Origin: Cristatella mucedo
Taxonomy: Eukaryota; Bryozoa; Phylactolaemata; Cristatellidae
Reading direction: 5' to 3'
Assembly: GCA_009760855.2 (NCBI GenBank)
Contig: WPIO01000031.1
Span: 205,001 to 269,000 of the forward strand
DNA: 64,000 bases
Shown: in pieces, positions 1-64,000 of the stretch
Numbering within the stretch: the first letter of the stretch is position 1
Layout: each line of letters begins with the position of its first letter
Translations under genes and position numbers: made by a program
The notes under the pieces: model-generated
The model's input: only the letters and a program-made list of their open reading frames with translations
The model's database searches: none
What the model was told of the DNA's origin: nothing

Positions 1-204
1 CACATGCATCCGCATTCGCTCGCTTTCACATGTCGATGCTTTCTTAACTCGGCGTTAAGACGTAACGGCGGCGTAACGACAGCTTACGCCACGACGCTTT
101 CGCATATGGGGTCGAATCTATCTGCACACCGTATCGACCTATGGCGGCCCCCTTTACATTTCAAATGCGACTGCGTAAGTTTCTTAGTTTCCAACTTTCC
201 GCCT

Positions 205-940
205 GTGTTAATGGTAAATAATAACAATTACATTTGTATAGCGCCCCAAGAGAGATATGGGATCCCTGTCTAAAAAAGCCTGAGTTTAGCAATGTTATGT
301 AGATGAAAGTAGGCAGACTTGATTGTGGAACTGATGCGGTCGTCTAATGAAAACTTCGGAACAGAACACCTCGATTACTTTTCAGATGCAACAGGAGATA
401 TGCTGGCAGTGCCGATTTGCCGTCATTTCAAGAACGCTTGCTTCCATCCATGTGCTGACGTCATCAATACACACTGCAAGGGTATGTAGAGAATTCGACG
501 TGCTCGAGGTGGGGGCTGGGAAGGATCAAAGCGGAAGTACAACCGTGTCTCATCGGCATAGAAGAAGTGAAAGCCTAGGTTGTGTCTGACAATCACATTG
601 GCCAGAGGGAGAGTATAAACCGCGAAAAGAACCGGACCTAGCACGGATCCCTGAGGTACACCTTTTAAGGTTCCTCGAATGATCTTTGTCTGCTCACATC
701 CATGCTCTGCTGAAATCTCCCACCGATATGGGACCTGAACCGATGCAAATAAGTGCCAGTGATGCCCAGGCGAGATGCGAGACGTCCAAGAACGTCACTT
801 CGTGATCAATAGTATCGAGCGGTAAAGAAAGATCAAGTGGAGCAAGCAGAGATGCTTTACCCGAGTCTGCATTCCTGAGAAGGTCGTTATACACCCATTG
901 GTAAACAACGGAAAGTTTTCAGATGAGTCAATTTGCCGAG
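205..940 (-). mobile_element. LINE family 1 (CR1/L2-like) fragment, reverse transcriptase part
   Basis: Read on the minus strand, about 900 to 590 gives reverse transcriptase text: a DLSLPLDTIDHEV core, then PQGSVLGPVLFAVYTL, then YADETRLY. The last is the YADD catalytic box with the second Asp replaced by Glu. Frames are broken, so this is a dead copy. At about 215-262 a tail-like end (AT-rich, then tagcgccccaagaga) joins abruptly to LINE body. The family belongs to the Jockey/CR1/L2 group by RT signature; the clade name is inference. Confidence 0.8.
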
Positions 941-949
941 AGAAGTAGT

Positions 950-951
<2 letters not shown>

Positions 952-1042
<91 letters not shown>
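952..1042. repeat. (CT)n microsatellite
   Basis: Uninterrupted CT dinucleotides over about 91 bases, directly next to the 5' side of the LINE fragment. On the minus strand it reads as an Arg-Glu repeat, which is not a protein. Confidence 0.98.
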
Positions 1043-1045
<3 letters not shown>

Positions 1046-1164
1046 TCACTGACTCTGACGCTGAGGCTACGCTAATTTACCCGTCGTTGCTTGAAACGTT
1101 TTTCCTACTAACAGCAATTCAAAAAGTCACCTAATTCGAAGACGTTTGATAAGATACTAAAAAA

Positions 1165-1460
1165 CCCTCGTTCGGACCTAGCTGAACTGCCGCACCAGTT
1201 TCTGCAACCTCCTCGGGCACTCTGCAATTAACCTCGTTGAGCAATTGAATTAGCTGACCCATTACCCGTGCGCTTAAAGATTGTTGACGACGAAAGCAAG
1301 TGCTTAGCATTTCGAAGACTGGATTCCAAAGCCGTAATTTTTATTCAACGACATATTCTCTCCAGCTGTCCACCGCGGCAGCCGTCCTGCCAAGCCGACC
1401 TTAGCTTCTACTTTCATGCTGCTCGCTTTCTCAACGGTCCTCCTGACTCGTGACGGTAAA
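1165..1460 (+). mobile_element. LINE family 2 fragment, degenerate C-terminus
   Basis: The sequence around 1345-1450 aligns by eye with the end of LINE family 2 ORF2 seen at 60950-61080 (plus) and 62960-63130 (minus): ACGACATATTCTC, then a Cys/Tyr/His-rich stretch, then CTCAACGGTCC. The upstream part echoes the LAELLHQFQ segment. No intact frame remains. Confidence 0.55.
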
Positions 1461-1478
1461 CGAGGGTGACTTTGACTG

Positions 1479-1509
<31 letters not shown>

Positions 1510-1513
1510 GAGA
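1479..1513. repeat. (GA)n microsatellite
   Basis: About 35 bases of GA repeat with one GGG interruption. Confidence 0.95.
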
Positions 1514-1584
1514 CCTCCGACGGTCCTCCTAGAATATTCTGAAGTAATGCAGAAAATACCAAGACATTCGTAAGGGGCCCATAT

Positions 1585-2372
1585 GAAGTAGAGTAGCAGT
1601 AGACGCTAGAAGTAGAAGTAGAAGGAGTAGACGAAGGTAGTAGAACTAGGAGTAGACGCTAGAAGTAGAAGTAGAAGGAGTAGACGAAGGTAGTAGAACT
1701 AGGAGTAGACGAAGCAGTAGACGCTGGTAGTAGAAGTAGAAGGAGTAGACGAAGCAGTAGACGCTGGTAGTAGAAGTAGGAGTAGACGAAGCAGTAGACG
1801 CTGGTAGTAGAAGTAGAAGGAGCAGACGAAGCAGTAGACGAAGGTAGTAGAAGTAGGAGTAGACGAAGCAGTAGACGAAGGTAGTAGAAGTAGAAGGAGT
1901 AGACGAAGCAGTAGACGAAGGTAGTAGAAGTAGAAGGAGTAGACGAAGCAGTAGACGCTGGTAGTAGAAGTAGAAGTAGGAGTAGACGAAGCAGTAGACA
2001 TTGGTAGTAGAAGTAGAAGTAGGAGTAGACGAGGCAGTAGACGCTGGTAGCAGAAGTAGAAGTAGGAGTAGACGAAGCAGTAGATGCTGCTTGTAGAAGT
2101 AGAAGGAGTAGACAAAGCAGTAGACGCTGGTAGTAGAAGTAGAAGGAGTAGACGAAGCAGTAGACACAGATAGTAGAAGTAGGAGTAGACGAAGCAGTTG
2201 ACGCTGGTAGTAGAAGTAGGATTAGACGAAGCAGTAGACGCTGGTAGTAGAAGTAGGAGTAGACGAAGCAGTAGACGCTGGTAGTAGAAGTAGAAGGAGT
2301 AGACGAAGCAGTAGACGCTGGTAGTAGAAGTAGAAGTATAAGTAGGAGTAGACGAAGCAGTAGACGCTGGCG
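1585..2372. repeat. Minisatellite with units of about 37-43 bp
   Basis: About 20 imperfect copies of a purine-rich unit (tagtagaagtagaaggagta, then gacgaagcagtagacgctg). Neighbouring acgctg marks sit 40 bp (1721 to 1761) and 37 bp (1761 to 1798) apart, so units differ by whole TAG/AGA triplets. All measured periods equal 1 modulo 3, so the minus strand stays open in all three frames (about 170-280 codons, Ser/Leu/Tyr-rich). These overlapping open frames are a by-product of the repeat and I do not call a gene. Confidence 0.95.
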
Positions 2373-2444
2373 AAGTGGCAGCTCTGCCGCAGCGAGTTGC
2401 AGGCAGCAACGTAGCAGCAACAACTATCGTTGTCGAGTAACTGG

Positions 2445-2515
2445 CGTGCCCGCTAGCCCGCGAGGCTAGCCCCCTCCCGCTAGCCCGCCCCCTCCCGCTA
2501 GCCCTCGAGCTAGAG
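2445..2515. repeat. Short GC-rich tandem repeat (ccctcccgctagccc)
   Basis: Three to four imperfect copies of a 15-20 base unit built on cccgctagccc lie immediately after the minisatellite. From here to about 3230 I see no other recognisable feature apart from a short poly-C run at 3171-3180. Confidence 0.7.
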
Positions 2516-3239
2516 CCTGGGGTTTGCGAAAAAGGTAGCCCCCTCCCCAATCATTTCCTTATTGAACCTGCCGCCGAGGGACCTCCGTAAATCGAAATCC
2601 GCCGATTCTCGGGCAATCAGACTATTCTCGCCTCTGGGTTCTGGGCGGCAGTTCCTGCCTCCCATGGGATCGAACACGTGTGAAAGCTAGCTCGTGGAAA
2701 GTTTGGACTCAAATTCTGAAAATTCCGACTTAACACTGGCATCCACACCCTATTTTTCGACGCTTTAGTGCTCCGGTTCGAAAGAAAAGAAGGCTGGCGG
2801 GTTTTTGGCGGCGTTGGTTACATTTCGTTGCAGAAAAAATTGGAACGAAGAAGCCGCATTCGTTAAATTTAGTTAGTTCACCCCATCTCGATCGTCGCTC
2901 AATCGTCGCTCGATCGTCACTCTTCCGTAGTGAGCGACCATCATAGCGACATTCAACGACAGGCCGGACACATGGGAAGCAGGCAAGCGGTAGATTGACA
3001 CTGCGCTTAATGGCGCATCTCTGAACGAGCTGGAAATTGCAGACCGTCGTGCCAGAACGCAGCTTAAACAGCTGCGACAAGGAAGGACCTGGGCAAGGGT
3101 CACTGATGAGGAAGAGATATCGTTCGGCTACGTCACGTCGCAGGCGTCCGGGCTTGCTTTGAGCAGCACACCCCCCCCCCAGTCTATCTGGTCGTGTATG
3201 CGGTCGTAGCAAAGTCTTCTGTAACTGATTGACTCCTGG

Positions 3240-3462
3240 TCTCCCTACCTGTGCAGTAGCCAACAGTTGGTGCCACACTCTACAGCTTGTCTTGCCTGTT
3301 GGCATTGCCACAGCTGCCACGTTTCGCGGCTTCTAGACAGCCTGCACTGGCTCTGCCTGAAGCTGCATGTCGACTTCAAAGCGATTTCACCCACTTTTAG
3401 ATTCCTCAATAATCGTGCTCGGGTTTACCTATCTGACATACCTCCTAATAGCCCAGGAGGTA
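3240..3462 (+). mobile_element. LINE family 1 fragment, degenerate ORF2 C-terminus
   Basis: Plus-strand translation gives LDSLHWLCLKLHVDFKAIS, then PTFRFLNN and RVYLSDIPPN. This matches the LHWLPVKQRxDFKxLSLTFRxLH...AYLSDLLP signature of better copies at 31.8 kb and 35.2 kb. It is truncated at both ends and abuts a SINE. Confidence 0.75.
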
Positions 3463-3464
3463 AT

Positions 3465-3605
3465 TTGCTCTCTCTTCACGACCGAGGTCGTTAGTTCGAA
3501 CCAGTGGGCGATTCTTTATTTCCAACTGCAAGCAGTGGTGATAGCTGTTAAGGCTCATCTACCGCTATAAAAATGAGGCTGATAAATCAGCTAATATATT
3601 TTTGG
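3465..3605 (+). mobile_element. SINE family B (tRNA-derived), 5'-truncated copy
   Basis: It starts with a degraded tRNA B box (ggtcgttagttcgaacc), followed by an approximately 110-base body containing actgcaagcagtggtgatag. That body matches the second copy at 33972-34145 (opposite strand) base for base over long stretches. The A-box half is missing. Confidence 0.75.
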
Positions 3606-3936
3606 TAAGGCTGCATGCCATCGCCGCATTACCCACCCCCTTCACTTGGGTATAGCAACTCAGGTGCTTCTAACCGATCTCGCTTTTGAGTTCGCAGGCT
3701 CATAGAGCCTGCCATTAATCCTGGCTGACGCGTGGGACATTTCTTGACTTTAAAGATTTTTTTAAATAAATAAAAATACACGCGTTCCTCTAGCAGTTTG
3801 CTCTGTCCGAGCGATGTGTCTTACAATCGATTATGCAGGCTAAATTGAATAAAAGTATCACTGAGCAGATGGCTTGCTTAAGTTCTGCAATTAATGGAGC
3901 ATTACTAATTAAGACAATAGTCTAGAAAAGGTGCAA

Positions 3937-4005
3937 GACAAGTGGCCAGACATGACTGCCGCGTTGTCGTATCGACAACGGAGCAGTCAAGTCTGGACAC
4001 TTGTC
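3937..4005. repeat. Near-perfect 33-bp hairpin with 3-base loop
   Basis: The left arm 3937-3969 pairs with 3973-4005 at 29 of 33 positions around the loop TAT. It lies just upstream of the dead hAT transposase, so it may be a transposon-end structure. That link is inference. Confidence 0.85.
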
Positions 4006-4039
4006 AGTTATACAGAAGAGGATACTGTCCAGAAACGAG

Positions 4040-5065
4040 AAGGCAATTTTTGTAAACTATGGCAACCACAGCTTGAACCAAGCAGGAGTTCATGCAGCAA
4101 ATCAAGATTCCGTTTTCATTACCTATTTTGGAACAATAGAGACCACCTACTTATTCTCTTCAAGACCAATTCTGAGGTAAGAAGGACTGAAGAAAGTCTT
4201 ACTCATCACTACCAAACGTGACGTTGCAACAAGGTGGAGTGCAAGAGTGGAGGCCGTGACAGCTATCAATGATGGACTGAACAGCATCGTAGGTCTTTTG
4301 TAGCAACTGTGTCTGAAGGCACATGTGGAACACTTGAAACAAGAAGTGAAGCTGTCCGTCTCCGACACTGTTTTTTGAGCTTCAAATTTTGGCTCTGTCG
4401 CCATTTTGGTACATCATCTTAAGGAAGATTGATCGCGTTCACAAAAGACTGCAGGATCCAAAGATGAACTTCAAAGACACCTCTTGTGACCTCCACTCTC
4501 CTGAGATTGAGTTACCAAGACTTCGAGAAGACCTGTGCCAAGAATCACTACTAGCTGCCAAAAGAGATGTGAATTGTGGGGGAGTGGCAGTTGAACGAAG
4601 AATCCCCCCAAAGGACGCAGACGCCTAGAGAAGTCTCTCTCGGGATGTTAGTATCACGGTAGAGGAGTAGATTACAAGAATTATCATGAATAGCATAGAC
4701 TATCTCCGACAAAAAACTACAACTAGGTTTTTAAGGCTCACAGATCTTGATGCCAAATTTGATTTCTTGCTGGAAGTTGAAAAGCTTTTGAAGACACTTG
4801 ACTAGACCAAACTCCTATAGCAAAATGTAGATCTTGGAGGCTTCTAGTGTTCAGACGTTGCTCGAACATAACTGTACAACAAAATACATGACTTTAAATG
4901 CTTTTTTCCACACGTTACGACTCGGCACTAAAGGCACGACTGGATCTCATGTCTTTGATTGTCAGTTATGAAGTAGATGTGTTACCTGATTTGAGAGCTG
5001 TCTTGTAAGTTCTTCTCATCGCAGCTGTATCAGTTGCCAGTTGTGAATGCTCCTTTAACAAGCTG
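4040..5065 (+). pseudogene. hAT-superfamily transposase relic (ZMYM1-like type)
   Basis: The reading frame jumps several times, but the segments follow the order of a hAT transposase. First come a VNYGNHSLNQAG-like segment and FGTIETTYLF. Next is TRWSARVEAVTAINDGLN at about 4210-4280, the typical T/DTRWSxR block. Then come IDRVHKRLQDPKMNFKD and LPRLREDLCQESL at about 4430-4550. Last is VLLIAAVSVASCECSFNKLN at about 5010-5067, the C-terminal dimerisation motif in which hATs show a V-x-x-A-E-R-S-F-S-K-L-like string. Several stops and frameshifts mean it cannot encode an active enzyme. A LINE tail interrupts it at its 3' edge. Family assignment is from motif memory. Confidence 0.8.
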
Positions 5066-5260
5066 AATAATATCAATAATAAATGTGTATAGCCCCTTCA
5101 TAGAACTGAATTTCTTTCTAGGTACTTTGATATGCAATGTAGAAAGCATTACCAAATGATTGGTAGTAACAGCCACAAACAGCAGGCATAGTACAAGTAG
5201 TTACGTGCACACGAAGAACGAATCCCAAAGACCATGTTGCCTTATCTGAGAGCGTCAAAG
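5066..5260 (-). mobile_element. LINE family 1, 3' end only
   Basis: It begins with the antisense tail (aataataaatgtgtatagcc), then the conserved block around gaactgaatttctttctagg, then body similar to other minus-strand 3' ends (tggtagtaacagc, then agcacataagcac-like text). Confidence 0.65.
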
Positions 5261-5809
5261 AGGAAATATTGAACCTGTGATTTGGTCTTGCTAATCATAG
5301 AAAAAGAAACATTTGGAAATATCGACTTTCAAGCTGCAATAGACCAATTTGCCACGTTCAAGGCCAGACGAATTCACCCAAATTAAAAGTTGTGATAGCT
5401 ACCTTGTACCTGTACAAGAGGAAATAAAATTGTCTCAACTCAATACGCCTGCTAACGTGTGTTTTTCGTTTGACGCAATTTTTGACAGGCAGATGGGCGC
5501 CATTTGCAGCCATTTGCTTTGTCTCGGGCGCCGATATTACTCACTATGCCTCTGCCAAGCGGTACTCGAGCAGCCAGACAATTAATTGCTACTAGGTCAG
5601 ATCGTGAGCGCGTTTGCTTGTGCGCCAGGAGCGAAAGCACCCACTCGAGGCTAACAGCGGATCCAGTTTAGTCGTGAGTGGTAAGCAGTTCGGTAGCAAT
5701 GGCGAGACTTAGCTTATTCCCGTACTTTGGGGCAGCCCGGCACTATATGTGGTAGATGGCGTCACTTAATAGCGATGCGTTTCCAAATGACTCTTTCCAG
5801 TTTACAGCA

Positions 5810-5918
5810 TAGGTAAAGTGCCTAGCAAGAGATAAGATTCTCTGGCCGTGCCATACAAATTTATTGCAGTAATAAGAATAGTTATTATTTTTATTATTAT
5901 TAGTATACACTTCATTGT
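5810..5918 (+). mobile_element. LINE/SINE 3' tail fragment
   Basis: The pattern gtaaagtgcctagcaagaga, then attctctggc, then catacaaatttattg, then a degenerate ATT repeat. This is the conserved 3' end of LINE family 1 and its SINE relatives. Nothing recognisable lies upstream. Confidence 0.6.
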
Positions 5919-7382
5919 AATGCTGCACTGCAACTTCGCTCGGTACTTTGCCGCGACAGGAGCGAAATGGAGCCACACCACGTGACTCGCTGCGTTCCAA
6001 TTCATGCTGCTACACATATATGCAATTCATTTTTATAGCGGTAGGCGGCGGACCGCTCCATTCCAGCCTGCGGCTTGGCGACAGTCTAACAATTCTACGC
6101 ACGGCGCCGCCAGCAAGATGCGAACACAAGACTTCACAGAGCCGAATATCTGGCACTAGCAGGTAAACAGCCATCCGGATGTGACCCATTGAGGGCCAAT
6201 TGGCAAGCTATCGCTGCTGACATTTGTGCTTCCCTTATCATTCAAAGACAAGTTTCTCACACATTTTGACTTTCTTTAACACGTTTCCACAATCCCATCA
6301 GTGACGATTATAAAACTGGTATTAATACATTTAATCTAGCGCCCGCAGAGAACTCAATATCTTTCTAGGCACTTTACTTTTGCTGGAAAGGAAGCACGAT
6401 CGAATGGTTAGTGGTAGCATGCTCAATAAATAACAAGAGTAATATGGTTAGGGGTGACAAGTACAGGGTCAGCATGCAAGTATTGTAAGTGGCAGAATGC
6501 ACAGTGTCAGCAGGCATAAGCACGAAAAGTCGAATCACACGGACCTACTAAACGTTTTGATGAGTCCTTAGTTTCTTTTTAAATGTGATCAAGTCAGGAG
6601 ATGTCGCAACACAAGTCGAAAGTAAGTTCCAGGCTTTGGGACCATACGAACTAAAGGCACAGTCTCCAATGGATTCGAGCTGTGTATTCTATTGCGTATC
6701 ACTTTGCAGCAAATGTAAAGCGCCTAGAAAGAGATTAAGTTCTCTGAGGGCGCTTTATCAAGTGCAATATTATTATTATTATTATTACGAGGTATAGGTA
6801 AACGGTTGGATTCCGAAAAGTGGGTGTTATGATGCTTAGCCTGTTGGGGGAGTAGATTTAATAGGTAGACTGGAGCCAAAAAATGAAGGAACCTAAAAGT
6901 GAGCGACAAATCCTTAAAGTTGATCTGTTGCTTGACTGGTAGCCAGTGAAGGTTGGCAAGAAGTGGTGAGATGTGGCCACTGTGATGCTCACGACCAACA
7001 ATCCTAGCTGCAGAGTTGTGCACCAGCCTTAAGCGCCCGATTTCACAGGCCGGTAGACCAGCAAGCAGTAAGTTCCAGAAGTCGAGATGGCATGTCACAA
7101 ATGCATGGGCCAATTTAGATGTGGTATCCCTGTCTAAACAAGCCCGAATGTTAGCAATGTTATGTAGCTGAAAGAGGGCAGACTTGACTGTGGAGCTGAT
7201 GTTGTCGTCTAATGAAAGGTCACTTTGGAACATGACACCTAGATTTCGTGTAGATTCAACAAAAGATATGCTGGCAGAGCCGATTTTGAGTGTTCGCCTT
7301 TTCAATTTTGGAATCACACTTGGTTCTATCCATTTCTAGTAAGATGGCTATATCATAATTCAATTTCAGAAAGTTTTCTGCA

Positions 7383-7492
7383 ATTCATAAACATCTCTTT
7401 GCAGCAAATGTGAAGCGCCTAGAAAGAGATTGAGTTCTCTGAGAGCGCTTTATCAAGTGTATTATTATTATTATATTATTATTACATATGTC
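7383..7492 (+). mobile_element. Nested LINE family 1 3' tail inside the antisense LINE
   Basis: A plus-oriented end (ctttgcagcaaatgtgaagc, then the family block, then ATT repeats) interrupts the minus-strand LINE. The host LINE resumes after it with the tgtcatcaatac text also found uninterrupted near 460 in the copy at 205-940. This is a short, 5'-truncated later insertion. Confidence 0.8.
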
Positions 7493-7680
7493 ATCAATAC
7501 ATGCAGCAAGGGAATTGAGGGATTTCGACATGCTGGACGACTTCGAGGGATCGAACCAAAGGTACAACTGAGTGTTATCTCCATAGAAGCGAAAGCCAAG
7601 ATTATGCCTGGTAATTACACCAACTAGAGGGAGAGTATAAACTACGAAAAGAACGGGACCAAGCACAGCTCCTTGAGGTA

Positions 7681-7802
7681 CCCCATATTTCAGAGGTTCC
7701 TTAGATGATGTTTGTCCATTTACATCAATACTCGGGAGTCTCCCCATATTTCAGAGGTTACTTGGAAGATGTTTGTTCATTTACATCAATACTCAGGAGT
7801 CT
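7681..7802. repeat. 61-bp tandem duplication within the LINE
   Basis: ccccatatttcagaggtt starts at 7681 and again at 7742. The two units differ at a handful of bases. Confidence 0.9.
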
Positions 7803-10104
7803 CCCACGGAGATAAGACCTGAACCATTGAAATGAGTGCCAGTGCTGCTCGGGCGAGATAAGAGGCGCTCAAGAAATACTTGGCGATAGAAAGTATCAAA
7901 ATCTGCTGAAAGATCAAGCAAAACAAGCAGAGAGACTCTTACCTAAGTCTGCATTCTTAAGTAGGCCGTTATAAACCCGAAGAAATGCCGACTCTGTGCA
8001 GTGATTAGCTCTAAAAACAGACTAGAACTTACTAGCAAGGTTTCAAGTATCAATATATGAATTTAGACGGTCTGCCAGGATTCGTTCCGTGTTTGTGAGG
8101 TAGGAACGGTTAAAAACAGACCGGACAGAAGTACCTCAAATTTTCTTGATCGTGTTGCTTTCTTTAGTAGCGGCCTGACTATAGCTTTTTCTAAAGGTGC
8201 ATGAGTAACATGACCTGAGGTTAATTACATGTTTATGATATTACTTGTGTGTGGCAGAAGCAGATCAACGCATCGTAGAAGCAGGAGAGTTGGAATAGGG
8301 TTCAGAAGACTAGTTGTCTTCTTTAATTGGGATATGAAACTCAGGAAGAGGTCACTTGTGACCTTCTTGAATGTAGATATTCAGGTGCTGCATGGAATTG
8401 AGAGACGGGATTCCAGGAGGGGTGCTGCCATCTTAGGTATATACTCTTGATCTTGTCTGTCTTGCTGACAAAAAAAGCTATAGAAGCGATCAGCAAGACC
8501 ATAACGGGTATCATTAGGTAAGGAGCTGGGAGGGTTTAAGGAGATGGTTGACCGTTGACATCAGCATTTTTACATTGTGCACCTGTGATTCAACAATTTT
8601 GTATAAAAGCTAGACATGGCCTTTGGTAGGATCGATTCGTACAATTTAAAGTAGTCCTCGTAACCCTGTTCATGGACAGTCTGTCCTGATCTTTTCTATG
8701 CTTTTACAAGCTTGCACTTAGTAGACCTAGCTAATTTAATGCCTGTGATAAACTATAGGCCGTCTGGGCGAGAGCGCACAGTGTGCTTATTCAGAGGGGC
8801 AAACTCGTCGAGAATGTTAGCTAGTGTCATTTTGTAGCAATCTACCAATGATGACAGGTCGGAAGGGGGACTGGGCAGCAGAGGCGAAGCAGCTATTCTG
8901 GCACGAACAGCATCGATGTCAATGGTCTTGATGTTTGGCGATTCACAGGTGATTTTAGATGAGGAGAAGGACACACATTATTGCCTGCATGAGATCTCCA
9001 TGTGTTCGAATAAGCAGAATTTGGTAACACGTAGCGATGACAAAGTGCAGTTGTATCGGAAAATGTAATCGAGCGTGTGACCCTTGATGTGATTAGGGCC
9101 ATGCACATGAGCCACAGGAGACAGTGAGTCAGTCAGTGCACAAAATTCTGTACTGAAGGCAGCAGATAAGTTATCAAAATGAATGTTCAAATCACCCATA
9201 ATGAGTAAAGATTGATATCTCACACACAGAATTGAAATGAGATCAGATAAGTCTGGTATAAAGAAGGACTTGGTACATGGTGGGTGATAAACTGCTGCCA
9301 CCATCGGTAGCTTGTTGTCGGGTGAAATCAAGACTGAATATATTGACAAAAGACTGATTCGAGGGTACTGCAAACGGTTTGAAATTAAAGGTCAGCCGCG
9401 TGATTATAATGACTCGGCCTCCAATTTTGATTGATACTGGTGTGTGAAAGAAGGAGAAGCCCGTTGGGGTTGCGCCTTTAATTGTCGGGCAGTTTACCAA
9501 TTTTAGCCACGTTCCAGTCAAGGCGAGCAGGTCGAGGCCTTTTTTAAAATAATGTGGCTCATTAATAAAGGTTTGTATCACATCGAATAAGGATTCTATA
9601 GAAAGGAGTTAGGTTGGGCCTCCGGAGTTACAGCAGGCCAGATGATCAATAAGTTAGAGAGATTCATAGTAACGCTTGAGGGAGGATGTGCGGAGTGATT
9701 AGAGACAGTGCTAGGAATACCAAACAAGCGGACACTCAGCTCACAGCTCCCGCCAAACGAGCGGTGGTTCAGCTCGCGGCTCCGGCCTCCTCGGCGCTTT
9801 TCTTTGGTTAATCCATAATTCCCGGATCTTAGCAGCAGCAATACAATCTAGGACTTCATTTGAACTACCATTAAGACGTGATAATAGATAGGCATGATCA
9901 TACCTAATATTCAGGTTACTAGTCGCCGGCGTATCTAACACCGTAAATATGCGTTATCAAGCACATTGCATGTGGCCAGCAGTTGGAGGCACGCCAACGA
10001 AGTTATAGAAAAATAAAATTGTTAAGTAGTATCAATTGCAGGCATACTAGTTGAGACGCTACAGGTAAACACTAGGTGTATCATTCGAACCGGATAGTTA
10101 CTAA

Positions 10105-10720
10105 CATAATAACAATAAGGTAATTATTTGTTTACATGGCGCCCCCGAGAGACTAAATCTTTTTTTAAGCTCTTTGCTTGGAATAAGAAAGAAGCATAAG
10201 AAGGCATCAGTGATAAAAAAAACATGCACCGTTTCAACAGGCTAAACTCGCGAAGGACAATTAACCTAGATTGATCGGACGCTTAACAACGAACCAACCG
10301 GTGAGCTTTTAGCCTCGTATAAAATTTTCAAGACGCGGGGAAGGCGAAATGTCATTCAGTAGTAGAGAGTTCCGGGCTTGAGAAAAGCCAAGGAACTAAG
10401 CTTAAGCCTAAGTCTGAGACTGATTGAAGACAGGTTAGAGGCAGAGCGAAAGGAACCAAAGTCAAAGCGGCGGACATGTACGAGAGGAAGTGGCGACGAG
10501 TCGCACCGAAGAAGACCTTACACTCACTGAGTGACAGCGACTTGAAATCACTGAATGCGCTTTTTGGTGGGGAGCCGCGGATGCAGGAGGACAGCAAACG
10601 TTTGATTTGTCGCTTTCGGTTGGCGTTCATCGCACGCAGGTGAGACTGCCAAGCTTGGTGCCATCTGTCAGAATCGTCACAAAGAAGGCTGGAAGTAGAC
10701 TTGCCAGGGGAGAGCAACCA
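10105..10720 (-). mobile_element. Retroelement-like fragment with LINE/SINE-type 3' end
   Basis: Around 10110-10180 the plus strand has an AT-rich run, then acatggcgcccccgagagac and taaatct, which resembles the antisense 3' tail of SINE A/LINE 1. Upstream on the minus strand (10717-10352) is a 121-codon open frame that I do not recognise. The element type is therefore uncertain. Confidence 0.4.
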
Positions 10721-10854
10721 AAGTCTTGGTGGGATGGCAAGAATGCCTGAACTAATTTGGCATCGCTACCCTTATGTAAGCACGCCACAATTTGTGACAC
10801 ATCGGATTGTTAAAAACAGGCAGACATGACTCGCAATCTTACGCGGTCTTCGAG

Positions 10855-11150
10855 TTACAGGCTAGTTTCTATAATAGCGGGCGACGACGAGTCGTTGTCC
10901 AAGGACCGGCGAGGAGGCGGCGGCGTCTTAGCTTCAATAGCTCGCCTCGCCTCGTCTGCAGAAGGCGGACTCGGGAGGCGCTCGACCAGCGTCTTGAAAT
11001 GCACCGAGCCTCGACCTCGGAGGACTTGAGGATTCTCGCTCGCGTCGGAGGTGCCTGCATCGCGGTCGAGGTGCATTTTGCCGGCGGTCGCGACGTCGAG
11101 TGATGCGCGGCCGATGCGACATGACTGCCGCCCGTGACGCCGATGCACGA
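10855..11150. other. CpG-rich patch, no gene recognised
   Basis: Dense CG dinucleotides, with overlapping open frames of 60-98 codons on both strands. All are Arg/Ala/Pro-rich as expected from base composition. It could be a promoter-type CpG-rich region or a relic exon; nothing in the sequence decides this. Confidence 0.4.
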
Positions 11151-11249
11151 ATGGAGTGCGATCCTCGGCGATTAAATGTCAGTTCCGCCATCCTATTATA
11201 TCGTGTCCCATTTGGCACTGCTTACAATCAGCCTCACCCAAAGTGGCTG

Positions 11250-11640
11250 CATGTGGGATAATAATAACGATACATTTGTTAAAACGCCCTCAGAGAACTC
11301 AATCTCCTTCTAGACACTTTACATTTGTTGCAAAGGAAGCACGATCGAATGGTTAGTGGTAGCATGCTCGATAAACAGCAAGAATAACATGGTTAGGGGT
11401 GTCATGCACGGGGTCAGCATGCAAGTATTGTTAGTGGCAGCATGCACAGTGTCAGCACGAATAAACACGTAGTGGACAAATCACATGGACCCACTCTATG
11501 CTGTGACAAATAGATACGTTTTTTGTTTCTGTTTAAATGTGGTCGAGTCAGGGGATGTCGTGATGCAAGTTGGAATTGAGTCTCGAAAAGGGATCTCGCT
11601 CTTCCTTCAGTCAAGAGAAGGGATCTCGCTCTTCCTTAAG
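11250..11640 (-). mobile_element. LINE family 1, 3' end
   Basis: Antisense tail (ataataataacgatac), the conserved block with ctcagagaactcaatctcc, and the body with gtgacaaatcacatggaccc-like text shared with copies at 43.5 kb and 45.2 kb. Near 11584-11640 a 20-base piece (aagggatctcgctcttcctt) is tandemly repeated. Confidence 0.85.
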
Positions 11641-11799
11641 CCCAGGGACCTCTTCAGCTGGCTCAAATGTAAGCAACGCGAGTCTGACCCTTACTGACGA
11701 TTGCTCTGCGAACCGTATGCAGAATGTCAAGAATAAACTTGAAAGTGTAAAGTATTTGGGCTGCATTTTCCAGTTTATATAGACAAGGTGACCTGCTTT

Positions 11800-12850
11800 A
11801 TATCTAAACTATACACCCAACATCCGCACGAGCGTCCCGTTTCCTTAAGCACCAACGAGCACACTAAAGCGCCGAGATTTCTACCGATTCACGCGTCGTG
11901 TGAATACGAATGCGTTTCCGCTCGCCGCTCGCTCTCTGCGGCGGCTCTCCTTACAGAACTGATCACGGAGCGCCGAGTCCAGTTATTATTCCCCCCCCCC
12001 GCTAGTTGTGATTCGTCTCCCGCATAGGTATCAGGAGTCGGTTACGTCGATGAGGCCTCATAGAATCCATATGCGCACCGTGAAGCTAGCGGTCTGCATC
12101 AAACCGTCCTTAGCCATCATGGAGCATCTCAATAAAGCGCTGCCAGCAGCCTCCTCTAGCCACCCAGCCATCCTCATCAAACCACCATCAAACCACGCGG
12201 AACGCTACCATTTCCTGCTGAGGGTTGTTGCACAAAAGGCTGAGAGCTGCGCCCAGGGGGGGTTCGCGAGGTGTTAGCCAAGCACGTGACTGTCGTGCTC
12301 TGCATTCGTTTCATGAGTCACGAAACTGAGGATGCGGTGCGCCAGCGGAAGGTTGCGCATGCGTGCGTGTGTGTACTTGTGAGCGAGCGCGTGCATACGA
12401 ACGTGTGTGTGCTTGCCAGTAGGCGTGCAATGCGGATAGCCAGGCTCCGCTAGTGCGGCGGAATCTTGAGGCCATGCTGAAGTCAAAATGCTCTCCCTTT
12501 CTGAGGGCCTGATAGCATTTTAAAAGCACACGCTGAGCGAAGGATACGACGACGAATCCACAATGCTCACGCGAAACACCGAAACTGACTGAGACCGCGA
12601 CACAGGGCGACCCAGTCATTCGGCTCTTGGACCCAAGCGATTGTTCGTAGCGCTCGCAGCGATCGACGTCAACGCTGTCAGCCCAACTTGGCTCGCTCAC
12701 GCTAAGTATCCGAGTTGGAATGGGAAGATACAGCCGAGCGACGCAGCAGTCTTCGTTCCTCACATATACCACCACACCCAGACACGCTGACGTATAGACA
12801 CGTGATTTTCAGGTCATTGACTGCCGGGTTCAAGGTTGCCAATAGGCAAC
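11800..12850. other. No gene recognised
   Basis: Unique-looking sequence upstream of the Cys-rich gene. It contains a C10 run near 11991-12000 and a GT/CG-alternating stretch around 12355-12420. Open frames here show no recognisable motif. Confidence 0.5.
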
Positions 12851-12864
12851 GCGGCCGCTGTGCT

Positions 12865-12872
12865 TGATATAT
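12865..12872 (+). promoter_or_regulatory. Possible TATA-like element of the Cys-rich gene
   Basis: gatatatg lies about 55 bases before the proposed start codon, in a region that otherwise becomes CpG-rich. Distance and sequence are compatible with a core promoter and short leader, but the transcription start is not visible. Confidence 0.25.
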
Positions 12873-12926
12873 GCAATCGCTGGCTTCGCTGTCTCCAGAG
12901 ATTGTGATTGCAGCTGCCGAGAGACC

Positions 12927-12978
12927 ATGCTTGCCGCCGCCGCCATTGTCGCAGCGTTTCTCGTCGCGGGACTGAACG
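12927..12978 (+). CDS. Cys-rich gene exon 1 (signal peptide)
   Basis: ATG at 12927 follows a gagacc context and encodes 17 residues plus one base before the donor G|GTAGGC. The encoded MLAAAAIVAAFLVAGLN is a clear hydrophobic signal core. Reading through the donor would give an alanine-rich tail with no cysteines that stops at 13145, so splicing is the better model. Confidence 0.8.
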
Positions 12979-15900
12979 GTAGGCCGCGGAGCTCTACGGA
13001 GCTAGCGTCCGCCAGGGCAGCTTTTTGGGCAGCTTCTTCTCGAGGGCTCGAGCCGCTCGCAGCTGCAGCAGCAGCAGCGTCCACGAACCCTCAGCTTGCA
13101 GCCGCCGAAGCTGCCGCCGCCGCCGCCGCTTCGAGCTTCGGCTAGTGCCGACATCGCGTTTCTCGACTGCAGCCGACGATGCTGCGGGCGAGTGCCCCAA
13201 AGGGATACCGCAGGTGAGATGTTTTGCGGATCCGTGCCACGGCGTCGACGTTTCGAGCGAATGTCAGCTCTCTAAAGCGGGCGTCGAATGCCGGTGAGGG
13301 CGCTCGCTTCTCGCTCAGACTCGCCGCCTGTCCAGCTATCGCCCGCATCTCCCTCAGACCGACGCCGACCGCGAGCTGGGCCTTAGACACGCTCAGACTC
13401 GCCTCTTGAGGCGTCTCCTGGCTGCCGCTGGCGCTGCTGCCGGGCCGCCACCGGGCGAGAACCGGAGGCAGGGCGATTCGTCCACCGTCGAGTCGATCCG
13501 TTTACCGCACTGCCGGGGCGGCAAGCGTTCGCGGCCGGAGCCAGTCGAGGCCCGAGGCTGAGGTCGCTGCCGCAGCCCTGCCATCTTGGCTCGTTTTTTC
13601 CGACCGAGTCGCCTGCTCTGGACGGCTCCAGCTGCTGATCAGACAGCTGCAGCCGCCGTGCGTGCGTGCGTTAGTTTGAGAGCTTGCTAAAGCGTCGCCT
13701 TCGAACCGAAAGGTCACTCGCGACTGACCTTCACTTGCCAGTCTCGAGCTGCCGCGAAGCGGCTGCTCGGCCCACCGCTCTCAGCCTTCGGCAGCACAGC
13801 GTCACGTGTCACAGCCGTACGGCTGCTGCTGCAGCAGCAGAGGCGGCAGTAGCTGCTGTCGTCGTTTCCGGCATCGTTCGATCGAGCCCAGCTGTCGGCC
13901 CCACGTCCCTCGTTTGCTGACCATGCTGTGCCGAGCTGGCCTGACTTGGCACGGTGCGTTCAGCCTGAGGCCCCAGTTGCAATTGGCTCACAAAATTGTA
14001 GGAGCAACTATTGCGGCGGCTGTAACCGTGAATACTACCTGGCCGGTCGCCGGCTAACCAAGTCAGAATGTGAGTACGACAGGTTTTGCCAAATGTGGAA
14101 GCTAATGGCGGTCTCGCGCCTACGCTTGCATCGCGATTTCGCACAGCCACGTAGCTCTATCAACGCACGTGTATTCGTCGGCTAGCGACTGTAGGCTCGT
14201 GTGTTCGTATACTCGCTCACTTGTGTGAGCTCGTGCACGTGAGTGTGCGCGTGGTTTTGCATGCTCGTACACACACGCACGAGTACTTACACCGAATGCG
14301 AGGGCGCGCACTCAAGTGAGCACACGCGGACCTTGCATAATCTGCAAATCATCTGACATCCTTGGAAGCACCGCTCGTGTGGCTTTTCTGATTCATGAAG
14401 GTGCGGTTTACTTGGCGTGCCACCCTCCATTCATACGAAGGACTGCTGCCACGGCAGCCCAGGCTAAGTGGCAGTGTCGCTTACTAGGCATCGCTCTGAC
14501 ATGCCAGTCTCTGCTCGCTGCCAGAGGCTTTTTATCTTGTAATTTTGTCACCGAATTGTGTCAGCTGTCATCCCGAATAGTTTTTCCTTCGACAGAAGGC
14601 GCAGCTAGAATCGGAAGGGGTTGGGGGCACTGGCACGTGTTATGCAGCACCTGCTGCCGCCACCAGCTTATCAACCAGATGCGATTGTTCGGCAGGTTTT
14701 TCTTAGGCGTAGACACATAGTCCACAAGCTGGCCTTAGTCTTTAGTCACTCTTATCGAGTGTCCGCTCGAATCCAGTCTCTTTCTAAGCCGATAGCAGCC
14801 GTCGGTGTTTGTGTGATGCTCGTCGGCTTCCTTCGATGGCTCCACCGGCCTAGAGATCTTTTGGGGCCGTCAAAGCTTGCCACTCGTTGTTTCGTCTTCG
14901 CTGGGAGCCTTTGCTTTGTGCCGAGCCCGTCTGCGCCTATGTCTGTGATATGTCTGTGATGCACCTGCCGTTTGTTGGAGCAAGTTGCAACAAAGGCGTG
15001 CCCATCTCTCGGCCAAGGATGGGCTCAGCCTTGACCTTTCTGTGTGAGTAGGCAGTAGCAACGGCTGAAGGGATGAGTGGCCTCGTCTGCTTTGGTCGCC
15101 GTTCGGCGGCTGTAGTAAGACTCCACTGCCTCCTCGCTCAGTATCGTTATGCTTGAGTAAGGTGGCGTGCTGATGGAGCGACTGTATTACCTCGTGAGTT
15201 ATTTGACTCGGCATTTCTGGAGCTGGGATAACTTGCTTTGCTCTCTGCCCAGTGACTTGGCTGCTAGGACAGACATTGGGGTGTGTGGCGATCCGTGCGA
15301 CGTGGCATAAACAACATCTGCAGCTGCCGTCTGCAGCTGGTTAAATGTTAAGCTAACTAACATTGTTGTCAGCAGCAGTTTCCTATGCCACGAGTATCGA
15401 CATGGCATCAGCGGATTATGGGAATGCACCGTTTATCCTCGTGCTGCGTTGACTCTCTCAGTTCTTTCGTCTCAGACACAAGGACGCGTATTTGTGGAGC
15501 ATCGAGAAAGCTTGTCAATCAGCCCCCAGGATGCTGCAAGATAAGGTCTACGGAAGAGTGAGGGCCAGCTAGATGAAGCACTGCGTAGCTGCCGCACACA
15601 CTACGTAGGTCATCCACACCGGCATCGAGGTGGCAGGGCTGCTAGTGGGAGGCCGTCGTTAAGTGCAACTGGGCAGTCAGGTGGCTTGCAGGAGGCACAG
15701 CTGATAGTCGGTGACCTGCCCACACCATCCTGATCATGTATACTCATGTGCGAAAATTCCTCGCTAATCAGGGGATTTTCTTACCGGTGCCAGGCATACT
15801 CAAGTGATGCAAACCACATGAAAATATTTATCGACAGCCCAAAAACAGGTGCAGGCTCTGATGGTGTGCATGCGTTTAGCATGACGTAATCGCATCACGA

Positions 15901-18900
15901 TTCTTTATTACCTCCCTTCTCTGGCTGGGCATAGAGGCAGCAACCTTCTGCCGCCTCTCTTCTTCTGTAGTACATTCCGCATTTTCGCCTGTGTTGCACT
16001 GAAAAATTTGGCATTGTCTGGTGCAGGCCGGAGCCGGAAGCTGCATCAGCTGTCGGTCGATCTCGATCCCTAGTCGTTTCACGGGGTTCAAATCAGGTGA
16101 GTGGCAGGCAGGGCTACTGCACCTGACCCACACACGGATTCGCCAAAACTTGATCCACTTGATTTATTGTCGTCATGTTAGATTTCAAAGCTCGAATACT
16201 CTGTTTGCGGTCGTTTCGTGTGACACCAAGATAGATAGCGATATACTATGCACACTGCCAGGCCAGAGAAGTACTTTTTAACGAAACCTTGTTTGCTGCT
16301 GATGCAGTAATCCAGCCAGTCGCCTGATTTGAACTACACCATTCGGCTACAGAACGATAGCGACAGGCAGCTGAGGCCGAGTATTCAGCCTCAGCACAAT
16401 AGCCAAACCTTTCGGGAAAGCTCAGGCTCAGTGGAATGTGCAACCGAATAAGAGACGATGCAGAAGCTTGTGGCCTCTATGCCTGGCCGGGCAAGTGTGG
16501 TAATAAAGAATCATGGTGAGATGACGTCACGCTAAACCCATGCACACCAGCAGCGCATGTATTTGTTTTTGGGCTGTCCATAAATATTTTCGTGTGCTTC
16601 GCATAACTTTAGTACGCCTGGCATCGTTGAAGAAACCTCTGATAACCCGAACGAATTTGCAGCATCGAGAACTCTTTGCACCTGGGTTTGGGTCGTCCAT
16701 AAATTGACTGGATGTGCCTGAATGCCACTGCCTCAACGCTTTGAAGCCAAATTACCAAAATAAGCTATCCAAAGAGCCACTACATTCGATGAGCTCTAAA
16801 CCACGGGTTTCGAACAGATATCACACCGGAGCTAAAAAAAAGCCCACAAGAAAACAGTAAATAGGGTGAGACAAAAAGAACCGGTCGAGATTGTGGCCGA
16901 CATATGCTGAAAGGAGAGGCTGAATCTGCAGCAGCTGCTGCTGCTGCCAGTCACTGTCGATGTAGCCCAGTCGTGCTTGTGATGGCCTCTTGCTGGCTTT
17001 TGAAAATGTTGCTTGAGTTTGGGTTGCACCAGACTTACAGAAAATGGTCAGCTTCCGTTCAGGTCTATTGGCGAGTGGCCAATGCACCCCCTATGAGTCA
17101 CCCCACCAGATTCTTAACGTCTATGAGACATCAGGGAAACACCTAAGGGAAAGGAGGCTGGTATGTGTACATCAGTTCTTTAAAAATAGCTCAAAGTCAT
17201 GTGAGCTGTTTCGGCATCGGGCCAATACTCGTCTGAGGGCTAGGTTACCATAGTTTATGGACGTTCTTCTGTTGCTAAGGAAGCAACAGTCTCAAGTATT
17301 TGAGCGAGAAGGACGCCTGCAATTGGAATTGTTGCATTTTAGAGATTATCTCTCAATAGAGGAACAGACCGTAGAGCCACTATGTCCCACCGAGCGCTAC
17401 ACGTGGGCTTGGTCACGTTCACACCTGCTGAGGCATGGCCTCAAGACAACCGAGAGCCATTAAAACACTTAACCTAGCCATTTGGGCTTCTAATCTTGAG
17501 TGCTATGAGTTGCTGCTGTTATCATGAAAAGAGCAAGAATGCTATCGGATGTTGACTGCTTGCTACCAAGCTGCAGAAAGGACATTGAGGTTCGCTTCTC
17601 TGGGAGCCTGATTGTCCTCGGTGTGAAGGGAGGCTGGTGGCAGGGCCTTGCCCCGGCAATTTTCTCTGCTTTGCTCTGCTCGGCAAGTGGTCACAAGGCC
17701 AGGGTGAAGGTAAAAAGGTAGATCAAACAGAGGAGCTAGCCGATCAAACAACCTCATCAAAGTAGTGGCAGGAGATTCTCGATGGCTATCAGCAGCAATT
17801 GCAGAGTCAATACAGATAGTCGACGCGACCGAACGACCAGGATCGTGAAGTGCAATCATCAAAACCGTGGCACAAGAACCTGATCGGACCGGTTTAATTT
17901 TTGAGCAAGCGATGAGCTTCGGCGACTCGAGAGGGAGCCAGAAACCCTCTGTCAAAGCGCAGATCGGAGTGCGGCCAGCGAACATTCGCTGCTGCCCGAG
18001 AGGATGCTTTGCACGGCGGCTGAGGCAGCCGAGAGGCTGCTGCTTGCATGGGAACTCGGGCGATCGATCGGCGAGTGCTCGGAGCCATCGACGCCGCCCG
18101 AGCTCCTCCTTCTCCTCCCTACAGCTCGCTGTGGCTCCGAAGCTTCGGAGCTTTAGGCTTCATGTAGAAGTGGCTGCTGGATGAGAGGCCTCGCGAACCG
18201 CCGAGGCCTCTCGTTGGCTGCTGGACGAGTCTTGGGCTGCACGGGCTCAGAGAGCTGCTCCCCGTAGCCGCAGCTCTCTGAGCCCGTGCAGCCGCAGTGC
18301 ACACAGCAGTGCAGCCGGCTGCACTGCTTCGAACTGCTAGGGGCCAGCCAGAGTGGCTAGTGGGCCTTGCCACGAGGCGGCGTGTCACGGTCGCTAGCTC
18401 TGATGGATGGCCTATTCGGTGTGTGTGTGTGTGTGTGCGTGTGCGCGCGCGCGCGTGCATGCGCGCGCATTCCTGCCTCCGTCCCCTCATCTCGCCCCGG
18501 CTGCTGTGCGCATTCATCGGCCAGCCTTTGTAGGCTGCCAGCTGAACGTCAACTGTTTCGTCGATCCGTGCCGCGTCACCAAGTGCAATGCCTATCCGGA
18601 GGCAAAGTGCGAGTAAGTCAGGCTCTTTTTTTAGCTACCCCTCCCTGCTGGGCGTGTGGCAGCAGCATTCCTGTGCAAGTGAAGATGGCTTGATCGCCAA
18701 GGACTTTTGACCCGTTTGATCGTGCATGACCCTCAGTCCATGCACCGTGCACGTGTGAGTTGTAAACTGAGCCTGCGTCGCTTTGCTATGCCCCAAGATC
18801 TGAGTAGGCAAATGCCTGCCGATCGTTCTCGTCAAGGTCTTGATCAGCTCAAGTGCCTATAAGGCTGGGGCATGTGCAGCGTAACTATAGGTCTCTGAGG

Positions 18901-19295
18901 GCACGCAAGACGAAGAGAGACGGAAGTGGGCTATAGCTATTCGCAGGTCTGTATCAGCTTCATTGGCAAGGGGCGATCGGCTTGGCCGCTATTGCAAATA
19001 GGAAATTTGTTAGGTTGGCAAAATATGTTTGCTTTTCTGCAGCACAGCACTAACAAAGATTGTGTGCTATGCTATCACAATTCATCGTGACAAGCTCAGT
19101 TTTATTACTAAACTTTACTTTGGACATAGCATCCAGTGTATATGCACCATTGAAGTAAAACATGCAAATTATAGAAGGGATGCCTGTCAGAATGGCTACT
19201 AAGCCTTTCCATAAAGGAGCTGCTCCTCAAGCTGTATAAGAATATACATACATATATATATGTGTGTGCGTGTGTGTGCGTGTGTGTGCGTGCGT

Positions 19296-19331
<36 letters not shown>

Positions 19332-21987
19332 AGAGAGAGAGACAGGAGACAAGAACTTGAAAACACACCTATTTAGGACAGCATTTAGTGGATCCCTGTG
19401 ATTCATCCTTCATGTGCTTATGTATGCAGACACTGTGCATGCTGCTACTAACTGCACTTGCATGCTGACCCTGTGCATGTCACCCCTAACCATGGTATTC
19501 GTGTTGTTTATCAAGCATGATATTACTCACCATTCAATCGTGTTTCCCTTTGCAGCAAATGTAAAGCACCTAGAGAGAGATTGAGTTCTCTGAGGGCGCT
19601 TTATCAAGTGCATTATTATTATTATTATGTCAGAGTCATAGCTCCAGGCTTAGGTGTCTTGCGCCTGAAGGCATGGTCTCCGGCGAATTCAGTGAGAGGC
19701 GATCGTTGAGCGACCCGGTGCGGATGACCCGGTGGACCAAGTAGACAAAGCTGAGTTTTAGCTATGCTGGCATAAGCTGGAGGCACAGGTAAGCAGGAGC
19801 AAGAGAACGAGAGGTCCGGAAGTGAAAGCGAGTGACTGGTCCCAGGCTCGCGGCCAGGAGGTTTTTCACAGAGGTAAATCTTAATTCGGTCGGCGTGCGA
19901 GTGCTGCACAGGAAGTCGCCTGAAATGTGACTTCAACTATCAGTCGTCGACTGGAAGCCGTGGCACCGTGAGCCCTTGGCGGGACTGTCTGCAGCTTGCT
20001 GGAAGAGTCTTTGCTTTTTTCTCGGTGCCACATTGTGTCTGTGGCTAGAGCAAGCAGGAGTGCTGCGTTCCTGCTGCTGGGATTTCCCGACTGTGACTTG
20101 CCACGGCTATTGTCGGTAGGCCGCTGTCGGTGTTCATCAAGCTAAATAGCTTATTTTCAACGCACCAAAATTTCTTAGCCTGAGGCCTACATAAAGGATG
20201 TAGGCATACTTTTCACGCAGGGCACATTGTGTAGACGTTAATGTAATGTATCTCTGTCTGTAACTCCACAAAGTCATAAAAACTTAAGCAGTGCAATCAA
20301 CGGCCGAGCCTCACACCTGTGATGTGAGCCCACCTCTCCCGAAGGTTACCTTCCATCGTGAGTTTACCGAACGGGTCTTGCTTTCTTGCTTCCTTCAGTT
20401 GCATATTGCACATGCATACTAACTAAAAATCGTGTATTGCAATGAATTTATTGCACTAGCATGGCTTCGGCTAAAAAGGCCTGGGTTTTCCCTGCTGCTG
20501 TCTTTCCACTCTTGATGGAAGCTCATTGCTAGCATAAGCATGTTTTTTCAGTTTCCACCGGAGGATTCATATTAGGATTCTAATGTACCGCGAATTTCAG
20601 TAATATCAAAAGTCAGCAGGCTGTGCATATTGTGTAAGCTATGGCTGCTTGCTTTGCTTTGTAACGTAACGTGATGTATTCCCGTCTATAACCCTATAAA
20701 GTCACAAAGACTTAGTGGGTGTTACATAAGAGAACTTTCTATGGCACACTCAATGCCTAAGCGGCTTCCGGGACGCACTCGGTAGTCAACAGACTTCATC
20801 TCACTCAGCAAAGACAAAGTGAGAAGCATAGCTGAGTCAGGAGGGCAGTTGAGGTAGTGAGTAGCATGGAAGTAGCATCTCGGGATGGCTGGAAATGGTG
20901 TGCCATTGTCAGCAGCAGGGGAATAGATGTCGTTACGTAATAGTTGTGGAAGTGAGTTCCACAATCTAGGACCTGCAGAGCAAAAGCTTCTCGGAAAGCT
21001 GAATGTCTGGACTCTGTTAAAAGTGTTCAGCCGGCCGCGACTGTTCGGGTGGCGAAATGCAAGTTCACGTTCTTGCAATAGCTCAAGTGATCAAGCGAGA
21101 CCGCTGCAATCGGCACATAAGAAAATTAGAAAATAAACGGACTACTCGACTGATGCGAGAGTGAAGAGCGTTAGTTCGCTCTGCGAGTAGCCCTAAAGAA
21201 AGAGCTCATCCATCAATCATAAAGTGAACAGGTTCGACGAGCCGGCAATTCATTGAAAGGACTTGATCGGGGACTTGATCCCTCGCATCAAGCAAAAGCC
21301 GCAGCCTCCTGCCACTTCGCTTCATATCAGCCGAATCTGTCCAAACAATTACCAAAGGATTCTTTCCGGCCATCGTGCGCTTAGACATCGGCATGTACGA
21401 CACGCGACACGTGCTAAGCAGAGTCCATTAAGCGCTTAAGCGCGATGCCTGAGCAGGCATTATTACATCTGCTAACGTTGCTTAAGGCTATTTCTATACG
21501 GCATCTGTAAAGTGCGTAGAAAGAGATTCAGTTCTCTGAGGGCGCTATACAAATTTATTGCTACTATTAGTAGTAGTATATGCGCCGTTGAGTCACTCTG
21601 TCTGAGTGGCAACCTAAACGCGAATTAACTGAAACACGGTCGCAGTTACCAAAATATGACTGCTGCAATGAAGGCGTTAATTGCACAACAATTATTTATC
21701 TTTGTTTTGTTCGAAAACAAGTCTGCGGCAAACTAATCAGTGCTGTTACGCATAACTATGCATGCGTTTCTGTGCTGCGTCATAGGCAGTAGCTTTTTTG
21801 TTTTTTCATATTAGACCAGTTTAGTTCGAAATTTTTCTAGTATAGCAGTGCTTCCTGAGCCATCGATGCACGTTTGTGCCTGCAGCTCATTTGCTGCCGC
21901 TGTAGGAGTAACTACTGTGGAGGCTGCAACGCCGAGTTCTACCTCAACGATGTCAACGTATCGGAGTTTTGCGACACTCAGGCCTGA
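12927..21987 (+). CDS. Secreted protein with two tandem eight-cysteine SNYCGGCN modules (gene span, 5 exons)
   Basis: Five exons join with consistent phases: 12927-12978, 13173-13293, 14002-14069, 18534-18612 and 21906-21987. The product is about 133 residues. Residues 1-18 are a hydrophobic signal peptide (MLAAAAIVAAFLVAGLNA). Module 1 spans about residues 19-81 and module 2 about 82-133. Each module follows C-x(n)-V-x-C-F-x-D-P-C, then C, then C, then SNYCGGCN-x-E-(Y/F)-Y-L, then a final C, giving 16 cysteines in the mature chain. That number is even and fits a disulfide-stabilised extracellular protein. Introns: phase 1 before module 1, phase 1 between modules, and phase 2 inside each module directly before SNYCGGC. 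Module 1 is thus a symmetric 1-1 exon pair, as expected after tandem exon duplication. An AATAAA lies about 250 bases after the stop. I have seen similar DPC/NYCGGC patterns in animal extracellular proteins but cannot name the family or function. Confidence 0.85.
13173..13293 (+). CDS. Cys-rich gene exon 2 (first half of module 1)
   Basis: The acceptor is a pyrimidine-rich tract ending ctgcag at 13172. It encodes (A)DDAAGECPKGIPQVRCFADP and continues through three more cysteines to VEC. The donor CG|GTGAGG leaves phase 2. Confidence 0.85.
13800..13960. repeat. CTG/CAG-rich palindromic stretch
   Basis: Contains ggctgctgctgcagcagcag, a self-complementary triplet run, in the intron between exons 2 and 3. 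The surrounding CpG-rich sequence is non-coding in this model. Confidence 0.55.
14002..14069 (+). CDS. Cys-rich gene exon 3 (second half of module 1)
   Basis: The acceptor is ttgtag at 14001. It encodes SNYCGGCNREYYLAGRRLTK, then SE. The donor T|GTGAGT leaves phase 1 and the first base of a Cys codon. Confidence 0.88.
15770..16140 (-). pseudogene. Tc1/mariner-type transposase C-terminus relic (left copy)
   Basis: The minus strand encodes CHSPDLNPVKRLGIEIDRQL, then an interval, then VAASMPSQRREVIKNRDAIT. This matches the SPDLNPIENLWxxIDRxL...SMPxRxxxVIxxxG signature at the end of Tc1-like DDE transposases. After the stop comes an approximately 100-base 3' flank (tttttgggctgtcgataaat) shared with the right copy. 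Confidence 0.85.
16310..16660 (+). pseudogene. Tc1/mariner-type transposase C-terminus relic (right, inverted copy)
   Basis: The plus strand reads SPDLNYTIRL...DRQLRP, then KLVASMPGRASVVIKNHG, with frame breaks. It then shows the same downstream sequence as the left copy (tttttgggctgtccataaat). The two copies form an inverted pair with about 170 bases between them. Confidence 0.82.
18183..18328. repeat. Cluster of three perfect inverted repeats
   Basis: Hairpin 1: 11-bp arms 18183-18193 and 18202-18212. Hairpin 2: perfect 23-bp arms 18235-18257 and 18271-18293 with a 13-base loop. Palindrome 3: perfect 24-base dyad 18305-18328. The ggctgca/tgcagcc core recurs in hairpin 2 and palindrome 3. 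All lie inside the long intron between exons 3 and 4 of the Cys-rich gene. Confidence 0.93.
18419..18470. repeat. (TG)n(CG)n microsatellite
   Basis: TG repeat changing into CG alternation, a Z-DNA-prone sequence, about 65 bases before the exon 4 acceptor. Confidence 0.9.
18534..18612 (+). CDS. Cys-rich gene exon 4 (first half of module 2)
   Basis: The acceptor is cctttgtag. It completes a Cys codon and then encodes CQLNVNCFVDPCRVTKC and NAYPEAKC. The donor GA|GTAAGT leaves phase 2, the same phase and place as in module 1. Confidence 0.88.
19243..19346. repeat. (TA)n-(TG)n-(GA)n compound microsatellite
   Basis: Alternating TA, then TG with GC variants, then GA. The minus-strand open frame here is just His-Thr repeat. 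Confidence 0.92.
19345..19632 (+). mobile_element. LINE family 1, 3' end
   Basis: Starts in ttgaaaacacacctatttag, runs through the 3' UTR (gtgcatgtcacccctaacca) to gtaaagcacctagagagaga, ggcgctttatcaagtgc and an ATT tail. It matches the tail of the copy at 31480-32370 closely, so it is comparatively young. Confidence 0.9.
20215..20300 (-). mobile_element. LINE family 2, 3' tail fragment
   Basis: atgtaatgtatctctgtctg followed by taactccacaaagtcataaa, the family 2 antisense 3' end. Confidence 0.75.
20660..21095 (-). mobile_element. LINE family 2, 3' end with ORF2 C-terminus
   Basis: The minus strand encodes RGRLNTFNRVQTFSFPRSFC, then SAGPRLWNSLPQLLRNDIYS and on to a stop near 20722. It ends in the family 2 tail near 20662 (a degraded ACATT repeat). 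The SAGPRLWNSLP box is typical of the region after the RT in CR1/L2-type LINEs. Confidence 0.88.
21495..21585 (+). mobile_element. LINE 1/SINE-type 3' tail fragment
   Basis: gtaaagtgcgtagaaagaga, then ttctctgagggcgctataca, then a degenerate ATT/AGT tail. The ending gctatacaaat is the SINE-like variant. Confidence 0.75.
21906..21987 (+). CDS. Cys-rich gene exon 5 (second half of module 2, stop)
   Basis: The acceptor is gctgtag. It encodes SNYCGGCNAEFYLNDVNVSE, then FCDTQA and TGA at 21985-21987. It is closely parallel to exon 3. Confidence 0.9.
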
Positions 21988-22233
21988 TTGCGGAACTACT
22001 TTGTGACCTGTCGTAGCCGAGGCCAGGCTCGTGCGCTACTACGCAGGTCTCTTTCGAGATCGATCCTCGCCAATGATTCGTCTCCGCTTCCGCGAGGCCA
22101 CTGACGCATTGCTTAGCGCCGCCCCTCGAAGCTTCGATCGTGTAGCCGCTGGTCGTTCAGCTCAAGCTCGCTGCTGGCGCTTATATGGCTGCGATTATGT
22201 TAAGTGGACTCATGAGTACCCCTGTTGCTTGTG

Positions 22234-22239
22234 AATAAA
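22234..22239 (+). terminator. Poly(A) signal AATAAA of the Cys-rich gene
   Basis: A canonical hexamer about 247 bases after the TGA, on the same strand, with no other plus-strand gene between. Confidence 0.6.
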
Positions 22240-23290
22240 CCTGGGCTAAATAGAAAGCAGCGCTACGCTCCCACCGGCGGCGGCTGCTGCTTTCGCGTCA
22301 ACTCCCGCTTGCTTTCTCGGCGCTTCGCCAGCCCTGCCAGCGACAGGATTGTGGATCGTCCGCGCCGCTGGCCCTGCTTCCTGCTCGTGTGCACTTGTCG
22401 CAGCAGACACCTCTTGTACGGGCCAACATTTTATCGCGCGATTTGCTAATTTAAAGTTTTAAATTTACATCTATCCCTTTCCTATGCAGGAGTAGTTCAT
22501 CCGAAAGGATTTCTTATCGATCACGATAGCTATCTTTAACCCTTAAATTCATTTTTTTAAGTCCCTACGTGAAATTCAAGTCAAGTTTTAGTACCATGAT
22601 GCTTTCAAGTAAGATCACCTCGTCTAATAATATTAGTGAGTGTTCAACACACACAACATGTGGCCATGTGCAGCTGTTTTCCGGGAGTAGACACTGTGCT
22701 GTTGTTTTATCATTTCTATGTACTTTGACTGTCTTTTTTTTCTTACACTTCGCTGCACTCCGTAATTAGCCGTTAGCAGACTGGCGGTTTTTCGTTGCTG
22801 ACCTGACCTTTGCCTTTTTTCAACGGGTGGCTCGAATCGTGCGATGCCTGAATTTGATGCTCGGCTTTGCAGCCTAGCGTCGAATTCTAAATCATGGCTA
22901 CTAATGGTGATCCTTGATATTCAGCTTTGTGAGATAAGGTTAGACCACGTGCTTAGTTCCCTTCGACTGAATCGACGCGTTTTTTCGTTGGCGTGTTAGT
23001 GTGTTTAGAAATGCAGCTAAAGCATTCTCTTCGGTGGCAGGTGGTCATTTGGGTCATGCCAGAGCAGAGCATGACGTCACTATGCCGCTCGGTGACGTAT
23101 ATTGCCGACTACCCACGGTTTACTCAGCACTCCTGTCTATCCTGGTCGATCGTGGTTGATCTATGTGCCACTCGCTGTAGTACGATCTTTTGTATTTATG
23201 GCTGCGAATACAGCGAGCGACACGTTAAATCTAGGAAAGGCTACTGTCCATCTTGATGTCTTGACTCGAGGCGAAACTAAAGGGAAGTCG
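22240..23290. other. No gene recognised
   Basis: Sequence downstream of the Cys-rich gene with only short open frames and no motif or repeat that I can identify. Confidence 0.5.
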
Positions 23291-23298
23291 AGCGGTTC

Positions 23299-23500
23299 TT
23301 TAGTGCTACAGTCTCGCTCACACGCCTGGATTAGGGCTACAGTCTCGCTCACACGCCTGGATTAGGGCTACAGTCTCGCTCACACGCCTGGATTAGTGCT
23401 GCAGTCTCGCTCACACGCCTGGATTAGTGCTGTAGCGTAGCTCACAGGCCTGCGTTAGTGCTATAGTCTCCTTCACAGCTCTAGATTAGTGCTTCTAGTC
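23299..23500. repeat. 31-bp minisatellite, about 6.5 copies
   Basis: The unit is gctacagtctcgctcacacg followed by cctggattagg. Units 1-4 are almost identical, and units 5-6 diverge progressively to the right. Confidence 0.95.
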
Positions 23501-23509
23501 GTCCATTCG

Positions 23510-24540
23510 GTGAGGCTGCTGTTGAGGGTATCCATACTCAAATGCTGCACGTTTAAAGGAATATATTAAAGCGATCAATAACTGGCCGGAAGAACCAGAC
23601 TGAGCAGCCGACAAAACATGCTTCGATGGCGATCCAGGAAAGAGGCGTAACTCGAGACGAGTCTGTAGAGACGCTTGTGCCTTCCTCTGCAGCGTATTAA
23701 CAACGCTTTACACACTTAAGCGAGGCCGGACGTGATCTGACACAAATGTGTCACGGCCGTTTCGTTAAATAAAAGTCGAAGTCACAGCCACCGAAGTAGT
23801 TGGCCCTAAAAAAGAAGCGACTAGGTTTTCGCAGTCCTCATCAAACATTAGCAGCCACTCAAATCCGAGCTGACGCCAGATAGCGACAAGCGTCTTTTCT
23901 TTGCTAGAATCAGGTCGCCGATTAACAGCAGTTCCGTATAGAACTGGTCACCAGGTGATTGCTGGCGTTCAATCGGATGCTTTGCAGGCGGGTTATGGAG
24001 CGATCGACTGTCTACCGACGCCGCGTCTCAGGAGAGAGACTCGGATGCTGTGCAAAAATGGCTGCTCTATGCCGCTATGACCTGCAGCTCCTCAATCCGG
24101 CCAAGGAGATCTCATCCGAGTGAATTACGCAGATCCGGCTGCTCGTGGTCATTTTAAGCTGATAGCCGCACCTTGTGTACGCTAAGTTCGACTACATAAA
24201 CTCCGGATCAGACTTAGGCCAGAGCTAAGCTGAAAAACTATTCTCTATGCATGTCATAGGTCACTTAAATTCTTACAGAGGAGGTTGCTTAGACTCTCTT
24301 CTGTGCCTCCTTTTCTCTCACTCACCTCTTTCTCTCTCGCATTTTCTCCGTGTATCTCGTCAATTAAACCGCATACATATAGCGCCTAAGACTGCAGCGC
24401 AGCTGTTCTGTTATGAACGTGTCAACTGCCACCTTTAAGTCACTCCATTTTTTGCTCCAGCTGACGTAACGGAACCACTAGTTCGATATCAGGCGAGTCT
24501 TCGTATCATCCACTCTTCTGACTGAAGTCGTTTTAATTTG
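23510..24540. other. No gene recognised
   Basis: No convincing coding, RNA or repeat signal. A CT-rich stretch at 24300-24345 is the only compositional feature. Confidence 0.5.
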
Positions 24541-24544
24541 TGCC

Positions 24545-24725
24545 TCGAATCAACCTCAAATCCTTTTGAGACGATTGTGCCTTTTGTTCGTATGCTCCAC
24601 AAGCCTGGGACTCACTCCCGGCTCCCTTCACATCCCCTGACGGCATTAAAAAGAAGCTAATGTAAAGCGCATATAAAGAGATTGGGTTCTCTGAGGGCAC
24701 TTTATCAAGTGTGTTATTATTGTAA
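24545..24725 (+). mobile_element. LINE family 1, 3' end with internal deletion
   Basis: The C-terminal coding end (caacctcaaatccttttgag, then gcctgggactcactccc) passes directly into the 3' tail block (gtaaagcgcatataaagaga). The approximately 200-base 3' UTR seen at 32100-32290 is missing. Confidence 0.82.
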
Positions 24726-24729
24726 GCTA

Positions 24730-26020
24730 AAAATGTATCCGCTGCTCAGTGTATTTGCTTCGTTTGTGTGTTTTATTGTGTGCGTTGTTTATGCCTGCTT
24801 ACACTGCGCATGTTATAATGAATAATTGATATGCTTGCTTTACAGCATTTTCACTTTGCCAAAAAAGAGAGATTTTGTTGCCTTAGGGCGCTCTGGGAAT
24901 GTCATCTCTGACTCCACTCCTACCCCGACCGTCCCTCCGAGCGTTAGACGGACCTATACAAGATCCGGAGCCCTTCTCGCAGTGCAGCAACTTTCTGACG
25001 TCGATTGAAAAAGAATTTCGCTCTGCTCTCTGCGAGAGACGAGCAAGCTGTATGAGAATAGACGGCAGCAGGAGAGATGATGACTGTGGTTAGTTAGTAG
25101 CAGAGGCCGAGCCACTTACACGCATAGCGCCTGTGGCATGTTCGTGCACAATACGAATCGGCACGGGTTGAGGAAGCACTCGACAATTTGTCTGGCGGAC
25201 AACCTAAAGCGAACAGATCGCGGCCAGCCGTCGCCACAGCCCGGTCGGGGCGGAGCACCCAGGGGAAGCGCTTCATAGGAAAGCTGGCAGCTCGATCAGC
25301 TGCGCTCCGTTTGCTCTCACTGGGGCTCTCGTTTAGGGGCGAGGCTAGTTGGGCCAAGCGATGAAATTATGGAGCCGATGGGACCCAGAAAAGTGCTCGA
25401 GCCAGCCGCGCTGCCGCGTTGCTGTAATCGCAGGCCTGCTGTAGAAGCACTTCAGCGGCTAATGAGTGGCTAGTAAACCTCGATCGGCCGATTGCTGTCG
25501 CAAGTCTTTAAATTTCACTTGGAGCTAGCTTAGAGGATCAAGTACAGCACACTGCAGCGGGGGACTCCAGTGATCGGAACGAAATGCGCCTGCGCCTGCC
25601 TGCCCTGCGAAGGCGCAGGCGTTCCGGCGAATTCCGCTCTTCCTTCCTTTACTTTCGTCACCGAGTCCCATGCCGAGTGCAGCTTTGCTGAGCATCAAAG
25701 CTTGGCCCGTTTGTATCCGGTAATTTGCATCCGGTAATTTTCGTGCGTGCTTTTTGCTTTTGCCTAATGTACATGCGCGCTTTACATCAGGGCAAGTATT
25801 CACACATCACCGACAGCGAAGTGGCAACTACGGCCATATAGATTTTGACGTGCTCGTGGATGCGAGCTTTCGCTCGTATCCGAGAGTAACGTCACTATCA
25901 AAAGCATGTGAGCGAGTCACCCATAAGCCCGCACTGCACCGTCGCACAGCTAACGGTTGCCGCGCAGGTGCATGCTGAATGTGACAGCGAGGCTGCTTGG
26001 GCCAGTGGCAGCTGTACGAG
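24730..26020. other. No gene recognised
   Basis: Mixed-composition sequence with open frames of 60-92 codons on both strands and no recognisable motif. Confidence 0.45.
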
Positions 26021-26024
26021 CCGC

Positions 26025-26335
26025 ACTATATGTATATATATATGTATCTCCGTCAGTAACTCCACAAAGTCATAAAGACCATGTGCGTGTTACGCAGGAG
26101 AGTTTTGTACAGCGAACTCACAGCCTGAGCGGCTTTCGGTACGCATTCGGTACCCAACAGACTTTGTCTCACGCAACAAACAGAAAGTGGGAAGCATAGC
26201 AGAGTCATGAAAGCAGTTGAGGTAGTGAGTAGCATATAAGTAGCAGTTAAGGACCGCTGAAAAAGATGTGCTATAGTCGGCAGTTGGAGAGTAGTTGTAC
26301 TGGCCCCCAGAAGCCAGGCCTGCCGGGCGTATCGG
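26025..26335 (-). mobile_element. LINE family 2, 3' end
   Basis: TA repeat at 26030-26045, then the antisense 3' end (actccacaaagtcataaaga), then a minus-strand frame with YNYSPTADYSTSFSAVLNCY and RETKSVGYRMRTESRSGCEF, nearly the same as the copy at 62.9 kb. Confidence 0.88.
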
Positions 26336-26699
26336 ACAGTCAGGCACTTGCTATGTAGCGAGAACCAAGTCGGGAGTCTGGAGCCACTATGTTATGATCC
26401 GGCACGTTTTCCGTTTCTCCATAGCCAGCCGATATGGGGGAGAGAAGGGGAGAGAGAGAGAGAGAGGCTTCGACAATTGAGTGAGTATAACTCCGATCGA
26501 TCCGGCGGCGTGGCGGCCGCTCGAGCCGTGTCCGCTGGTGAAAGCTACTCACATTCCGTTCTCTTTAGGAGCCGCTCACCAGAGTAGAACTCCGCCCGGA
26601 ACTTCCCACAGTTCGTGAACCTGGAAACAGAAGAAACAAGAGTGAAAACTAGCGAGAGAGAGAGAGAGAACCGATCAAACGTGCTTGGCTACTTTTTTT

Positions 26700-26865
26700 T
26701 ATAATTCATATGTATAGCACGCTAAGAGAACCTAATCTCTATTCAGGCCTTTACATAAGCCACGGGGCTCGAGCCCACGACCTTGGTCCCCTGGGCGAGC
26801 ACCTTAACCACTGGACCAAACCGCCGCTCAATAGAGTCGGGATGCGGCAGTCGATTTCTCGTTTG
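26700..26865 (-). mobile_element. SINE family A (tRNA-derived head, LINE-like tail)
   Basis: On the minus strand the head gives tttggtccagtggttaaggt (A-box-like), then gtcgtgggctcgagccc (B-box-like). The tail is cctgaatagagattaggttc, tcttagcgtgctatacat, close to the LINE family 1 3' end. It resembles a tRNA gene in the first 75 bases but is not one. Confidence 0.85.
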
Positions 26866-27535
26866 CTCGCCTGAAAGTTGCCAGCCACCCTCGATCCTCA
26901 AAGCATAGGCACACGCATCCTTTTGTTGACAGACCAAAGGCGAAATTCTCAGCTAAGTGAAGTGCAACATCTCTGAGAATATCGTTTTATCAGGCGAAGT
27001 CATCCTGAGGTCGCATGACTCTTTTTACAGCAGTTTATAGTGCATGTACCGACCTCTCGCTTTAATTAAGAGATTCTCGTAGCATGCTCGATGTTACGAT
27101 TAGATGTGGGAATTTGCAGCATTGCAGAATTTTTCTCCAGTAAATCATTGGCTCCTACAAAAAAAGTTTTCGCTTACCTTACCATGAACAACAACCTCAG
27201 TAAGCAATTTTGGAAGACTAGCACTTTAATAGATAGTTGCCGAATATGAATGACCTTGAGTTAGGCATGAAGCTCAAAGCGAATCGAATAACTACAGAAA
27301 GATCACAGCTTCTTTTTAACCTGATCTGTTTGTTGCTACCCAATCGAACGCAGTAGAAACACCTCTTACTTGCATGCCGGCGGAAGCATTCCTGTGTTGC
27401 AGCAATGTGTTACCCCGTGCGCATCGTAGGCTAGCTGCTCGATTAAAACCGTGCACGGAAAAGGCCGTTTAAATTGTACATTTATCATACACATGCATGT
27501 GCTTTAGGTATACAATTATGTGTACGTTTATACAG

Positions 27536-27825
27536 TCAGCCCCCCAACTTACGACTGTGCGACTTAAGGAAATTCAAAGATACAAACTCGGGGTCAGGCA
27601 AAAAAAAAGTCCAAAAATCATCATGTATCCAAGAAAACTTTCAAAATCTCCGAGCGCTCCGTAGATTTGACAACGCCACCAAATGTATGCACGGAGGAAA
27701 CGATGCCTGGCATCTATACACTGTACCATAGTAGAGCATATCGTATACCATTCTCGACTTATCAAAGTTCGACTTATGACCGTTTTCCGGTCCCCATCTA
27801 TTTCGTAAGTCGGGGGTTAGGGTTG
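27536..27825. mobile_element. Candidate MITE with CCCCCAACTTACGA-type inverted ends
   Basis: The left end cagccccccaacttacgact and the right end cgtaagtcgggggttagggt are imperfect inverted repeats about 280 bases apart. Inner gacttaagg / cgacttatga motifs are partly symmetrical. TA flanks the left end, as in Tc1/pogo-type insertions. No coding content. Confidence 0.5.
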
Positions 27826-27939
27826 GCAGCTGGTTAATGCCAAGCTCCAGCACTTTCCTCAAGTGGCGAAAGCCGCTTGAGAAAAGAGCCGATGCTACGA
27901 ATATGCTATGAATACGGTACGAATGCTACCGGTTCTGGT

Positions 27940-28660
27940 TCGAGCTCGCGCGGAACGACGAGCGGCGGCGTCGGCGCCGAGAACTGGTCGAGGCAGAGCT
28001 CTCGCGAGCTCGCTCGGCGGCCCAGCTTCGCCGCTGCCTGCGTGCAACTGCCGCCGCCTCCGACGAGCGATGCATAGAATAGGCGACGACGCTCCATCGT
28101 GGCCAGGACACACTCTGGAGCGGCAGACGTGCAAATTCCAAGAATTAACGGCCGCCGGCGCCAGCGAGGACCAGTGAGGATCGGCGGCGCCAGCGGCGGC
28201 GACGTCGGCCGGCCGCGCCTCCTGGCGGGAGCTTCAGAGCCGCGGCGGCTGCGGCGGCGTCCCGCCGCCGCGGTCCTTTCCGCTGCATTCCGCTCGGCGA
28301 CGGCGACAGTGAGGCGCCAAGGCCCGCCCAGTGCGTATCGTTCGCTTTTCTTGTTATTGGAAGGCGCCGTGGGCAACCCGGTCGCCTCGAAACTCTACGC
28401 CACCCAAGCTTATGTCGCAATTTCCGGCGCTTCATGCGTCGGCATTTCGGCTGGGAGTTTTCGGTGGGAGCTGAACAGGCAGAATCCTACGCGGCAGTTT
28501 CACCTTGACCTTGTCCGTAACCTGCCTCGAGCGCCTTGTGCGACGACGCTTCTTCCGCCAAATGCCAGGGTTGCAGCCCGACGGTTCCTCACGCTTGCCA
28601 CGCCCTTGGTCCCCGCAGCTCTGGTGAGAGGGGGAGATTGTCTGCCTTCAAGCTGGAGCT
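27940..28660. other. CpG-rich region with a long plus-strand open frame
   Basis: Very dense CG, with a 187-codon frame on plus (28099-28662) and 156 codons on minus. Both are Arg/Ala/Pro-rich and have no recognisable domain. Long open frames are expected by chance at this GC content. It may be a promoter or first-exon region of an unseen gene. Confidence 0.4.
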
Positions 28661-28699
28661 AGCATTTCGAAAGATTAGCTCCTATGAATTAGCCTCAGC

Positions 28700-29740
28700 T
28701 GGTTACCTAGCGGGAGGAGAACGGTCGACACAGCGGAGCCGTCATCGATGCGAAATATTCTTACGCTGGCGGCATAATCACCCGAAAAAAGAAGCGTTCG
28801 TGGAGAGTCTCTCAGTTCAACTTTGGTAGAGACCGAGAGATACGCTTACCGGAAAGGCCGGTAGTTTTCCTTGGGTTGTCCCTGTGCACGGGTCGTGGGT
28901 TAAGATGGAGATTCGATTAGTTTTGCTGTTGGTTTTTGACAGCCGCCCGCCTGTCCAGCACTTACTCTGTAAGCTCTTTGCTTAGTTGATCTCACATGTG
29001 ATTGCTCCAAATTAGCGCCTGGAGTGGTTCGGTGTCGAAATTACTATTTAACTCCACTTAGGCCAGCTGCACAGTGGGAAATGCGAGCCGAAAGAGGTCC
29101 AGAAGATTTGAGAGAGCTTTTGCATTTGCTTACAGCTCTTGGCACGCGTCGGCTGCACTAAAAATTCTGGATGCATTCCCGTTACGTCGAAGGCTCCCGT
29201 TATGCATAAGAGGCTCTCGGTCATCGGTCGGCGGCGAAGAGAGGGTTATTTAGATCCGACCACGAGCTGTCGTGGGCCTGGGAGATGGCGAGCCGCTGTG
29301 GGAGCCCGAAACTCTTTCGAGCCACCGCAGCGCCTTACAGCTGATAAAAAGAAAGTGACAGGAACAAGAATGTGGTAACTTCTCTAGTAGTGGAGATGGG
29401 AAAATGATGCAAAAAAAGAAGAGATAAGCTCGCGCCCAAGACTTATGGTTCGCATTACGTTTGAAGTTCACATTATTTTTTCTGATCAGTCTCCCCACAA
29501 AGCTCTGGATGCAATGTATCCAATCTTGCTTAACGATTTATTCGGCAAAGGCCATTCCCAGTGCGATAACCGTATGCGCATACGTGCACAGCCACGCCCG
29601 TTAGCCTTGCATTAGTGAGACTTTAGAATCTGAATCAGCCACGTAAGTAGCCCTTAAATTTAGAAAGTTCTGTACCAGCATTGGTGCCGATAGGGCAGAA
29701 GTTTTCTATGGTTCACCTCCCACTGGACAAAACGTGATAT
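28700..29740. other. No gene recognised
   Basis: No repeat family or coding motif seen. Confidence 0.45.
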
Positions 29741-29754
29741 TCGCTGAGAAAATT

Positions 29755-29940
29755 TACAAACTAGCTTTGGTAAAACAAAATATATGAATGTGCCAAGCGA
29801 AGCCAAGGATGTTCTGACGCAGGTCGGGAGGGAGATTCCAAGCTCGTTCTTGTGTCCATGAAAAGCTAGCGGGACCTTTTTTACTGAGCAGAAACTGCAA
29901 CGAAGTTGCACTGCCTCGATGCCACCTTCCTTTCTTCAAG
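29755..29940 (-). mobile_element. Probable LINE C-terminus remnant
   Basis: The minus strand has FCSVKKVPLAFHGHKNELGI and LPTCVRTSL, reminiscent of the [20 protein letters not shown] end of LINE family 1. Heavily mutated. Confidence 0.4.
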
Positions 29941-30027
29941 TATTATGGTAGCTGCATCCACGGATTCGTCCAAGTAAGCTAAGAACCGTATTAAGAAAAT
30001 ACCGCACGTACGCTTCTTCATGTGGCT

Positions 30028-30115
30028 TATGCTCCAAATGTAAAGCGCCTAGAAAGAGGTTGAGTTCTCTGAGGGCGCTTTATCAAGTGCATTACTATTA
30101 TTATTATTCTTACTA
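30028..30115 (+). mobile_element. LINE family 1 3' tail
   Basis: aaatgtaaagcgcctagaaa, gaggttgagttctctgagg, gcgctttatcaagtgc and an ATT tail. Only the last roughly 85 bases are present. Confidence 0.85.
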
Positions 30116-30267
30116 TTATGCATCCGAGACCGGGGATGAGGAGAGTTGACCGATTCATCCGATGCACTGTTCTTATTTCTCTTATTTGCTCGTCAACGGC
30201 GAATATTACCACGGCTCGGGTTTTCAATGCCACGCTTGTTCAATATTGAAGACAAGTAGATGTAATT

Positions 30268-30415
30268 AAAATAAAACCCATTTGCATAGCGCCCCAAGAG
30301 AACTTAATCTCTATACAGGCGTTTCACACATGCCTCGGGGCTCGAGCCGACGGACCTCAACCAGACCTTAGTCGTGGCGAGCACCTTAACATAGGGACCA
30401 AACCAGCTCGGCGAT
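30268..30415 (-). mobile_element. SINE family A copy
   Basis: Plus-strand reading: tttgcatagcgccccaagag, aacttaatctctatacaggc, gggctcgagccgacggacct, then gcgagcaccttaacatagg. Same layout as 26700-26865. Confidence 0.82.
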
Positions 30416-31071
30416 CTAACGATGAGCTTCGATCTAATATGTACAAATGGCATAAGGGCACTTAAAGAGGTCTCCGTAATTATCAGGCCCTAATCTTCTG
30501 CCGTCATTTTTGCAACAGTAGGAATGCCCTTGTGTAGCAATAAATAAGGACCTGAGCAGTTCAACCGCCATGCCATCGCTAGCCCGTGACAGCCCTCTCT
30601 CCTCGGGACTTAGAAACTATGCTTGGATACAAAACGAAAGGAAAATAATGTCAATAAGGCTTGAGAAGAGAGACAATGGGTTCTTTAAGCGACCGACACA
30701 TTTCCGGAGAGACTTCTGCAGCCACAAAATGAGATGCGAAGAAGCTGCAGCAGCGTCGATCTCTTTCCTTCGCTCCAAAGCCTGTCACTGTGCGTCGTAG
30801 CCGATCCTATGTCCTAAGTGTGAGTTGGTGTGAGTTGTTCTACATGCCCGCTCAACCCTGCTGAAACTGCGCATGCTTTCGCTGACAAATCAGCACGCTT
30901 GCTTCTCAGCACATTTATTTAAATTACACGGGAAAATGGACCAGTTTTCTTAGCATGCTATGTACGGTCTTTAAAATAAGCGAAATGGTAATTTGTATAG
31001 CTAATGCGGCCTATCGGCGCATACGCAGCAGCGGCACGCCCGCTACACGTCTCTGGGACGTCAGCTGGGAG

Positions 31072-31155
31072 CGCTTTAGAGGGACGGTCGCTTTAGAATG
31101 ACGAAGCCCTTTAGATCGACGGAGCGCTTTAGATCGATGGAGCGCTTTAGATTGA
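31072..31155. repeat. Short tandem repeat (gcgctttagatcgatgga)
   Basis: Four to five imperfect copies of an approximately 18-base unit. Confidence 0.75.
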
Positions 31156-31479
31156 ACGCGAAAGTAAAACACCTGCATCTTTCGCCGTCATAGAAGCGTC
31201 TGGCATTGCAGCACGCTGTAGTGCGGGTGCACTGAACCTCAGGAGTGCCTGCTGGGCATTCTCCTGGGACGAAAGGTCGAGGCGAAATTAATCTTCGCAG
31301 CAACGTGCGCCAACGTGCGCCTTGAGCCACTTGCTCGAATGCCCAGAAACTATGCACGTCCCATGTATACTCGCGAGCTCGAGGGCGATACAGTGACGAC
31401 TGATGTAAGGGTGCGAATGCATTTATCCGCTGCACTCGTTTCTGCCGGTCTTTCGTTCACCTGCGACGGCCAAGTTCGA

Positions 31480-32372
31480 GCATTGAATGTAGACATCGAA
31501 AGGCAAGAGAGAAGGAAGGGACATTCTAGGTGTCATTTTCCAAAGCGACCTCTCGTTGGACGACCACATCAGCTCCACGGTCAAAGCTGCCTATTTTTAG
31601 CTTCATAATATTGCTAAAATTCGGGCTTGTTTAGATAAGGATACCACGTCCAAGTTGGTCCGTGCATTCGTGACATCTCGTCTCGACTTCTGCAACTCAC
31701 TGCTCACTGGCCTACCGGCATGTGCGATCAGGCGATTGCAGCTGGTGCAAAACTCTGCAGCTAGGCTTGTCTGTCGTGAGCGTCGCAGTTGCCACATTAC
31801 TCCACTTTTCGCCGACCTGCACTGGCTACCAGTCAAGCAAAGGACTGACTTCAAAGTTTTGTCGCTCACTTTTAGGTCCCTTCATTCTATGGCTCCAGCC
31901 TATCCCTCCGACATACTCCCCCATCAGGCCAAGCATCGTACCACCCGCTTTTCGGAATCCAACAGTCTACAAATACCTCGTACAAGCCTCAAATCCTTTG
32001 GAGACCATGCATTTAGTTCGTATGCTCCCAAAGCTTGGAACTCCCTCCCAACCTGCGTCAGAACATCCCCTGACCTGACCACATTTAAAAGGAACTTTTA
32101 AACACACCTATTTAGGACAGCATTTAGTGGGTCCCTGTGATTCGTCCTTCACGTGCTTATGCGTGCTGACACTGTGCATGCTGCCACTAACCACATTTGC
32201 ATGCTGACCCTGTGCATGTCACCCCTAACCATGTTATTCATTTTGTTTGTTTTTCAAGCATGATTTTACTTACCATTTAATTGCATCTCCCTTTGCAGCA
32301 AATGTAAAGCGCCTAGAAAGAGATTAAGTTCTCTGAGGGCGCTTTATCAAGTACATTATTATTATTAAGAGA
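31480..32372 (+). mobile_element. LINE family 1, intact ORF2 C-terminus and 3' end
   Basis: A 148-codon open stretch (31655-32101) reads VRAFVTSRLDFCNSLLTGLP, VQNSAARLVCRERRSCHITP, LHWLPVKQRTDFKVLSLTFR, and [20 protein letters not shown] to a stop. An approximately 200-base 3' UTR and the tail block with ATT repeats follow. It is the best preserved copy of this part and 5'-truncated as usual for LINEs. Confidence 0.92.
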
Positions 32373-32654
32373 GAGGAAAGAGAAAGAAAACAGGAAGATA
32401 TGAGAGTGCTGAGAGATGAGAGCAACAAGAAAAAAGAGGCGAATTGGGAACGAGAGTTTTCTAGATTGGTGCGTTTCTGAGCTTGTTCATGGCGGTCTTG
32501 CCAGCGTCGTACTCAATTCGAGTTTCATTTTGAGTCTCGTAATAGTAAAGGCCTGCATTGATGATGCGAATGTGGTGCATTAACTCATCATCGACCCCTC
32601 CCCAGCTAAAAGGCATTTAATTCGAGCATCAGCTCTGCCAACAACATTTTAGAC

Positions 32655-32839
32655 CAGCGGTTCTCAACCTGTGGGTAGCGACCCCTTTAGTGGTCGAACG
32701 ACCTTTCACAGGGGTCGCCTAAGACCATCAGAAAACACGCATTTCCACATTTTGCACGCAATAGTTTTATGGTTGGGGTCGCCACAACATGAGGAACTGT
32801 ATTAAAGGGTCGCGGCATTAGGAAGGTTGTGAACCACTG
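32655..32839. mobile_element. SPIN-like non-autonomous hAT element with 8-bp target duplication
   Basis: The ends are inverted: cagcggttctcaacct at the left, and cagtggttcacaacct as the reverse complement of the right. The element is 185 bases with no coding capacity. It is flanked on both sides by the same eight bases, TTTTAGAC (32647-32654 and 32840-32847), the target duplication size of hAT elements. The interior (gggtcgcctaagaccatc, atgaggaactgtattaaagg, gtcgcggcattaggaaggtt) matches from memory the SPIN/URR-type hAT MITEs of tetrapods, which are known to have spread horizontally and also to occur in some invertebrates. The boundary evidence is direct; the family name is recollection. Confidence 0.9.
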
Positions 32840-33719
32840 TTTTAGACTGTCTCCCGATATCGCCGACTCCGTGCAAAAAATCATCAGCACGGTATACTTG
32901 CCACATAATAAACTAGTCAGGAATAAACTGCACAGAGAAAGAGAATAGCGCCAGTCCAGGTATTCGTAGCTGCAGCAGCAGAGGCTGAATAATAAAACCT
33001 CTTTCAAATGCTTGCGTGCTCATCAGAGATCTTTTGCCCTCGAGCAGCTCTTCTGCTTTTGTCCACGTTATCAGCGTGGCGGGCTGAGTTCCTATAAGCA
33101 CTAACCCGGGGAGTCAAACAGCTGCAGTGCAGTACTTCGTTACCGCCTACTTAAGGTGCAGGAAATATTGCCGCCTAACGGCTTCCGACATCCGCATATT
33201 ACCAACCGCCGACCGGTCGGCCTCCAGTGCGCCATGCCCAGTAGCGAAAACTCCTCGGCTGCAGAAGCAGGCATTACTTGCGACAGTTTACGAAGTAAGA
33301 CGGCCGCTCGGGGGGGGGGGGATTTTGCAAAGATACGCGAATCATTCGTTAATCCCACCCTTATTTTAGAGCTTTTTCTGCCCTCTCCAATACAACTTAT
33401 AGCATTCAAAAGGCTAGCTCCCGCGCCACTCATTTTAAAGGCAACACTAGATCAAGAAAACTTGACAAACTCCCGCCCACTCTCCGCACTGTCTTTCCAA
33501 TCAAGGTCACTGGAACGATCAGCGGTAGACCATTTTGACCCTGCAATTAAAACCTCAAGCCTAGAAAGTAAGTTTGTCAGACTTTAGAGCTAATCTCTAC
33601 GAATAGTTGGCACGTTGCCGGTGTGGTAAAGACTTTCTCAATGGACGCTGGCTTAGCTAGTCTCTCGACTAGTTCTTCTGGACATCGGCTTTACGTTCGT
33701 TCGATGCTACTGATCACCA

Positions 33720-33945
33720 AGTCCTTCTCTGGTGCCTATCATCTCGCCTCGGCGAGACAGTCACAGCACTAATGGTTGATTCCAATATCAGCAGGAAAAT
33801 TTCAGGGCGTCAATGCCAACGGGAAACGGTCATCCGGAGAGCGCTTACAGTATGTCATAACGCCACGAGGATTTTTGCATTTACGTCCACTTCTTTTCAT
33901 CATCACTACTCCACCCTCTCGCCGATGTAATCACCAAAAGCACAG
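33720..33945 (+). mobile_element. LINE family 1 RT fragment
   Basis: VNANGKRSSGERLQYVITPR followed by LHLRPLLFIITTPPS mirrors VNGQTSSKEPLKYGVPQGAV...GPVLFVVYTLPL of the 7.7 kb copy. Degenerate. Confidence 0.6.
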
Positions 33946-33971
33946 TCAACGCTGTCATTATATAAATAAAT

Positions 33972-34145
33972 AAATCCTAGCTGATTAAACAGCCTCTTTT
34001 GCATAGCGACAGAAGAGCCTTTACGGCTATCACCACCGCTTGCAGTGGCGATAAAGGATCGCCCCAACGCAGGAATCGAACCCACGACCTCGGGACCGCG
34101 GCCGTGAAAGCAACCGCCTTACCCAGTGTGCCATCACGGCAAAGG
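33972..34145 (-). mobile_element. SINE family B (tRNA-derived), fuller copy
   Basis: On the minus strand the head has gatggcacactgggtaaggc (A-box-like) and a perfect B box ggttcgattcc (34072-34082 on plus). The body shared with the copy at 3465-3605 follows, ending in an ATTT/TAAA-rich tail at 33960-33975. Confidence 0.85.
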
Positions 34146-34439
34146 ACACGCAGCTGGACAGCGGCTTCGACTTCCCCCATCCTTCATCTACGTCTAACTC
34201 GCTCAACTAATTATTAATAATAATTATCGGCATATATTGCTGACATTCGCACTTGCATAGTAACAACCTTACTCAAATCGAATGACCTACGAAATGACCT
34301 ATCGAATCAACCTATCATATTTATTGGGAAACCTATAGTGACTCAGAAATCGGAATACCTAACCCTCAAAATGGACTCGGGCAGTGTATCTCATGTTGCG
34401 TATGCCAAAAATCTGGGCTCCTGTCCTACAGCTTCCTGG

Positions 34440-34540
34440 TACTAAATGACCACATCAGCTACAGCACGGCTCAAGTCTGCCTACTTCCTACTGCTGACAA
34501 TTGCAAAAGACCAGGCATGCTTAGATGAGGACGCCCGACG
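34440..34540 (+). mobile_element. LINE family 1 remnant
   Basis: Encodes LNDHISYSTAQ followed by a shifted CLDED-like end, resembling the [20 protein letters not shown] segment of other copies. Confidence 0.45.
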
Positions 34541-34829
34541 AGTCTTAACCTAGTGGCAATGTTCTCGAATTTCACGACTTTGATGTCACTGGCTTGAGTT
34601 CGGCAGCAATCTCACGCATTTGCTCATTACCTACTTCGGGCGCTAGTAATTGCCGCCTACCTCTTCTGCACGCTATAATTTAAGAACCTTCTAAATCAGC
34701 TAACCTAGAAGTTACTTTAATACGTTATTCGAGCTCGTTAACATTAGTCAGCAGGAAGTTTGGGGAAAGTAGCCTCAAATGATACAACTAACTAGTTATG
34801 GGCAAACAAAGTGTGATTCCGAAATTGGT

Positions 34830-35725
34830 AAGGCTGATGCTCACAATCAGCTCTGTCATGCATATCTCTTGTTAAATCTGCACAAAATCTAGGTGTCGTG
34901 TTCCAAAGTGACCATGCATTGAACGACCACACCAGATCCACACTAAAGTCTGCCTACTTTCAGCTGCATAACACTGCTAAAATTCGGGCTTGCTTAGATA
35001 GGGATACCACATCTAAGTTGGTCCATGCATTTGTGGCATCCCGTCTTGACTTCTTTAGCTCACTGCTTGCTGGTCTACCGGCCTGTGCAATTAGGCGCTT
35101 ACAGCTGGTGCAAAACCCTGCAGCTAGGATTGTCGGTCGTGAGCGTCGCAGTTGCCACATCTCACCACTACGTGCCAACCTTCACTGGCTACCATTCAAG
35201 AAACGGATCAACTTCAAGGATTCGTCGCTCACTTTTAGGTCCCTTCATTTTTCGGCTCCAGCCTACCTATCAGATCTACTCTCACACCAGGCTAAGAATC
35301 TTGCTACCTGCTTTTCGGAATTTAACTGTTTACCTATACCTCGTACAAACCTCAAAATATTTTGGAGACCGTGCCTTTAGTTCGTAGGCTCCCAAAGCCT
35401 GGAACTCACTTCCGTCACGACATCCCCCTGACTTGATCACATTAAAAAAGAAATTAAAAATTCACACTTTCACGCATTTAGTGGGTCCCTGTGATTCGTC
35501 CTTTATGTGCTTATGCGTGCTGACACTGTGCGTGCTCCCACTAACCACACTTGCATGCTGACCCTGTGCATGTCACCCCTAACCAGGTTGTGTTGTTTAT
35601 CAAGCATGATACCACTCTCCATTTCATCGTGTTTTCTTTGCAGCAAATACAAAGCGCCTCGAAAGAGATTGAGTTACCTGAGGGCGCTGTATCAAGTTAA
35701 TCACTATTATTATCAATTACGGACG
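34830..35725 (+). mobile_element. LINE family 1, ORF2 C-terminus and 3' end
   Basis: A 160-codon open stretch (34898-35380) has VFQSDHALNDHTRSTLKSAY (starting one residue upstream), LVHAFVASRLDFFSSLLAGL and LHWLPFKKRINFKDSSLTFR. The frame is then lost shortly before the WNSLP box. It ends with the standard tail near 35715. Confidence 0.9.
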
Positions 35726-35729
35726 TGGA

Positions 35730-36760
35730 CCTTGTACTAATAACGTATCCCATTTGGCTGCCTACGAGCAGCAAGTCACGTCTATTAGTCAGGTCTATCA
35801 TCGCAGTCACGTCTATCGACCGGGATTTTCATGTAGGACGGGCAAGATCAGCAATTGGTGAAGAATCATAGCGAAAGTTTAGTATCCATTAGACACGAAC
35901 TCGGCGGTTGCTCAGCGAGTAGAATTTCGCCGTCGGCGAGTCAGTGGGCGTAGAAATAAATAGGAGATCTCAGCCCCGCTACAAGACATACACAAGGCCC
36001 CACCTGGCGCCGTGGTGGTGACCCAGTATCTCCGACTGGCGTTCGCTAAGTTAAAGGTCAGACAATCGCTGGCCTACAGAGCTACTGCAGGCTCCTGTTA
36101 TCTGCCTCCTATGGATAAGCTTCCTCTCCAAATATTTCTTGTTCCCGGGCACCGTATTGTTGTCCTCTTCTCTAGTTGTCTCTCGCAGTTTGCTCTTTAA
36201 TTCCTGTTCTCTTGAGCAAGACACTGAGCTGCTTTTTTGCGAAACCTGGTAGTTTCTTAGTGTTACGAGTAAATGGACTGCGGGTCTTTAAATAGCAGGA
36301 TTACAAAACACTTGACTCTTGCGAACGAGGTGGTAATTTTTGTCGCAGCACGAAATATCCTCGCTTGGTCGGTGCTTCACATCAGAAGCTCTATCCGAGC
36401 GAGCGGGCGACTCACTGAGATTACTTGTAATCAAATCAAACACCGCTATCTTTCAGCGATTTAGCGCAGCAAATGCAGCCGATGATGTACGACCTGTGAC
36501 TTGTGCTAACTACGATCACCTTTGAACTGTCGACACTGTAGAACAGCAATGTGTGTGATAAAAGAGTATGAACAAAGGTCAAAACCTGAAGTACAGTATA
36601 CGAGGTAAGCAAATCGAAACCCCAGTCCGCCTAGATGCGTCTACACGTTCGAAACACGGGAGCTGGCTCAGCAGACAGAATATTAAGGTACTCACTAGTA
36701 GCAGCAGCTGAGACTCGCTAAGCTTATCGTACAGAGCAAACGGCAGGCTGTCGATTACCA
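35730..36760. other. No gene recognised
   Basis: Only short frames; no repeat family identified. Confidence 0.45.
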
Positions 36761-36761
36761 A

Positions 36762-36861
36762 GCCTGCGGCGTAGGCGTTCTCACCTGGTCAACTCCTCAA
36801 GCCCGAGCCAGCCTTCGGGGTAGGGGTTCGCACCTGATCAACTCCTCAAGCCCGAGCCAGC
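36762..36861. repeat. Tandem duplication of about 50 bp
   Basis: caactcctcaagcccgagcc occurs twice, each preceded by a similar gcctgcggcgtaggcgttct-type left half. Confidence 0.85.
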
Positions 36862-37611
36862 GAATTGCCTATTTCATTCGTGCACAGGACGACACTATTT
36901 CATGGTGACATTGTTGGGCTACATGCCCGGGTTGTTGCTGACGCATTTTTTACGACCTGTAGTTATACAAGTTCTACCGACCGATCCCTAAGAGCTCCGA
37001 GTCACACAGCTGCATCGGTTATCTGAATCGCTCATAACCTTCTCCCTCACGGCCTACTATTTGCAATGCCGAAGGCCCATATACGCGTTAAGCTTCGGCT
37101 GCTGTTGCTTTGGCAGCGGTTCTTAATCAGCAACAAGCAAGGATGCAGACACGGTTAAGCAAGATAGAACGACACACGAAGGCCTAATCACCCGAAACAA
37201 GCTAGCATAAAAACCATTACACGGCCTTACAGTGTGACCGTCACGAACCACTTTTGACGAAGACGAAGCTCAGCTGCTGACCGTAGGCTAGGCGACCGAA
37301 TGGCAGACCCGCAGAACCAACAGGCAGCAATATGACCAACATCCGAAAGCAGGTGAGCCAGACTTTCCACAACAAAATTCAAACCAAGTACTCAGAAGTA
37401 AACTATTCCACGGGGTTGGGGCCGAATGAAAACGCTTGGTCCGAAACGTCAGTATTTTGTACTATTGGACCAACAGAAATGTATCGCCATTAAGCCACAC
37501 GAATGATATGCACAATAGCCGAAAAGAACGGCTTCAGTTTGCTTAGCCATAGTCTTATATAGACCAAAAGTACCTGACGATAAGCAAGCCCACAATGTTA
37601 TAGGTAACTAG

Positions 37612-37690
37612 TAAATAATAATAATAATAATACTAAGTCTTTTATAAAAAGCCCTAATAGAACTTCACTATTCAGGTGTTTTACACCTCG
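37612..37690 (-). mobile_element. SINE A/LINE 1 antisense tail
   Basis: (AAT)n at 37614-37634, then aaaaagccctaatagaactt and cactattcaggtgttttaca, a diverged form of the SINE A 3' end. Confidence 0.55.
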
Positions 37691-37900
37691 CTGAGAGAAG
37701 CAAAGGTGAATCTAGTGGGCTGCATCAAGCAAGACGTTGCCGAGCTGAGACGAGGACTATATGTTGTTCGTCGGTACAAAGAGAGTGGCTCTTGCCTTGT
37801 GCTACAGCATCACATGAATACGTCGCCCTACCTAGAATTGACCTACGAATCTAGGGAGGATTGTACCACCAGCAAGGCTTTAACTTTCGAAGTCGCATTT
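37676..37900 (+). CDS. Possible exon of an unidentified plus-strand gene
   Basis: After an acceptor-like ctattcag there is a 75-codon open stretch with balanced composition: IKQDVAELRRGLYVVRRYKE, then SGSCLVLQHHMNTSPYLELT, ending EVAFP before the donor-like GTGAGC at 37901. I recognise no domain. It lies downstream of and convergent with DIS3. Its left boundary overlaps a SINE-like tail, which argues for caution: the acceptor could be part of that repeat. Confidence 0.3.
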
Positions 37901-38150
37901 CCAGTGAGCAACCATAGTCACTTGGCAAATTACCGAGCTGCTACATGCGGACTTTGGCGGCCACTGGTTCCACTACTCCGCTATCGTTGCTTTCTTCAAA
38001 TGCATTGAACAAGAAGAACTCCGTAAAAAAAGATGAAAGTATTCCTAGCTTCAACTGAGCAGAAAGTATAGACTCAAGGCTTGCTTCGTAAATAATAGCT
38101 ACACAATTCAAAACAAACACGAAAACGCAGTAATAACTCTACTACTGACG

Positions 38151-38156
38151 TTTAAT
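38151..38156 (-). terminator. DIS3: Possible DIS3 poly(A) signal (ATTAAA)
   Basis: The minus strand reads ATTAAA about 275 bases past the DIS3 stop. No canonical AATAAA was seen nearer on this strand. Confidence 0.3.
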
Positions 38157-38429
38157 AATACTGAGATATAAAATCAACGAGCCATCCAGATGTGCCAGTT
38201 CCTTGGTGGCGATCAACAACCACGTGAGTTTGTAACCAAGCACCACGGAACTCGCGAGTTGGGACCAGACACTTATTCCACAGAAAAGAAGCATAATCAA
38301 GTCGCACATTAGGGTGTGTGACAAGTACGACAGGGTGCTAAAACGAGCTTTGCTTGAAAACGAAAGCTGGATGCTCTCTTTTGGCCAGCCGATATTTGAA
38401 AATGCAGCCCGGTTTTTTTGGAGTTGACG

Positions 38430-38507
38430 TTATTTTTGCTGCTTCTTCATGGGTCGCTGACGATCCATCTCAGCTGGACCAATGGGATCTACACTCAGCC
38501 CAGGTAT
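38430..38507 (-). CDS. DIS3: DIS3 terminal exon
   Basis: [10 protein letters not shown] continues to RPMKKQQK and TAA at 38430-38432. Acceptor ggctttgcag. Human DIS3 ends with a similar IPGISIP... stretch and a basic tail. Confidence 0.9.
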   Translation of the reverse strand: MPGLSVDPIGPAEMDRQRPMKKQQK

Positions 38508-41500
38508 CTGCAAAGCCGAACTTCCACATAGAAAACATCGAATGAACGATAGGCAAGCAAGTAGACGATGGCAAATGTGCTTATAAGGAAGGCTTCCTGT
38601 ACAAAGCGAAGTCTGTTCATGCAACTGCCGGTCAAAGAGCAGCATGTACATCAGGCTACGGCGAATTGAATGCGATTTTTCATTACGCTAGGGTGCCTTA
38701 CATATGTTGTATTACTAGTTAGATCAGATCTCTCCATAGCGACTTGACGACTCCTAATAACTTGAAATCGCAACAGCCCAACACTGTGGTCAATTTAGGC
38801 TTTGAGTAAGCCTATCGGTTCCCTTCATAGTACAACTCACCCGCGAAGACGTCGGGCGGGTGGTGTAACGATGTTCTGGTGTTCTGATGTTTGCGTCGAG
38901 TTAGATAGAACCAGGACATTATGCAGGTTACAGGACACAACGACAAAAAAATCGCACACGTGATTAACGAGAAGTGACATGCATAAGGAAGGTAGTGAGG
39001 TTGCATCCTACCATCACCTAATTTTCATAAATCTGCCCAGGCTGCATAAATGAAAAGGCAATACAGAAATTTGTTTGCCTACATTGTATGGTATTAGCTA
39101 TGGTCTCGTCAGGAAAATATACTGAATATCAAAAGCCAACAACTGTACTCTCAGCAAGTTGAGGATTGAAGGCAGCCTGCAACAAAAAGGCATGGTTAAA
39201 CGAGAAGCATCTGTCAGGGGGCACATAGTGCACCTGGGCACGTAGTGCACCTATTCAAGATGAAGCCAGATGGGGGCCGCCAGATGGGGGCCGCCAGATG
39301 GGGGCCGCCAGATGCCAAGCAGGAATCACCAACTTTTACGTGGAAAAACGTAGACTCCAGGGCGTCTCTAAGATAGACAAGACAAAGACAAGAGCAGCAG
39401 GCGACCAATGCTACTAGGGCTGAACTGCAAGGGCAGCATCCTCGGCAAATCAGTGACCAAGCAAAGAATATCTAGCAATGCTGCCAGCAGCAGCAGGAGC
39501 CAGCTGCTGCTGGGGTTGGCCAATGACTGGGTAAGTGATATGCATGCAAATCCCCCTCCCCGAAAGCTGCCATTTTGGCCCCTGATCGCATTCGCAGTAA
39601 ACACTGGGTGCCCTGTCCCATCAATCTTGGCTTACTGGCTTAACCCTGTCGAGTAATACCAAAAGATATTGGGTGGATATTAAGCCACAGGTGGTGTGCA
39701 AAGGACCTACAAACAACTGCACATGCACGCGATTGTTCTCTCCAAAGGAAATGTCAAATCAAGGCAGATAAACGCAATTGACAGATTATCCAGTTGCCTT
39801 GGTAAGCGACAGTCACAGAACGGTTAAGCTCCTGAACGCCAGCTGGCGCTATGGCAGCTAGGATAAACTGCAGCTGAGATAATAGGTTAAGGTAACCACA
39901 GAGACGTGCTCTAGAACTCACCCAGAGCCTCTTTCCTCTAATGTATTGCACTGACACCTGCGTTCCAGGCAGTTGCTGAGTAACAATATATCGAGGGAGA
40001 GGGAGGTTACCAAAAAACTATTGATTAAAATATATTGACAGAGGGAACTCGTGACATCCTTGACATAACCTGACTCGGATGAGACGACTGCAGCCAGATA
40101 CCGAAATGCATTTAGCGAGCTGCACTGTACTGCTAGCATAGCTCACTGAAGCTGCAAGCCAGCCAATTTACAGGTTTTGGAGTGTAAAACTAGCAGAGCT
40201 ATTCCTGGTTATTCAAAGGCTGATGAATGGGTGGCAAACACTCAAGCCGCATAAACACCATCAAGCAGCCTGAACACGGGCACTTGGGATAGAAGGGTGA
40301 GTTCCGAAGTAGCACAATCCTTATTTAGCTCTTGGCAGCATATGCGGTGGTCGTAACATCGGCCAGTGCAGGCTACCTACCAGCCGAGGACGGGCACCAT
40401 GTCAGTTCAGCTCGATTCATAATGCTGCAGCTGATCATCAGCTGCTAGCCAACATGGCGATGGCTAGCAGCCGACCAGCACCGCTCTTCTCACGCTCGAT
40501 TCCTCACGGCTACGATCCTTTTCACTCGAGGCAAGGCAAAAAACGTGATGCACCTCGCTGTCACTACCCAGCCCCTACACCTGGGAGGAGGGAGCGGTGG
40601 CAGTGACTTCTGATGGCTGCCACTTCCTCCTAATACCTGAGCAGGTGCTCATCCAAAGCTGCTGCCTCGGGCAGCAAGAGCTAGCAGGTCGCAAAGCACC
40701 TGCTCTCAAAAAGAGGAGCAGCGACCCCTGGGGGGGGGGGGGGCTGCCTGGCGGTCGTACCTGCGGTCGCACGAGCCGCATTGACAGCTTTTGGTGCTGC
40801 AAGTTGGACGAGTCTATGCTCAGCTGAACGGTGACCGGATCGAAGATGTGAAACACCAGTGCGCCACAGCTCTGGGTGCATTCCTAAGAAGAAACGGTAA
40901 AAGCAGTCAACACCATGCTTGCAGCAGTTACGTACACAGGGATGTGTAATGCAGGTGCCGGGCAAAAGATTCCGGCACAGCAGGCAGTGGACAGGGTGAA
41001 CGAACAGCAGGTAGCGGACAGGGTGAACGAACAGCAGGTAGCGGACAGGGTGAACGAACGAGCTCCTGGCACGCCGATCGGGCTCCATCTAATGCTGAAA
41101 AATGCTGACAGGCAAATGCACGCACTGCAAACGGTCATAGTCTAGGGCTCTTTAGGTTCAACTTTGGATTATCTTGAACAGTACTTCCGGTAACTTGCCA
41201 TAGATCGAGCACAGGACGATCGAGCACGGGAGCACTCCTGTCCACCTCAATTCAGCATTCTGCTGCTCAGCTCGTGGCTACACAGGAATTTGAAGTCACA
41301 GGGCATCAAACGGAGGCCGCCGAGGTGGTGCCGCATGCAAATGGGGCTGCGCTCGCGAGGGCCCATCAGCATAGGGCTTAAGCTCCACAACGGCAAGTAG
41401 AGAAGACTCGTGCCCTACCATGAATAAAGACCTCATCAAGGCCAGACCTGCTAACAGCCATTCCACAGAGATGTCAACGCAGAAGGAGACCCAGCTGCTC

Positions 41501-44500
41501 CCCGGCCTACTGCAGTGAGCGCGGGTCTCGAATGTCAATTCTTGTGTAAACTATGCAGGATTCGACCTAGGAATTGCTTCGTCACTGGACTTGGCGAAAG
41601 ATTATATGCCAAGGTAGAACGATGACCAGCTCTTTATTGGGCCCACAAATAGCCTCCAAACGCTGGAATTCCGACACGATGAGCAGAGAATCGTGTGCGT
41701 TGGGCCTGAGATTCAACCCAGGCTCAATGCTAGAGCACGAATCAAGATTGCCCTTGGCTCAATCTTTCAAAAAAATACACAGATAGCCCAGCACGCTCGT
41801 CTCAGCAAGATTTCCACAAGGCACCGAACAAAAGTCCCTAAAGAGCAACGACCATCACACTGACCGACAGGCGAGAAAATGCGATGAAACGAACGTCGGC
41901 AACATCCTCTTGCTTACTGCTACGCAAATTCACAAAGTGGCCTCGGCAAAAACCTCTTCCTCAGCAAGCGATGCAGCACTGATTAGCCGCCGTCGAGCTT
42001 AACTTTACCGAGGCAACAGCTGGCAACGGCCCCGGCTGCCACGACCCTGCTCTTGTCAGTAGGGACGGTCCAGACATAGAGTAAGCTGGAGCACAGGCAT
42101 CGAGCCACTCGTTCGTTGCATGCTCGACCACCTATGCCACACTCCTTCGATCAGCGGAACGGCGGTCAGGAGGGAATGCACCGGCGATTGCAAGCATTGA
42201 GAAAACGGAAATTTATGCCGCTGCTCTCCAAAGTTCAAGGCTGCTGCTCCTGCTTAACAGAAAGCCTAGACGTGGTTAGAGAAGCAGACATAATGTTCTG
42301 CAAAAATTACCATTTGCGTAGCAGATGAAGCTAAACTCGTGCCCGAAAAGTGCTTAATGCCATCAGCAGCCAGTGACCAAGCGAGTGCATGCATGGCCTG
42401 CAGGCATGTACACTATTTAATTAGATGTGCGTGTGTCGCTGAATATGCACTACCACGTCAGACTCGTTGACTTTGATTTATGCCAAAAACCATTATAACT
42501 AGTAAGCGCGGTAATAATAGGTCGAATAAAAAAATTATGCCATAAGGCTGAGCAGTCGACAAAAGTAGTATAATGGACTTTGTTAACAGCAGTGCACTTC
42601 ACTACTTCGTCAAGCGTCCCCGCCCCCTTCTGGAGGTTCGCTGTAGTTAGCAACTCAGCAGCCCAACTAATAGTATTGGCACGCTGTCTGGACAGGTCAA
42701 ATAGATAAGCGCATCAAGAGGAATAGAATAGGCAGCAGCCGCTGCTAGTGAGCACAGTTTGCTGACGTACTTTCTCGTTGTAGACGAACTTGGGTGGGCT
42801 AACGGTTCCATTGCTTTTGTTGTTAAGGTACACAGTGCCTTCGAGGCCATACTTGGGAACAAGCACTTGTAGTGCATTCTTTCGCACAAACAGCACGTAT
42901 CCCTCCTCGTCAAGGGTGCAGCTTTTGAAGAATAGCCGTGTGTGGAGACCAACCGATGCACGACCGGCGTACTGGGCCATCTTGTGGCGATGGTTGAGAT
43001 TAAGACAGATTTGCTGTAACGTCAACAAGGCAATTACTATTGTAGGTGTGTTACCAATAGTTATTTTTTATAGCACGTGCAGCATGCCAAACATTATGGA
43101 ACCAAAAAGAAACAAGTACTGCAATGCTTGACAGGCTGGCCAGCAAAATAAAACCATTGGTAAGAATGCCAATTGTTTCAAGTGACTAGACAGCTGACAC
43201 AGAAGAAATAAGGGGTCTTTCCTGATTGGTTATACGACAGTCATGATATCCAAAAACGAAACGGGTCTGTCAAGAAGATACACGAAGTGCCGAAATGTGA
43301 GCGATTTCAGTACTGAGCTTAAATGCTGCAGTAGTGAACGGTCCTCCACATAGTTACAGCTGCCTACGAAGCCAATCATTTTTTCTGGTCACTTAGAATT
43401 AAGGACTGCTTCGGACAAAACTCGTAACTGCCAAAAGAAACCGAAATCAGTGAGCTCTTGGTTTAAAGGATTTTTCAATAAAATAACAAGTTATAAGAAC
43501 AATAATATATGTGATATAGCATCCTGAGAGAACTCAATCTCTTTCTAGGCACTTTACATTTGCTGCAAAGGAAGCACGATCGAATGGTTAGTGGCAGCAT
43601 GCACGATAAACAACAAGAATACCATGGTTATAGGTGACACGCACAGTATCAGCACACATAAGCACATAAAGGTAGAATCACAGGGACCCACCAGATGCTG
43701 GGATAAATAAGTGCATTTTAGCTTCTTTTTAAATGTGGTCAAGTCAGGAAAATTCGTGACACAAGTCGGAATGAGTTCTAGGCTTTGGGAGCAAACAAAC
43801 ATGGTCTCCAAATGGCATGGTCTCCAAAGGATTTGAGGTTTGTATGAGTAAACATTTATTAAAAATTAAACAATTATTCCATTCAGTTTACATACGGGAA
43901 GGAAGATTCCAGAAGCTATTTGCTATCGTAATCTCGAAAGTTTGATTAGCCTTCGAGCAAAAAACGTCTGAAGCTCGTCGGGCGCTCGATGGTGCTTGCT
44001 GATTGTCTCTGATTATTGCAACACAAGACACAAATATTAATTTTGGTAATGTAACAACTTTCTGTGGGTACTTGCTATCCCGGAATTCCTATGTCACTGT
44101 TATACAAGCCATTTGTAAAAACTAACAACTCAACAAAGCAGATGGCACAGAACAAAACATGTGGTCACCAAGAGACAAAGGAAACATTTACATGTCTATG
44201 CATCTGAGTGCATATGCATGAACTCTAATGGCCTTGCACATAGATAAAAACACATCGCAACCCGGTGGCCTGGTGACAACACTTTTAAAGGCCCTTCAGA
44301 TGCTGTCAATTCCAAGTGCTACACTGCCACTGGCATTCGCCGAATAATGTTTCTCTTGCAGCAAGTTGTAAAGCTCATGGTTAGAGATTAAGTTATGCTG
44401 CTACACAAACGACCTAGTATAGTATGCAATTATGGTAGCATAAGTTGATAAGAGAAAACCTCACAAGTGGGATTCGAACCCAGGACCTCACGACCCAGAG

Positions 44501-47500
44501 TCAGTGACGATAACGACTAAGCCACGAGGAAGGCTGTTCAGAGGTACGTGTGCAGCCATGCATGCGCAGCATGGCTGCTTGCTACAACCTTGTTGCTCAG
44601 TCCACGAGGCTCAAAGGCAAATGTTAAGAGAAAATCTGCCATCATCAAGACGAATTTTAAAAGCTCGCTTCATTACTCGGTAATCCTACTAGTGGCCAAT
44701 ATGATTATTAAACTTTAGTCTTCATTGTTTCTCATCACGAGTCGGCAATAATAGCTAACCTGTGTCTTATGTTTGTCCAGCAAATCGGCACTTGAGGAGT
44801 CGGCTCCGATAGATACAGCAAGCAGGCGATGAGCAACAATGTCCGAGTACCTACAAGAAATGAATAGCAAAGTGGAGTGCACCATACAATGAACACCTCA
44901 TAAACGCATTTGCAATCCTTTTTACAGTGTTGCTTCGTGTTCCCATGTGGCCTACCGTCTTATTAGTGAGGAAACTTGGCAGTCTCTCTAGAACTCCATT
45001 TACTATCACAAACTGTGTCAAGCTGTGTATGACACAAAATTAAACTGAATCATTTAAATTACTGCACAGCCACATATTTATGATGCATGGCAAATCATCC
45101 ACGACAGACTAATGCAATGTCCTTAAGCAGTTTCTGCACAGTAATTACAATAAAAATAATAACAACACACTTGATAAAGCGCCCTCAGATAACTCTCTTT
45201 CTAGGCACTTTACATTTGCAGCAAAGGAAACACGATCGAATGGTTAATGGTAGCATGTTCAATAAACAACAAGAATAACATGGTTAGGGGTGACATGCAC
45301 AGGGTCAGCATGCAAGTGTGGTTAGTGGCAGCATGCAACAGTATCAGCATGCATAAGCACATAAAGATCGAATCACAGGGACCCACAAAATGCTTTGATA
45401 AATAAGTGCGCTTTTAATTTCTTTTTAAATGTGGTCAAGTCAAGGGATGTTGTGATGCAAGTCGGGAGAGAGTTCCAGGCTTCGGGAGCATACGAACTAA
45501 AGGCAAGGTCTCCAAAGGATTTGAGGTTTGTACGAGGTATAGGTAACAGTTAGATTCCGAAAATTGGGTGGTACGATTCTTAGCCTGGTGGAGCAGTAGA
45601 TCTGATATGGAATCAAAGAACGAAGTGACCTAAAAGTGAGCGGCACAACTTGGAAGCCATCCGTTGCTCGACTGGTAGCCAGTGCAGGTCGGCGACACAA
45701 GACAAGCCTAGCTGCAAAGTTTTGCACCAGCTGTAAGCGCCTGAGTGCACAAGCCGGTAGGCCAGCAAGCAATCAGTTACAGAAGTCAAGAAGGGATGTC
45801 ACAAATGCAAGGACCAAATTAGGTGTGGTATCCCTGTCGAAACAAGCCCGAATTTTAGCAATGTTATGTAGCTGAAAGTAGGCAGACTCGATTGTGGAAC
45901 TAAGATACGTCTCTGCAGATAGCACACAAAGTATAAGAAAAGGCTCAAATAGCTAAGCCATCTGTATTGCTATGTGTAGCAACATATGCCAACGACATGT
46001 TGAAGTACTGATTGAGTGGCTACAGATATTTGATTATTAAGAATTTAACCAATGGGTGATACCGTAACCAAATTACTAAAGTTACATCTACAAACTGCTA
46101 CATGGCAGAGGCCACCAAGACGGCAGGATGCTGAACAACGCAAACACCATATGCCGGGCTAAATTACATAACGTCAGCTGCTGAGAAGAGATCGTCAGAA
46201 ATATTAGCATAACCTGGTAAACCAAGGCCAAATAGACAGTGAGCTGATTGGAGCACATCCTTGGCTTGACTAAAAAGCCTGTATTGGGGAGAGGCAGCGT
46301 GGGCAAGCTAAAGAAGCAAGCAAGCTGAAATGCTCTTGATAAGTGACCAGGCACTACACCCTGCTCAAATTTATTGGTGGCTTGTAGATCGTTGCTGCTC
46401 AGTAAGATCAAAGCTGGGCAGTGCAGAAATTACCTGGTTGGATTAAATAGACAGACTCGTCACAAACTTAGGGTCGGCGATTATTTGGTGGCCGAATAGC
46501 ACAAACCACCGGACCAGAACACAAATACATACCTACGGAAAGACGACCCTCCTACAACCAATACCAACATGCTATTGGCATCGATTGGTGGGATGGGATT
46601 GTTTCTTATATGCCGATCTAGGTCATCCTATAGATGCTCCATAGGATTCAAATCCGGCGACAGACCTGGCCAATCCATGCTGTCAGCAAAAATTAATTTA
46701 AGTAACTTCACAGTATTCTCAGGGTCATTGTCTTGCTGATAAATACAGCTATCTCCCAACAGTTGTCAGCCCCGTGCAACGCCAATGTCTTGCAGCATGT
46801 TAACACAAACATTCCAATCATAATGTCAAGCGTGGGATGCAGAGCTCCAATACCCCACCGGAAAAAGAGTTGCAATCCACGAACCTGCCACCACTGTACT
46901 ACACCGTTTACTGGAGCCAGTCATCTCCGTATTCCTCACCTTTCCTTGGGTTTACTCAAACCCAACGTTCGTTGCAACCAGAAAAACAACATTTGTCATT
47001 TTGCCCATCTGAGCACGACTATCTCATCGTAACCAAGCCCTTGCGTCACCACGTGGTGCGATTCATAATTTCTATGGCTACAGACGTCACCCGTAAGCCA
47101 GAAGCTGCTTTCAGCCCGAACAAGATCAGAATAAGGCCCATCGAGGGTTGGGTAAATGCATATGGCCCCGAATGCAGGTCCACAAGATGCAGAGCAAATA
47201 CAGGGTAGTAAGCAAGACGAGATCTTCACAACTGTTCACACTGGCACATTGCACGTGGGCAAATTGCATGCATCGAGCTCATCCTTGCTGCTCCTATGAA
47301 AGCTTCTTAAAGGTATGTGAAGTGGCTGCCACCAGGTTGAATGGGTGGCTCCCCTTCGCAAGTGGGGAGAGGGACAAGCTTAACAAGTAATTAAACCTGC
47401 ACTAAATCACAGCAAAAGCAGCCAACCCAAGCAAGAATGAACATCAATGGGAGACCCGGAGTTAGAGGCTAAATATGCACGGCCATTCCATAGTGGAAAT

Positions 47501-50500
47501 ACCAGCCCACTCATGTCAGAATAGGAATCAATCGCTGCTAAGGGCAAGCATTACCTTCTAATAGGAGATGTAAAGTGGGTATAAATAGGTGTTGCCAGGC
47601 CATAGTGAAAATACTCGGCTTCCGCAGCCATCCCGCTGCAGAAGTACACTGCCTGCATCATGCAGCGTGTGGTCAGAATGCGGATCATTGTGTTGAAGTA
47701 AGGATTCGATGGCAAGACTGCTTTGTCCAGAGAATCGGCCAGTGCTTTACCTGAGCTCACGTCCATGGCAAGACCCTTCAAAAAGTCATTGCATATCATT
47801 GCGGCTGTGAACGACATCACAAGTAATAAAGCATGATCAATAAACAAAGCCCTTATAAACCAGGCTCACACAGGCTTTGTGACTGGTGAGATTATACGGC
47901 TAGAGCTGAGTAAGCTGTCACGAAATGCAGCTATGGATGGCAGTTTACCACAGTGTCTAAGCCGTGGTCAACAGTGAAGAAAAAAGGCTTTGAGGACCAG
48001 GCACACGTGCCTTCGTAGAACAAGATTACCAGCAATCACAAACATTATTTTCTTATAATGATCGCCTTGATAAGACCAACGAGGGCTTACGGTAGCTACA
48101 AACCTCATAGCACCTTGATCTCATGGAGCATACAATGACAGTAATTTCGGCACACTGCCCTAATTGGTCTGCTTATTTTAAGTCCATGGCACCACTGCCA
48201 TAACGATCTTCACACGAACAGCCAAAGGCAGCCAGATCATGCAACAGCAGCAACACAGGCGCAGGTTCTTCAAATATCCTTACGTGTGCCTCGGCCACTC
48301 TGAGCAAAGGGTCGAAGTTGGACGCAGGAGGTCGAGGGTGACGTCTAAGCAGAGCGCAGTGTGGAAACTCTTTAAAGATCTTTTCGGCTACCGATATATT
48401 AGCTAAAAGCATAAACTCTTCCACCATTGAGTTGGTTTCCCTAAAAGCAAGCTAACTAATGAGCATAGCAATAACATGGATGGCCAGAAAAATCGGTCAC
48501 AGCAGGGAAAACATGAAAGTAGCTTCCAACACATTTGTACAGTGCAAGCCTATAGACAATAAAATACAGCCAACAGATTTAACCACTCGTATATACCACT
48601 CTATAACCAGCGAGCAAGAGAGGCACGTTAGAAAGTGGGAGGCATATACAGTGATGAGGACAGGAGGAATGTGACATGGGAGAAAGAGAGAGGAGCAAAG
48701 AGGAGATAATGAGGAGAGAAGGAGATGTGAACATATGCATATCAAGTGTAAATTGAAGACATGAATACCTGCTTGCACACTGGGCAAGTGCCTGCACGAC
48801 AAAATTCATCCATTTCTAACAAAATCGCCCTGCCATTTCAGCAGTACGTACACATAAGATCATAATACGATATGATACTCCTCTCCCATACGAATGCAGT
48901 GGTAGTAGAAGGGAATTAGTCAAGACATCATAAGCATTCCAAAAGGGCAGGTGCTAGCCTCCTCTGGACACGCCGAGTGGGGGCAGTATGCTGTAGGGGG
49001 AGGGGTTGCCAACTGGCATGCTGTTTCAGCCCTCTCGTGATCGGCCACCCAAGACAAGGCATATCCATGCCTACGACACATGTCAACAGTAACCAGGCAG
49101 GCAATTTGGAACAGACCTACAGTCTACCTCTGCTGAAGAAAAGTTGGACAAGTTGAGCATTCGGGCATAACAACAAAGCAAAGAAAGCAAACATACCAAG
49201 TACTGTTATGGCTATTCTTCAGAAGAACCTACACATCACCAAAAAGGTGCATTAAATGTGGAAGCCTCTAGACAGGGTGAGCATATATATAGGCACGAAT
49301 GGCGGAAGAGTACACCGATCTCAAATCGAGGCAGGTCCTAATTCTTTTGCCATGAGAATCTGGCAAAAACCACAAACTTCCTTGATACCACATATCTAGG
49401 TCATATAGCTAATAAAAGCATATCTACCTAAGCTAACTCCATTAGAACCCTGAAGCAGGTTGGGAGCACTCAGAAGGTCGACGATAAAAATTAAATTTAA
49501 GTATAATTTATTTCTATAGCACCCTAAGAGAACTTTATCTCTATCCAGGCACTTCACATATGTGGCAAGGCTCGAGCCCACGACCTCCGTCGTCAAAGGC
49601 AACCCTTGGGCCAAACCAGGGCAGCATCCTGCAGATACTTAAAGGCCCACGACTTGTTTGATGCTAAATAAATGCAACTCAAAAAATTGCCAAACTCATA
49701 GCAGGGGTTAATGCTGGCCAATCGCTGCCTCCATCGATAACCCCTACACCCGATACAGATATGAAAATTTGAGTGATTTTTGCTAAGCACTTGAGAATAA
49801 ATATCTGTACACTCAAGTTCTGCTTTGGCACTTGAGAACAAGAGAACGTATGCAGAAACATAACCAGCAAGAAGTAGTGAGTGAAGGAAATGCCATACAA
49901 GACTAGGACTACCAACTTAGCCCTTGTACGAGATAGAATCATGTGTATCTAGTGTGTAGCAAAACAGACTCACCTTAGCTCTTTCAGTTCGACATCTACT
50001 GGGTCATGGGTCTCGCTGTCAATGTGGAACCGAATTTCAGGAGATGCAAGTGTCAAAGCACTACAAAAAACCTTCAGATGAACCCCGTTGCTCTTAAGAG
50101 AAAACATTGCATTGCTATATTTGCTTGCTTCTACATAGTATTCAACATGGTCCCGTTATAGACATCTGCAAACGATACGTGTTTCGTGCAGGCACGAACA
50201 ACTTTACAAGAATAACTGATGATCAAATCATGATAATACATTAATGAAGACAAGACTGGCGACCATATACAAGAATTTTAACAAGCCAACTAAAGTCGCA
50301 GAGCTGGCAGTTACAAAGTATGGCAAGAAAGATCACCAAAAATCATGCAGAAAAGCATGTACAGAGCTGAGGTAGACCTTTTCATAGCACGACTAAAGTG
50401 TGAAAAGAATTCATAGGCATTCAAAAGAACTTCCAAAACCACCAGGAGGCTTTATCAATATTGATAGCATAGGCATATAGGGGCTGCTATACCTAAAAAC

Positions 50501-53500
50501 TCATTAAATTGTGATGATAAGCGGCAGCACTAGAATATACGACAAAACGAGTGTCACAGATTCTAAGGGGATTCAGAGAATAAACTTTTCCGATCATCCG
50601 TGCACCTACTCAAAAGGCATTTGTAAATATGAATATTAATCTCTCAATTCGTTTCAGTGAAAAGCTCAGTTTATTTGTGGTACTTGGAGCACAAAGAAAC
50701 TAGGTACGGAGGACTAAAAAAGTTCCCACTTATTAGTTTTGGTTCTAAGTCATGAATGCCTATATTTCTGGAGAAGAATTACAAATAAACGTCTCTAAGA
50801 TTTCTGCATTTTATGAGGCCTCAACATTAAATGGTCTTATATATTTATTAAATACAGAATGTCTGCCACAACCTCACCTGAAGTGAGAACAAATATAGGT
50901 AGCTCAGTAATTACGGGGACGATATGCATATAGCACTTGGGTTAGCAGGTTCAAGAGAGAAATGCCACCGGAAGAGAAGAAGCTACTGTTCACTTCCTGT
51001 TACGGCCAACTAAGTGGAAACACACCTGGAACCAGTTTATGTAACAAAACAAGCCGAATGAGTAATAAACATGTGTTACTCATAAAATCAAAGAAAAATA
51101 GGTAAATAAATATGTAGACAAGATGTAATCAATGAGAAAGTGTGCAGGACCATAACTTTTTCACTTAGGCGTCATGCGTCCAACTCCTGAGGGTGAAGTG
51201 TTTCCTTCCTGTTGTAAGTGCTACAAAATCCTTTAGGATTTTGACTTATATAAATCTGAGTTCAGCCACATTCGAAGAAAATTATTTATACATAAACAGA
51301 AACAGACAGCACATACCGCAATTCTATACTTAGGACACTTATGAGACTGAAAGTGAGAAAACAGTCACCCAAATAACAAGTTATGTGCTGGATGCTGGAC
51401 TATACTTTGCCCTACCACAGAAAACCCATGCTTTGTGTGCAGATGCTGCGAACACTACAAGAGACCGTTCTTAAATAACGATGTTAGCATTTTGTAGCCG
51501 GCTGGGAAAGGTAGTAGCTTGCAAATATGCACACCCTTTCTCAATTCTTTTGCGCTTCAAAATCTTGGCCAGGCCGTTAAGCTTCCGAAGGCCATCAGCC
51601 AATGTATCACTTCGTCTTGGATCGTCGATTATCATTTGTGCTTCGGCGTATGTCAGCGAAGCCTAAAAGGAAGGAAAAACTGCTGAAAATGGCTTCGAAA
51701 ACAACAAGTTGGGTGCACAGAGTAAATATAGAGAGCCCTAACAAAGGATAAATTGCAATTGCACGTAATCAAATGATCGACCAGCATAGGAGCAGATCTT
51801 AAGATGTGCAACTACCTTGGTGCAGTTGTTACTTGGCAGTTAAGTCAATTCATCTCCATTTTCTTTTAACATGTGCACTTAGCAAATACAGGTGAATAAA
51901 AAGCCGTCATTGCACACGGCTACTATAGCTGAAGACTTCACACCCATTTTTAATGCAAGAGAGTGGAAGCGTATTAAACGCATAACTTGCATTCAATATT
52001 ATGACAACAGTACCTTTGAACATATAACACTCTTTGTATATGTTGTGGCTACGATCTCTGCATCAGGCTTGACCTCCCATATCACAGAAAACGCCAGCCT
52101 AAAGAGAATAACAGTGTCACGATAAGGTTACTACAAGGGTTGCCATTGGCTTGTCCAAATGACCCCCCTATTGCTAAGCCTAAAATGCCCTAATATTAAA
52201 TGAGGGCCACGTTGATCAATGAAGTAAACTCAAGTCGGTAAACTCAGCAGCTCACGAGGGATTCGATGCAAGGCTCTTCCCATTCACTCACCATTACCAC
52301 GGGAATCGATGAAACAAAGCGACAAGCTGACTCCTACTGTTAAGCAGAGCTACCGAGCGGTTGCAGCTGCAGCAAGGAAAATGAAGCAGCGGCAAGGGGG
52401 AAAGCTGCAGCAGCAGAAGCAAGGCGGAGGCGGCAGCAGCAGAAGCAAGGCAGGGCAGAAGAAGTTGAGTTAGAGGCAGAGGCAGTAGCAATAAATAGCT
52501 CACCTATCCACATTCGACCGCAGCGAGCACAAGTTAGAGCTGAGCAGCTCAGGGACCATGTCAATCCTCTGAAACATAAGTGCACATTGCAGAATAGAGT
52601 GACAACAGAAAATGTGACCATCACCTGAAAGCACACAGAAACACATAACAAATTATATCTAAAATTCCAGTATATAAAAATTCAACCGACAGACATCACA
52701 AACTGAAAAACATACACATATTCTTGGTTACCACAGTTATACAAGCATACAACTTTGTTTATTCTCGGGGCTGTACAGCCTAAAGGCTACATCAATGGGC
52801 GAAAATGCCAACAAATCAAGTTTATTTACACATCTGCATGGAGGCAGGAGTAATACTGAAGCTCACATACAAAACAAGAGGGCAACTGCATCTCCTGCAA
52901 CCTAGCATGCATCCCACAGAACTTTCAGGGCTCACCCTAAACCCTAATACTATTGCACTAAAAAATGAGCAAAATGAGGCTGTATGAAAGATATATCAAA
53001 GTAAAATAAAAAGAAAGACAACCTCACACTATGATTAACGAACAGCAACATGTGTAGGCTGTAAAGGTCAACGAAAAAGCCCAGATGGACAGTAGGGCAT
53101 CACCTTGACAAAGGTCGATGCAGAACATCATCTAGATCTGGCTGAGGCAGGTCATGACGAAAAGACCCCTATCAATTGTGTAGCAAAGGAGAATGACTAT
53201 TTAATCATGCTTTCTGCTACAACAGCAATCGGATAAGACTACTTCCAAAATCTTTGGTCACTAAGCGCAGTTGTAAAACATATAGCATCTCAAGCTTTGT
53301 CCTCTTAGTTGGAGTCCGGGTAAGGCCAATGGAGCATCAGTTGGTTTTAACTCCTAGTTTACGTGCACTTCTGCGTTAAGATCAGTTATATTATACTGAC
53401 CCCCGGACTAAGGCTCTCTAAGCAAGCTGGGTTTTCCTCTGCTTCGGCCGTCTAGCAATAATTCATGCCCTAACTAGCACCCAATTGGCCCCCTTTGCTC

Positions 53501-56500
53501 TCCTCTTAGTTAGAGTCGACCCTTTCTCTCGAATCTGTGTGGCTTTTTTGTTTTCTGAATTCCATGTCTGAGACCATCGCTTCGCTTTCGAAATCAGCAC
53601 AGCAGCAGTGATATCAAAACCGTGATTTCTGAGCACATTGGTACATAATGAACATATGGCCACATTTATATTTTTCTAGTTTGCTCCTCGTTTCAGAGAG
53701 CTGCAGGCCCATTAGTCGACCAGTCTGTGACTCACCATGTCTGTCAAATAGACAGTCGTTCCTCTGCTGGCCGCTTCCTGATCAAGGGCGTTGCCGGGCC
53801 GTATGAAGTGGCTTACATCGGCAATGTGTACGCCCACCTATATAAGATAGCATAAATCATCCAGAAATAAACAAACTCGAACAAGCAATGGCTATCCTTC
53901 ATTGCGCAGCACCTAGGATGGCTAGCATAACACCTCAAAGTTGCCATTCGGTAGTTCATGGCAGTGCAATGCATCATCAATATCTGTGCAGCCAGGAGGA
54001 TCGACACTGCATACGGTCAGATGGCGCAAGTCACGCCGTTTCTCCGTTATCTGCAAATAGAGAGATATGTGTGACGCTAATCCACTCAAGATATACACAA
54101 TCAATGAGAAACTGCTTGACATATGACTGATCCAGAACAAACCTACCGAATGTTTTCATTTATTTGCATCGGCATTAGCGAGAAAGTAAGTCAAGAAAAT
54201 ACCTATACAATGTGTCCGACAATTGAATATGTGCTTATGGAACACTTCGAAAGACAAATATGTTAGAACTGGGATCAACGGTTCTGACGACTTCCGCACG
54301 AAAGAGAAAATTCGCTATGCAAACCATGCCTAACTCGGATGTAAACCGGAAGCAACAAATCTACAAATAGAAAATTTACCGATCTCTGCATCATATGCGA
54401 CTTGTATCCCAACTTGTCGAACCTTGATAGATCGCTATAGATGTTTGAAGCTTACGAAGGTGCATTCTTGTGACTTTTATTCAGCTTCATTTCCAGGGTC
54501 AGTTGGTGCCTTGTAAACTCCATAACTCGGCTAATACTTCTTGCATAGGAATGAAATTTGAAGTTCAAGGTCAGCTTTGCCTTTTTGATCCTAGTCTGGA
54601 ATATTTTTTATTTCGGTTGGATAAATTTGGCTGTATAGGTCATCAAACGTACCTGAGCTTTATTTTCCGTAATCGTGGACATGTAGAACCAAATATATCA
54701 AACAAAACTAAAAAATAATCCAGACTAGGGTCAAACAAGAAGAGCTGAACTCGCATTTTAAACTTCACTCCGATAGGTGAAATATTAGCCGAATTATGGA
54801 ATTCATAAGGCACCAACTGACCGTGAAAATGAAGCTGTATAAAAGTCACAAGTTTGCACCTCAACAAGCTTCAAGCATATTTTGCGATCTACCAAGATTC
54901 GACAAGTTGGGATACAAGTCGCATATGATGCAGAGATCGGTACATTTTCTATTTGTATATTTGTTGCTTACGGTTTACATCTGGGTTAGGCATGGTTTCT
55001 TTCACGTGGAAGTCGTCAGAGCTTCCTATCCCAGTTCTGACATATTTGTCTTTTCGAAAGGTACCACATACACATATTTGATTGTCAGACAAATTGTATA
55101 GGTATTTTCTTGACTTTCCTGGTTAACAAGGCATAGCCTCAGAGGTATCGTACTTGGAATCTGTATAGGCTATCATTAGTGCCACGTTTGGCCGTGGGCA
55201 TGTGGCTCCGGATGGCAGCAGAGAACAGTCAGTGGGCTACCAAACAGTCACCCAAAAAGCAACCCAAGAATGAAAGCAGCACTCGTGTGTAAGAGCCAAG
55301 ACCAGCATCCTGTTAGATAGAAGCAGACGCCTTTGGCCACAGGCCAACTTTAAAGAATGCAACTATCAGAAGACCTTGGAACCCGTCAATAACTCCCAAT
55401 CCAGATGCCCACACTGGTAACTGGGTGGTACATTCACTGCCAAGACTTGCTAAGTAGTAACGCCTCTAGCATCGACGGCAAGAGGCTGTGCTGCATAGCA
55501 AGCTGATAACCTGCTCCGTGATGGTCCAAGGCATCTTTGGGAGGCAGCTCAGCACTCGCTCCGAAAACGGTGAATGGGGCACTTCGTGCTCCAGTAGCAG
55601 CACCTCATTCTCGGTTGCTTTGTCTTCTATGCTGCCCAGTTTACGCACAAAATGACCCTGAAAAATCAGTCATGTGGTAGCTTGCAAGAACCTGGAGCTA
55701 CACATGATATGCTTACACAAGCGCAGGCAAACGGGCAGGTAGTGAAGAAAGTAAAACGCCCACCATTAATGATGACCAGCTTTACAAGAGGTAAAGCAGC
55801 AAATAAGAAAAGAGTTCATGGAGGTTTAACAAATTACTGGAAATACCCATTCATTTTGTGTAAACACGTTCGGCCTGAAACTTGACACTCCTTGCACTTA
55901 ACATCAGCGGACGTATCTTTAACATACAGGTCTTAAAATATGCTTTAACTTACAGGTCATTAACTATACTTTAACTTACAAGTTTCAAAATACACTTTAA
56001 CTTACAGGTCACAAACACGGAACTCACCCATAATTCTTGCGCAACAATACTAACATTGCTCCTGCTGCACCGGTTTTTAGCAGCTGTCCCGTGCCAGTAC
56101 TCTGCTTAGCAAATGACTACTTGAGGTATAATCGATCTTATAGCTGCAACATAGCTGCAAACGCGTGCACACTATAAGAGGCGGTCAAGGGCTCTAAAGA
56201 ATGGTGGGGCTAAGAAATCAAGATGGAAAAGACGTTCTAAACTGAGATAACCCTACCACTATAGCTGCTACCGGTCATTGCTAGTGACTGCCTATGTCAC
56301 ACAATTGCATAATATCCTTTGCAACCATAAGTAAATCGAAAGGCAGATACTGGAAATTGTGGCTTGGGGTACTAACCGATTTGACCCCAATGTGCTTAGG
56401 CCTAAAAGGTCTAAAAGATCTAAAAGATGTGACATTATACTATGCTGAGGGAAAGCAACAACCATTGATGTCACGGCTTTAAACTACCCACCCTGTAGAG

Positions 56501-59500
56501 GCACCATCAAAGACAGGTAACAGCCTACACGTTCGAGGCACCCCTTGTCATGTCTTGTATTTAAAGTGTACATTATAGGGAAACTTGCCCAATAGAATGG
56601 TGAATGGCCTGTCTCAAATTTGAACCGTCAAACACGGCGTTGATGAAGTTAGCTGGTGATGAACATGCCCCCACACATATATATGCAATACATTCTCTCG
56701 AGCATAGAGGTATCGCTTAGGCACGGAGGTACTGGAGAGGCCACTTAAAATGGCCACTGGACCCCTAAAGTTTTTATTCTCGTATTAAAAACCTTACCAC
56801 CTTACTGCCACCTGCTCCGATCATGCACATTACATAAAATAAGCTTTAATAACACGTATGCAAAGTTGTAGTACAGGTACAGTGATTGCTAATGCTAATA
56901 TGAAGTTACACCATTACACCACCTCATTAAACCACAACCTGGCTGGGCCACTCTTGCAAGCAGAAAAAAGTTTTCGTAAGCATCTGGCCTTATTTTTACT
57001 TAGAACCAAATGCCCCATTTTGCAAAGCTTCAAAGTCACAACAATCTAGCGAAAATCAAAGCAAGTATAAAACGTTTACTTCCTGCAGAAAAAACACTGC
57101 AACTGAACACTTCTACACACTCACCAGAGGATAGCGTGAATTGCAGGGCCACGAATCGATGGCAACAATTATTCTCTGTCCAACTAGTGACTCGGCCTGT
57201 CGAGTTTCAATACGGACCTTGGGTATTCTCTTTTCAGCAGGTAAAAACAAATGACGCGAAGCCTGTAAACGCACATTCGTATTCCACACTACAATAATCT
57301 TAACAAAGTTAGCAATGAATAGGTATAGCCGGCAGAGAAATCCAGAAGCAACTGACACCTCAATGCCAAACTCATTAGCGAAACGCTTAAGTACATTCTG
57401 CCATTTGAAGACATGAAATTCAAAGAAAATGGCACATACAAATACAGGTATGTTCAGCAAATAAAAGCAAAGTAAAAGCTAAGCACTGATGTAAGAGTGA
57501 ATAGGGAATGAAATGGTTACACTGGTCATATAGGCCGAATGCTCATCAGGTAGATGCTGGTACCGAGATCAGAGAATTAACAGCTTGTACGTACCTCCTT
57601 TAGCAGTGACGGTTGCAGCATACCACAGTACTGACGCCACTTTCGACGAATAATGCCCACCACGCGCCCAGTCGGTACTTTCTTGGCTTCTACCCGAGAT
57701 TCTTCTTTAAGTGTCATCACCTTCAGCGAGTTAGCACAACGCAGAGGGTACACGGTGACCGTGTTGAGTTTTTCCAAAAAAAAATGTGTTTTCAGATAGC
57801 TCTGAGCATCCTAGGCAGCTCGAACTGCGCCAACTTACAAATAGCAGGATTACAAAGGCTGCACTAACATCTACCAATGACTCACTTCGTTGACAGCATT
57901 GGGATTGGCTTCCTCCTCAGCTTCGGCTGCCTCATCCTCGAGAACCATGGAAGATGGACACTTCCAATCACTCTCAGGCAGTATTTCCACGGCAACGATA
58001 TCATCTTGAACAGCTCTGTTTAACCCATCACGACCTTGTAGAAAAACCTGGATAAAGCAAAATGTGGGAAAAATAATTAGTGTTAGATCGAGATACACGA
58101 CACAATCAATTATATTGCCAAAACAGATGACAATTTACCAAGTTCAGAATGCAACCAACTTGCATCCAGCGAAGCACAGCACATCCACAACAGTATACAC
58201 CATGAGTTCAACTGGCAGGCTATGCTATCCACGACTATGTATAGCAGATGTTAAACAATCGGCAAACATGTACCAACTGCCCTGGTCGCACGTTAGGCCT
58301 TAACCGTGTTTGGATTGATCAATAGAAAAAAGACCAGTCCATTTTCATATTTCAGGCATCACATCGAGATGCACTTAACCCAATAAGCTATCGAAATTGT
58401 GCATCAATGCTCATTTCCATTAATAATAGCTCCCTGACAAGTATTATATCAAAAGTAGTAACAGTCGTCACCAGCATGACAGGGAAGAGCAACTAACCAA
58501 TGCTCCGCAATTTACGTACTTACGTAATTTAAGTACTCTCTGATATTAATTTAATCAGACTACTTGAAAGTCATTTGTATCAAATACCATAATACTAAAA
58601 CATCATTGATTTCAACAATCCAACAAAATACTATATTTTAATGAGTTCAAGATAGTACGACAAAGGTGCGAGCTTGGTTGGTAAACAGTGGGCATAGCTA
58701 TACCTAGTGCAAAACTATATGACCACTCTTCTAATGAAAGCAAGAAATAATGTTGCAGGTAGTTTTCTTATAAGCAAGGCGGTGGCACCGGCCTAGCAGT
58801 TATTTACACACTTCTGGCAGAGCACTCTTTGATCTTGGAAGTTAAAACCCAGGATGAGCACCTGAACCACTGGGTCAAACCAGTGCCGCATCCCAAGGTA
58901 GGAAAGGCTGAAACCCCCATAGCTTTGACAAGCAGTTCTCATCAAGCGAGGCAGTGTAAGGGGCAGCACTTGAAAAATCGAAGACAACTCCAAAAATTAG
59001 CAACGAAGACTGTTAAAATGACAGTTGCTTAGCTGTTTGTCTTTGATACTGATTGTCTATGTAATGTAATGTATCTCCGTCTGCAACTCCACAAAGTCAT
59101 AAAGACCATGTAGGTGTTACGCAGGAGAGTTTTGAATGGCGCACTCACAGCCTAAGCGGCTTTCGGTACAAAACCCCAGTACAATCAGATACGGTATATT
59201 CTCTTATAGTCACACAAGTGGGACCAGCCCTGACGGATCTGTCTATGCTATGCTTGTGTGGCTGTTGGCTTCACCTTAACTAACACTTTTGTGATATTCT
59301 TGGCTAAGGAAACGTTAGCAGTGGTTAGGATTCTCACAATTGGTGAAGGATTCAACTCCTAAGGGCGACGAGGCACACCTTTGCAAGCCTTTTCCTTTTC
59401 CTTGCCTCAGGCAAAATGAATGCCTTTACCCAAGTACAAATCAAAAGCAGGTAAAACCACTCAGTGCATTAGACCAAGCACCCTCACAATCCACATGACC

Positions 59501-60475
59501 TCAAATTAACCTCGAGGTAACATAAATCAGAGCTAATGCTGTTTCACACGACATCCAAATGCCAATACTTGCCGGCTGGGACTTGACCCTACTTATCCGA
59601 ACCTTCAGTACACCTTACCTTACCAGTCAATCGCAAAATGCAGCAATCGGTCCCCACCTCAGCAATACATACATAACAGAAGGCCTACTCTTATATACAG
59701 GCACGAATGACCAAGACTAAAACCACTACATGCCACTTTTGAAAAGTAGTAACACTAAGGTATGCTTGGGGTAATCAAGCTGCATTCTCCATTGAAACCT
59801 ACACACATACGAGTAGAGACAGTGTGGCACTTTACCACACCACCTTACAGCTACAAACATATGTCACTGCAATCAAATTAAGCTTACTGTCTCATCACGG
59901 TCGTGAACGGTAACATTTGCTTCAAGATAATTCTCGCGGCTTGCTTGGAAAGAGCCTTGGAAGTATCGGCCGCTCTTGATGCCACTGAGAATGTCACTCA
60001 TCGGTAGGTGCATGGGGTAAATATACTTCTCAGATGAAACCTAGATGCACACAAATCACGGCAATGCCACCGTATACTTTTTGGAAATATGAAGCAGTAC
60101 GCAGACAACTATCAATGCCAGCAGAATGCCAAGATGCCATAAATATGAAAAAGGCAGCATCCGATAATTTGCTTGGGTTTTCACAAATCAAACTAAATAA
60201 ATATATACGAACTGTGATAGTGGCACAACAGTGATGTATTATTCGATAAGAAAATAGATATGATCTGCCTCAAACAGCTACGTGGGTTAACAAGTGAGGT
60301 TGTCACTTTGGCAGGTTTGGGGCCCAAATGATTTTGACCTGAACCTTCGTTAAGAAGACTGCTTCCACAGCTAGCCATCATGACCGATCCCTATCAAAGA
60401 TTGAACCATGTTTCATTTGCAACATGAGTTAAGTGCCTAGAAAGAGATTAAGTACTCTGAGAGTGCTACACAAAT

Positions 60476-60511
<36 letters not shown>

Positions 60512-62516
60512 GGGAATTGTCGTCCACAGCGGCTTGCAAAAAAATTTAAGTAGCTCCCTGATTCTGTCTCGGCCAGATTATTGCAATTCCCTTTTGGGTG
60601 GGCTACCAAAAAAAGCCACTAGGCCACAGTAGTAGGTGATGAATATGGCTGTGTGGCTAGTTTGCAAATCCCAGAGGTTCGACCACGTGTCTCCTTTTCT
60701 CAAAGAGCTTTGATGGCTGCCGGTTGATCAACGGATGCAGAGTCAAGTACTTACGCTGATTCACAAGACCCACCATGGCTTGACTACTTACCTAGCTGAA
60801 TTGCTGCACCACTTTCAGCTCCTCGTGCCCTCAGGGTTCTCAATGGACGATAAATTAGCAGTTCCATTCCTTTGCTTAAAAACCGTCAGCAACAGTAGCT
60901 TTTGCTCTGCATGTCATCCGTCAATTGTGGAACTCACTTCCACAATTCTTACATATAATGACATCTACTCTCCTGCTGTCGAATATGGCACATACTTCCC
61001 AGCCGTTCTGAGTTGCTTCTCCCATGCAAATCGCTACCTCAACTGCTCGCCCAACTCGGTGTGCTTCTCACTTTCTCTTTGCTGCGTAAGATGAAGGCTG
61101 TTAGCTACCAAATGCATATCAAAAGCCTCTTGGGATTTGAGAGAGCTCTAGAAAACTTACCTACGTAACACCTGCATAGCCTTTTGTCAACTTACATATG
61201 GAGATATATACATATACTAATACATATAAACTGGCAGCAATACATGCTCCAGCCATGCAGCACACATTACAGCACATGTGTTTTGGGTTTAGATCCAAGT
61301 CATCTTGACTAAAATGTGAATTGTGTCAATCCTTGACATAGAAACCCTCAAGTGGGAAATAGGCCTTTTTACATTTTCTTTATTATCAACACTTGCTGAT
61401 AGAAACCTTTACTTTCAAACTTAAAAACTGCTATTTGAGTGCTAAAAAGGCATTGTTCGTACCAATTGTGAGTACTTCCTAACAATTCATTATCATCATA
61501 TCAAAAGATGTGCTAATGGAGCTTCAAGAATGAGAAGTCTAATCAGGGCAAATACACAAAACGTATATAAGTCTGGGTTACTCTACTCCCAATCAAGCAT
61601 TCTTCAACTTTTTAATGTTTTACTAAAAAAAAATCACTGGTGGATAATATTCAGTGAACAAACATCATTAGGTGCCTGCATTTCAGCAGGTCATGCAAGA
61701 TCTGTATGCATGGCCGGTGACGTGCATTTACCACAATCCAATCAGCTGCAAATGCCACGGGCGAAACTCAAAAACACATGCTGAGTAGTACAGAATTGTG
61801 ACCACTACTTGAGGGTGCCCTATGTTCAATGTTTCCAAGTAGAAGCCAGATATTACCATTCAAAGAGATGAGTTATTTGCTCACAACACACTCAGTTGTA
61901 TACGTATTTCCCATTGTAACAGCTATCCACAAATAAGCAATAAGCCACCCATACATGCCACTAATTTCAAAGGAAAAATCATAATGGCTCACACAATGCA
62001 AATGCATGCTACAAGGGCATAACACGGTTATCTCACATTCATGAAAGGCAGGGTTTTTAACTTGACATATTTTATATGCTGACACTTTGCATGACACATC
62101 TAACCATGTTATGCTTTCTGACATTCTGGATGATACTGTTAATCATTTAATCATGCTTCATTACAACATATTTAAAGTGCCTAGAGACAGATCAAGTTCT
62201 GAGGGCATTATACAAATGTATTATTATTATAATCATCATCATTATTACTATTGTTAGATGCCCTAGTGGCCAGACTGCACTTGAGATCCTGATTTCCCCA
62301 TTGACACTCTAGCAGTGCTAGAATTGTTGCCGGATATTTGGCATCTATCAGAGAAGGGCAGCCGTAAGGCCAACACGACATGAGCAAAACTGGGCTACGT
62401 GACGTGACAGCTACAAGCGAAATGTAAGCTTGTGTATACCGTGTCCTTTTCCATGAGTTTAGCCAGCTTATCTAATAGCTCAGCTCGTGTCGTCATGCCG
62501 GCAACATAGTCGTGTA
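38430..62516 (-). CDS. DIS3: DIS3/Rrp44, catalytic 3'-5' exoribonuclease of the RNA exosome (gene span, 18 exons visible, 5' part off the window)
   Basis: Eighteen minus-strand exons join in frame into about 766 residues that follow animal DIS3 end to end from the last part of the PIN domain. Order: end of PIN (exon 1), CSD1 (2-3), CSD2 (4-6), RNB nuclease domain (7 to about 15), S1 domain (16-17), and a basic C-terminal tail ending MKKQQK. The RNB active-site loop [16 protein letters not shown] keeps its aspartates, so the enzyme looks functional. DIS3 degrades and trims nuclear and cytoplasmic RNA as the processive subunit of the exosome. All introns are GT-AG with matching phases. Exons are GC-richer than the introns, which carry LINE, SINE and Tc1 debris and a large inverted repeat. 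Animal DIS3 has about 950 residues, so roughly 200 N-terminal residues (most of PIN) should lie to the right of 64000. It is DIS3 rather than DIS3L by residue-level match. Confidence 0.97.
39219..39316. repeat. Short tandem repeats in the last DIS3 intron
   Basis: Two copies of a roughly 15-base gcac-tagtgcacct unit, then four copies of ccagatgggggccg. The rest of this intron (38508-40760) shows no recognisable feature. Confidence 0.8.
40730..40743. repeat. G14 homopolymer beside the DIS3 exon 17 donor
   Basis: Fourteen Gs on plus (C14 in the transcript) begin 17 bases past the donor. Confidence 0.9.
40761..40883 (-). CDS. DIS3: DIS3 exon 17 (S1 domain end)
   Basis: 41 codons: ECTQSCGAL, then [20 protein letters not shown], then [11 protein letters not shown]. 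The donor CAG|GTACGA is preferred over reading on, because the next in-frame residues (Pro-rich, through a poly-C14 run) do not fit the family and exon 18 supplies the conserved end. Confidence 0.92.
40978..41060. repeat. 27-bp tandem repeat, three copies
   Basis: The unit is cagcaggtagcggacagggt followed by gaacgaa, a multiple of three, so a plus frame reads QQVADRVNE repeats. It lies in a DIS3 intron; no gene is called. Confidence 0.88.
42771..43013 (-). CDS. DIS3: DIS3 exon 16 (S1 domain)
   Basis: 81 codons: [19 protein letters not shown] and [19 protein letters not shown]. Donor AAA|GTACGT. Confidence 0.97.
43505..43840 (-). mobile_element. LINE family 1, 3' end
   Basis: gatatagcatcctgagagaa, ctcaatctctttctaggcac, tttgctgcaaaggaagcacg and a 3' UTR. 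The remnant coding end has [20 protein letters not shown] on minus. It lies in a DIS3 intron, same orientation as the gene. Confidence 0.87.
44345..44540 (-). mobile_element. tRNA-derived SINE or tRNA pseudogene with LINE-like end
   Basis: On the minus strand the head has gtggcttagtcgttatcgtc (A-box-like) and a perfect B box ggttcgaatcc near 44470-44480. The 7-bp acceptor stem does not pair (about three of seven mismatched), so it is not a working tRNA gene. Adjacent sequence at 44358-44400 on plus (ttgcagcaagttgtaaagct) resembles the LINE family 1 tail block. Confidence 0.6.
44760..44850 (-). CDS. DIS3: DIS3 exon 15 (RNB end)
   Basis: (R)[19 protein letters not shown], then LLDKHKTQ. Matches RYADVIVHRLLAVAIGAD of human DIS3. 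Confidence 0.95.
45140..45920 (-). mobile_element. LINE family 1, C-terminus and 3' end
   Basis: Antisense tail (aataataacaacacacttga) followed by the family block. The minus frame reads [20 protein letters not shown], with a deletion around the LHWLPV box. DIS3 intron, sense to the gene. Confidence 0.9.
46550..47080 (-). pseudogene. Tc1-like transposase relic
   Basis: The minus strand, with frame jumps, reads [47 protein letters not shown], then [15 protein letters not shown]-stop-DDLDRHI. QQDNDPxxT and DWPxxSPDLNPxExL are the hallmark Tc1/mariner DDE blocks. Stops and frameshifts make it inactive. It lies in the DIS3 intron between exons 14 and 15, same orientation as the gene. Confidence 0.9.
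47555..47775 (-). CDS. DIS3: DIS3 exon 14 (RNB)
   Basis: 73 codons: [12 protein letters not shown] and [18 protein letters not shown], the C-terminal RNB signature. The acceptor ttgaag was selected on phase. Reading further upstream adds residues that do not fit the family. Confidence 0.96.
48284..48440 (-). CDS. DIS3: DIS3 exon 13 (RNB)
   Basis: [20 protein letters not shown], then [20 protein letters not shown]. Donor CAC|GTAAGG. Confidence 0.97.
49495..49630 (-). mobile_element. SINE family A copy
   Basis: Plus reading: tttctatagcaccctaagag, ctttatctctatccaggcac, ggctcgagcccacgacctcc. In a DIS3 intron, sense to the gene. Confidence 0.82.
49974..50060 (-). CDS. DIS3: DIS3 exon 12 (RNB)
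   Basis: (G)[19 protein letters not shown], then PVDVELKEL. Acceptor ttttttgtag. Confidence 0.94.
51535..51662 (-). CDS. DIS3: DIS3 exon 11 (RNB)
   Basis: [20 protein letters not shown], then a middle part and [12 protein letters not shown]. The donor GG|GTGTGC leaves phase 2, fixed by the next exon. Confidence 0.93.
52014..52098 (-). CDS. DIS3: DIS3 exon 10 (RNB)
   Basis: (R)[19 protein letters not shown], then YTKSVICSK. Acceptor ctctttag, donor AAG|GTACTG. Confidence 0.94.
52504..52568 (-). CDS. DIS3: DIS3 exon 9 (RNB)
   Basis: [20 protein letters not shown], then D. 65 bases, leaves phase 2. Confidence 0.95.
53736..53837 (-). CDS. DIS3: DIS3 exon 8 (RNB)
   Basis: 34 codons: [20 protein letters not shown], then [14 protein letters not shown]. 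Donor ATG|GTGAGT. Confidence 0.96.
53934..54050 (-). CDS. DIS3: DIS3 exon 7 (RNB catalytic loop)
   Basis: 39 codons with [20 protein letters not shown], the metal-binding aspartate cluster of the RNase II family. The donor is GAG|GTGTTA, weaker than the others. Confidence 0.96.
54185..55118. repeat. Large inverted repeat, arms about 465 bp, centred near 54660
   Basis: The left arm begins gtcaagaaaatacctataca and the right arm ends with its complement, ttgtataggtattttcttga. Internal blocks pair throughout: ggcaccaactgaccgtgaaa on the right against the left ttccagggtcagttggtgcc; atcatatgcgacttgtatcc on the left against ggatacaagtcgcatatgat on the right. Arms look about 80-85% matched by eye, with almost no spacer. 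Both arms read outward as related 60-80 codon frames (TFIQLHF-GQLVP, then LFDPSL-YFL). It lies in the DIS3 intron between exons 6 and 7, ending 135 bases from exon 7. It could be a fold-back element or two head-to-head copies of one element. Confidence 0.9.
55511..55657 (-). CDS. DIS3: DIS3 exon 6 (CSD2 to RNB)
   Basis: 49 codons: [34 protein letters not shown]. Phase 0 at both ends. Confidence 0.95.
55910..56015. repeat. Tandem repeat of about 27-30 bp (ctttaacttacaggtc)
   Basis: Four diverged copies containing tttaacttacaggt. DIS3 intron. Confidence 0.85.
57125..57262 (-). CDS. DIS3: DIS3 exon 5 (CSD2)
   Basis: 46 codons with [13 protein letters not shown] and [15 protein letters not shown]. 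Donor CTG|GTGAGT. Confidence 0.95.
57595..57720 (-). CDS. DIS3: DIS3 exon 4 (CSD2 start)
   Basis: 42 codons. Contains [20 protein letters not shown]. Donor GAG|GTACGT. The acceptor ctgaag was chosen because it keeps phase 0; its pyrimidine tract is weak. Confidence 0.9.
57886..58047 (-). CDS. DIS3: DIS3 exon 3 (CSD1 end, acidic linker)
   Basis: 54 codons, phase 0 at both ends. [17 protein letters not shown] is followed by an acidic linker ([11 protein letters not shown]), a variable region in the family. Confidence 0.95.
58785..58925 (-). mobile_element. SINE family A, head portion
   Basis: The minus strand reads gatgcggcactggtttgacc, cagtggttcaggtgctcatc, matching the tRNA-like head of the copies at 26.8 kb and 30.4 kb. 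The tail is lost. Confidence 0.7.
59057..59175 (-). mobile_element. LINE family 2, short 3' end
   Basis: atgtaatgtatctccgtctg, actccacaaagtcataaaga, ending after ctaagcggctttcggtac. Confidence 0.85.
59888..60040 (-). CDS. DIS3: DIS3 exon 2 (CSD1)
   Basis: 51 codons, phase 0 at both ends. Contains [19 protein letters not shown], typical of the first cold-shock domain. Confidence 0.95.
60420..60511 (+). mobile_element. LINE 1/SINE tail with (ATT)11
   Basis: aagtgcctagaaagagatta, then gctacacaaatgtattatta and a clean ATT repeat to 60511. Confidence 0.85.
60512..61165 (+). mobile_element. LINE family 2, ORF2 C-terminus, degenerate
   Basis: Frames combine to [53 protein letters not shown] and [15 protein letters not shown]. 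It begins exactly where the ATT tail of the preceding element ends, so it is probably inserted at that junction. DIS3 intron, antisense to the gene. Confidence 0.85.
62035..62255 (+). mobile_element. LINE family 1, 3' end, diverged
   Basis: gctgacactttgcatgacac, ctaaccatgttatgctttct, aaagtgcctagagacagatc and an ATT/ATC tail. Confidence 0.8.
62440..62516 (-). CDS. DIS3: DIS3 exon 1 of those visible (end of PIN domain)
   Basis: Encodes [20 protein letters not shown], then MEKDT. The acceptor is cttccag and the donor ACG|GTATAC. It enters needing one base from an upstream exon outside the window and leaves in phase 0. Matches the EEYVKSLTANPELIDRLA region of human DIS3. Confidence 0.85.
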
Positions 62517-62817
62517 CTGGAAGAGAGCAACAAGAACATATATGAAGACCCAATAATGTAGCCATGTGTTGAACACAAACAGTTCCAGCCAAGCTCGTGC
62601 AAGCACGCCTAAAGGCATAGAAGCGTGAGCCATGCGCAGATATGACGCACCAAGCACCTAGTTGGTGCACGGCCTGCCACTATGCCTACCGTCGTCGAGC
62701 GTACACCACTCTACACAGACCACAAATAAAACAGCTGAGTAACCCCACTGACGTATCCCAGCAGCTTGTTTCCAAGCTTCGAAGCCAAGCAGCAATAGAC
62801 TGGTAACTTCGTTTGTA

Positions 62818-63370
62818 AATAAAGCAGGCATGTAATGCAATGTAATGTAATGTAATGTAATGTAATGTATCTCTGTCTGTAACTCCACAAAGTCATAAAG
62901 ACCATGTGGGTGTTACGCAGGAGAGTTTTGTATAGCCCACTCACAGCCTAAGTGGCTTTCGGTACGCATTCGGTAGCCAACAGACTTCGTCTCACGCAAC
63001 AAAGAGAAAGTGGGAAGCATAGCAGAGTTAGGAGAGCAGTTGAGGTAGTGAGTAGCATAGAAGTAGCAGTTCAGGACCCCTGAAAAAGATGTGCCATAGT
63101 CGGCAGTTAAAGAGTAGATGTCGTTGCGTAAGAATTGTGGAAGTGAGTTCCACAGTCTAGGACCTGCAGAGCTAAAGCTTCTGTCGCCAACTGTCTTTAA
63201 GCGGAGGAATGGGACAGCTAAGTTATTGTCCACACAGGACCTGAGGGCGCGAACAGGCTGAAACTGATGCAGCAGTTCAGCTAGGTACGAAGGAGCCAAG
63301 CCGTGGCGGGCCTCGTCGGTCAGCGTAAGAACTGCATTTCAACAGTGAAAGGCCACCGATGTTCACAAAC
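62818..63370 (-). mobile_element. LINE family 2, best preserved 3' end with (ACATT)n tail
   Basis: Pentamer repeat (tgtaa)n at 62827-62870. The antisense 3' UTR follows, then a 128-codon minus frame: MAPSYLAELLHQFQPVRALR, LKTVGDRSFSSAGPRLWNSL and RETKSVGYRMRTESHLGCEW to a stop at 62913. Upstream the frame shifts (LTLTDEARHGLAPS). DIS3 intron, sense to the gene. Confidence 0.92.
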
Positions 63371-63374
63371 ATTA

Positions 63375-64000
63375 GATGGACAAACTATCGGGTACGAGCA
63401 CACCTCAGTCTTGCCATATCATTGCACGGCCACACCATGCAGCATTTTCCCAGCTCTAGGCACTTGCAAGGGTGGGTGCATTACTTGCACGCTGGTGCAT
63501 GGTACAACTATAGGTTTGATGCCATGTCGGTATACCGCTGCACTCATGTCATGACGTTATCATATCTCATGCGCATCGTTTCAGCAAGAAACTTCGCACC
63601 AAAATTGCCCACATTTTGCCGAGTTATTATGGCTCAGCTATTAACATGGCTCAGTGTATGTAAGCAGGTTTGTTAAATGCCAGATTTATATGTATCTACT
63701 AAGGGCTACGGATGAGGAGCCAGGAAGCATTTGTGGGCCTGGCTTCGAAAGCTGAACCCCCTCGGTAAGTACACTAGTAGCAGGCATCGCATCCAGCCAG
63801 GAAAATAAGACTCGGAAAAAATCTATAGCAATTCTCAACAAGCGATGTACTGCTTGGCAATGTCCCTCTTTTAAGTACTATACTCGATAAATAAAAGGAT
63901 TTTTAGCTGTGCCGAGTGAAGCATTGAACATCTCAAGAGGGTACATTGTGCATTAATGAATAGCAGCACCACCACAGTGTGTACCTGAGAGAGCAGTTAC
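63375..64000. other. No feature recognised at the right edge
   Basis: By the DIS3 model this is an intron upstream of the first visible exon. I searched it by eye for the missing PIN-domain sequence on the minus strand and found none. Confidence 0.5.

What the first reader, a model, noticed from the sequence alone, without database searches (positions are those of the whole stretch)
32655..32839. SPIN-like hAT MITE with intact 8-bp target duplication, a likely horizontally transferred element
The duplication TTTTAGAC and the inverted ends are visible. The interior matches from memory the SPIN-type MITEs famous for spreading among tetrapods, a blood-feeding bug and a pond snail. A well kept copy in another invertebrate would extend the transfer network. 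At 185 bases it is shorter than the usual roughly 220-base form, with the centre missing.
Basis: partly seen in the sequence, partly recalled or inferred. Interest (0 to 1): 0.85.

Follow-up and report, generated by a model that had tools for sequence, protein, structure and literature searches.

The report
SPIN jumping gene in an invertebrate
The flagged 185-base stretch is one of well over a thousand copies of what looks like SPIN, a short jumping-DNA family known from mammals, reptiles, a blood-feeding bug and a snail, here in the nuclear genome of an unnamed invertebrate, which adds one more distant host to a known case of DNA spreading between species.

Summary
Window 32655-32839 is a 185-bp element with 16-bp inverted ends and a perfect 8-bp target duplication (TTTTAGAC). 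It belongs to a resident family: a right-end 23-mer occurs 1,512 times with up to 3 mismatches in the 572-Mb genome, 0 times for the reversed control. The decisive test used the mammalian SPIN centre, typed from recall and absent from the window copy: all 40 scored candidates matched (best 92 %, E 4e-32), and those read in full lie in ~310-330-bp elements with the same ends. A recalled OC1 end gave nothing. The window element is thus the common internally deleted form of a SPIN family, not a single damaged copy. The host is not a vertebrate: its mitochondrial contig, tied to the nuclear assembly by a nuclear copy, uses AGA/AGG as sense codons. Spread, independent decay, target duplications and unique flanks speak against contamination. 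No autonomous SPIN was found. Horizontal transfer is the best explanation. SPIN in protostomes is already published (Rhodnius, Biomphalaria), so this is probably a new host record, species unnamed. The vertebrate reference is recalled, not fetched.

The parts
32647..32654 (.). left copy of the 8-bp target site duplication TTTTAGAC
32655..32839 (+). non-autonomous SPIN-type hAT element (MITE), 185 bp; 7 substitutions and two 1-base deletions from the 187-bp host consensus; no coding capacity proposed
32655..32670 (+). left terminal inverted repeat CAGCGGTTCTCAACCT
32655..32746 (+). left part shared with the 321-bp long-form consensus (94.6 % over 93 columns)
32747..32759 (+). 13 bp at the internal-deletion junction, in place of about 147 bp of the long form
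32760..32839 (+). right part shared with the long-form consensus (96.3 % over 81 columns)
32824..32839 (-). right terminal inverted repeat (CAGTGGTTCACAACCT on the minus strand)
32840..32847 (.). right copy of the 8-bp target site duplication TTTTAGAC

Best explanation
The stretch is an old, non-coding, internally deleted copy of the SPIN (SPACE INVADERS) hAT family. Shown: terminal inverted repeats, 8-bp target duplications mostly of the type nnnTAnnn, about 1,500 or more right ends in the genome, a rarer form of about 321 bp that holds the recalled SPIN centre, and a commoner 187-bp form without it. Inferred: a SPIN transposase made elsewhere bound the ends, cut the element out and pasted it at TTTTAGAC with an 8-bp stagger; the 187-bp form arose from the long form by one internal deletion of about 147 bp with about 13 bp of filler, as in interrupted gap repair, its left breakpoint inside a 17-bp palindrome; it then amplified as a MITE and the family decayed. 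Inferred: the family entered this protostome lineage by horizontal transfer, with direction, donor and route unknown. It most likely does nothing for the host now.
For: Ends and duplication. 40 of 40 scored copies at 90-100 % (window copy the 100 %), from 2,263 first-look candidates. 23-mer: 217 exact and 1,512 within 3 mismatches, 0 controls. Recalled 98-nt SPIN query, about 57 nt of centre plus 41 nt shared with the short form: 40 of 40 scored candidates (766 first-look) match, every one starting at query base 1-7 and so covering the centre, best 92 %, E 4e-32; 0 of 46 12-mers of that centre are in the window element. A 29-mer wholly inside the centre: 55 places within 3 mismatches, 5 of them exact, 0 controls. 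Same ends around it. Long-form consensus from 9 copies aligns to the recalled 225-nt mammalian SPIN sequence with two base differences and one 3-base indel outside a 99-base block that the recalled form lacks. A recalled 92-nt OC1 end found nothing. Target duplications of 6 or more of 8 in 22 of 28 and 9 of 13 copies, with TA at positions 4-5 in both flanks in 15 of 22 and 6 of 9. 17-bp palindrome in the long form. Non-vertebrate mitochondrial code and nuclear copy.
Against: The vertebrate SPIN reference is recalled, not fetched. The ends were recalled after I had read the window copy, so only the centre is an independent test. The OC1 control is weak: the tool notes that an empty answer without a known positive shows nothing. 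No autonomous SPIN was found: of 69 scored hits of a recalled TcBuster transposase none could be shown to have SPIN ends, but only 8 were read, some on one side only. Not every copy has a duplication (6 of 28 and 4 of 13 do not), and 7 of 16 candidate long copies lacked an alignable end. Without orthologues in relatives, transfer is inferred from near identity of non-coding DNA. No empty site was found, because the flanks are single copy. Host species unknown.
Confidence: 0.88

Rival explanations
1. An unrelated hAT MITE that only shares the widespread hAT-type terminus CAGNGGTTCTCAACC with SPIN.
For: Similar termini occur in many hAT families (recalled). Two other hAT families in this genome have related but different ends, CAGGGGTGTCCAA and CAGGGGTCGGCAACC, read by eye.
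Against: The likeness runs through about 165 bp of both ends and through the centre, which was predicted from recall and then found; a recalled end of another hAT family found nothing.
Confidence: 0.05
2. Contamination: vertebrate DNA in the assembly, or a chimeric contig.
For: SPIN is best known from tetrapods; no read data were available.
Against: The 100 listed exact 23-mer places, of 217, fall on 47 different contigs (my count), one of them 24.8 Mb long; copies carry independent mutations and their own target duplications; the window flanks are single copy and meet around the insertion. The assembly is tied to a non-vertebrate mitochondrion by a nuclear copy on the 5.6-Mb contig C166, which itself carries SPIN copies.
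Confidence: 0.02
3. Old vertical inheritance: SPIN was present in the common ancestor of this host and vertebrates.
For: hAT elements are ancient, and SPIN-like copies are reported from more than one invertebrate.
Against: Copies sit about 5-10 % from their consensus (8.7 % implied by the ratio of exact to 3-mismatch hits under a binomial model), while the consensus is nearly identical to the recalled mammalian one in non-coding DNA; inheritance since the bilaterian ancestor would not leave that.
Confidence: 0.03
4. The host is one of the invertebrates already known to carry SPIN, so the record is not new.
For: Host identity could not be established. SPIN is reported in Rhodnius prolixus and Biomphalaria glabrata, and from recall in Lymnaea stagnalis and a planarian.
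Against: The 21-kb, 44.5 % G+C mitochondrial contig with an ND1-ND6-CYTB-ND4L-ND4-ND5 block on one strand (genes other than COX1 named by eye) does not fit my recall of insect, pulmonate-snail or flatworm gene orders.
Confidence: 0.15

Closest known systems
SPIN (SPACE INVADERS) non-autonomous hAT elements of tetrapods (SPIN_NA forms; rodent URR1) [sequence recalled]
   Same: Both ends (about 85 + 80 bp), terminal inverted repeats, 8-bp target duplication, and the centre in the long form
   Different: The commoner host form is 187 bp with its own internal deletion; the long form is 321 bp, with a 99-base block that the recalled 225-nt form lacks, two base differences and a 3-base indel
SPIN in Rhodnius prolixus (PMC11614815, passages)
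   Same: SPIN in a protostome, attributed there to horizontal transfer
   Different: Rhodnius is an insect; this host's mitochondrial arrangement is not the insect one (recalled). Sequences could not be compared
SPIN-like hAT of Biomphalaria glabrata, about 1,000 copies, no intact transposases detected in that assembly (PMC5440852, passages)
   Same: Copy number of the same order in a protostome; no autonomous copy found here either
SPIN of the painted turtle, 385 elements, filed there as hAT-Charlie (PMC4054807, passage)
   Same: Same named family; non-autonomous hAT
   Different: Vertebrate host. The hAT-Charlie filing differs from my Buster-type label, which is recalled; the two schemes were not reconciled
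Other hAT families in the same genome: TcBuster-like with ends CAGGGGTGTCCAA, and an Ac-like family with near-identical copies
   Same: hAT superfamily; cross-mobilisation conceivable
   Different: Different terminal sequences; no SPIN ends in the loci fetched

Membership tests
SPIN (hAT) | Terminal inverted repeats of the type CAGYGGTTCTCAACC | tested here: met
   consensus termini CAGCGGTTCTCAACCT / CAGTGGTTCTCAACCT
SPIN (hAT) | 8-bp target site duplication | tested here: met
   Window copy perfect; 22 of 28 and 9 of 13 copies with 6 or more of 8 matching, control 889 of 20,000
SPIN (hAT) | Subterminal sequence near-identical to the tetrapod SPIN consensus | tested here: inconclusive
   One base differs over about 85 + 80 aligned end positions, but against a recalled sequence, recalled after reading the window
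SPIN (hAT) | Presence of the SPIN centre in longer members | tested here: met
   query recalled, centre absent from the window copy; weak negative control
SPIN (hAT) | Multi-copy, non-autonomous family | tested here: met
SPIN (hAT) | Autonomous partner with SPIN ends and a hAT transposase | tested here: inconclusive
   None found; flanks of most transposase hits were not read
SPIN (hAT) | Direct alignment to Repbase/Dfam SPIN entries | not testable with these tools
   No eukaryote repeat library held; viral, GTDB, phage, plasmid and E. coli collections gave no match
Buster-type hAT (target nnnTAnnn, recalled) | TA at positions 4-5 of the 8-bp target | tested here: met
   Both flanks TA in 15 of 22 and 6 of 9 copies with a duplication of 6 or more of 8; window copy TTTTAGAC fits. 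The class label rests on recall

The most novel reading that the evidence does not exclude
SPIN entered a protostome group for which my searches showed no SPIN record (searches showed only a bug and a snail), with an ancestral sequence about 99 % identical in non-coding DNA to the recalled mammalian one, which makes this lineage or its associates a possible link, or a reservoir, in the SPIN transfer network. The group itself is not identified.
Probability: 0.5. Interest if true: 0.62.

Novelty: new member of a known kind. Interest (0 to 1): 0.5.

Why it matters
SPIN is a textbook case of a DNA transposon that crossed between animal phyla, and its carriers are unknown. A protostome with on the order of 1,500 copies and both a 321-bp form and a 187-bp derivative gives a sequence-level data point for that network once the species is named. 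The consensus sequences described here can be compared directly with those of Rhodnius, snails and tetrapods to order the transfers.

Tried and rejected
Looked for SPIN DNA in held collections: phages, plasmids, E. coli, viral contigs and GTDB contigs with two exact patterns: no match, so no vertebrate SPIN could be fetched second-hand. Paper-text searches for SPIN sequence words found nothing. Three main SPIN papers are not held, nor is the hAT phylogeny paper by the two ids I tried.

Autonomous partner. (a) The abundant hAT transposase family (30 of 138 matches fetched; main alignments to L034 at 99.0-99.9 %, L032 at 98.3 %) has no SPIN match in the 1.5 kb fetched on each side and ends differently: rejected. 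(b) The family of L078-L080 and L116 (weak DUF4371, about 30-32 % to recalled TcBuster) ends in CAGGGGTGTCCAA: rejected. (c) C144:960960-962441 first looked right, because 72 bp of SPIN left end lie just downstream; reading it showed in-frame stops, a different 3' terminus (GGTTGCCGACCCCTG) directly before the SPIN piece, and no SPIN right end upstream above control (score 35, control maximum 37): rejected as an insertion in or beside a SPIN copy. (d) L115, L117, L118, L119, L121, L122, L124: no SPIN ends.

The second terminus-like site at 37114 (2 mismatches) has no partner or SPIN interior by eye, and the long-form consensus finds only the one copy in the window. Ten window ORFs gave no Pfam match. 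Species identification from assembly size failed, the 18S search did not complete, and the neighbour-LINE copy search did not complete. A first codon count had one of four genes out of frame; it was redone and only the latter is used.

Full report
What is there. Window 32655-32839 is a 185-bp element with 16-bp imperfect inverted ends and perfect 8-bp direct repeats TTTTAGAC on both sides. The window is contig C244, bases 205001-269000, of a 572-Mb, 688-contig assembly. A search with the two flanks joined across the element hit only this place; each flank matched at 100 % and the two matches overlap by exactly the 8 bases of the duplication. The insertion sits in DNA that is single copy by that search; no empty relative of the site was found.

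A resident family. A DNA search scored 40 copies, the window copy included, out of 2,263 first-look candidates, at 90-100 % identity and mostly 186-188 bp. A 23-base word from the right end occurs 217 times exactly and 1,512 times with up to 3 mismatches; the same word read backwards occurs 0 times. The ratio implies about 8.7 % divergence per base and about 1,740 right ends under a simple binomial model. Aligning 28 best copies gave a 187-bp consensus; the window copy differs from it by 7 substitutions and two single-base deletions. Divergence from consensus is 5.1 % in those 28, which were chosen for likeness to the window copy, and 10.2 % in 13 of 20 copies picked by hand as roughly every fifth of the 100 places listed; the other 7 were dropped because both ends did not align to the 187-bp consensus. 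Both samples are biased, the second by the exact 23-mer. I give no age, because no host rate is known; a passage of PMC3621081 places transfers of such elements at about 45 to 15 million years ago.

Target sites. With one base of slack, duplications with 6 or more of 8 matching bases were found in 22 of 28 and 9 of 13 copies, against 889 of 20,000 random placements. Where found, TA stood at positions 4-5 of both flanks in 15 of 22 and 6 of 9. The pattern nnnTAnnn is, from recall, that of Buster-type hAT elements; a passage of PMC4054807 files SPIN under hAT-Charlie, and I did not reconcile the two labels.

Is it SPIN? No eukaryote repeat library is held, and viral, GTDB, phage, plasmid and E. 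coli collections gave nothing. The mammalian SPIN sequence is therefore recalled. Because the ends might be recalled under the influence of the window, I tested the part the window lacks. A 98-nt query, about 57 nt of recalled centre plus 41 nt shared with the short form, matched in 40 of 40 scored candidates (766 first-look); every match begins within the first 7 query bases, so it covers the centre; best 92 %, E 4e-32. None of the 46 12-mers of that centre occurs in the window element. A 29-mer wholly inside the centre occurs in 55 places within 3 mismatches, 5 exact, reversed control 0. The best two hits lie in elements measured as 327 and 332 bp with the same ends. As a control a recalled 92-nt end of OC1, another transferred hAT, gave no match; the tool warns that an empty answer alone shows nothing. 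A 321-bp long-form consensus from 9 copies (16 examined, 7 dropped for a missing or unalignable end) aligns to the recalled 225-nt sequence with a C/T and a G/A difference, a 3-base indel, and one 99-base block that the recalled form lacks. Two of the nine copies are far from this consensus (22 and 29 %), the other seven 7.5-11.5 %.

Two forms. The centre 29-mer occurs in 55 places against 1,512 places for the right-end 23-mer, so the form without the centre is much the commoner, though the two words are not equally long. The two consensus sequences agree over the left 93 and right 81 bases; between them the short form has 13 bp where the long form has 147 bp. The long form carries a perfect 17-bp inverted repeat with a 7-base loop at positions 65-105, and the left deletion breakpoint of the short form lies inside it. 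I infer one internal deletion during repair, followed by amplification.

The host. Contig C688 (21,008 bp, 44.5 % G+C) is mitochondrial: COX1 by Pfam, other genes named by eye from their translations. In four open frames (COX1, CYTB, ND4, ND5) AGA occurs 48 times, AGG 37, TGA 49, TAA and TAG 0; AGR would be stops in the vertebrate mitochondrial code (recalled). A nuclear copy on the 5.6-Mb contig C166 is 96-97 % identical over 2,268 and 1,505 bp, so the mitochondrion belongs to this assembly. The block ND1-ND6-CYTB-ND4L-ND4-ND5 on one strand suggests a lophotrochozoan, from recalled gene orders; I cannot name the phylum or species. With PMC11614815 (passages) and PMC5440852 (passages) reporting SPIN in a bug and a snail, this is a further protostome host, probably a new one.

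Transfer and contamination. The 100 listed places of 217 lie on 47 contigs (my count); copies decay independently and have their own target duplications. This speaks strongly against contamination. Near identity of the non-coding consensus to the recalled mammalian one, with copies only 5-10 % from their own consensus, is not compatible with inheritance since the bilaterian ancestor. Direction, donor and route cannot be read from one genome.

The missing motor. No autonomous SPIN was found. The recalled TcBuster transposase scored 69 places of 890 candidates. Eight of these places were read in whole or part, some on one side only: C645, C77, C99:5315000, C321:2302316, C55, C144:960960, C676:12372109 and C331:1792051. 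They gave other termini, no SPIN ends, or, at C144, a piece of SPIN beside a different broken hAT element. An extinct or unfound autonomous copy would fit the decayed copies; this is inference.

What it works like, and membership. It works like any hAT MITE. It meets the SPIN features that could be tested (ends, duplication, centre, copy number), with the reference recalled; the transposase test is open.

Noticed in passing
G000, e.g. L034, L043, L048, L050: An abundant Ac-like (by eye) hAT family with near-identical copies (main alignments mostly 99.0-99.9 %) and many places listed with open frames near 640 aa, i.e. very recent activity in this genome; right end ...AAATCCGGTACAGCCCTA.
   Followed up: partly
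L078, L079, L080, L116: A TcBuster-like hAT family, about 2.7 kb, ends CAGGGGTGTCCAA, 93.6-95.2 % between these copies, one copy with an open frame of 563 aa.
   Followed up: partly
G000 contig C688 (L063-L065): Unusual 21-kb mitochondrial contig: a perfect 2,119-bp tandem duplication and a 1,795-bp inverted copy; ND2 and COX2 (by eye) and the large rRNA on the other strand; assembly artefact not excluded.
   Followed up: partly
window 31601-32101 (+), 34838-35380 (+), 6724-7335 (-): Fragments that read like the C-terminal part of an L2/CR1-type LINE (by eye; no Pfam match).
   Followed up: no
window 1587-2354: A 768-bp minisatellite of a 40/77-bp unit, open in several frames without evidence of coding.
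   Followed up: no
L099: A SPIN copy of about 298 bp with a foreign insertion containing an AAT-type microsatellite in its left part.
   Followed up: no
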